Source: an uncultured SAR86 cluster bacterium (GTDB lineage: Bacteria; Pseudomonadota; Gammaproteobacteria; Magnimaribacterales; D2472). Taken from it: a DNA stretch of 43,735 nt. The stretch lies in the NCBI GenBank assembly GCA_905478015.1, contig CAJQGY010000028.1, forward strand, positions 1-43,735, in the 5' to 3' direction. Positions 1-43,735 of this stretch are shown piece by piece; the stretch's first letter is position 1, and each line of letters begins with the position of its first letter. The position numbers were made by a program, and so were the translations under genes. The notes beneath the pieces were generated by a model. It was not told where the DNA came from and ran no database searches. It saw only the letters and a program-made list of their open reading frames with translations.

Positions 1-603
1 ATTTTCTTTGTTATTTCAATCTTTCTCGGATTTGTATTTACAGCAATCTCAATCATTGGGTACCTATTAACTATTTTTACTTTATGGTTCTTTCGCGATC
101 CAGAAAGAAATACTCCATACGATCCTAATTCAATTATTAGCTCTGCAGACGGAAAGGTATGTCTAATTGATGAGTCTTATCCTCCAAAAGAAGTTTCAAT
201 GAGCCAAGAGAAAATGAAGCGCATATGCGTCTTTATGAATGTTTTCAATGTTCATATTAATCGAAGCCCAGTCTCTGGCACTGTTAAAGCTTCAGTTTAC
301 AAGGAAGGTCAATTTTTAAATGCAAGTCTTGATAAAGCTAGCGAGAAAAATGAACGAAGTAGCCTTGTAATTAGCTCTGCTAACAGTGGTCCTGAAATTG
401 TTGTAGTACAAATAGCTGGTTTAATTGCTAGAAGAATTTTAGGATTCGTGTCTAGTAATGACAATCTTGTTCAAGGAGAAAGATTTGGATTGATTAGGTT
501 TGGTTCTCGTGTCGACATATACATGCCTTTAGATGCAGTTACTAAATGCTCTGTTGGAGATAAGGTTGTTGCCGGCGAGTCTGTTCTAGCATCATTTAAA
601 TAA
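1..603 (+). CDS. psd: phosphatidylserine decarboxylase (short form), 5' end cut by window edge
   Basis: The reading frame is open from base 1, so the gene starts upstream of the window; the ATG at 199 is internal. The visible 200 codons start with a hydrophobic membrane segment. The short-form Psd landmark FFRDPERNTP follows, then SADGKV, VFNVHINRSPVSG and, near the end, LIRFGSRVD. In this family the enzyme cleaves itself at a Gly-Ser bond to make the pyruvoyl prosthetic group; the matching Gly-Ser is at 502-507. The enzyme decarboxylates phosphatidylserine to phosphatidylethanolamine at the inner membrane. The stop lies 4 bases before the start of pssA, the enzyme one step earlier, which supports a shared operon. 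This short form is often paired with pssA in bacteria, unlike the long E. coli Psd. Confidence 0.93.
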   Translation: MFFVISIFLGFVFTAISIIGYLLTIFTLWFFRDPERNTPYDPNSIISSADGKVCLIDESYPPKEVSMSQEKMKRICVFMNVFNVHINRSPVSGTVKASVYKEGQFLNASLDKASEKNERSSLVISSANSGPEIVVVQIAGLIARRILGFVSSNDNLVQGERFGLIRFGSRVDIYMPLDAVTKCSVGDKVVAGESVLASFK

Positions 604-607
604 GAAA

Positions 608-1342
608 ATGAAGAAAATAGATTTTAAAGTATTGCTCCCAAATGTTATCACTCTATCCGGACTAAGTTTTGGACTAAGCTCAATCAGATTTGCCCTTGAG
701 CAAGATTTTAATTTAGCAATCTTATGTATTTTAATTGCTGGACTATGTGATGTATTAGATGGAATGCTTGCGAGGCATCTTAATAGTGAATCAGATCTAG
801 GTGCACAACTTGACTCTCTTTCAGACTTTCTTAGTTTTGGTATCGCACCTGGCATTCTTGTTTATATGTCTATATTCAACCAGGAGAGCGGCATAGGTAC
901 GTTTGCCTGTTTAGTTTTTATAATCTTTTCATGCTTAAGATTAGCTTTATATAATGTTAGGCTGGAGCTATCTAAGACCTCCGAAGAAGAGCCGGATAAT
1001 TTCTTTACTGGCATCCCAACACCCGTAGGGGCAATTTTAATTTTGCTCCCCTTAACTCATTCATTCATGGGTTTTGATTGGGCATATGAAAATTTGAACT
1101 TTGTAGCAGCTTATATAATTTTAATTAGCGGCTTGCTAACAAGCAGAATTCCAACTTTTTCAATTAAAAGAAAGAAGATATATATTAAATCAAGACTTAT
1201 ATTTCTTATTCTGTTTTCATTAATCGCATTAAGTATTATAAATTTTTTATGGTTATCTATTAATGTTATAGCTTTGATTTACTTGTTAACCATCCCATTC
1301 TCAGTTCTTGCTTGGAATAGAAACTCCTATAGAAAACAATAA
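608..1342 (+). CDS. pssA: CDP-diacylglycerol--serine O-phosphatidyltransferase
   Basis: This 244-residue integral membrane enzyme makes phosphatidylserine from CDP-diacylglycerol and serine. The CDP-alcohol phosphotransferase signature DG-x2-AR-x8-G-x3-D-x3-D is complete, with D51, G52, A55, R56, G65, D69 and D73. Several hydrophobic segments follow it. The protein is of the membrane-embedded type (as in Bacillus and many proteobacteria), not the ribosome-associated phospholipase-D type of E. coli. The ATG at 608 sits 4 bases after the psd stop, so translation is probably coupled and the two genes form a phosphatidylethanolamine operon. A short AT-rich palindrome lies downstream at 1368-1381, but no convincing terminator does. 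Confidence 0.94.
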   Translation: MKKIDFKVLLPNVITLSGLSFGLSSIRFALEQDFNLAILCILIAGLCDVLDGMLARHLNSESDLGAQLDSLSDFLSFGIAPGILVYMSIFNQESGIGTFACLVFIIFSCLRLALYNVRLELSKTSEEEPDNFFTGIPTPVGAILILLPLTHSFMGFDWAYENLNFVAAYIILISGLLTSRIPTFSIKRKKIYIKSRLIFLILFSLIALSIINFLWLSINVIALIYLLTIPFSVLAWNRNSYRKQ

Positions 1343-1405
1343 TTTTTAATATAATTGCTTTCTAAGCTTATTTTAAAATAATTATTATTTAAGATAATAT
1401 AAACC

Positions 1406-2638
1406 ATGGATTACATAACCTATGCTGTTCCGTTTTTCTTGCTAGCCCTTTTAGCTGAGCTAGCTTATGGAATAGCTATAAAGAAGAATACCTATAGATT
1501 AAATGATGCTATAAGTAATTTATTTATGGGCACCCTTCGTACTGCAAACAAATTAATTATTATTGGTGCTGCAGGATATGTTTTTTATTTGGCAGAGACT
1601 AGATTTGCTTTATGGAGAATGGATGCAGAGTCACCAATTACATGGATATTTGCTTTTGTTATTTATGATTTTTTCTATTATTGGTTTCACAGAATTAGCC
1701 ATGAGAGGCAAATATTTTGGGCATCACATGCCGCTCATCATCAAAGCGAAGATTACAATTTGAGTACAGCTTTAAGACAAACTGGAACAGGTGCATTTGT
1801 TAGTTGGGTTTTCTATATCCCGATGTTTTTGATTGGAATTCCTTCATATGTCTTTATCAGCGTAGCTTCACTGAATCTTGTATATCAATTTTGGGTGCAT
1901 AGCGAACATATACCTAAACTAGGATGGTACGAAAATTATTTCGTTACTGCTTCAAATCACAGAGTTCATCATGCTCAGAATGAGCAATATATAGATAAAA
2001 ACTATGGCGGCGTTTTTATTATTTGGGACAGAATGTTTGGAACACACAAAATAGAAGATGAGAATGAGGCATGTATATATGGGATTAGAAGTACATTAAA
2101 TACATTCAATCCAGTTTGGGCTAATCTCCACATTTATGTGAAGATAATTAAAGAGATGTGGCTATCAAAAAAATGGAAAGACAAGCTATATGCTCCGTTT
2201 GCAAGAACAAACTGGACCCCTACAAGTTTTCCTAACCAAATAAAAAAAGATGAATTCAATCCGCAAACTTTCAAAAAGTATAATCCTGTTATAAAAAAAG
2301 AATATAAGCTTTATGCCTTATTCCAATACTTATTCATTACCTATATATTTTTAACTTTCATTCAAAGTGGATACCTGGATTACTTTGAGTTATGGGTAAC
2401 CATAACTATGATGACTTTTACAATGTACTGCACCGCAATGTGGCTTGATGGTAAAAAGGAGTTAAAAGCAGAAATAATAAGGTTAATTTTATGCGTCATA
2501 ATTGCATCTTATGCTTATATTGAAACAACTCTTTCGCTTATTGCAATCAGTGTTTTCATATACTCATCAGCAAATTTATTAATTGTTATTTATCTAAATA
2601 AGACAAATGCAGTCCTTGCAAGTGATCAAGTCTATTAA
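1406..2638 (+). CDS. sterol desaturase / fatty acid hydroxylase family membrane protein, copy 1
   Basis: This 410-residue membrane protein has the eight-histidine diiron pattern of the fatty acid hydroxylase superfamily: HRISH at 95-99, HAAHH at 108-112, single histidines near 165 and 168, and HRVHH at 185-189. Hydrophobic segments flank the motif block, and a further multi-helix region covers about residues 305-400. A C-terminal membrane region like this is also seen in alkylglycerol monooxygenase-type members, so an ether-lipid or alkyl-chain hydroxylase is possible; the substrate is unknown. It has a paralogue at 17786-19030. Shared blocks include KNTYRLND, NLSTALRQT, NLVYQFWVH and GGVFIIWDRMFGT. 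It starts 63 bases after pssA on the same strand, so it may be read with the phospholipid genes. Confidence 0.85.
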   Translation: MDYITYAVPFFLLALLAELAYGIAIKKNTYRLNDAISNLFMGTLRTANKLIIIGAAGYVFYLAETRFALWRMDAESPITWIFAFVIYDFFYYWFHRISHERQIFWASHAAHHQSEDYNLSTALRQTGTGAFVSWVFYIPMFLIGIPSYVFISVASLNLVYQFWVHSEHIPKLGWYENYFVTASNHRVHHAQNEQYIDKNYGGVFIIWDRMFGTHKIEDENEACIYGIRSTLNTFNPVWANLHIYVKIIKEMWLSKKWKDKLYAPFARTNWTPTSFPNQIKKDEFNPQTFKKYNPVIKKEYKLYALFQYLFITYIFLTFIQSGYLDYFELWVTITMMTFTMYCTAMWLDGKKELKAEIIRLILCVIIASYAYIETTLSLIAISVFIYSSANLLIVIYLNKTNAVLASDQVY

Positions 2639-2704
2639 TACTTTTGAAGATATTTGAACTTACTCTAATTACTATGGCAGAATGCGTGAGAATAAATTAA
2701 ATAT

Positions 2705-2797
2705 ATGATTAATATGACTAAATGGAAATTCTTACTTTTGCTTTTCTTATCTTTAGTTTTACCAGTTATCTTTATTCGTATATTTATAGGATATTAA
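2705..2797 (+). CDS. possible 30-residue hydrophobic micro-peptide
   Basis: A small open frame (ATG 2705, alternative ATG 2714, stop 2795-2797) encodes MINMTKWKFLLLLF and continues as one predicted membrane helix with basic residues at the N-terminus. It fills the gap between the sterol-desaturase gene and the lipoprotein gene and ends 6 bases before the latter's ATG. No strong ribosome-binding site is visible. The layout (positive start, single helix) is what real small membrane proteins look like, but AT-rich DNA produces such frames by chance, so support is weak. Confidence 0.25.
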   Translation: MINMTKWKFLLLLFLSLVLPVIFIRIFIGY

Positions 2798-2803
2798 ACA
2801 TTT

Positions 2804-3037
2804 ATGAATAAATTATTAGCTGCATTTTCTTTTTTCATATTAATTGGGTGTCAACAATCTGAGAATACAGAAAATTTAAAACCTCCTTTTAGTAATATAG
2901 AAGACTGTGTGGCATATGTTAATCAATCTGACCTTAAAAAAGGTTACCCAAAAAGAAAGCTAGAGTCGGCTATTAATCACTGTAAAAATAACTCTGTTCT
3001 AATGAGTTTAAAAAATAAAAAAGAGGAAATAAAATGA
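2804..3037 (+). CDS. small predicted lipoprotein, function unknown
   Basis: This 77-residue protein begins with a basic residue and a hydrophobic stretch ending in a lipobox (LIGC, Cys16), so it is probably lipid-anchored after signal peptidase II cleavage. The mature part is about 60 hydrophilic residues with two further cysteines (in DCVAYVN and NHCKNN) that could form one disulphide. No family is recognised. Its stop overlaps the ATG of the PhyH dioxygenase gene as ATGA at 3034-3037, which indicates translational coupling. The partner is predicted to be cytosolic, so a physical link between the products is not obvious. Confidence 0.7.
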   Translation: MNKLLAAFSFFILIGCQQSENTENLKPPFSNIEDCVAYVNQSDLKKGYPKRKLESAINHCKNNSVLMSLKNKKEEIK

Positions 3038-4203
3038 TCGATGCATCTAAATCAATTGAAGCTTGTGCAGCATATTATGGCGATGAGTCTGAAGCCATGA
3101 AAGACTATTTAATTGCTGGTGAGAAAAAAGCATTATCGCTGAAAAACCGTGGCCCTATAGCTTTTGAAGAAGACGGAAGTCTTTCAAAATCAATTAGAGA
3201 TGCCTATTCCAAATATGGTTTCTTTATATTTGAAGGCGCTTTGAATAAAGATGAGTTAGAAGATATTAAAGTTGATTTAGAAGATTTGCGATCAAAATTC
3301 CCTACCGGACCAGAAAGCTCTGTTAACTCCAAAGGTGAGCCTGCAATGAATGCAGAATCAAAGTCTTTAACTCTATTGTGGTCAAAGCCATTGGGAGATC
3401 CGCTTGGAGGAACTGAGCTTGCAAATGGCAGGCATCAAATAAAGATGTTTGAGCCTGAAGCTGAAGAAGATGCTCCCTCAGCAGTTCCTTTAATATTGCT
3501 TGGATCATTACAGTTCTCAGATGCTTGTTTGAGGACCTATGCCCACCCCGATCTTTTAAAAGTTGCTGAATCTATAAATGGTAAAGATTTCACCCCATTT
3601 AATGAAGCATTATTTATAAAAGAGCCTGGGATTGGAGCTGCAGTTTCATGGCATCAGGATGGTGTAACTCACTGGGAAAGTGAAAATTTTGATGAAGAGA
3701 TTCATGGATTTAATTTTATGGCTCAGGTGTATGGCAGCACAGCAGTTAACGGTGTTTGGGTTGTTCCAGGGACTCATAAAGATGGAAAAATTGATATTAA
3801 AAAGCTTGTTTCTGAGACAGGAAGCGAACGACTGGAAGATGCAGTCCCAATTGTTTGTAATCCAGGCGATGTTGTCATTTGTAATCGACAGATCCTTCAT
3901 GGCTCTTTTCCAAATTGTGGTTTTGAACCTCGTGTCACTGTTAATTTTGGATTTCATAAAAGATCATCTGTTATTGGAACTCAAGGCGGAGGTATTCACA
4001 GTGAAGCTCAGGTTTTCGACGACAAAATAATAGAGCGCAGGGCAAGAGCTATTGGGTATGCAATAGAGGCAAGAAAACAAAAATATCCTTCAGAAAAGTC
4101 ATACTTATATGCACCTTTAAATAAATCAAAGAAGTCATTTGAATGGAATGATGCTGCTAGAAAAGATTTACGAGACTATAATTTAGAAGATCTAAGTATC
4201 TAA
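3034..4203 (+). CDS. phytanoyl-CoA dioxygenase (PhyH) family Fe(II)/2-oxoglutarate oxygenase
   Basis: This 389-residue protein has no signal peptide and is predicted cytosolic. The iron-binding facial triad of the PhyH family is visible: H207-x-D209 in SWHQDGVTHW, with the distal histidine H289 in QILHGSFPN. R300 in FEPRVTVNFGF is the expected 2-oxoglutarate carboxylate ligand. The family hydroxylates a wide range of small molecules, including phytanoyl-CoA, ectoine and natural products, so the substrate cannot be read from the sequence. It overlaps the small lipoprotein gene by 4 bases (ATGA) and is followed 39 bases later by an exported amidohydrolase on the same strand, so the three may share a transcript. 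PhyH proteins are abundant in marine bacteria. Confidence 0.85.
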   Translation: MIDASKSIEACAAYYGDESEAMKDYLIAGEKKALSLKNRGPIAFEEDGSLSKSIRDAYSKYGFFIFEGALNKDELEDIKVDLEDLRSKFPTGPESSVNSKGEPAMNAESKSLTLLWSKPLGDPLGGTELANGRHQIKMFEPEAEEDAPSAVPLILLGSLQFSDACLRTYAHPDLLKVAESINGKDFTPFNEALFIKEPGIGAAVSWHQDGVTHWESENFDEEIHGFNFMAQVYGSTAVNGVWVVPGTHKDGKIDIKKLVSETGSERLEDAVPIVCNPGDVVICNRQILHGSFPNCGFEPRVTVNFGFHKRSSVIGTQGGGIHSEAQVFDDKIIERRARAIGYAIEARKQKYPSEKSYLYAPLNKSKKSFEWNDAARKDLRDYNLEDLSI

Positions 4204-4242
4204 AAAAATAAACTACTCTTTAAAATCTGATAGCATATATTT

Positions 4243-5940
4243 ATGCGAATATTTCATTTTTTAATTGCCCTAACTTTAATTCATCCGATCTTTGCTGATA
4301 CATCTAAAAAAATATTTTTGGCCAAGGACTTGATTACTCTGGATGATCGTTTTCTTGATGCTAATGCATTTGTAATACAGGATGACAAAATATTATCTGT
4401 TGGCCATTTAAAAAATCTTCTCAAGATATATCCAGAAGTCCAGATAGATCAAACCTTTAAAGATGATGTTATTGTTCCAGGCTTCATTGAGCATCATATC
4501 CACCCTTTGCTTGCAGCAATAACAATGAACTCATCTATTGTTGCTATTGATGATTGGATTATTCCAGGTCAAGTTAGCAAAGGCGTCAGGGAGCGGAAGG
4601 CTTACTTAGAAAGATTGATCAATATTGAGAGCAAGAGCGGGGAAGCAAAAAACCCCTTAATAAGTTGGGGGTTTCATCATTATTTTCATGGAAACTTGGA
4701 TAGACATGACTTAGACCTTATATCTAGAGAAAGACCAATTCTTATTATCCATAGATCTTTTCATGAGTTTATCCTAAATAGTAAAGCGCTAGAGTTTTTT
4801 AATATAAGTGAGAAAGATATAGCTCATCTGAATGAATACGATAGAAAACTTGCTGATCTTGAAAAAGGACATTTTTCTGAAAGAGGTTTAATTGCTGTTA
4901 TGCCAAAAATAATGGAGTATCTTGCAACACCTGAAAGAATAATTAAAGGCTTGCAGACCACTGAAGATTATATCCAGCAAAATGGAATTACTTTAATTGG
5001 CAATCCTGGATCAATGTATGATCCTAAAATTCAACAGGTTAAAAATTATGTATTTGGTGATATAGATACCCCATTTAGATCTTTTTATATTCCAAGCGCT
5101 TTATATATGTTAGAAAATATGAAAATTGAGGATCTATTAGATGAAACTATAAAGCACTTATCCTGGGGTGCAGGCAAAGTTCAGTTCCTGCCAAAACATA
5201 TAAAGCTTTTTTCTGATGGGGCTATGTATTCGCAAAACATGGTTTTAAGAGATGGTTATCTAGATGGGCATCAAGGCATATGGCTGATGGAAGGAGAGGT
5301 TTTTAAACAAACATTCCAATTGTATTGGGATGCTGGCTATCAAATTCATGTTCATCAAAATGGTGACGGCGGATTAGATAGAATTCTTGATGTTCTGGAT
5401 GAGAACATCAAAAGAAATCCCAGAAAGGATCATAGAACAACAATTGTTCATTTTGGATATTCTGCAAAAGATCAAATTGAAAGAATGAAAACTTTGGGCG
5501 TAATAGTCAGCGCAAACCCATACTATGTTTATGTTTTATCAGAGCTATATAGTAGAAAGGGGGTGGGATTTGAAAGATCGCAGCAGATGGTAAGGTTAGG
5601 AGATGTTGATGCTGCAGATATACCAATTTCACTTCATTCTGATATGCCAATGGCACCAGCTTCGCCTCTTGTTTTAATGCATTCGGCAGTTAATAGGATT
5701 AATTATGCAAATAAAGTAGCTGGTCCTAATCAAAGAATATCTGCTATAACTGCTTTAAAAGGCGTTACTTTAAATTCAGCATATACAATGGGACTTGAAG
5801 ATGATTATGGAAGCATAAGCCCCGGAAAGTATGCTAACTTTACAATTTTATCTCACAACCCTCTAACTATTGACCCCTTACTCATAAAAGATATTGAAAT
5901 AAAGGGCACGGCAGTTGAAGGTAGGCTATTTAAGAACTAG
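4243..5940 (+). CDS. exported amidohydrolase, YtcJ / amidohydrolase-3 type
   Basis: This 565-residue protein starts with a likely signal peptide ending near FADTSK (about residue 19) and should be periplasmic. Metal-dependent hydrolase landmarks appear in order: the HxH metal site in PGFIEHHIHPLL, a histidine pair in IHVHQNGDGGLD, the late LHSDMPMAPASP motif holding the conserved aspartate, and a C-terminal beta-sandwich return (GSISPGKYANFTIL). This order is typical of the amidohydrolase-3/YtcJ group, which includes N-substituted formamide deformylases and many uncharacterised members. The lysine that is carboxylated in some amidohydrolases is not clearly identifiable. The next gene, 24 bases downstream, is also exported, suggesting a two-gene periplasmic unit. 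The substrate is unknown. Confidence 0.82.
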   Translation: MRIFHFLIALTLIHPIFADTSKKIFLAKDLITLDDRFLDANAFVIQDDKILSVGHLKNLLKIYPEVQIDQTFKDDVIVPGFIEHHIHPLLAAITMNSSIVAIDDWIIPGQVSKGVRERKAYLERLINIESKSGEAKNPLISWGFHHYFHGNLDRHDLDLISRERPILIIHRSFHEFILNSKALEFFNISEKDIAHLNEYDRKLADLEKGHFSERGLIAVMPKIMEYLATPERIIKGLQTTEDYIQQNGITLIGNPGSMYDPKIQQVKNYVFGDIDTPFRSFYIPSALYMLENMKIEDLLDETIKHLSWGAGKVQFLPKHIKLFSDGAMYSQNMVLRDGYLDGHQGIWLMEGEVFKQTFQLYWDAGYQIHVHQNGDGGLDRILDVLDENIKRNPRKDHRTTIVHFGYSAKDQIERMKTLGVIVSANPYYVYVLSELYSRKGVGFERSQQMVRLGDVDAADIPISLHSDMPMAPASPLVLMHSAVNRINYANKVAGPNQRISAITALKGVTLNSAYTMGLEDDYGSISPGKYANFTILSHNPLTIDPLLIKDIEIKGTAVEGRLFKN

Positions 5941-5964
5941 CTTTAAAGACCTATAATAATTTTT

Positions 5965-6549
5965 ATGAGATTTCTTATAATATTTTTATTTTCAGCATCT
6001 TTATATGCAGAGCAATCCAAGGTTTTGTGCGAACTTGATGGAACTTACTCTATAACCTATAAAGATATAAAGAAAACTTACCTTTCTGAAGGCATAGAGT
6101 TTTTCAAGAACCTAGCAACTCAAACCCAACAATCACTTTTTCTTCTTCAAAGAGCCAAGACAAGCTTCGCATCAGAAGACTGGGAGAAGGATAAAATGTA
6201 TGTAGTTCAGTATTGGCAAGCAGATATGAACAGTGAAAAGTTTAAATCATTGACTCATACATTCGACCCATCACCCATATGGTTAAACCCAAATGCATCA
6301 TGGTCATCAGAGGTAACTGATACTGGAATTGAAGTATTTCATACAATGCAGCCAGGTGAAGAACATCCTCTTTTCCCTGAGTATGAAGTTGAGCTTTATA
6401 GAGTAACGAATTCGTTTAATTGGTTTACCGGAAAAGGAAAAATACAGGGCGACATTTGGTTAAAAAATAAAAAAGGATCAAAGAACTCAAGTCCAAAAGT
6501 AGAAGTCAGGGCTTCAGGAAAATGTGATCTGCAAAAAAAGCAATTTTAG
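5965..6549 (+). CDS. exported protein of unknown function
   Basis: This 194-residue protein has a clear signal peptide (MRFLIIFLFSASLYA, cleavage before EQ) and is predicted periplasmic. The mature part has two cysteines far apart, one near the N-terminus (VLCELDG) and one near the C-terminus (GKCDLQ), which could bridge. It is rich in Trp and aromatic residues (WFTGKGKIQGDIWL), suggesting a beta-rich fold. I do not recognise a family. It lies 24 bases after the amidohydrolase on the same strand and is probably co-transcribed. No terminator is seen after it. Confidence 0.7.
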   Translation: MRFLIIFLFSASLYAEQSKVLCELDGTYSITYKDIKKTYLSEGIEFFKNLATQTQQSLFLLQRAKTSFASEDWEKDKMYVVQYWQADMNSEKFKSLTHTFDPSPIWLNPNASWSSEVTDTGIEVFHTMQPGEEHPLFPEYEVELYRVTNSFNWFTGKGKIQGDIWLKNKKGSKNSSPKVEVRASGKCDLQKKQF

Positions 6550-6554
6550 ATTTT

Positions 6555-6626
6555 CTAGACTATTGACGCTACAAAAAGAGAGCCTAGAATAATCAGCATT
6601 GGTATGTATTTATCTATTTTTTCCAT
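6555..6626 (-). CDS. possible 23-residue membrane micro-peptide
   Basis: ATG at 6626 opens a 23-codon frame, MEKIDKYIPMLIILG and onward, ending in a hydrophobic tail before a TAG at 6555-6557. It has a charged N-terminus followed by one short membrane helix. It overlaps the end of the 22-codon frame at 6610-6678 in another phase. There is no clear ribosome-binding site. This is compatible with a leaderless or coupled small membrane protein but also with chance. Confidence 0.22.
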   Translation of the reverse strand: MEKIDKYIPMLIILGSLFVASIV

Positions 6627-6697
6627 TTTTATTGATTAATAAAGGTCTATGCCACCATTTTGTGGCTTTACTTGCCATTTCAAAATTAAACTTCTTG

Positions 6698-6826
6698 TTA
6701 TTTGTTTTTTTTCGCTTTTCGAAGTTCTTTATACTTTTTTTCTAATCTGAGTTTTTTTATCTCTCTGACAGCTTTTCTTTTCTTACTGGCAAGTGATGAG
6801 TTTACAGCTCTTTCACCTTTATTAAT
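6698..6826 (-). CDS. possible 42-residue highly basic peptide with ATT start
   Basis: Reading the minus strand, a strong Shine-Dalgarno AAGGAG (6837-6832) is followed after five bases by ATT (6826-6824) and an open frame to TAA (6698-6700). An in-frame TAA lies just upstream of the Shine-Dalgarno, and the frame contains no ATG, GTG or TTG. The product would read NKGERAVNSSLASKKRK and continue as a lysine/arginine-rich amphipathic helix (AVREIKKLRLEKKYKELRK). The biased, non-random composition looks like a ribosome- or nucleic-acid-binding small protein. ATT is a rare but real bacterial start (infC is the known case). Alternatives are a decayed gene or a chance frame in poly-A-rich DNA. Confidence 0.35.
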   Translation of the reverse strand: MNKGERAVNSSLASKKRKAVREIKKLRLEKKYKELRKAKKNK

Positions 6827-6905
6827 AAATGCTCCTTAGTTAAAGAATTTATATTTACTTAATAATAGTAACAAATATAAATAAAATCTCTACAATATTA
6901 ACTAC

Positions 6906-8210
6906 ATGTTCAAAGAAGAAAAAGCTAATGCAAAAACATTTCTAGTTTTTATTGACGTTTATTCGCTTAAAGAGAAACAGCTAATTGACGACGCAGAAAG
7001 GGAATTTTTTGATCTTGTAGAATCCTCTGGTGCAGATATTGTTGGAACTACCTCACACAAACAAAGCAAACCATCAATTAGTCATTTTATTAACAAAGGG
7101 AAATTAGAAGAACTTTTTAATTCAGTTCACGGCTCAGACATTGGCTTAGTGATAGTTAATCACAAGCTTTCTGCATCTCAAGCAAGAAACCTTGAGCTCA
7201 AGCTTAAGGTGAGAGTAATTGATAAAACAGAGTTGATATTAGATATATTTGCTACAAGGGCCACTACCCACATAGGCAAACTTCAGGTTGAATTAGCTCA
7301 ATTAAACCATCTTTCTACTCGCTTAATAAGAGGATGGACACACTTAGAGAGACAAAAAGGGGGCATAGGCTTAAGAGGGCCTGGAGAAACACAGCTAGAA
7401 ACAGATAGAAGGTTGATTGGGCATAGGATAAGAACTCTTAAGAGTAGACTTACTAAAGCGCATAAACAAAAACAACTAAATAGTTATGCAAGAAAAAAAA
7501 GCAGGAATAGACTAGTTGCTTTAGTTGGATATACCAATGCTGGTAAAACAACATTATTTAACAAGCTTACCAAAAGTAGCCAATATGCTGCAGATAAATT
7601 ATTTGCAACACTTGATTCCGTTACCAGAAGAAATGTTGACCCTGAGTTAGGCCCAATTTTATTTTCAGATACTGTAGGCTTCATATCAGATCTTCCCACA
7701 GAGTTAATTGAATCTTTTAAAGCCACCCTTGATGAACTTCAATCAGCAGATTTGCTTCTACATGTAACAGATTGCTCTGACCCAGACCATGATCAAAAAA
7801 TTAATGAGGTCGATAATATTTTAAAAAGCCTAGGCCTTGAGAAGATCACGCAAATAAGAATTAATAATAAATGTGATTTAGTTGGACTAAGAGATCCTGA
7901 GACAAGAAAATTAAATGATGAGGTTTGGATATCTGCTGAGAAAAATCTTGGAATAGAGCATTTAAGAGAGAAGATAAACTTAGAATTATTTAATGGAGTT
8001 TATAAGGGATGGGTATCTATAGAAGCTTCACTTGGAAAGCTAAGATCAGACCTTTACGGTATGGGATGTATCGTTAAAGAAGAAAGTTCTGGATCGGGAA
8101 TTATTTATCTGAAGATTGATATTGGAAGAGATGAGTTAGACAGACTGCTAGTTAATAAAGGTTTTAATATTTGCTCAGATGAGGATATACTTTTATTAAA
8201 CGAGGCTTAA
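6906..8210 (+). CDS. hflX: GTPase HflX, ribosome-associated
   Basis: This 434-residue GTPase binds the 50S subunit and splits stalled or stressed ribosomes. The N-terminal HflX domain (about 1-190) contains the family block GGIGLRGPGETQLETDRR at 152-169. The GTPase domain follows, with P-loop GYTNAGKTT at 208-216, DTVGF from 255 and NKCD at 321-324. A C-terminal extension completes the usual length. In many gammaproteobacteria hflX follows miaA-hfq; here it stands apart, with its own AT-rich upstream region. A DoxX-family gene begins 4 bases after its stop, so the two are probably co-transcribed. Confidence 0.95.
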   Translation: MFKEEKANAKTFLVFIDVYSLKEKQLIDDAEREFFDLVESSGADIVGTTSHKQSKPSISHFINKGKLEELFNSVHGSDIGLVIVNHKLSASQARNLELKLKVRVIDKTELILDIFATRATTHIGKLQVELAQLNHLSTRLIRGWTHLERQKGGIGLRGPGETQLETDRRLIGHRIRTLKSRLTKAHKQKQLNSYARKKSRNRLVALVGYTNAGKTTLFNKLTKSSQYAADKLFATLDSVTRRNVDPELGPILFSDTVGFISDLPTELIESFKATLDELQSADLLLHVTDCSDPDHDQKINEVDNILKSLGLEKITQIRINNKCDLVGLRDPETRKLNDEVWISAEKNLGIEHLREKINLELFNGVYKGWVSIEASLGKLRSDLYGMGCIVKEESSGSGIIYLKIDIGRDELDRLLVNKGFNICSDEDILLLNEA

Positions 8211-8214
8211 AATA

Positions 8215-8634
8215 ATGAGTATAAACAACACTTTAGAAAAGATTGCTAAACCATTTATGGGCATAGCTCCATGGATATTAAGATTATCACTTGGAATTTC
8301 TTTCTTCTTGCATGGGTATCAAAAGTTTCCTCTACCACCTCAAAAAATGGTGGTATGGTTCGAAAGCGAAGGCATCATATGGCCTGAATTAATTACAAGT
8401 CTAGTTGCTCTTGGCGAGGTGATAGCAGGGGTGGGAATCATATTAGGAGGCCTTTTGTTTAATCAAATAGGTAACCTTATTACAAGACTCTCAGGAGGTG
8501 CTATTGTTGTAATTATGATTGGCGCATTCGTTATTGCACACCCTGACTGGTTTATTACACCTGATCTTTTTAAGAGTGAGCAAATATTCCTATTCTCACT
8601 TGGATTATATTTTGCTATTAAAGGCAATAATTAA
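8215..8634 (+). CDS. DoxX family membrane protein
   Basis: This 139-residue protein has four hydrophobic segments and the DoxX-type opening WILRLSLGISFFLHGYQKF, followed by a glycine-rich helix (VALGEVIAGVGIILGG). DoxX-like proteins are small four-helix membrane proteins, some linked to quinone redox or thiosulfate oxidation; the function here cannot be assigned. The ATG lies 4 bases after the hflX stop, suggesting coupling. The gene ends before the iron-regulated promoter region of the TonB receptor. Confidence 0.8.
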   Translation: MSINNTLEKIAKPFMGIAPWILRLSLGISFFLHGYQKFPLPPQKMVVWFESEGIIWPELITSLVALGEVIAGVGIILGGLLFNQIGNLITRLSGGAIVVIMIGAFVIAHPDWFITPDLFKSEQIFLFSLGLYFAIKGNN

Positions 8635-8685
8635 AGACAAATAACCTAAAAAATAAAATCTATTAAAAATATGTTACTTTTGTGC

Positions 8686-8715
8686 TTGCAAATGTAAATG
8701 AGAATCATTATCATT
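8686..8715 (+). promoter_or_regulatory. Fur-box promoter for the TonB-dependent receptor
   Basis: Bases 8694-8712 read GTAAATGAGAATCATTATC and match the 19-bp Fur consensus (GATAATGATAATCATTATC) at 16 positions, with the right ten identical. The site overlaps a plausible sigma-70 promoter: -35 TTGCAA (8686-8691), a 17-base spacer and -10 TATCAT (8709-8714), predicting transcription from about 8721. Fur with Fe(II) would therefore block the polymerase when iron is plentiful. The match was made by eye. Confidence 0.85.
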
Positions 8716-8730
8716 TGCATTTACAAGAAT

Positions 8731-8800
8731 CGGTGAATATATATTCCCCTAAAAGTGATGAAATTTATATATCTTCGTTTTATACAAAATATATTCACTG
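8731..8800 (+). repeat. 12-bp inverted repeat in the receptor mRNA leader
   Basis: Bases 8731-8742 (CGGTGAATATAT) can pair with 8789-8800 (ATATATTCACTG) in 12 pairs, one of them G-T, enclosing a 46-base loop. Both arms lie downstream of the predicted transcription start near 8721 and upstream of the receptor ATG at 8834, so the structure would form in the roughly 113-base 5' leader. It could be a stability or translation-control element, or a second DNA operator. Confidence 0.5.
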
Positions 8801-8833
8801 GTTCACTTATAAATTTTATTTTAAAGGCGAGAC

Positions 8834-11020
8834 ATGGAAATTATTAAACAAAACAAACTAGCAATAAGCATTTTATTATTGCTATCCGCCGCATCACTTA
8901 CTTCTGAAATATATGCAGAGGTTCAAGAGGTTGAAACAGTAACCATTATAGGAACCAAAGCAGATGTAAAAGAGCTTCCCGGCTCCGGAACGATAGTTAG
9001 CAATGAAGAGCTTCAAAAAGCAATGGATACTGATATTCATAAAATTCTATCAGCTGTTCCAGGCGTTTACTTTAGAACCGAGGATGGATATGGCCTTAGA
9101 CCAAATATTTCTATCAGAGGTACTTCAATTGATAGATCTGCAAAAATTACATTAATGGAAGATGGAATACTTGTTGCTCCAGCACCATATACCTCTTCTT
9201 CAGCATACTACTTTCCAACTACAGGAAGGATTAATTCTGTAGAAGTTCTGAAGGGACCATCTTCTATCAGTCAAGGGCCAAGTACCATTGGAGGTGCAAT
9301 TAATATGATAAGCACACCTATACCTGAAGAAGCTTCAGGAAAATTAACACAAGAATTTGGCCAAAATGGAATGCTAAGAACTCATGCATATTATGGTGGA
9401 GTATCTGGTAATTTTGGAGGATTGGTAGAGGTTCATGAGCATCAAAGTGATGGATTTGACAGTATTGCAAATGTTGGCGGTGATACAGGTTTTGATAAAT
9501 CTGATTTTATGATGAAAGCCAGATATGAAAATGGCGATCATTCTCTTACCTTTAAAATGGTTGAGATAGATGAGATTTCCGATCAATCATATGTTGGTTT
9601 GTCTGGTAAAAGCTTTAATGCAAATCCAAGATTAAGATATGGAATGACCCAATACGACCAGATGAGTAATGATGGCGATCAAAAATCACTTACTTACTTA
9701 GGAGATTTTGAGAAATTTAAAGTTGTAGCATCCTCATGGAGCAATGATTATCACAGAGATTGGTTTAAAGTCGATAAGGCAAATAACAATTCTGAGCATG
9801 GCGTTGGAAATGGAATTAATACTGTAATCTCTGCTGCAAATGCTGGAGATGCAAATGCACAGGCAATTCTAGATGGCTCATTGGCTGTCCAAGTTAAACT
9901 TAAACATAACAATAGGTTTTATACGAATGAAGGATATCAATTTAAAGTCTCAACAGACATAAAAAATCATAACATTACTATTGGCTACAGGGACATGGAA
10001 GACTCTGAGAGTCGCTATCAGGATTATGAATGCTTTGACCAAGGTGAAAATGGTATTAATTCTGCTCTATACTCTTGTTCATCTGGGTATACTGGAAGCA
10101 ACAATAGGTTAAGAGTTTCTAAAGCAACATCATTTTATATAGAAGATAAAATTACTATAGGAAAATTAGCATTAACAGTTGGTCATAGGTCAGAAGATTA
10201 CGATCAAGTTGAGAATAGATGGGATGATGGCGCCCCAACTAGGAAAATCTTAGCATCAGGATACCCCAGGACAAAGGATGGTGATCACAGCACAACAGGA
10301 TTTGGTGCTACATATGATCTAAATGATAACCTTCAGCTTGTTGCTGGATTTCATGAAGGAATGACAGCAATGTTTGGTACTGATCCTGAAAAAGCAGACA
10401 ACATGGAGCTTGGTTTTAGATATTCCAAAAATGATACAAATATGGAAGCCTTTTACTTTACAAGCGACTATAAAAATCTAAAGGCAGTCTGTAAAAATTC
10501 ACAAGGCGGAGATTGTAGTGATGGTGATGTGTTTGATGGAGGAGCAGTGGATGTTTCAGGAATAGAGATTTCAGGTTCACACATATTTAATGGTTCAACA
10601 GGCATACTATATCCAGTTGGATTAACTTATACATCTTCAGATGCAACTTTTAAAAATAGCTTTGATGATGATGGTGATTACTGGGGCGTAGTTGCCGCTG
10701 GTGATGATGTGCCTTATGTTCCTAGTTCCTCTTTAGCATTAGTTGTTGGTTTTATTAATCCAGATGGACTAAGTGGAAACATAAGACTTGTTGAAAATGG
10801 AAGCGCCTGCTCAACGGCTGCTTGCGGTGTTAATCAAAATATTGAGGCTCACTCATTTATAGATTTAAATTTAAGAAAACCGTTAAATGATAAAACTGAT
10901 TTATATTTAATAATGGAAAATATTCTTGATCACGAAGATATTGTTGCCAGAGCACCAAAAGATGGCGCAAGATCACAAAAACCAAGAACACTAAAAGTTG
11001 GATTTACATATAAGCTTTAG
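8834..11020 (+). CDS. TonB-dependent outer-membrane receptor, iron regulated
   Basis: This 728-residue protein starts with a signal peptide ending near SEIYA (about residue 29). A TonB-box-like stretch (VETVTIIGT) follows, then a plug domain (NISIRGTSIDRSAKI, LMEDGILVAP, VEVLKGPSSISQGP, GGAINMIS) and a long beta-barrel ending in the usual aromatic/hydrophobic tail (VGFTYKL). The plug sequence is closest in style to FecA/siderophore-type receptors. The Fur box and promoter just upstream support a ferric-siderophore or haem substrate, but the ligand is not readable from sequence. It is monocistronic: a strong terminator follows, and no ABC transporter or FecIR regulators are adjacent. Confidence 0.92.
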   Translation: MEIIKQNKLAISILLLLSAASLTSEIYAEVQEVETVTIIGTKADVKELPGSGTIVSNEELQKAMDTDIHKILSAVPGVYFRTEDGYGLRPNISIRGTSIDRSAKITLMEDGILVAPAPYTSSSAYYFPTTGRINSVEVLKGPSSISQGPSTIGGAINMISTPIPEEASGKLTQEFGQNGMLRTHAYYGGVSGNFGGLVEVHEHQSDGFDSIANVGGDTGFDKSDFMMKARYENGDHSLTFKMVEIDEISDQSYVGLSGKSFNANPRLRYGMTQYDQMSNDGDQKSLTYLGDFEKFKVVASSWSNDYHRDWFKVDKANNNSEHGVGNGINTVISAANAGDANAQAILDGSLAVQVKLKHNNRFYTNEGYQFKVSTDIKNHNITIGYRDMEDSESRYQDYECFDQGENGINSALYSCSSGYTGSNNRLRVSKATSFYIEDKITIGKLALTVGHRSEDYDQVENRWDDGAPTRKILASGYPRTKDGDHSTTGFGATYDLNDNLQLVAGFHEGMTAMFGTDPEKADNMELGFRYSKNDTNMEAFYFTSDYKNLKAVCKNSQGGDCSDGDVFDGGAVDVSGIEISGSHIFNGSTGILYPVGLTYTSSDATFKNSFDDDGDYWGVVAAGDDVPYVPSSSLALVVGFINPDGLSGNIRLVENGSACSTAACGVNQNIEAHSFIDLNLRKPLNDKTDLYLIMENILDHEDIVARAPKDGARSQKPRTLKVGFTYKL

Positions 11021-11061
11021 TCTTGTGGGAGAGATAGTCTAATTAAATTTAGGCTAAAGTT

Positions 11062-11091
11062 AAAAAGGATGGCTTAGCCATCCTTTTTTTT
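11062..11091 (+). terminator. rho-independent terminator after the TonB receptor
   Basis: The hairpin is GGATGGC, a TTA loop and GCCATCC, with an A-run before it and a run of T after it (11083-11091). Flanking A/T bases extend the stem. It lies about 40 bases after the receptor stop and separates that gene from the peroxiredoxin. Confidence 0.93.
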
Positions 11092-11107
11092 AATTAAATA
11101 GTACAAT

Positions 11108-11139
11108 TAATATCTCATAAAATGATAATTGAGATATTA
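11108..11139 (+). repeat. 10-bp perfect inverted repeat at the ahpC ribosome-binding site
   Basis: TAATATCTCA (11108-11117) and TGAGATATTA (11130-11139) are perfect inverted copies separated by 12 bases. The right arm ends on the first base of the AGGAG ribosome-binding site (11139-11143) for the ATG at 11152. It may be an operator or an mRNA hairpin affecting initiation. It does not match the OxyR ATAG-N7-CTAT pattern. Confidence 0.5.
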
Positions 11140-11151
11140 GGAGATAAACAT

Positions 11152-11673
11152 ATGTTAACAGTAGGTAATAAATTCCCAGCTTTTAAGTTACAGGGAGTTA
11201 ATAGTGATAATGAGTTAGTTGAGGTTTCTGTTGAAGAAAACTATGAGCCTTTAAAGAAAGACTGGAGTGTAATTTACTTTTACCCAAAAGATTTCTCTCC
11301 TCTTTGCCCAACAGAGATTGCTGCAATGGATAAACTGATTGATGAAGCAACAGTTATAGGAATAAGCGGCGATAATGAATTTTGTAAGCTTGCATGGAAA
11401 AATGATAATAGCTTGATTGGAGATATAAACCATTCATTAGCCGCAGATACAGGCCTTTGTTTATCTAATGAGCTTGGTATCGTAAATGTTGAAGCAGGTG
11501 TTTGCTATAGAGCAACTTTTGTTATTGATGAACAAAGAACAATTCAACATGTTTCTGTTAATGCTTTAGATACTGGAAGAAATGCAGATGAAGTTCTAAG
11601 AACACTCCAAGCATTAAAGGCCGGGGGGCCAACTGGATGCTCTTGGACAAAAGGCGATGAATTTGTAGCTTAA
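11152..11673 (+). CDS. ahpC: AhpC-type 2-Cys peroxiredoxin
   Basis: I choose the ATG at 11152 (173 residues) over an upstream in-frame ATG at 11122. AGGAG lies at an ideal distance from it, and the extra ten residues would overlap the control repeat. The protein reduces hydrogen peroxide and organic peroxides in the cytosol. The peroxidatic cysteine is C52 in DFSPLCPTE and the resolving cysteine is probably C163 near the C-terminus (GPTGCSWTKGDEF). The conserved active-site arginine is R120. The C-terminal layout resembles the actinobacterial AhpC/AhpD type; neither ahpF nor ahpD is adjacent, so the reductant is unknown. Divergent oxyR and katG lie just downstream, so membership in the OxyR regulon is likely. 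Confidence 0.9.
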   Translation: MLTVGNKFPAFKLQGVNSDNELVEVSVEENYEPLKKDWSVIYFYPKDFSPLCPTEIAAMDKLIDEATVIGISGDNEFCKLAWKNDNSLIGDINHSLAADTGLCLSNELGIVNVEAGVCYRATFVIDEQRTIQHVSVNALDTGRNADEVLRTLQALKAGGPTGCSWTKGDEFVA

Positions 11674-11777
11674 GAATATTATTAATTTATAAAAAGAATG
11701 GCCTAGCCAGCATGTTGTATATATAAAAATATGTGTAGATATATTTTATTTTTAAAGTACAATTATCAGTTCAAAAT

Positions 11778-11853
11778 GGGGCTATAGCTCAGCTGGGAGA
11801 GCACCTGCTTTGCAAGCAGGGGGTCCGCGGTTCGATCCCGCGTAGCTCCACCA
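11778..11853 (+). tRNA. tRNA-Ala, anticodon UGC
   Basis: This is a complete 76-base cloverleaf. The acceptor stem GGGGCTA pairs with TAGCTCC (one G-T). The D arm is GCTCAGCTGGGAGAGC, the anticodon arm CCTGCTTTGCAAGCAGG carries TGC, and the T arm contains GGTTCGATCC. The discriminator base is A11850, and CCA is encoded at 11851-11853. It stands alone, not in an rRNA operon. TACAAT at 11758-11763 is a plausible -10 box. The 3' end is 12 bases from the oxyR stop on the other strand. Confidence 0.98.
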
Positions 11854-11864
11854 TTTTATTTTCT

Positions 11865-12770
11865 CTAAAAACTTTTAGTATTCGCTAAAAGAGATGAAAA
11901 AAATACATCTTTTAATAATTTGACGTTTTTAAGACCAGAGTAGGAAGGCCTTATAATAATTACTAATTCTCTGTGGGGCCCTGGCTCATCAAGAAGAGCT
12001 TTAGAGATTGAGGAGTTTGAATTCACTAATTGTTTAATAGCCATGTGAGGAACCAAAGTTGAACCCATGTTTCCAGCTACCAATTGGGTTAGCGTAGTTA
12101 GACTAGACGCCTCTATTGAATACTGTTTATCACTATCTATCTTGCAAGCAGCTAATACATGGTTTTTAAGACAATGATCATCATTTAAAAGCATCAAATC
12201 AGATTGGTCTATTTCTTTTGCTCTTATCTTATCTTTATCTATTTCCTGTTTACCTTTATAGCTAATATAGTAAAAGTTTTCTTCCCAAAATTTAAATGAA
12301 AGCAATCCATCAAGCTTATAGGGCATAGCAAGGATAGCCATATCAATCTCACCATTATTAACTTTACTAACAAGAACACTTGATTGAGCTTCTATAATTT
12401 TTAATTTTAGATTTGGAAATTTCTTTTTTAAAGATGGAAGAACTAAGGGTATGAAATAAGGCCCAACTGTAGGAATAATTCCAAGTGTAATTGGCATACT
12501 TAATGGATTTTTCTGATCCTCGCTGAGTTGATTAATATCGCCTATTTCCATCTTAATGGCTCTAGCCTTTTTTAGTATCTCTTTACCTAGACTGGTAACT
12601 ATGACTTTTTTACTAGTACGCTCAAATATTTGAATGCCTAATTGAGCCTCCATTTCTGAGATTGCATTACTTAGAGTTGATGGAGATACATAGCAGGCAT
12701 CTGCAGCCTTTTTAAAATGCAGTTCCTTTTCTATAGTTAGCGCGTAATGTATTTGTTTGAGAGTAATCAT
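11865..12770 (-). CDS. oxyR: hydrogen peroxide-sensing LysR-family regulator OxyR
   Basis: This 301-residue protein has an N-terminal winged helix (about 1-60, FKKAADACYVSPSTLSNAIS) and a C-terminal sensor domain. The OxyR-specific redox pair is present: C200 in NDDHCLKN and C209 in AACKID match E. coli C199 and C208, which form the activating disulphide. The block LGIIPTVGPYFIPLVLP is also typical of OxyR. It should activate katG, ahpC and other peroxide defences. It is divergent from katG across 121 bases, the usual arrangement for a LysR regulator and its target. The stop lies beside the tRNA-Ala gene. Confidence 0.94.
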   Translation of the reverse strand: MITLKQIHYALTIEKELHFKKAADACYVSPSTLSNAISEMEAQLGIQIFERTSKKVIVTSLGKEILKKARAIKMEIGDINQLSEDQKNPLSMPITLGIIPTVGPYFIPLVLPSLKKKFPNLKLKIIEAQSSVLVSKVNNGEIDMAILAMPYKLDGLLSFKFWEENFYYISYKGKQEIDKDKIRAKEIDQSDLMLLNDDHCLKNHVLAACKIDSDKQYSIEASSLTTLTQLVAGNMGSTLVPHMAIKQLVNSNSSISKALLDEPGPHRELVIIIRPSYSGLKNVKLLKDVFFSSLLANTKSF

Positions 12771-15033
<2,263 letters not shown>

Positions 15034-15057
15034 AACTTATTAAAGTAGGTTATTTAT

Positions 15058-15091
15058 AAGGCTGGTTATATTAACTTAACCAGCCTTTTTT
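15058..15091 (+). terminator. rho-independent terminator after katG
   Basis: The 11-bp stem is AAGGCTGGTTA (15058-15068) with TAACCAGCCTT (15077-15087), followed by a T-run to 15091. The T-run overlaps the stop codon of the convergent purU gene. The minus strand lacks a matching T-run, so it should work mainly for katG. Confidence 0.93.
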
Positions 15092-15950
15092 AATTAAATA
15101 CTATAGTTTTAGTTCCATTAATTAGAATTCTTTTTTCTGCATGCCATCTAACTGCTCTTGATAAAACGCTAGATTCAATATCATTACCTTTTCTAGTTAG
15201 ATCTTCTGGAGAGTCTCTATGAGAAACTCTTTGGACATCTTGCTCAATAATATGACCTTCATCTAAGTCCCCTGTAACATAATGAGCTGTCGCACCAATA
15301 ATTTTTACCCCCTTATCAAAGGCTTGATGGTAGGGTCTAGCTCCCTTAAAGCTAGGTAAAAAGCTATGATGGATATTGATACATTTTCCAGACCATTCAC
15401 TTGCAAGACTGTCTGACAAGATTTGCATATATCGAGCTAAAACAATTAAGTCAGCACCACTTGATTTAACAATAGACCTAAATTCATTCTCTTGTGCTTT
15501 TTTTGAGTCAGTATTTTTTTCTATTGGGAGGTAATGGAATTTTATCCCGCTGAATTCTACTATTTCTCTATACACTTCATGATTTGATACGACACCAACT
15601 ATATCTATAGGCATATCTCTATATTTTGCTCTATACAATAGATCATTTAAGCAATGACCTTCTTTTGAAACTGCAATTACAGTCTTAATTTTTCTAGACT
15701 CATCATCAATAGACCATTTCATAGATAGCTCTATCGCCAAACTCTCAAATTCAATAAAAAAATCATTACTTGCAATTTCTATATCATTTATAAAAAACAC
15801 AATTCTAGAGAAAAATTTATTTGAATCTTTATCAGAATAGGACTGCACATCTGTAAGAAATGCATTATGTTTATTCATCAAACCTGTTACTTTTGCCTGT
15901 ATGCCAGATTGATCAGGACACGAAAAGGTTAATATTTGTATTTTCTTCAT
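15090..15950 (-). CDS. purU: formyltetrahydrofolate deformylase
   Basis: This 286-residue enzyme hydrolyses 10-formyl-tetrahydrofolate to formate and tetrahydrofolate, balancing one-carbon pools. An N-terminal ACT-like regulatory domain (about 1-80, starting ILTFSCPDQSGIQAKV) is followed by a formyltransferase-fold domain. That domain contains INIHHSFLPSFKGARPYHQA and HYVTGDLDEGHIIEQD. The formyl-transfer residues N192, H194 and D228 line up with the Asn-His-Asp triad of PurN. Length and both domains are normal. It is divergent from cysE across 80 bases and convergent with katG. Confidence 0.95.
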   Translation of the reverse strand: MKKIQILTFSCPDQSGIQAKVTGLMNKHNAFLTDVQSYSDKDSNKFFSRIVFFINDIEIASNDFFIEFESLAIELSMKWSIDDESRKIKTVIAVSKEGHCLNDLLYRAKYRDMPIDIVGVVSNHEVYREIVEFSGIKFHYLPIEKNTDSKKAQENEFRSIVKSSGADLIVLARYMQILSDSLASEWSGKCINIHHSFLPSFKGARPYHQAFDKGVKIIGATAHYVTGDLDEGHIIEQDVQRVSHRDSPEDLTRKGNDIESSVLSRAVRWHAEKRILINGTKTIVFN

Positions 15951-15994
15951 AACAATTTTTTATCTATATTTTTTGATTTTATATTACTTTTCAC

Positions 15995-16035
15995 ACCATG
16001 GATATTTTTTATAGTTTAAGTTTATAATCCATGGT
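15995..16035 (+). repeat. 9-bp inverted repeat spanning the first cysE ATG
   Basis: ACCATGGAT (15995-16003) and ATCCATGGT (16027-16035) are perfect inverted copies 23 bases apart, each containing CCATGG. The right arm includes the ATG at 16031. It lies in the divergent purU/cysE control region and may be an operator for either gene or a leader hairpin that masks the start. Confidence 0.4.
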
Positions 16036-16810
16036 TATGGATAATAGTTTATGGGAAAGTATTCGAGACGAGATAGAGCTTAGAGTTGATGCAGAGCCAT
16101 CATTAGGATCTTTTTTATACTCATTAGTTTTGTCTCAAAAGAATCTTACCAATGCAGTAGCATCGATTCTTTCATCTAAACTTCACAGTGATGCTTTGTC
16201 CGCCATGGATATTAAAAAATTTATTATAGATGTATTCGATGATTGTAAAAATATAGAAAGTGATATTGAAAAAGACCTCATCTTTTTCAAAGATAACGAC
16301 CCATCGTGTGATTATTTTTCTACCCCATTATTGTTTTACAAGGGCTTTCTTGGATTGGCAACATATAGAGCCTCTCACTGTCTTTGGAATAAAAATAGAC
16401 ATACCATGGCGCTATTTTTTCAAAATAGAGCTTCAGAGATTTTTGGTATAGATATTCATCCTGCAGCTAAGATTTCTGGAGGAGTTATGATGGATCATGC
16501 AACTGGAATAGTTATTGGCGAGACAGCTGTTATTGAGTCACATGTTTCTATTTTTCAAGGCGTTACGCTTGGAGGCAGAGGCAATGAAATTGGCAAGAGG
16601 CACCCAAATATAGAAAGTGGCGCAACAATATATGCTTCGAGTACTATATTGGGGAATATCACTGTTGGGCACAAAGCTATTATTGCAGCTGGTAGCTTAG
16701 TTTTGAAAGATGTAAAGAATGAGACAACTGTTGCAGGAATTCCAGCCAAAGAAGTGAACAAACTAAATATTTCCAATAATGATTGGGATCCAGGAGATTC
16801 AAGCCTTTAA
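16031..16810 (+). CDS. cysE: serine O-acetyltransferase
   Basis: This 259-residue enzyme makes O-acetylserine from serine and acetyl-CoA, the first step of cysteine synthesis. An N-terminal helical domain (CEP-like start LRVDAEPSLGSF) leads to STPLLFYKGFLGLATYRASH. A left-handed beta-helix of hexapeptide repeats follows (IDIHPAAKISGGVMMDHATG, IVIGETAVIESHVSIFQGVT, LGNITVGHKAIIAAGSLV). Either ATG 16031 or ATG 16037 could be the start, and neither has a clear ribosome-binding site; the first lies inside an inverted repeat. The gene abuts cysK with no spacer (stop 16808-16810, ATG 16811), so enzyme and partner synthase are coupled. The C-terminal tail ends GDSSL rather than the classic isoleucine end that binds CysK, so cysteine synthase complex formation is uncertain. 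Confidence 0.94.
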   Translation: MVMDNSLWESIRDEIELRVDAEPSLGSFLYSLVLSQKNLTNAVASILSSKLHSDALSAMDIKKFIIDVFDDCKNIESDIEKDLIFFKDNDPSCDYFSTPLLFYKGFLGLATYRASHCLWNKNRHTMALFFQNRASEIFGIDIHPAAKISGGVMMDHATGIVIGETAVIESHVSIFQGVTLGGRGNEIGKRHPNIESGATIYASSTILGNITVGHKAIIAAGSLVLKDVKNETTVAGIPAKEVNKLNISNNDWDPGDSSL

Positions 16811-17785
16811 ATGATTAAATATATAGGAAATACGCCATTAATAAAATTAGAGCATTTATCTGATGAAACGGGTTGTAATATTTTTGGTAAAGCAGAGTTT
16901 ATGAACCCAGGTGGTTCAGTTAAAGATAGAGCAGCTAAATATATTTTAGAAGATGCAATAAAAAAAGGACTTATTAGAAAAGGTGGGACTGTTGTTGAAG
17001 GGACTGCTGGCAATACAGGTATTGGACTGGCACTTGTAGGTAATGCTTTAGGCCTCAAAACAGTTATAGTAATTCCGGATACTCAGTCGGAAGAAAAGAA
17101 AGCAACTATAAGGGCTTGCGGGGCAGAACTTATAGAAGTTCCGGCTGTTCCTTATAAAGATGAAAATAATTATGTTAAATATTCAAAAAAAGTTGCAGAA
17201 TCTTATGAAAATCCAAATGGTGTCCTATGGGCGAATCAATTTGATAATGATGCAAATAAAATAGGCCATTACAATGAAACTGGACCAGAGATATACAACC
17301 AGCTTGATGGCAAAATAAATGGTTTCATATGTTCTATTGGAACAGGAGGAACTCTTTCTGGAATTGCAAAATACCTTAAAGATAAAAATAAGGATATTAA
17401 AATTGGCCTTGCTGATCCTCACGGTGCAGCTATTTATTCTTTCTTTAAAGATGGGGAGCTGAGGTCAGAAGGCTCTTCAGTGACAGAAGGAATTGGCCAA
17501 GGTAGAATTACAAAAAATATTGAAGGTTTGGAGGTTGATATTCCATTAAGAATAAGTGACACAGATGCTCTTAATGTTATGTTTCAGATGGTTGAAACTG
17601 AGGGCCTTTATCTTGGTGGAAGCGCAGGTATAAACGTAGCCGGAGCAGTTGAAATGTCTAAGCATATGGAAGCAGGAAGCAATATTGTTACTATTTTATG
17701 CGATTCAGGCTCTAGGTATTTAAGTAAACTTTATAATAGAAACTTTTTGATAAATAACGACCTTCCTTGTCCCGACTGGGTCTAA
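16811..17785 (+). CDS. cysK: cysteine synthase (O-acetylserine sulfhydrylase)
   Basis: This 324-residue PLP enzyme converts O-acetylserine and sulfide to cysteine. The PLP lysine is K38 in NPGGSVKDRAA. The substrate loop EGTAGNTGIGLA and the phosphate-binding loop GTGGTLSGIAKY are present. TAGNTG, rather than TSGNTG, is a variant of the usual substrate-binding loop. The family also contains CysM and cystathionine beta-synthase-like enzymes, so the exact sulfur donor is not certain. It directly follows cysE without a gap. The downstream desaturase gene converges and begins its stop codon on the next base. Confidence 0.9.
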   Translation: MIKYIGNTPLIKLEHLSDETGCNIFGKAEFMNPGGSVKDRAAKYILEDAIKKGLIRKGGTVVEGTAGNTGIGLALVGNALGLKTVIVIPDTQSEEKKATIRACGAELIEVPAVPYKDENNYVKYSKKVAESYENPNGVLWANQFDNDANKIGHYNETGPEIYNQLDGKINGFICSIGTGGTLSGIAKYLKDKNKDIKIGLADPHGAAIYSFFKDGELRSEGSSVTEGIGQGRITKNIEGLEVDIPLRISDTDALNVMFQMVETEGLYLGGSAGINVAGAVEMSKHMEAGSNIVTILCDSGSRYLSKLYNRNFLINNDLPCPDWV

Positions 17786-19030
17786 TTAAGCGTTAACTAG
17801 CTTGCTTTCAAACAATCGCTTGTAAACAGCTATAACTGCAATAGCAAATGCACTAATGACAAACTGTGCAACTAGCAGTTTTGATGAAAGCACCTCATAG
17901 TTAATAATTTCAAAGCTCGTGATTCCAACAGCACCTAGCAATGAAAGTAAAAATAAAGCTATATAGGCATTATGACTTTGAAGCAGCATGCTCGTGAGGG
18001 TGGTTAATGATATTATAAAAATTCCGATTATTGCAATCTCAGTTTTTGTATACTCAGATATGAAAAACAATACACTACCAGATACAGCAATTGTAAAAAT
18101 CATTTGAAAGAAACTAAATATCTGCACATCTGCTGTAACAACTGGATTAAATTTATCATAGAAATCTTTACTATCTTTTTCCTCTACACAATCATCTGGT
18201 CTCCAATATGTTTTGGAAAACCAAACCTTAACTTTGTCACTCCATTTCTTAGTTTTAACCGAATCATTGAACATTGTTGAGAAAACTTGAAAATTAGCCC
18301 AAATAGGATTCCAACTTTTAAGAGCAGAGACTGTTCCATAAACAGGTTTTATATCTGGATGTTCCGGAGTATATGTTCCAAACATCCTATCCCATATTAT
18401 GAAAACTCCACCATAATTTGCATCAATATATTCTTTGTTCTTAGCATGATGTATGCCGTGATTCATTGGCGTTATAAATATTTTTTCTAAAAAACCAAGA
18501 TGACCTATGTGCTTTGTATGAACCCAGAACTGATATACCAGGTTTACACCAGCGACTGTCACAAATACTTCACCTGGTATGCCTATAAGAATCATAGGCA
18601 AATAGAAAACCCATTTCCACAACCATCCAGTACTTGTCTGTCTTAGTGCGGTAGATAGATTAAAATCTTCACCATGATGATGAACGCTGTGAGTTGCCCA
18701 TAAAACTTTTATCTCATGATGCATTCTATGCATCCAATAGTATGAAAGATCATACATAAGAAATGCTAATATCCAGGTTGCTGGGTTTAAGTTAGATAGC
18801 ATATTCAGATTAAGATTAGAGCTTATATAAATAAATACGGCACTTTGAAAACCAAGATTTAACATGGTCGGGTATCTGCTTATCATGCCAATCGAAATAC
18901 TGGTAAAGGTGTCATTGAGTCTGTATGTATTTTTACCAACATACCTGCCATAAATATACTCTATTAAAATTAATAGAAAAAATACAGGTATAGCAAATGT
19001 TATGACCAGTGATTTATCAGTAATTACCAT
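17786..19030 (-). CDS. sterol desaturase / fatty acid hydroxylase family membrane protein, copy 2
   Basis: This 414-residue protein is a paralogue of the one at 1406-2638, with the same layout. Its histidine boxes are HRMHH at 101-105, HSVHHH at 114-119, single histidines at 171 and 174, and HGIHH at 191-195. Membrane helices precede the boxes, and a multi-helix tail covers about 300-405. The shared GGVFIIWDRMFGTY block and matching tail suggest an ancient duplication, with clear divergence outside the motifs. The ATG lies 29 bases after the pantothenate kinase stop, so it may be the last gene of the minus-strand operon from 23178. Its stop abuts the cysK stop. The substrate is unknown; lipid hydroxylation is inferred from the family. 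Confidence 0.85.
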   Translation of the reverse strand: MVITDKSLVITFAIPVFFLLILIEYIYGRYVGKNTYRLNDTFTSISIGMISRYPTMLNLGFQSAVFIYISSNLNLNMLSNLNPATWILAFLMYDLSYYWMHRMHHEIKVLWATHSVHHHGEDFNLSTALRQTSTGWLWKWVFYLPMILIGIPGEVFVTVAGVNLVYQFWVHTKHIGHLGFLEKIFITPMNHGIHHAKNKEYIDANYGGVFIIWDRMFGTYTPEHPDIKPVYGTVSALKSWNPIWANFQVFSTMFNDSVKTKKWSDKVKVWFSKTYWRPDDCVEEKDSKDFYDKFNPVVTADVQIFSFFQMIFTIAVSGSVLFFISEYTKTEIAIIGIFIISLTTLTSMLLQSHNAYIALFLLSLLGAVGITSFEIINYEVLSSKLLVAQFVISAFAIAVIAVYKRLFESKLVNA

Positions 19031-19059
19031 AAGAGAGTTCGTAAATTTTTTACATTATA

Positions 19060-19881
19060 TCAATTTTCTTTGTTTAAGAAAAACATAACACCAAGAGAAT
19101 TACCAAAACCAGAATTATTATCAAAATTACCTTTTATGTTTGCAAGAGCCAATCTATCAGTTATTCCTGTTCTTACTACCTCAAAGTTAGCAACTCTTCC
19201 AATAAAAAAAACTTCATTAACCCCCATGAGAAGTGCATTCAAATAAGAAACAGTTCCTATTATTTCTCCAACCATATTTGATAGAGAAGCAGCAATATCG
19301 CTGTCTGAATGAAAGTTCTCATTTCTAGCTTTTTCAAAGTTTGATGCCGTAACTTCAGGATATAAAGAACCAATATCATTAACAACTTCGCCAATTAAAG
19401 TGTCAATATTTTTTCTATCTCCCTTTAATGATAATTTTTCAAGAATATTCGGCGATGTTTCATTTACTAATTTCTTAGACAGCCCCTGAAGAGTTCCACC
19501 CCCTACAGAGATACCACCAAGATGAGTGGTAGCTCCATTCTTGCTATAAACACAAGCAGTTCCTGTTCCTGCACTGATAGCTACAAAAGGATGGTCATCC
19601 TTTATCCCAAAGATGGACTTTGCACCCATAGCAATAGCATCCACCTCATTCACTTTTATAACCTTAACATTAAGGTATTTGTCAGAAAGATCACTTGATT
19701 TTCCACCCGTAACACCAATTAAAGAAAATTTACTAATAGGAATATCTATATAAGAAAAAATCTTATCTAAGAAATGTTCATCGATTTTTGCATTCGTTGG
19801 GCATGAAAAAAACTTATATTCAACTCCATCTTGAACAACGATGTCAGTATTTGATATCCCAAAATCTATAGCTGCAAGCAT
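19060..19881 (-). CDS. coaW: type II (eukaryotic/staphylococcal-type) pantothenate kinase
   Basis: This 273-residue member of the actin-like ATPase fold should phosphorylate pantothenate, the first step of coenzyme A synthesis. Landmarks of type II PanK are an N-terminal IDFGISNTD phosphate loop, VTGGKSSDL, NEVDAIAMG with the catalytic-type glutamate E79, SAGTGTACV, GGISVGGGTLQGL at 122-134 and a late VFFIGR. These line up with staphylococcal CoaW and not with CoaA (P-loop kinase) or CoaX (type III). Its ATG overlaps the stop of the M1 peptidase gene (TAATG), so translation is coupled. A type II enzyme is unusual in a gammaproteobacterium. Confidence 0.83.
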   Translation of the reverse strand: MLAAIDFGISNTDIVVQDGVEYKFFSCPTNAKIDEHFLDKIFSYIDIPISKFSLIGVTGGKSSDLSDKYLNVKVIKVNEVDAIAMGAKSIFGIKDDHPFVAISAGTGTACVYSKNGATTHLGGISVGGGTLQGLSKKLVNETSPNILEKLSLKGDRKNIDTLIGEVVNDIGSLYPEVTASNFEKARNENFHSDSDIAASLSNMVGEIIGTVSYLNALLMGVNEVFFIGRVANFEVVRTGITDRLALANIKGNFDNNSGFGNSLGVMFFLNKEN

Positions 19882-22262
19882 TACTTGTGAGAAGTTATTT
19901 GCTTGTTTCTCTCCATTAAATCCTTCATTAGATTTTTTGGATTAGCTCTAGATGGTTTTGGTTTTAGCCTTGAAGGTATCATTCTCTGAGGGTAGTAATT
20001 ATTTTCTATATCAACATCTGCTAATTCCCAGTAAGGATCGAGAACTACTGAGCTTATTGGCTTAAGGGATCTTTTAAGCCATCTTGCATTCTTGGGGTTC
20101 TTTCTCCAAATCTCAGCAGGTATTTTTAATTCTTCACTTGAACCATCAGAATAATTAATCTTTAGAGGCAGAGGCATAACCAATCCACCAATATTTTCAA
20201 ATTCAAAAATATAATAAAGCTCATTCTTTGCAATAGCTTCTGTAAGAGCCTTTTTCATCCACTCAGGATCACTATTATTCCTGTCATACAAATCATCAAG
20301 GATATCTTCATAATCTCCCATCTCTCTTTCAGATGGCGTGAATTTGTCATATTGATCATATATATCTAGTAGCTCAGGTCTCACAGTAACTCTTTCAATA
20401 ATACCTTCATTAATATTTCTAATATCAGATATCATATCTGGTTCATTTTCAAAATCTTGCCTATCTTTTTTTAGATCTTCTTCTGGATTAAGTGTGTCCA
20501 ATGTTGCTTCATAAATATTATTGATAGAGATATCTACATGATCTGTAGAGAAAAACCATCCATTCCAAAACCAATCTAAATCAACACCAGATGCCTCTTC
20601 CATGGTTCTAAAAAAGTCATATGGAGTAGGGCGCTTAAACTTCCATCTTAAACAATATTCTTTAAAAGCCTGATCAAATAATTCTCTTCCTAAAATCGTT
20701 TCTCTAAGAATTACCAAAGCAGTAGCAGGCTTTGCATATGCATTATTTCCAAATTGCAGAAGCGACTCTGAATTAGTCATAATTGGAACTTGATTTTCAC
20801 TTTTCATGTAATCGGCGATCCATCTAGCCTCACCCCTTCTTGAATTATATTCAACATCCCATTCCTGCTCTGCAATATACTGCATAAAAGTATTCAGACC
20901 TTCATCCATCCAAGTCCATTGACGCTCATCCGAATTAATTATCATTGGAAAGTAATTATGTCCTACCTCATGAATAACAACACCAATAAGGAATTGCTTC
21001 TCACTTCTTGAGTAAGTTCTTGTTCCATCATCTTCAAGATCAGTTCTTGGACCATTAAAAGTGATCATGGGATATTCCATTCCTCCAACAGGACCATTAA
21101 CACTTTGAGATGTTGGATATGGGTATTCAAATGAGTATTTAGAATAAACCTCCATAGTGTGCATCACTGCTTCAGTAGAGTATTTTGACCAAAGCGGCTC
21201 CCCTTCAAATGGATAAAATGACATTGCCATTACTAGAGGATTTTTTTCAGACTCTTGCTTGAAACCAGCCGCATCCCAAATAAATTTCCTAGATGAGGCC
21301 CATGCAAAATCTCTTACATTTTCTGCTTTAAATACCCATGTTTTTTTATCTAGTGATCTTTCTTTTTCATTTTCGAAAGCCTCTTCAGGCGTAACAATAA
21401 ATATTGGCTTGTCTGATTTTTCAGCTTTTTTCAATCTTTTTATTTGGGATTTGGTAAGAACATCTTTTTCATTTTGTAAGACGCCTGTAGAAGAAACAAT
21501 ATGATCTGATGGGGCTGTTATAGAGACCTCAAAATCTCCAAATTCAAGAGTAAACTCACCATTGCCAATAAATTCTTTATTGTGCCAACCTTCATAATCA
21601 GAAAATGCAGCTACTCTTGGGTACCACTGAGCAATAAGAAAAATATCATTACCATCTTCAAAAGTTTCATAACCATTTCTGGCTCTAACAGCATTTTCTT
21701 CAACAAGCTTATACTCCCAATCTACAGACAATTCTATTGACTTGTTTTCTTCCAAAGGAGTATCAAGATTTACTCTCACCAATGTACCAACCAAATTTAT
21801 TCGTGCTTTTTTACCTGCTATTGATATAGATAAATTTTTGTAGCCACCATCAAACTCATCCATAAAATTATTCCTTCTAAGCTCGCTAAAAGAAATTCTA
21901 CTTGTGCTTGACTGAGTTAAAGTTTGGTTTTTAATAGAATCAGATTTAAAGATATTTTGATCAAGTTGAAGCCAAATATATTTAAGATCAAGCGGTGAAT
22001 TATTATGATAAGTAATTATCTCAGAGCCTTTTATTGATCTCTTATCTTCATCAAGAGAAACTGAAATCTTATAATCTACTTTTTGCTGCCAGTATTCTTT
22101 TCCAGGCTCACCAGTAGCAGGCCTGTATTGATTGGGGTCTGGATACTTTTCCTCTAACTGACGAAATTTGTCATCAAAATCAATCTTTGATTGATGAGTA
22201 GTATGGGCATATAGAAAATTTGTTGAAATTAGAAGCAGTAGAAATATGTTATTTATTTTCAT
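19881..22262 (-). CDS. exported M1-family zinc metallopeptidase
   Basis: This 793-residue protein has a signal peptide (MKINNIFLLLLISTNFLYA) and should be periplasmic or outer-membrane associated. The N-terminal part is beta-rich. The gluzincin core then shows PVGGMEYPMI at 391-400 (the exopeptidase GxMEN motif with Tyr for Asn), HEVGH at 431-435, and the third zinc ligand E454 in WMDEGLNTF. Long C-terminal regions with acidic linkers follow, and the tail is basic. Proteins with this layout are often annotated as M1 family or aminopeptidase N-like. It overlaps the 60-residue membrane-protein gene by 14 bases upstream and coaW by TAATG downstream. Confidence 0.88.
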   Translation of the reverse strand: MKINNIFLLLLISTNFLYAHTTHQSKIDFDDKFRQLEEKYPDPNQYRPATGEPGKEYWQQKVDYKISVSLDEDKRSIKGSEIITYHNNSPLDLKYIWLQLDQNIFKSDSIKNQTLTQSSTSRISFSELRRNNFMDEFDGGYKNLSISIAGKKARINLVGTLVRVNLDTPLEENKSIELSVDWEYKLVEENAVRARNGYETFEDGNDIFLIAQWYPRVAAFSDYEGWHNKEFIGNGEFTLEFGDFEVSITAPSDHIVSSTGVLQNEKDVLTKSQIKRLKKAEKSDKPIFIVTPEEAFENEKERSLDKKTWVFKAENVRDFAWASSRKFIWDAAGFKQESEKNPLVMAMSFYPFEGEPLWSKYSTEAVMHTMEVYSKYSFEYPYPTSQSVNGPVGGMEYPMITFNGPRTDLEDDGTRTYSRSEKQFLIGVVIHEVGHNYFPMIINSDERQWTWMDEGLNTFMQYIAEQEWDVEYNSRRGEARWIADYMKSENQVPIMTNSESLLQFGNNAYAKPATALVILRETILGRELFDQAFKEYCLRWKFKRPTPYDFFRTMEEASGVDLDWFWNGWFFSTDHVDISINNIYEATLDTLNPEEDLKKDRQDFENEPDMISDIRNINEGIIERVTVRPELLDIYDQYDKFTPSEREMGDYEDILDDLYDRNNSDPEWMKKALTEAIAKNELYYIFEFENIGGLVMPLPLKINYSDGSSEELKIPAEIWRKNPKNARWLKRSLKPISSVVLDPYWELADVDIENNYYPQRMIPSRLKPKPSRANPKNLMKDLMERNKQITSHK

Positions 22263-22431
22263 CTAAACCTCGGATAATTTTGATGTCATCTTCTGGTTTT
22301 TTATCACCAAATCTATTAATTCTATCTGGCCTATCTAGTTGTTTCTTTGAAGCCTTAACCTTAGAAAGATTTATAAAAATAAATAAAGAAAGAATAAACA
22401 TTCCACCGAATATAATAGTGTTCCAGGACAT
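22249..22431 (-). CDS. 60-residue single-pass membrane protein
   Basis: The product has one N-terminal membrane helix (about residues 4-22, IIFGGMFILSLFIFINL) and a charged tail with alternating basic and acidic residues. The ATG directly follows the TAG of the BI-1 family gene, and the 3' end overlaps the M1 peptidase start by 14 bases. Filling an operon gap so tightly supports a real gene. No family is recognised. It could be a small partner of the BI-1 protein or of the exported peptidase. Confidence 0.6.
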   Translation of the reverse strand: MSWNTIIFGGMFILSLFIFINLSKVKASKKQLDRPDRINRFGDKKPEDDIKIIRGLDENK

Positions 22432-23178
22432 CTATCTTCTGCTATTAAGCTTTATAAGGAGATGAAGAATTTCTATGTATAACCATACAAGTGTAACCAT
22501 TAAAGAGAACGCACCATACCATTCCATATACTTAGGCATACCCTTTTCCGCTCCTTCTTCGATAAAATCAAAATCTAGCACAAGGTTAAGAGCTGCTATC
22601 CCAACTACAAAGGCAGAAAAGCCTATACCCATTAGCCCATTTGAATGAATAAAACCTATACTGCTTCCAAAAAAGCTCATGATAAAACTAATCAAATATA
22701 ATAATGCTATTCCAGCAGTTGCTGAAAAGATCATTAATCTAAAGTTTTCTGTAGGTTTTATGATCCCACTTTTATAACAGAATAGTAGAGATGCAAGTAT
22801 TCCAAAAGTTAAGCCAATTGCTTGAATCGCAATACCGGGATACGCAGCCTCTGCAAGCATTGTTATTGCACCCAACATAACACCCTGACTTAAAGAATAT
22901 AATGGAGCTGTTGATCCAGCCTTTGCTGGACTTCTAAATATTGTAACCATTGCCAAGATAAAGCCTATAATTCCAGCTGGTATAGCCAATGCAGGCATAT
23001 TCCAACCAACCCCAGCCCCTAAAAAACATAGAGCAAGCAGTATAGAAGTCTTATTAACGGCGCCATCAAGCGTCATCTTTTCACTAATAGGAAGTGTAGA
23101 ATCATTAGATGTAAAGTTTCTAGTAAATGCTGGGTTGCCAGATCTACCAAATGTATTAAGAGCTGAATGTTTAGACAT
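22432..23178 (-). CDS. Bax inhibitor-1 / YccA family membrane protein
   Basis: This 248-residue protein has a hydrophilic N-terminus of about 40 residues and seven hydrophobic segments. It ends with a helix and a short basic tail (LHLLIKLNSRR). Segment style (LCFLGAGVGWNMPALAIPAG, GFSAFVVGIAALNLVLDFDF, EWYGAFSLMVTLVWLYIEIL) matches the YccA/YbhL-like BI-1 family, with the conserved aspartates of the late helices (DFDFIEEG). YccA modulates FtsH proteolysis in E. coli, and some family members leak calcium ions; which applies here is unknown. AGGAG precedes the ATG. It is the first gene of a tightly packed minus-strand operon. Confidence 0.88.
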   Translation of the reverse strand: MSKHSALNTFGRSGNPAFTRNFTSNDSTLPISEKMTLDGAVNKTSILLALCFLGAGVGWNMPALAIPAGIIGFILAMVTIFRSPAKAGSTAPLYSLSQGVMLGAITMLAEAAYPGIAIQAIGLTFGILASLLFCYKSGIIKPTENFRLMIFSATAGIALLYLISFIMSFFGSSIGFIHSNGLMGIGFSAFVVGIAALNLVLDFDFIEEGAEKGMPKYMEWYGAFSLMVTLVWLYIEILHLLIKLNSRR

Positions 23179-23244
23179 TAATATTCTCCTGATTTAATGA
23201 ATATATATAATTTATTTAAGGTCAATATAACAAATTAAAAGACT

Positions 23245-24288
23245 TTACATGCTTTTAATCCACTTATTTATGAGTGCCACACCCTCATCATGATTAAGAA
23301 ATCTTCCAGATTCTGGCATCATTATACCTGGGTCTCGTGATTGCATTCTGAAAGGCATTATTGACTCTTCTGGAGCACCAGGTTTAATGGAAAATTTAAA
23401 GTTATTGCTCGCCCTTCCAGCTGCAACTGGCTTTTTATATATTCCTATATGTTCTCTTCTTTCTTCAGTAAAGTTGAGATAAAGTCCTGTAGTGTCTGCA
23501 GAGCCTCCAGGTATATGGCAATGGCCGCAATTTATATCAAGATATGCTCTAGCTCTTGAATCAAGATCAATCGACGCATTAGACCAGTCAGGCATTGTCT
23601 TGTAGTTTATTTCAGAATCTATCCAGCCCTCATCCGACCATCTATCAAGCTGATTCATACTAATATTTTCATACTTATAATTTTGGTTTAGATTTCTAGC
23701 CTTCGGACCTATGGGTTTAATTTCATTGCCGGATTGATGACATTCCTTGCATTGATTGATGTTTGGAACTCTGTAACGGACTTTTTTAATATCCCCACTC
23801 TCAGCTACAAATGAAGTGTTGATAGTTTTCCCTGCAATATTTAAAAATGCCTCGCTTTGTTCCTTATTCCATACATAACTAATATTTCTCCAAGCCCCAC
23901 CTTTCTTTATCAACAAGCGAGTTTCAAGTAATTGTTTTTCTAGCTCGGAATCAGCAGCATCGTTTAGGTATGCAAATGTTTTAATTAGGGCCGATCCATC
24001 TGGAAAATCAAAAACAAGATCTTCATGATATTTAGCACTCTTACCCTCCGGAATATAAACAAATCTTAATTTATCTGCATAATCGGTAAACAAAGGGTTT
24101 ATAAGATCATATGGAAGGACGCCTTCTTGCGGGACTTGTAACTGCATATTCGAGAAGAAACCAAAATCAGAAAGCTTTTTTGGCATTTTGCTAGCCAAAA
24201 CAACAGAGTCATCTACCGATGCAATAATTTGACTTTGAACAGAGAGAAGGCATAGAAAGCAAAAAAATAATTCTTTATTAATTTTCAC
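23245..24288 (-). CDS. exported protein with two CxxCH haem motifs, HNE_0200/SO_2930-like family
   Basis: This 347-residue protein begins with a GTG codon (24286-24288) that overlaps the end of the beta-helix gene by 11 bases. It has a signal peptide (KELFFCFLCLLSVQSQIIAS), so it should be periplasmic. Two haem-c attachment motifs are visible: CKECH at 180-184 and CGHCH at 254-258. A late PGIMMPESG could give a methionine ligand. Family style and neighbour match the conserved exported family (TIGR03806) that recurs as a pair with a beta-helix protein (TIGR03805), function unknown. A periplasmic dihaem electron-transfer role is inferred from the motifs. Confidence 0.8.
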   Translation of the reverse strand: MKINKELFFCFLCLLSVQSQIIASVDDSVVLASKMPKKLSDFGFFSNMQLQVPQEGVLPYDLINPLFTDYADKLRFVYIPEGKSAKYHEDLVFDFPDGSALIKTFAYLNDAADSELEKQLLETRLLIKKGGAWRNISYVWNKEQSEAFLNIAGKTINTSFVAESGDIKKVRYRVPNINQCKECHQSGNEIKPIGPKARNLNQNYKYENISMNQLDRWSDEGWIDSEINYKTMPDWSNASIDLDSRARAYLDINCGHCHIPGGSADTTGLYLNFTEERREHIGIYKKPVAAGRASNNFKFSIKPGAPEESIMPFRMQSRDPGIMMPESGRFLNHDEGVALINKWIKSM

Positions 24289-25504
24289 TTAGCACAACTC
24301 TCTCAAGAGGTGAAATATCTCCAACAAACCAGTCATAATCTCGAATAACAGGGTTTAAAAACGGGAGCATATACTTTATTGGACTAATACTAAGAAAGGT
24401 AGCATCTCCATTATTACCTAAAATTATTGTCTCTTTTTTAACCTTGGAAGATAAAATCTTGGATATTGGAACAACTCCATCCCAAAAGATATCTGGCATA
24501 TCTCCTTCAGATAATTCATATAAAATTTTTGCAAGTTCTCCAGTTTCCAGATCGGGATTATGCCCGGAGATACCAAATTTATTATTGTGAATCTGTATTC
24601 TGGAAGGGTGGGGATTATATTGCTCATCGTCTGTTTCATATGAATATGTGACCACTGCAATATTTATAGTTTCATTGCCACCAATATTATTATTAAAAAT
24701 TTCAACATCAGAGTTCGCTTGAACAAGAACGCCAGTCCCTCTAGGAACTTCTCCGACGATATTGCCTTCAGGAGCAAAGTTATCAGTATTATTATTTACA
24801 ACATTATTATCAAAAACTCTAACATGATGGCCGCCTTGTTGAGGTAGGCTTGGTAAATCAAAAACAAGAATTCCACCAGTATTATTGGTAGCAGTATTGT
24901 TATAAACATCTGCATAGTAAGAATTTTCAATTTCAATACCTGCAACATTAAACTCAGCAGTACTATTTTTAACTATAATATTTTTAGACTGACCAACATA
25001 AATTCCAGCATCTGAAGCCCCAATTGCAACACACCCATCAATAAGAACATTTGTTGATTCAACTGGATAAAGTCCATACGCACCATTTAAAGAACTAGGC
25101 CCACCAGTCCATTCAGTCTTAACATTAATAAACTTAATATTATCAACACCTTTAGCTTTAATGGCATCACCTTTGGCATTCTGGATGGTGAATTTTTTTA
25201 AAGTAACATCATTAGATGTAACAAGCAGCCCCTGGGCACCACTTTGTTGATTAATAAATGAAAGTATCGTGCCATTTATGCTAGAGCCTATCAGGGATAT
25301 GCCATCAACATCTATAGATAAGGAATCTTCTAATTCATAATAGCCATCTGAAAGTTTTATTGTATCCCCAATGGATGCAAGTATTAAAGCTTCTTGGATC
25401 TCTGAATAAGGATCAGCACTTGGTGATATCTCAATTATATCAGCAGATAAGAGAGAGCTATTAAGAAGAAAGAAGCAAAGACTAACTTGCTTCAGGTATT
25501 TCAT
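24278..25504 (-). CDS. secreted parallel beta-helix repeat protein
   Basis: This 408-residue protein (ATG 25504; a TTG codon lies one position earlier) has a signal peptide ending near LLSA. Most of the mature protein is right-handed beta-helix repeats of about 22 residues. Asn/Val ladders such as GVDNIKFINVKTEW, STNVLIDGCVAIGA, SKNIIVKNSTAEFN and NSYYADVYNNTATNNTGGIL show this. The family (TIGR03805-like) resembles NosD and pectate-lyase folds but has no visible lyase site. It overlaps the diiron gene by 23 bases upstream and the dihaem gene by 11 bases downstream, so three genes are coupled. Confidence 0.85.
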   Translation of the reverse strand: MKYLKQVSLCFFLLNSSLLSADIIEISPSADPYSEIQEALILASIGDTIKLSDGYYELEDSLSIDVDGISLIGSSINGTILSFINQQSGAQGLLVTSNDVTLKKFTIQNAKGDAIKAKGVDNIKFINVKTEWTGGPSSLNGAYGLYPVESTNVLIDGCVAIGASDAGIYVGQSKNIIVKNSTAEFNVAGIEIENSYYADVYNNTATNNTGGILVFDLPSLPQQGGHHVRVFDNNVVNNNTDNFAPEGNIVGEVPRGTGVLVQANSDVEIFNNNIGGNETINIAVVTYSYETDDEQYNPHPSRIQIHNNKFGISGHNPDLETGELAKILYELSEGDMPDIFWDGVVPISKILSSKVKKETIILGNNGDATFLSISPIKYMLPFLNPVIRDYDWFVGDISPLERVVLSEN

Positions 25505-26588
25505 CAAACTTTTCTAGAGGTTTATTTAATTCAGCCCAGTCACATTCAAAATCATCAGGCGCATGCTCATACTCAAGCAATCCTAACGCTTCAAATTTTG
25601 GTCTAATTTCATCAGTCAAAAGACCAATTCTTGAAAGATTAGGTATTACCCTTGAGAACAAGAAGTTTCTAAACATTTCAAAAGATGATGTTTGCATTTG
25701 AAAATCTCTTGCTTCTTCTGCAGTCATTTTGAGGTATTTCTGTTCAGCCTTTGTATTGATTAGTCTTTCTCTAGAAATAACACATGCTTCGTATGCAAAT
25801 TCAGCCCTATCTTGTATTTCTTCAGGACTTAAAGTTTTAACGAAATCTTCAAGATAGTTAATACCAAAAGTTACATGTCTTGCCTCGTCCCTAATAACAT
25901 AATGTAATAACTGCTTTAAAAGTGGATCTTTTGTAATACTTTTCAGCATCTGAAAAGCTGCAAGAGCTAAACCTTCAATAATAATTTGCATACCTATAAA
26001 TTTTAGATCCCATCTTTCATCCGTTAGAATCTTATCCAATAATAATTTTAATGATGGGTTGATAGGGTAGTGAATACCAATCTTATCTTGCAGATATTTA
26101 TTGAAAACCTCAACATGTCTTGCTTCATCAAATGTTTGAGATGCTGCATAAAGTTTTGCATTGTAAGTTGGAGCACAGCTAGCTAGTTGAGAGGCAACTA
26201 GAAGAGCTCCTTGCTCACCATGAAGAAATTGACTTAATAGTTCAGCAGTTGTGTGCCTATCAAAATCGATTTTTTCTTGATCTGATAAAGCCTCGTAAGC
26301 TGCTAATGTCTCATGTGGTAATTGCTCATCAGGATCAACAAGCTTTTCATCAGCAGGGTGATTATAGTCCCATTGTAAATCTATAGAACCGTTCCAATTT
26401 AACTCTTTACCAAGTTCATATAATTTTTTAATCCTGTTGTCAGCAACTGTATAATCCCAATTATAGGCACCAGTTAGCGGTGTTTTGAATATTTCCACTA
26501 CATCTTCTACATGAGATGGCTTTATATCTAACTCATCATCAAAGTATAGTAAATCTTTTGGTGGACCGTCCTGCTTATTAATTTTCAT
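25482..26588 (-). CDS. cytosolic ferritin-like diiron protein
   Basis: This 368-residue protein has no signal peptide. Its four-helix core carries the full diiron carboxylate set: E125 in HGEQGA, E155 and H158 in DEARHVEVF, E205 in IIIEGLAL, and E235 and H238 in DEARHVTFG. Two ExxH motifs plus two single glutamates are the signature of ribonucleotide-reductase-R2-like and AurF-like oxygenases, rather than storage ferritins. The substrate is unknown; lipid desaturation, N-oxygenation or hydroxylation are all possible. AGAGG precedes the ATG. A perfect 23-bp palindrome lies 22 bases upstream. It is first in an operon with the secreted beta-helix and dihaem proteins, an odd mix of compartments. 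Confidence 0.85.
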   Translation of the reverse strand: MKINKQDGPPKDLLYFDDELDIKPSHVEDVVEIFKTPLTGAYNWDYTVADNRIKKLYELGKELNWNGSIDLQWDYNHPADEKLVDPDEQLPHETLAAYEALSDQEKIDFDRHTTAELLSQFLHGEQGALLVASQLASCAPTYNAKLYAASQTFDEARHVEVFNKYLQDKIGIHYPINPSLKLLLDKILTDERWDLKFIGMQIIIEGLALAAFQMLKSITKDPLLKQLLHYVIRDEARHVTFGINYLEDFVKTLSPEEIQDRAEFAYEACVISRERLINTKAEQKYLKMTAEEARDFQMQTSSFEMFRNFLFSRVIPNLSRIGLLTDEIRPKFEALGLLEYEHAPDDFECDWAELNKPLEKFDEIPEAS

Positions 26589-26609
26589 GAAACCTCTGCT
26601 ATGTAAATC

Positions 26610-26632
26610 TAATGTTTACAGTGTAAACATTA
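26610..26632. promoter_or_regulatory. perfect 23-bp palindromic operator candidate for the diiron operon
   Basis: The arms TAATGTTTACA (26610-26620) and TGTAAACATTA (26622-26632) are perfect inverted copies around a single central G. On the minus strand TATAAT overlaps the left edge of the site as read in that direction, so the palindrome sits at the -10/+1 region of the diiron gene promoter. Size and symmetry fit a TetR- or GntR-type repressor. I saw no second copy in the window. Confidence 0.7.
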
Positions 26633-26649
26633 TATCTATTCTATAACAG

Positions 26650-28419
26650 TTAGTCTGTTTTGAAAAGTTTTGTTAATTTTTCTAGCAATACCTCGCCAAG
26701 CTCTTCCGCCCTGTGAATGGTAATAGCATCTTTGTAGTACTTATTTACATCGTGACCTATACCAATAGCTTGAAGCTCTATATTTTTTGAAGACTCGACA
26801 TATTCAATGCTTTGTTTTAAATGGCTGTCCAGATAATTTTCAGAATTAGAAGAAAGAGTGCTGTCATCTACTGGAGCGCCATCAGATATAACGATGATAA
26901 TTTTTCTTTCTTCTTGGCGCTTCATTAATCTGCTATAAGACCAAAGCAAGGCCTCTCCATCTATATTTTCTTTAAGCAAACCCTCTCTTAACATTGCACC
27001 AAAGTATTTTCTTGATCTACGCCAACTGTTATCTGCACTTTTGTAAATAATATGCCTCAAATCATTTAAGCGACCAGGATTCGAAGGCTGCCCTAAATTT
27101 ATCCACTCTTCTTTTGAATCACCACCTTTCCAATTTTTTGTTGTAAAGCCTAAAACCTCTGTTTTAACAGCACACCTTTCAAAAGTACTGCTTATAATGT
27201 CTCCACAAATGGCAGCAAGACTTATAGACCTTCCTCTCATTGATCCGGAATTATCTATTAGTAAAGTTATAACAGTGTCTTTAAATTTATTTGTAGATTC
27301 TTGCTTATAGCTAAGAGGGTATCCGGGCTCAGCAACTACCCTATGGAGCCTAGAGGTATCCAACGTTCCCTCTTCAAGATCAAAATTCCAGCTTGTATTT
27401 TGTTGGGAAAGTAATAATCTTTGCAATCTATTTGCCAGCTTTCCTATTGTTGTTAAATGAGGTTTTATTAGATTATCAAGTTGAGAACGAAGTCTAATTG
27501 CTTCTTCTGATGATATTAGATCTCGAGCCTCAATTATTTCATCAAATTTATTTGTAAAAATTTTATAGTCCTTCTCATTTGAACTAATAAAATCTATGCC
27601 ATTAATATTGCTAAGCTCAATCTCTTCCTCGATAGAGCTTTCACTTGAAGAAACTGTTACTTCTTGTTGTAACTCATCTATATCCATATCTATTTCAAGA
27701 GTCTCTTCTGAATCAATATCACCATCATCATCTTCACTATTATTTTCTATTTGATCTTCATGATTGCTTTCATTTGATTGATTTTCACCTTCAACAATTT
27801 CATCAGACATCTCATTTTCATCTTTAACCTTTATAAGGCCAAGAGATTCTAAAAGCTTGATTGCAATAGAGGTAAAACTATCCTGATATTCGAGAGATTC
27901 TATTAATTTTTTTTGATATGCATCTAATTTATTTTTTCCGTGTTCTTCTTCTAGTTCACTAATAAGCTTTTTTGATTTCTGATCTAACTGATAGCCATTC
28001 GTTTGTTTAAGCCATAGATTGAAAACCATTGAGGGATTTTCTTGAAAATCATAAATATCATCTGCAATTGCATTGTAATACTCAGTAATATTCTTTTTTG
28101 AACCATAAAATTGATTACCTCCTAACATCTCCACTCTAGATATTTCCAACTCATTTATTACATCTTCGGCAATAGGGTTAATATTTAAGGCTTTGAGGTC
28201 TTTGTGAAAGCTATGCCAAAAAGCTTGAAAATCTGACTCAGCCCTCCAAGCATTGAGTTTTTTTGAAGACCTTGGAACAGGAGATATCTTTGCTTCATTA
28301 AGCTGCGGAGGTCTTGATGGCGAACCAATTTTTGTTTGAATATTTTTATTATTTGATATAGCTTTTAAAGAAGAAACTCCGGCTTCATGAAGCATTTCTC
28401 TCCTTTTATTCCATTTCAT
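26650..28419 (-). CDS. cobT: CobT-like cobaltochelatase subunit with VWA domain
   Basis: This 589-residue protein has the CobT layout: an N-terminal helical region (1-195) and a strongly acidic linker (about 200-268, rich in Asp, Glu and Ser). A C-terminal von Willebrand A domain carries the MIDAS motif DNSGS at 389-393. CobT forms a ring complex with the AAA+ protein CobS that drives cobalt insertion by CobN in aerobic B12 synthesis. Here cobS lies 8 bases upstream, but no cobN or other cob gene is in the window. The pair may serve B12 synthesis elsewhere in the genome or have another chelatase-like role. Confidence 0.88.
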
Positions 28420-28427
28420 ACTAAGGT

Positions 28428-29402
28428 TTAGTCAGGCTTTTTCTCTTGAATATCTTCACCAAAACATCTTTGAAAATATTCAGCAATAATTGGTTTTTCT
28501 GTGTCATCACATTTGTTAAAAAAACTTAATTTAAATGATGAATTTATATTTTTAAAAATAGTGAAATTTTCTGCCCAAGAAATAACTGTTCTTGGCGACA
28601 TTATTGTTGAAATATCTCCATTAATAAATCCATTTCTTGTGAGATTGGCCATTTGGATCATATTTTTGATCATGTCTTTATTTTTTTGAGATTTTAGTTT
28701 CTTAAGTTTTGAAGTGACAACGTTGAACTCTTGAGATGGGCTTAAGTAATTGAGTGATGAGAGAATATGCCATCTATCGAGCTGACCTTGATTGATCTGC
28801 TGAGTGCCATGATAAAGACCAGTTACGTCTCCGAGACCAATTGTATTAGTTGTTGCAAAGAGCCTAAAAGAAGGGTGAGGATTGATTACTTTATTCTGAT
28901 CTAACAATGTTAGCTTACCCTCTACTTCTAAAATTCTTTGAATGACAAACATAACATCTGGCCTGCCTGCATCATACTCATCAAAAACTAATGCAACAGG
29001 ATTCTGAATAGACCAAGGCAATAACCCCTCTTGAAATTCGGTAATCTGCTTGCCATCTTTGAGCTTGATTGCATCTTTACCTAATAAATCAATTCTACTT
29101 ATATGACTGTCAAGGTTTATCCTTACACAAGGCCAATTTAGCCTTGCTGCAATCTGTTCTATATGCGTAGATTTTCCTGTTCCGTGAAATCCCTGAATCA
29201 TCACCCTTCTGTTATGTTCGAATCCAGCAATAATGGATAAGGTGGTTTCTTGATCAAAAACATAACTATTGTCTATCTCAGGAACCCACTCTGTTTTTTC
29301 TTTGTAGCCCCTTACAATCAAATCAGATTTAATTTTAAATAACTCAGATACCTTAAAATCAGCATTGGGTTTTTGTGGAAGTTGTATATTAGAATTAGAC
29401 AT
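28428..29402 (-). CDS. cobS: CobS-like AAA+ ATPase
   Basis: This 324-residue AAA+ protein of the MoxR-related group has Walker [10 protein letters not shown] at 71-79 and Walker [11 protein letters not shown], with D141 and E142. The family block [20 protein letters not shown] is shared closely with alphaproteobacterial Cob[12 protein letters not shown] carries the sensor-1 region. It should hexamerise with the downstream CobT. The 110-base gap to the divergent tesB gene must hold the promoter. Missing cob neighbours make the metal and the chelatase partner uncertain. Confidence 0.9.
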
Positions 29403-29512
29403 TATTTTTTCTTTTATTAAAGAATTTATCCTACCTTTTGGGATGTCAAAGTTCTAGTTTTTTATCAAACAATGTAAGATGTAAACCATTATAACTTAGA
29501 TAGAGAAACAGA

Positions 29513-30387
29513 ATGTCCGATACACAAAATCTTTTAAAAAACTGCCTTGGGTTATTTGAGTTAAATAGGATTGATAGAGATATTTACACTTGGACAGGCA
29601 AGAATGTTGGATGGGCAAGAATTTTTGGAGGTCAGGTAATGGCCCAAACCCTAGTTGCAGCATATAAAACTGTAAAAGCTGATCATTTTGCTCACTCCTT
29701 CCATTCTTATTTCTTAAGACCTGGTCAAATGGATAAACCTATTACATTTACAGTTGATAGAATTAGAGATGGTAAGAGTTTTACCACTAGAACGGTTAAG
29801 GCCATTCAAGATGGCGAAGCTATTTTTACTTGCTCTGTTTCGTTTCAGAAAAATGAAGATGGACTAGAGCATCAAATTAAAATGGCAGATTTCCCATCAC
29901 CAGATGGCTTAAGAAATGAACACGAGATAAGAAAGGAAATGGCAGATGATATCGATCCAGATATTGCACCCTTATTTTTAAGAAAGCGCGAAGTTGAAAT
30001 GAGGCCAATTGAAGTCCAAGATTATGCCAATCCAAAAAAGACACCACCACATAAAAATACTTGGATTAGACCAGAAGGGAGCCTCCCAGAAGATGAGATA
30101 ATTCAACAAGCCTTCTTGTTGTATATATCTGACATGGGCCTTTTAGCAGCAGCCAATAATCCTCATGGAGTCAATTTTTTAAATGATAATTTACAAGTAG
30201 CTAGCCTCGATCATGCAATGTGGTTTCATAGAAAATTAGATCTTAATGACTGGGTTCTATATTCTATAGATAGCCCAATATCTGGAAATGCTAGAGGTTA
30301 TTCAAGAGGAGCTATATACACACAAGACGGAGTTTTGCTTGCATCTTGTGCACAAGAGGGGCTGATTAGACAGTGGCCAAAAAAATC

Positions 30388-30391
<4 letters not shown>
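29513..30391 (+). CDS. tesB: acyl-CoA thioesterase II
   Basis: This 292-residue protein is a double hotdog-fold thioesterase that hydrolyses medium- and long-chain acyl-CoA. The N-terminal hotdog carries RIFGGQVMAQTLVAA and SFHSYFLRPG; the C-terminal hotdog carries SLDHAMWFHR and YTQDGVLLASCAQEG. The catalytic Asp-Thr-Gln set of E. coli TesB is kept as an Asp in YISDMGLL, S231 in place of Thr, and Q281. Length is normal. The stop overlaps the hemE stop tail-to-tail (TTAA at 30388-30391). It is divergent from cobS, with no functional link evident. Confidence 0.93.
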
Positions 30392-33161
<2,770 letters not shown>

Positions 33162-36100
33162 ATGACTCAACTATTTAACAAGAAAGATTTCAAAGATAAC
33201 TGTGGTTTTGGCCTCATAGCAAATACTCATGGGATTAGGTCTCATACTGTTTTAACCAAATCTATAGATGCCTTAGTAAGTATGACGCATAGAGGCGGGG
33301 TAGGCTCGGATGGTAAAACAGGAGACGGTTGCGGGCTCTTATTTGATATAAATCATAAATACTTTAGAGACACAATTAAACAAGAGCAAGACATTGATCT
33401 TGATCAAGAATTCGCAGTTGGTCAGTTATTTTTTTCAGATTGTATAAATAATTTAACACCAAAACTAGAAGAAATATTCAAACAAGAATCCTTAAATTTG
33501 ATTGCCTTAAGAGAGGTTCCAATAAATAAAAATATTCTTGGTGATATTGCTCTTGATTGCTGCCCAAACATTTATCAAGTTTTTGTTAGTTCAAGTGATG
33601 AAGTATTTAATGAAAAAAAGTTTGAATCAAATATTCTTCAGGCTAGAAAATTCATCGAAGAAATATATGCCGATGACGAAACTTTATATCTATGCAGCTT
33701 TTCATCTAAAACGATTGTTTATAAAGGCTTAATGCTTCCAAATGCTATAAAAGATTTTTATACAGAACTTCAGAAGCCACAGTTTGAAATTTCAACTTGT
33801 GTCTTTCATCAACGATTTTCAACAAATACCAGCCCAAGATGGCATTTAGCTCAGCCATTTAGATTGCTTGCACATAATGGAGAAATTAATGCCATTAGAG
33901 GTAATCGAAATTGGGTAAAAGCAAGATCTAATAAATTTACAACTCCATACATACCAAAAATACAGCTATTTAAAGAACTGGTAAATGAGAAGGGCTCAGA
34001 CTCTTCCTCGCTAGATAATATGGTAGAGCTTTTAGTAAAAGGTGGCATTGATCTCTTTAGGGCTATTAGAATGGTTTTGCCACCAGCCTGGCAAAATACT
34101 CAGACACTTGATGCAGATATAAGAGCATTCCATGAATATAATTCAATGCATATGGAACCATGGGACGGCCCAGCAGGCATTGTTATGGCTGATGGTAAGT
34201 GGGCTGTATGTATATTAGATAGAAATGGATTAAGGCCTGCAAGGTATCAAATTGATAATGATAATATTATAACTATTGCCTCAGAAACAGGGGTTAATCC
34301 AGTTATGAACGGATCGATAAAATCTAAAGGAAGAGTTCAGCCAGGAGGTATTCTTGCTATTAATACTGATACAGGTGAAATTTACAACCAAGATAGAATA
34401 GACAACGTCCTTAAAACAAAGAATCCATATAGAAAATGGTTAAAAGAAAATGCACTGTACATTGAGTCAAGCTTGGATTCTTATGAAGGGCCAGGGCTTA
34501 AACCAATTAATCAGAACGAATTCATAGAATCAACAAAACAATTTTTACTATTTAAAGAAGAAAGAACATCAGTCATAAAACCATTGGCTGTTGAATCACA
34601 GGAAGGCACTGGTTCTATGGGTGATGACACTGCCTTAGCAGTTATGAGTAAAATGCATAGACAAATATATGACTTTTTTAGACAGCAGTTTGCTCAGGTT
34701 ACAAATCCACCAATAGACTCGCTAAGAGAAGTTGGCGTAATGTCTCTTGAAACATGCTTTGGCCCTGAGTTAAATATATATGAAGAATCTCCCAGTCATG
34801 CAAAGAGGCTTGTTACAACTTCTCCAGTCCTATCATATAAAAAACTTCAATCACTTATAGATAACCCGTATTTTAAGGTTAAAGAATTTGATCTAGTTTT
34901 TGATAGTGATATTTCGCTAGAAACTGCTATAGATGCCTTAAAAGCAGATGTAGTTTCAGCAGTAAGAAAAGGCAATTCTATAATCCATTTAATTGAAGAA
35001 ATGCCAGATGAAAATTATCTATCAATAAACTCACTTCTTGCCGTTGGAGCAGTTCATCAAGAGCTTGTTTCTCTTGGATTAAGATCAGATGCAAATATTG
35101 TTGTTACATCTTCTTCTGCTAGAGATACTCATCAAATAGCTTGCTTGATAGGATTTGGAGCAACTGCTGTTTATCCAACTCTTGCATATCAAACTATTCT
35201 TGATTTATCCATGAGAAAAGAGCTAAAAGGTTCTGCTCATGAAAATTGTGCTAGATATAGAAAAGGGATCAATAAAGGGTTGCTTAAAATTATCTCGAAA
35301 ATGGGCATATCAACCATTTCAAGTTACAGGGGCTCTCAATTATTTGAGATAGTTGGACTTGGTGATGATATTGTTGAAAAGTGCTTTACTAATACTACAA
35401 GCAGAATACAAGGTAAATCTTTTCGAGATTTAGACACGGAACTTAGATCTTTGGATGAATACTCAAGATCAAATCTAGCAGATTTAAATGTTGGTGGTCT
35501 TTTGAAATATATCCATGGGGGTGAATACCATGCATATAATCCTGAGATAGTAAAAAAACTTCAGGAAGCGGTATCATCCGGATCAGAGACTATATATAGA
35601 GAGTATGCAGACCTAGTAGACAATAGATCTCCAGCAATGTTGAGAGACCTTCTAGCATTAAAAAAATTACAAACACCTTTAGATATAAATCAAGTAGAAC
35701 CAGCTAAAAATATTTTAAAAAGATTTGATTCAGCCGGTATGAGTCTTGGCGCCTTATCGCCTAAAGCTCATGAAACTCTTGCAGAAGCAATGAATCATCT
35801 TGGAGCAAGATCTAATTCTGGAGAAGGTGGAGAAGCAGTCGAACGATACGGCACTGATAGAATGTCTAAGATTAAGCAAATTGCCTCAGGTAGGTTTGGA
35901 GTCACACCTCACTATTTAGTTAATGCAGAAGTGCTGCAAATAAAAATTGCTCAAGGTGCTAAACCTGGAGAAGGTGGTCAGCTTCCTGGCGGAAAAGTAA
36001 ATAAATTAATTGCTAAATTGAGATATTCAACACCGGGTGTAACGCTAATCTCACCTCCACCTCATCATGATATTTATTCAATAGAAGACTTAGCTCAACT

Positions 36101-37595
36101 AATATATGACCTTAAAGAAGTTAATCCTAAGGCGTTAGTTTCTGTGAAGCTGGTTTCTGAACCTGGGGTCGGCACTATAGCCTCTGGAGTTGCAAAAGCA
36201 TATGCTGACCTAATTACAATATCTGGTCATGATGGCGGAACAGGAGCAAGTCCATTAACCTCTATAAGGTATGCAGGATCGCCTTGGGAGCTTGGTTTGG
36301 CAGAGGCTCATCAAAGTTTGAGAGATAGTGGATTAAGACACAAAGTTAGACTTCAAGCTGATGGCGGCATGAAAACAGGCTTAGACGTTATAAAAGCAGC
36401 AATATTAGGTGCAGAATCATTTGGGTTTGGAACAGGCCCTATGATAGCAATGGGCTGCAAATATCTTAGAATATGTCATTTAAATAATTGTGCGACAGGA
36501 GTTGCTACGCAAAGAGATGATTTGATAAAACATCACTTTGTAGGAGAAAAAGAAAAGGTAGTAAATTATTTTGAATTTATAGCAGATGATGTAAGAAAGT
36601 ATTTATCTATCTTAGGAGTTGAAAAACTAGAAGACTTAATAGGACAAACCCAATATCTAGAAAAACTTAATACAGTTGATCCACAATATAAATCTATAGA
36701 TCTAAGCGGATTGCTATATAAAGATATAAAAACAAATGAACCATTTTATTGCACTGAGAAAAAAAATAAGCCATGGGATAAAGGCCTGTTAGCTAAAAAA
36801 ATATTAAATGATGTAAGGGAGAGTATTGATAATGATAAATCTTTGTCTGTTTCATACCATATTAAAAATACAGATAGATCGATTGGAGCAAGGGTTTCTG
36901 GTTATGTTGCATCACAAAAAGGAGAGGCAGGATTGCCTAATTCTATTAATATCAACTTTGATGGGTCTGCAGGACAAAGTTTTGGCTGTTGGAATGCATC
37001 AGGAGTAAATCTAACAATAAATGGCGACGCCAATGATTATGTTGGTAAGGGTATGAATGGCGGGAGAATAATTATTAAAAATGATAGTAGCTTTGCTTTG
37101 AATGATATCAATACAGTTTTAGCAGGCAACACCTGCTTGTATGGCGCCACTGGCGGGGAATTATTCGTTGGCGGCCGTGTAGGTGAGAGATTTGGTGTAA
37201 GAAATTCAGGAGCAAATGCCGTTATTGAAGGTTCTGGTGATCATTGTTGTGAATATATGACCGGAGGGCATATAACAGTGCTAGGTTCTGTTGGTGCTAA
37301 TTTTGGAGCAGGCATGACCGGAGGTTTTGCATATGTTCTAGATGAAGACCGATCATTTTTTGATAAATGTAATAGAAGCATGGTTAATATTGAAAGAATA
37401 ACAACTGAAGACATGCAACCTCACAGAAAGCATCTTAAAGAAATTATCGAGAAGCATTATAAGAATACTAATAGCCCTAAATCAAAACAAATATTTGAAG
37501 ATTTCGATAGATTCGAACCTCATTTTTGGCTTGTTTCACCTGCAGCGCTAAATATTCAAGATTTATTAAAAGCTACAAGATCTAACGCAGCTTAG
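33162..37595 (+). CDS. gltB: glutamate synthase large subunit
   Basis: The 1477-residue subunit makes glutamate from glutamine and 2-oxoglutarate. The class II amidotransferase domain begins at C14 (DNCGFGLIA), the nucleophile exposed after removal of a short propeptide. A central domain follows, then the FMN-binding synthase domain (SNSGEGGEAVERYG, GGQLPGGKVN, ISGHDGGTGASP). The 3Fe-4S cysteines lie in MGCKYLRICHLNNCATG. The C-terminal GxGxG beta-helix domain covers about 1220-1450. Length is normal. The gene is divergent from gltD instead of upstream on the same strand, and its stop overlaps the aroB stop (TTAG, 37592-37595). Confidence 0.97.
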   Translation: MTQLFNKKDFKDNCGFGLIANTHGIRSHTVLTKSIDALVSMTHRGGVGSDGKTGDGCGLLFDINHKYFRDTIKQEQDIDLDQEFAVGQLFFSDCINNLTPKLEEIFKQESLNLIALREVPINKNILGDIALDCCPNIYQVFVSSSDEVFNEKKFESNILQARKFIEEIYADDETLYLCSFSSKTIVYKGLMLPNAIKDFYTELQKPQFEISTCVFHQRFSTNTSPRWHLAQPFRLLAHNGEINAIRGNRNWVKARSNKFTTPYIPKIQLFKELVNEKGSDSSSLDNMVELLVKGGIDLFRAIRMVLPPAWQNTQTLDADIRAFHEYNSMHMEPWDGPAGIVMADGKWAVCILDRNGLRPARYQIDNDNIITIASETGVNPVMNGSIKSKGRVQPGGILAINTDTGEIYNQDRIDNVLKTKNPYRKWLKENALYIESSLDSYEGPGLKPINQNEFIESTKQFLLFKEERTSVIKPLAVESQEGTGSMGDDTALAVMSKMHRQIYDFFRQQFAQVTNPPIDSLREVGVMSLETCFGPELNIYEESPSHAKRLVTTSPVLSYKKLQSLIDNPYFKVKEFDLVFDSDISLETAIDALKADVVSAVRKGNSIIHLIEEMPDENYLSINSLLAVGAVHQELVSLGLRSDANIVVTSSSARDTHQIACLIGFGATAVYPTLAYQTILDLSMRKELKGSAHENCARYRKGINKGLLKIISKMGISTISSYRGSQLFEIVGLGDDIVEKCFTNTTSRIQGKSFRDLDTELRSLDEYSRSNLADLNVGGLLKYIHGGEYHAYNPEIVKKLQEAVSSGSETIYREYADLVDNRSPAMLRDLLALKKLQTPLDINQVEPAKNILKRFDSAGMSLGALSPKAHETLAEAMNHLGARSNSGEGGEAVERYGTDRMSKIKQIASGRFGVTPHYLVNAEVLQIKIAQGAKPGEGGQLPGGKVNKLIAKLRYSTPGVTLISPPPHHDIYSIEDLAQLIYDLKEVNPKALVSVKLVSEPGVGTIASGVAKAYADLITISGHDGGTGASPLTSIRYAGSPWELGLAEAHQSLRDSGLRHKVRLQADGGMKTGLDVIKAAILGAESFGFGTGPMIAMGCKYLRICHLNNCATGVATQRDDLIKHHFVGEKEKVVNYFEFIADDVRKYLSILGVEKLEDLIGQTQYLEKLNTVDPQYKSIDLSGLLYKDIKTNEPFYCTEKKNKPWDKGLLAKKILNDVRESIDNDKSLSVSYHIKNTDRSIGARVSGYVASQKGEAGLPNSININFDGSAGQSFGCWNASGVNLTINGDANDYVGKGMNGGRIIIKNDSSFALNDINTVLAGNTCLYGATGGELFVGGRVGERFGVRNSGANAVIEGSGDHCCEYMTGGHITVLGSVGANFGAGMTGGFAYVLDEDRSFFDKCNRSMVNIERITTEDMQPHRKHLKEIIEKHYKNTNSPKSKQIFEDFDRFEPHFWLVSPAALNIQDLLKATRSNAA

Positions 37596-38668
37596 TTTAT
37601 TTTAAAGGCCTTTGAAAAATTTGAGGAATCAAACTTATCTGTTTTATAACCAGTTAAACCCTTATTTAATAAAATTAAGCTTAATTTTCCACTGCTAACT
37701 TTTTTATCATTTTTTAAATATTTACGAATTTCAGTATATTTAAATTGTTGGAAATTAGTATCAAGATTAAGTGAGCTAAGAATCTCATCCATCTCAATAT
37801 AATCCTCTTTTTCAATTAATCCCTCTAAGAAAGAAATCCTAGCTACTATCTGCATTCCGTATATTACGGCTTGACCATGTGGGATATTCTTGTAACCACA
37901 TTTGGCCTCAATAGCATGACCAAATGTATGCCCTAAGTTAAGAATTGCTCTAATACCATTTTCTTTTTCGTCACTTGTAACTATTCTAGATTTAGTTTTT
38001 ATTGATTCGACCACAAGCTCTTCCATAATCTTAGAATCTCTTTTAATTACTTTGTTTGCTTTATTTTTTAGGATATTTTTAATTTTTTTATTACCCAGAT
38101 AGCTATATTTTACAATTTCACCGAGCCCAGAACTAAATTCACTATCTTTTAAAGACTTAAGGAAAGAAGTGCTTACAAGCACAATTTTTGGATTATAAAA
38201 TGCACCAACTAAATTTTTACCCTGCTTGATATTAATTGCTGTTTTTCCACCCACTGATGAATCAACTTGGGCAAGAAGACTTGTTGGTATTTGTATAAAA
38301 TCAATACCTCTTAAGTAAGACGAGGCACTAAAACCTGTTATATCACCAACCATTCCTCCACCTAGAGCGATCAAGAGATCGGACCTATCAAAATTTTGCT
38401 TTGCAAGCTTTTCTAAAATTTTCATATATTCTTCAAATGACTTAGAAGTCTCACCCATTGGTATTGTATGAACATAAACTTTTTTTTCTTTACCAAGATT
38501 CTCTTTTAAGCTTTTAAGATAAGCCTTTGGTATTCCACTATCAGTGACTATAAGTATTTTTCTTGAAGATTTAGTGGCTTCTTTGAGATTAGATTTTGTT
38601 AGTGAATTATTAGAGACAATTACTTTATAACTAGTACTGCCTTTGCCAACATGAATAATTTTAGCCAT
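37592..38668 (-). CDS. aroB: 3-dehydroquinate synthase
   Basis: This 358-residue NAD- and metal-dependent enzyme makes dehydroquinate from DAHP in the shikimate pathway. The cofactor and substrate region GGGMVGDITGFSASSYLRG and the block LLAQVDSSVGGKTAIN are clear. The metal ligands lie in SGLGEIVKY and NLGHTFGHAIEAK, with a later IPHGQAV. The C-terminal domain is lysine-rich, in line with the genome's AT bias. It overlaps aroK by 8 bases upstream, so the two are coupled, and ends tail-to-tail on gltB. Confidence 0.96.
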   Translation of the reverse strand: MAKIIHVGKGSTSYKVIVSNNSLTKSNLKEATKSSRKILIVTDSGIPKAYLKSLKENLGKEKKVYVHTIPMGETSKSFEEYMKILEKLAKQNFDRSDLLIALGGGMVGDITGFSASSYLRGIDFIQIPTSLLAQVDSSVGGKTAINIKQGKNLVGAFYNPKIVLVSTSFLKSLKDSEFSSGLGEIVKYSYLGNKKIKNILKNKANKVIKRDSKIMEELVVESIKTKSRIVTSDEKENGIRAILNLGHTFGHAIEAKCGYKNIPHGQAVIYGMQIVARISFLEGLIEKEDYIEMDEILSSLNLDTNFQQFKYTEIRKYLKNDKKVSSGKLSLILLNKGLTGYKTDKFDSSNFSKAFKIN

Positions 38669-39170
38669 AGTTTTTTACAAGCTTTATGATTTCTGAGGCC
38701 ACTTCTTGACTGGAAAGGTTCTCAGTATTTACAACATAATCAGCAACTTCTTCATAAAGAGAGACTCTTTCTTCATGAAGTTTTTCCAAAATCTTTCCAG
38801 GATCACCATCTTTAAGAAGTGGTCTATCTTTATCCTTTGAAGTTCTTTCTAATTGGACATTAATTGGTGTCGCTAGGTAAAAAACAGTACCTCTAGAGGA
38901 TAAAATATCTCTATTTAAGTCTGATAGGATTATTCCACCACCGGTAGATAGAACTATTGAATTAAGTTCAGCAAGCTCACTAAGGATACCGCCTTCTCTT
39001 TTTCGAAAACCTTCTTCGCCTTCAAGATCAAAGATCCAATCTATAGAGGCTCCAGTTCTTGACTCAATCTCTGCATCAGTGTCATAGAAAGTAAGAAATA
39101 ACTCACTGGATATAATTTTACCTACTGTTGATTTACCAGATCCCATAGGACCAACTATAAAAATATTCAT
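38661..39170 (-). CDS. aroK: shikimate kinase
   Basis: This 169-residue kinase phosphorylates shikimate. The Walker A motif GPMGSGKST starts at about residue 7. The shikimate-binding DTDAEIESRTG follows, then EEGFRKRE and the glycine loop LSTGGGIIL. The LID arginine lies in DKDRPLLKDGD. Length is normal. aroK-aroB order is typical of gammaproteobacteria. The ponA gene diverges from its start, with only about 105 bases between the two ATGs and none of the pilMNOPQ genes that often lie between them. Confidence 0.96.
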   Translation of the reverse strand: MNIFIVGPMGSGKSTVGKIISSELFLTFYDTDAEIESRTGASIDWIFDLEGEEGFRKREGGILSELAELNSIVLSTGGGIILSDLNRDILSSRGTVFYLATPINVQLERTSKDKDRPLLKDGDPGKILEKLHEERVSLYEEVADYVVNTENLSSQEVASEIIKLVKNYG

Positions 39171-39275
39171 GATTGATTTTTGTTAAATATACTCAATTTT
39201 AGCATCTAACTATCTAAAATAGATTTTTTTAGTGCTTAAAAGTTGTATTCTAGATATCTGGAATACAAACGCTTT

Positions 39276-41717
39276 ATGGTTAAATTAATTAAAATAATTT
39301 TTTACGCTTCATTATTGGCTTGCACTATTGCAATGTCTAGCGTAATTGCAATATATTTTTATCTCAAGCCTGACTTGCCTGAAATTTCATTAGTAGATGA
39401 GTCTCAGTTACAGCTCCCTCTAAAAATATTCACTCAAGATGAGTTGCTCATTGGAGAATATGGTGAAATAAAAAGAAGGCCAGTTTCTTTTAATGAAATA
39501 CCCAATGATTTGAAACATGCATTTTTGGCAGCAGAAGATGATAGTTTTTTTAGACATCAAGGTATCAGCTATACGGGCATTCTAAGATCTTTTATTAGAT
39601 GCATTGGTCCCAACGGTTGTCAAGGTGGAGGCGGAACCATTTCAATGCAAGTTGTGAGAGGTTATGTTTTAACAAGAGATCAAACAATTATTAGAAAATT
39701 AAAAGAAATATATCTTGCTTATGAGCTTGAAGGAAAAGCTTCAAAAGAGGAAATATTTGAACTTTATGTTAATAGAATTTTCTTAGGAAATCGTTCCTAC
39801 GGAATCCAAGCTGCCTCAAATACTTACTTTAACAAGTCCGTTGATGAATTAAGCCTATCAGAATCTGCAACTATTGCTGCTTTAGCTCAACTTCCTTCTG
39901 TCATCAACCCAATCAAAGCACCATTAAGAACAAAACAAAGACGTAATTGGATTCTATCAAGAATGTTAAAGCTTAATTTAATTTCTAATAGTCAATATAC
40001 CGAAGCTATAAATCAAGAAATAACAGTTGTAAAAAATATAGATCTATATGATGTTGATGCAAAATATTTATCTGAACTTGCACGACAGGAAGTTATCAAA
40101 AGGTTTGGCTTAAAAGCTTATAGAGAAGGGTGGAATGTATATACTACAATTAATTCATCTTATCAAAGAGCAGCGAACCAAAGCATGCAGAGACACCTCG
40201 CTGATTATGATAAAAGACATGGCTGGAGAGCAGCAGACAATTATAAAAATATTTTTAATGAGCAAGAGCTAGAACTTGCTGCACAAGGATTCTCAGATTT
40301 CTTAAAAGAAAATATGGAGCAAGCATCTTCTTTTAACAAAAATAATGACATTATTGGAAGCAAAGTTAATGATATATTTTCATCCTACCCATATTATGAA
40401 TCCCATACCAAAGGAATTGTTGTCGGAATATTTGATAGTAAAATTCTCTTCATAGATGAAAGCTTAGATATTCAAAGCATTAATTGGTCGTCACGATATA
40501 GTTGGGCTAGAAAACAAATAGATATAAATACTCGAGGCCCAATTCCAAACAATTTTCATGAATTTTTAAACCTTGGCGATTTTGTTTATTTTAAAAAAAT
40601 AGACAACTTATTATTTTTAGATCAAATACCTATTGCTGAATCTGCATTGATATCAACAGATCCAAATACAGGAGCCATTAGGGCTTATGTAGGCGGCTCA
40701 AATTTTAATAAAAGTAATTTTGATAGAGTGCGACTTTCTTATCCTCAGTCTGGCTCAAGTTTCAAGCCTTTTATCTTCGCATCAGCTCTCTCTAATCAAT
40801 ACAATCTTTCATCACTAATTAATGATGCTCCAATTGCATTTAAGGATGATAACCTCGAGAGTGTTTGGAGACCTCAAAATTACACGGGCAAATTTTATGG
40901 CTTAACTTCTTTAAGAAGCGCTCTTATAAGGTCAATAAACATTGTATCAATTAAGCTATTAAGAGAAGTTGGCATTCAGACCTCAAGCAATACGATTGAG
41001 AAATTTGGATTTGCCAAAGAAAGGCTGCCTAAAGACTTATCTTTGGCTCTTGGTTCGGGTAATTTCTCTCCAGCAGAAATGGTTAGAGCTTTTGGTGTAA
41101 TAGCTACTGAAGGACATATTACAGATTTATATTACATAAATAAAATTGAGGATAGGTTTGGTAATATTATTTTTTCCTCACAGCCAGCTTCACAAGAAGG
41201 CAGAGATTTGATTGCATTTCCATGGCTCAATACACTAGAGATGGATATTAAAAAACCATATTATCTTCTAGACCCTATAAAAAAATCCGAAAAAGTTATT
41301 GATGAAAGAGTTGTTTACTTAATAAAAGACACACTTAAAGACTTCATGAAAAATGGGACAGCCGGAAGAAAGTCAGCTTTTTTAAATCGAAATGATATTG
41401 GCGGCAAAACAGGCACTACCAATGATGCAATAAGCACCTGGTTTTCTGGATTCCATGATGATTTAGTTACAACAGTTTGGGTGGGTACTGATGATTTTAC
41501 ATCTCTTGGAGAAAATGAATATGGATCAACAATATCAATGCCTATATGGCTAGATTATATGTCTGTAGCCTTAGATGATTTAGAAATAAAACCAATAAAA
41601 ATTCCTTCAAGTCTCAGTTATGTCAAAGTTGACAGAACAACAGGCAAGATTGATAAATCTCAGAATGCAAAAAATACATATTTTGAATTATTTTTAGACG
41701 AAAATATTGAGGATTAA
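39276..41717 (+). CDS. ponA: penicillin-binding protein 1A
   Basis: This bifunctional peptidoglycan synthase has 813 residues from the ATG at 39276. I prefer that start to a TTG at 39243, because MVKLIKIIFYASL gives the standard short cytoplasmic tail and membrane anchor. The GT51 glycosyltransferase domain shows AAEDDSFFRHQG, GGGTISMQVVR and ELYVNRIFLGNRSYG. An OB-like insert follows. The transpeptidase domain has SGSSFKP (SxxK), RSINIV (SxN) and GGKTGTTND (KTG). It elongates and crosslinks glycan strands in the periplasm. It is divergent from aroK, and its stop overlaps the slmA stop (TTAA, 41714-41717). Confidence 0.96.
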   Translation: MVKLIKIIFYASLLACTIAMSSVIAIYFYLKPDLPEISLVDESQLQLPLKIFTQDELLIGEYGEIKRRPVSFNEIPNDLKHAFLAAEDDSFFRHQGISYTGILRSFIRCIGPNGCQGGGGTISMQVVRGYVLTRDQTIIRKLKEIYLAYELEGKASKEEIFELYVNRIFLGNRSYGIQAASNTYFNKSVDELSLSESATIAALAQLPSVINPIKAPLRTKQRRNWILSRMLKLNLISNSQYTEAINQEITVVKNIDLYDVDAKYLSELARQEVIKRFGLKAYREGWNVYTTINSSYQRAANQSMQRHLADYDKRHGWRAADNYKNIFNEQELELAAQGFSDFLKENMEQASSFNKNNDIIGSKVNDIFSSYPYYESHTKGIVVGIFDSKILFIDESLDIQSINWSSRYSWARKQIDINTRGPIPNNFHEFLNLGDFVYFKKIDNLLFLDQIPIAESALISTDPNTGAIRAYVGGSNFNKSNFDRVRLSYPQSGSSFKPFIFASALSNQYNLSSLINDAPIAFKDDNLESVWRPQNYTGKFYGLTSLRSALIRSINIVSIKLLREVGIQTSSNTIEKFGFAKERLPKDLSLALGSGNFSPAEMVRAFGVIATEGHITDLYYINKIEDRFGNIIFSSQPASQEGRDLIAFPWLNTLEMDIKKPYYLLDPIKKSEKVIDERVVYLIKDTLKDFMKNGTAGRKSAFLNRNDIGGKTGTTNDAISTWFSGFHDDLVTTVWVGTDDFTSLGENEYGSTISMPIWLDYMSVALDDLEIKPIKIPSSLSYVKVDRTTGKIDKSQNAKNTYFELFLDENIED

Positions 41718-42283
41718 GATTTAAATAAATTTACTGATAAGAGCTCCCAAGCATTATCAATATAGTTGCTTGGAGAATCTTTAAATCTTGATCTTATATA
41801 CCTAGAAACATTGCCTTCTAAATATGTAGTTATTAGTTGAGCAGATATGCCTGGTTGCGATATAAGTTTGTCACTATCTTCAGCAAGAATTTGTTTTATA
41901 GTCAATTCAAACCTTTCATAGAATTGATTCACAGAGTCAGATACATTTTTTTCAGAAGGAGACAACGCCTCTCTGGACAAAAGCCTAGCAAAGCCTTTAT
42001 TTTTTTCAACAAAGAGCATGAAAAATTTAAATATATTCATCACTTTCTCTTTAGAGCTTAAATCAGATTTTTTTAATTCTGAGCTTTTTAAAAAAATAGC
42101 TTCATCACAATAAGAAAAAAGCTCCGCATAGATAGATCTCTTGCTTGGAAAGTGCCTATAAAGAGCTGCTTCAGTTATGTTTGATTTTTTTGCCAATAAA
42201 GCAGTAGTAATTTTAGTAGATGAAGCTTCCTCAAGGAGCCCTGCTAATGATTGCAAAATAATGTTTTTGCGGTTTTTATCCAT
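41714..42283 (-). CDS. slmA: nucleoid occlusion factor SlmA (TetR family)
   Basis: This 189-residue TetR-type protein matches SlmA in its helix-turn-helix region (ILQSLAGLLEE, TTALLAKKSNITEAALYRHF, PSKRSIYAELF). It also matches in its C-terminal part (NQFYERFELTIKQIL, QLITTYLEGNVSRYIRSRFK). SlmA binds specific chromosomal sites and blocks FtsZ assembly over the nucleoid. Its start follows algC by one base (TAG at 42285-42287, then ATG at 42283), so the two are co-transcribed. In E. coli slmA sits by dut and coaBC; in Pseudomonas algC follows dut. A dut/coaBC neighbourhood beyond the right edge is therefore expected. Confidence 0.9.
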   Translation of the reverse strand: MDKNRKNIILQSLAGLLEEASSTKITTALLAKKSNITEAALYRHFPSKRSIYAELFSYCDEAIFLKSSELKKSDLSSKEKVMNIFKFFMLFVEKNKGFARLLSREALSPSEKNVSDSVNQFYERFELTIKQILAEDSDKLISQPGISAQLITTYLEGNVSRYIRSRFKDSPSNYIDNAWELLSVNLFKS

Positions 42284-42284
42284 A

Positions 42285-43661
42285 CTAGGTTAAATTTATA
42301 ACAATATCAGGTGAAATGCGAGCAAGCTCAGAAAGAAATTCATTTTGTATATAATGCATATCTTCAATGGAATTACCTTCAAATCTTAATACTAATTTAG
42401 GTGAGGTATTAGATGCCCTAATTAGACCCCAGCCATTTACATAGTTTACTCTCAAACCATCAATAGTATTTTCTTCGCCCTCAAGATTGTTCTGATCAAT
42501 AAAGTCTTTGATAATTTGAAATTTATTTTCATCTGTTACATCAATATTTAATTCCGGAGTTGAAAATGATTTGGGGTAAGTATTCATAATATCTGATATG
42601 CTTTTGCCATCTGGGTATTCAGATAAAGCTTCAATAATTCTTGCACCTGAATAGGGGCCATCGTCAAAACCATACCACTTGTCATTAAAAAAAATGTGAC
42701 CACTCATTTCACCACCCAAGAGAGCATTGTTCTCTTTGATTGTTTTTTTTATATGAAAATGACCAGTTGGAGCCATTACCGGCATACCATTATTCCTAAC
42801 AATTAGTTCATCAAGATGGTTAGAACATTTAACATCAAAGACTATTGCTCCAGATTCCTTAGATAAGATACTTTCAGAGAGCATCATCATATATTTATCT
42901 GGAAATATATTTTCGCCAGTATTTGTTATTAGCCCAACCCTATCGCCATCTCCATCAAAAGCCAGCCCAAGATCAGCATTATTATTTAGTACGCTCTCAA
43001 TCAGATCTTGTAAATTCTCTAATTTGCTTGGATCCGGATGATGATTAGGGAAATTTCCATCAACTTCACTAAATAACTCAATTACCTCACAACCAACTCT
43101 TTTAAAAAGTTCAGGAGCGATACACCCTGCAGCTCCATTGCCGGAATCAATGACAACTTTATAGTTTGAGGGGTTTGAAATGGAAACTGATTCAGTAACT
43201 TCATTTAAATATTCCTCTTTAATGTCTTTCGTTTGTAATGTTCCTTTCTTAACAATCTCATCTTTTATATCCTCAATCAAAGAGAGAACTTCTATTCCGG
43301 AAACGGGTTTGTCGTTAATAACCATTTTAAGACCATTATGATTCTTAGGGTTATGACTTCCAGTGATGATGATTCCGCTTTTTGTATCATTTATTTTAGC
43401 TTCAAAATAAAGCATTGGGCTGGTCACCATACCAATATTTGTAACATTGATACCTGAGTTCACTAGGCTCTCGCAAAATGCATCTAGTAATGATTCTCCT
43501 GAAAGCCTTCCATCTCTCCCAACTGATATAGAGTCTATATTTTCTTTTTTACACTTAATTGCAATTGCTTTTCCAATTTCACCGATAGTGAACTCATTTA
43601 ATTGCTCAGGATATGTTCCTCTAATGTCATTTTCTCTAAAAATTGATTTGTTAACTTCCAT
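42285..43661 (-). CDS. algC: phosphomannomutase/phosphoglucomutase
   Basis: The ATG at 43661 (458 residues) is chosen over an in-frame ATG at 43721. The longer start would lie inside a good promoter and lacks a ribosome-binding site. The protein begins MEVNKSIFRENDIRGTYP, as the family does. The active-site phosphoserine is in IIITGSHNPKNHNGLK, the metal-binding loop is DGDGDR, the sugar-binding loop is GGEMSGHIFF, and the phosphate-binding loop is RASNTSPKLV. The enzyme interconverts hexose 1- and 6-phosphates for LPS and exopolysaccharide precursors. It is read with slmA. Confidence 0.93.
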   Translation of the reverse strand: MEVNKSIFRENDIRGTYPEQLNEFTIGEIGKAIAIKCKKENIDSISVGRDGRLSGESLLDAFCESLVNSGINVTNIGMVTSPMLYFEAKINDTKSGIIITGSHNPKNHNGLKMVINDKPVSGIEVLSLIEDIKDEIVKKGTLQTKDIKEEYLNEVTESVSISNPSNYKVVIDSGNGAAGCIAPELFKRVGCEVIELFSEVDGNFPNHHPDPSKLENLQDLIESVLNNNADLGLAFDGDGDRVGLITNTGENIFPDKYMMMLSESILSKESGAIVFDVKCSNHLDELIVRNNGMPVMAPTGHFHIKKTIKENNALLGGEMSGHIFFNDKWYGFDDGPYSGARIIEALSEYPDGKSISDIMNTYPKSFSTPELNIDVTDENKFQIIKDFIDQNNLEGEENTIDGLRVNYVNGWGLIRASNTSPKLVLRFEGNSIEDMHYIQNEFLSELARISPDIVINLT

Positions 43662-43706
43662 TTTCTCTTTTGTTATATCCGGTTGTTTGTCATAATATCT
43701 GCGTAA

Positions 43707-43734
43707 ATTATAACCTTGCATATATGTTTAACAA
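43707..43734 (-). promoter_or_regulatory. sigma-70 promoter for algC-slmA
   Basis: On the minus strand, -35 TTGTTA (43734-43729), a 16-base spacer and -10 TATAAT (43712-43707) predict transcription from about 43700. This leaves roughly 40 bases of leader before the ATG at 43661. Confidence 0.7.
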
Positions 43735-43735
43735 T

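Follow-up and report, generated by a model that had tools for sequence, protein, structure and literature searches.

The perfect palindrome in front of a diiron operon of this uncultured SAR86 bacterium is, judging from sequence comparisons, very probably where a TetR-type repressor binds DNA, the gene of that repressor being located elsewhere in the genome. The palindrome lies in the 43,735-nucleotide stretch of DNA that was analysed as a whole (the window), and we are highly confident that it is the operator of a TetR-family protein on another contig of the same assembly (the C41 TetR), which would repress its own gene, the divergent RND efflux pump, TolC, rhodanese/PAN loci (with their GMC-oxidoreductase and patatin genes) and the diiron operon; the same protein would act on this AurF-like/beta-helix/diheme-cytochrome operon in many other SAR86 lineages. 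One switch appears to govern the TetR gene together with an efflux pump, the genes of small secreted proteins and an outer-membrane channel.

An earlier note on this DNA had described the site as a perfect 11+1+11 palindrome; its sequence (TAATGTTTACA-G-TGTAAACATTA, as the letters of the window read) and its coordinates are exact (Table 1). The site lies in the 61 bp that separate the cobT ORF end from the ATG of the AurF-like gene, both on the minus strand, at a distance of 21 bp from that ATG and 17 bp from the cobT ORF end. That it is very unlikely to have arisen by chance, as the note had also proposed, agrees both with its recurrence at other promoters and with simulation: 0.017 perfect 11+1+11 palindromes are expected per window (60 Markov-1 simulations, a rough figure that stems from one event in 60 runs) and two were observed, at 26610 and 11064. 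The second (11064-11086) has a T run behind it, as an ordinary intrinsic terminator-like hairpin does, and was dropped as a further site of interest. One alternative for the site at 26610 is that the palindrome arose by chance, or that it forms a hairpin or terminator in the RNA where cobT ends: it stands just past the cobT stop, and its minus strand has a folding energy of -15.7 kcal/mol (z -4.25), as such a palindrome would. Yet 26500-26800 holds no terminator-like site, and in natural variants just one of the halves is altered (as in ATGTTTACACTGCACACAT at TolC), which breaks the pairing while the DNA half-site is kept. This rules out the hairpin, and recurrence at unrelated genes, at five promoter regions of this genome and throughout the family, rules out chance. 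We give this alternative practically no credence.

Table 1. Features of the diiron locus and of the TetR-fold genes; positions are those of the window unless a contig is named, and scores are given against the cut-off of the model.
Feature	Position	Strand	Details
Proposed operator of the C41 TetR	26610..26632		19-bp core ATGTTTACA-S-TGTAAACAT at 26612-26630
Diiron operon promoter	26638..26666	minus	-35 TTTTCA 26666-26661, N17, -10 TAGAAT 26643-26638
AurF-like ferritin-fold diiron protein, operon gene 1	25482..26588	minus	368 aa; ATG at 26588; Pfam AurF PF11583, 43.8 bits vs 29.6
Parallel beta-helix protein, operon gene 2	24278..25507	minus	NCBIfam TIGR03805, 392.7 bits vs 141.5
SO2930-family diheme c-type cytochrome, operon gene 3	23245..24288	minus	NCBIfam TIGR03806, 380.6 bits vs 313.3
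CobT-like VWA protein, upstream	26650..28419	minus	ORF end at 26650; TIGR01651, 525.4 bits, under cut-off 759.05
slmA, nucleoid occlusion factor	41714-42283	minus	153 bits vs 120
TetR-family regulator (C41 TetR)	G000:C41:9537-10148		204 aa; TetR_N PF00440, 42.9 bits vs 24

The recurrence of the site is evident in the window's own assembly (1.07 Mb, 84.5% complete), which was scanned with the core ATGTTTACANTGTAAACAT, the reversed pattern serving as a control. This genome-wide scan, which the earlier note had suggested as a check, gave eight matches at up to two mismatches, distributed over five promoter regions, against none for the control; at up to three mismatches the counts were nine and three, and the three-mismatch match, C32:16112, is located within an ORF and was put down to chance. 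Of the eight sites, one belongs to the diiron operon, two to each of two paralogous rhodanese/PAN/patatin loci, two to the TetR/RND locus and one to TolC. Three matches are perfect, that in the window and two on contig C32. The two C32 sites and the two C35 sites lie between the rhodanese and PAN-domain genes of the paralogous loci, which also hold patatin and GMC-oxidoreductase genes; on contig C41, two sites lie between the TetR gene and an RND adaptor/permease pair divergent from it, and another lies upstream of the TolC-like gene. No annotated or long ORF contains any of the eight; an unannotated frame of 75 aa overlaps both C35 sites. As a separate observation, patatin phospholipases at PAN loci (L005:2864-3790 and L356:1897-2820) resemble the phospholipase effectors of CBASS: the PAN-locus patatins score 152.7 and 138.3 bits against the CBASS phospholipase effector model, below its cut-off of 200.

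Which protein would bind these sites? The regulator had been expected to be of TetR or GntR type, to be encoded away from the operon and to have a copy of the site in front of its own gene, and the C41 TetR fits on each count: it is the only TetR found beside SlmA, it is on another contig, and its divergent promoter contains two one-mismatch sites, 29 bp apart, toward the RND adaptor gene. Only these two genes exceed the TetR_N cut-off in the assembly (84.5% complete), and SlmA, the window's own TetR-fold gene, was ruled out as the regulator since no site is found near slmA in this assembly. For the ligand-binding C-terminal domain, the C41 TetR scores 26.6 bits against TetR_C_33, just below the cut-off of 26.8, and it is far under the NCBIfam cut-offs for AcrR (20.2 vs 271) and MtrR (26.7 vs 280). 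Its solved relatives by sequence, 3on2 and 3cjd, are named merely as transcriptional regulators, so that no inducer could be borrowed from them.

The coupling between the site and the TetR gene extends over the family. Matches to the C41 TetR are found in 96 of its 107 genomes, and in the 93 of these whose TetR upstream regions were read (G012, G015 and G043 being left out; sites counted at up to four mismatches) a site is present in every region, compared to 2/93 for the reversed control. The sites are paired, 27-33 bp apart, in 91 of the 93 regions (the exceptions are G048 and G076), and the site upstream of the gene is kept down to 31% protein identity (G010). Beyond the family, 11 genomes that belong to two further families of the order hold matches to the TetR, with 34-43% identity.

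At the diiron operon itself, conservation is complete within the genus and patchy further out. Loss of the site in close relatives had been named as the observation that would speak against it, and a perfect core is found in each of the genus's other two genomes. Among 87 ortholog upstream regions (97 genomes have some match to the diiron protein, the others mostly to a paralogue only), 47 have a site no more than 60 bp from the diiron start, 26 of them with a perfect core, and the reversed control gives 0/87. The site is present in the window's genus (3/3), g2 (1/1), g4 (14/20), g6 (3/4), g8 (9/30), g9 (15/15) and g10 (2/2), and missing from g3 (9/9), g5 (2/2), g7 (1/1), g8 (21/30), g4 (6/20) and g6 (1/4). 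The comparison of orthologous promoters is therefore favourable within the genus and mixed beyond it: 40 of the 87 diiron promoters are without a site, so TetR control of the diiron operon would be lineage-dependent. A 60%-identical diiron paralogue was ruled out as a further target, since none of 20 has a site within 300 bp. A tandem duplication of the diiron gene was also seen (G048:C1:1156616-1158610); its second copy matches only from residue 74 onward.

This patchiness bears on whether the diiron site belongs to another regulator, one that is of GntR type or that the incomplete assembly lacks, its likeness to the TetR sites then reflecting shared ancestry or convergence. Given an assembly that is 84.5% complete, a second regulator with the same site could have escaped detection, and the two kinds of site do not always travel together: 35 of the 40 genomes lacking a diiron site carry a TetR with its own site, and three genomes (G057, G058 and G099, 66-70% complete) have the diiron site and no TetR match. 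Against this, the TetR genes carry the site without exception in the regions read, no competing TetR was found in the window's assembly, and the diiron and TetR sites share the ATGT, CA, TG and AACAT positions and differ mainly at positions 5-7 and 14, bearing in mind that similarity to a single core was the basis on which both sets had been selected. We consider a separate owner of the diiron site very unlikely, and a site belonging to the C41 TetR remains the preferred reading.

How the C41 TetR might act at the diiron operon is suggested by the geometry of the promoter. The form kept in relatives, TTTTCA-N17-TAnAAT, is seen in 31 of the 41 site-bearing named loci; in the window, 7 bp separate its -10, TAGAAT, from the 19-bp core, which starts at about +1, and this spacing is 5-6 bp in 23 of the 41 loci (two have no recognised -10 and the rest have other spacings). 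The earlier note had placed the site at the -10, and here its reading needs to be shifted: the best-supported -10 is not under the operator, the core standing at about +1 instead, and a TATAAT that overlaps the edge of the palindrome in the window is not conserved in the other two genomes from this genus. The -35 is located inside the 3' coding end of cobT, and its conservation may therefore partly serve the protein. Because the core lies downstream of the -10, the operator would cover the expected transcription start, and repression by occlusion is the most likely mode of action at this operon: in the absence of inducer, a TetR dimer would sit on the core at the diiron start, downstream of TTTTCA-N17-TAGAAT, and block RNA polymerase. 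Activators rarely act downstream of the -10. It is nevertheless conceivable that the same TetR binds and activates, or co-regulates where the site covers a -35, rather than being a simple repressor; the TetR/RND half-sites TTGACA/TTTACA could be -35 hexamers themselves, meaning that geometry differs between targets, but the position of the diiron core past the -10, 5-6 bp away in those 23 loci, argues for repression, and we hold activation to be improbable.

The first product of the operon is the AurF-like protein. Its diiron ligand motifs (E, then EARH, twice) comprise E125, E155, H158, E205, E235 and H238, all invariant in 25 sequences, and its AlphaFold model is helical with a mean pLDDT of 79.8. 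The model's best matches are aldehyde-deformylating oxygenase, phenylacetyl-CoA monooxygenase, CmlI and R2 proteins (ferritin-like), at 11-20% identity and with none at E<=0.001 among the 50 matches listed; a PDB profile search with the diiron alignment gave three hits, a designed helix bundle being the best, followed by an R2-like oxidase and an aldehyde-deformylating oxygenase. The protein thus shares with AurF, CmlI, aldehyde-deformylating oxygenase and R2lox a passing Pfam AurF score and, as modelled, a resemblance of fold, but differs from them by the low identity of these matches and by falling under the NCBIfam cut-offs for the R2-like ligand-binding oxidase (34.7 vs 194) and the aldehyde oxygenase. 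The two genes behind it form a TIGR03805/TIGR03806 pair, a pair that recurs; as elsewhere, the SAR86 genes are adjacent and both products exceed their cut-offs, while the SAR86 pair differs in standing behind an AurF-like gene and under a predicted efflux-linked TetR control. The site goes with this pair: among 77 of the 80 named loci with close diiron relatives (three that end too soon were left out), it is present in 29 of the 35 loci having the pair and in 10 of the 42 without it (Fisher p 2.4e-7, which ignores relatedness), which points to the three-gene AurF-like/beta-helix/diheme-cytochrome operon as the regulated unit. Directly upstream of the operon, the window holds a CobT/AAA pair (26650-29402, minus strand), whose CobT falls short of the cobaltochelatase cut-off (525 vs 759).

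The other predicted targets also recur in the family. The TolC and PAN promoters were counted in 30 listed loci each, out of 92 genomes with TolC matches and 49 with PAN matches: a site is found in 27 of the TolC loci, which are the closest relatives, and missing from three, and it is found in 22 of the PAN loci, whose distant members may not be orthologues, and missing from eight; the reversed control is zero in both cases. Over all 107 genomes the pattern was counted 226 times forward and 25 times reversed.

The arrangement as such is not unprecedented: TetR repressors encoded beside RND pumps are known (the AcrR, TtgR, SmeT, MtrR and VexR type), and like them the C41 TetR has a TetR-type HTH, is encoded next to an RND adaptor/permease pair and has its operators in the shared promoter region, from which both autoregulation and pump control are predicted. 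What sets the SAR86 system apart from AcrR/MtrR-type repressors is a compact 9+1+9 operator, ATGTTTACA-N-TGTAAACAT, and a predicted target list that extends to TolC, the PAN/rhodanese loci and the diiron operon. The regulon is well supported and lineage-wide; in the titles and abstract openings consulted, no SAR86 regulon is described, the motif, the target list and the link to the diiron operon were not found, and no title concerns a TetR with the TGTTTACA palindrome.

Given that an RND pump and TolC are among the predicted targets, a response to toxic compounds is likely. The inducer would be a small hydrophobic compound that is also exported by the pump, probably a lipid, a sterol or an aromatic; upon binding it, the TetR would leave the DNA and the targets would switch on together. 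These inducer classes are a guess, made because SAR86 bacteria are described as rich in beta-oxidation and partly able to degrade steroids and aromatics (PMC11582366); the main text of that article makes no mention of TetR, efflux, regulat-, operator or GMC. In a broader and distinctly tentative model, which we think possible but would not favour, the regulon is a family-wide SAR86 stress response: a single TetR would link export through RND and TolC with detoxification, both periplasmic and oxidative. The AurF-like enzyme and the beta-helix/diheme-cytochrome pair would process the toxic lipids, sterols or aromatics that the pump expels, and PAN, rhodanese and CapV-like patatin proteins would guard the envelope. 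The site at any rate provides a defined candidate regulator, an operator and a target list: the role of the diiron/beta-helix/cytochrome operon becomes testable through its predicted tie to efflux, and the regulon could offer a readout of what SAR86 cells sense as toxic or signalling compounds.

Sites away from the main TetR and diiron genes of other genomes were inspected in 37 stretches, picked by hand and thus non-random: 18 are at TolC, 14 at PAN/rhodanese genes and one at a TetR paralogue (L324), while one (L346) precedes an ORF that has an RND-like gene behind it and three fall inside ORFs (L348, L352 and the second site of L353). The recurring predicted target set is TetR/RND, TolC and PAN/rhodanese, joined in several genera by the diiron operon. 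The L324 gene (1549-2174) is an extra TetR paralogue of genome G033 with a two-mismatch site upstream. Finally, several g9 genomes carry a related motif, ATGCTTACAGAGTAAACAT, or variants of it, at a distance of about 1.4 kb from the start of the TetR gene (L353:4294-4312, L061:672-690); in L353 this type of motif falls inside an ORF.
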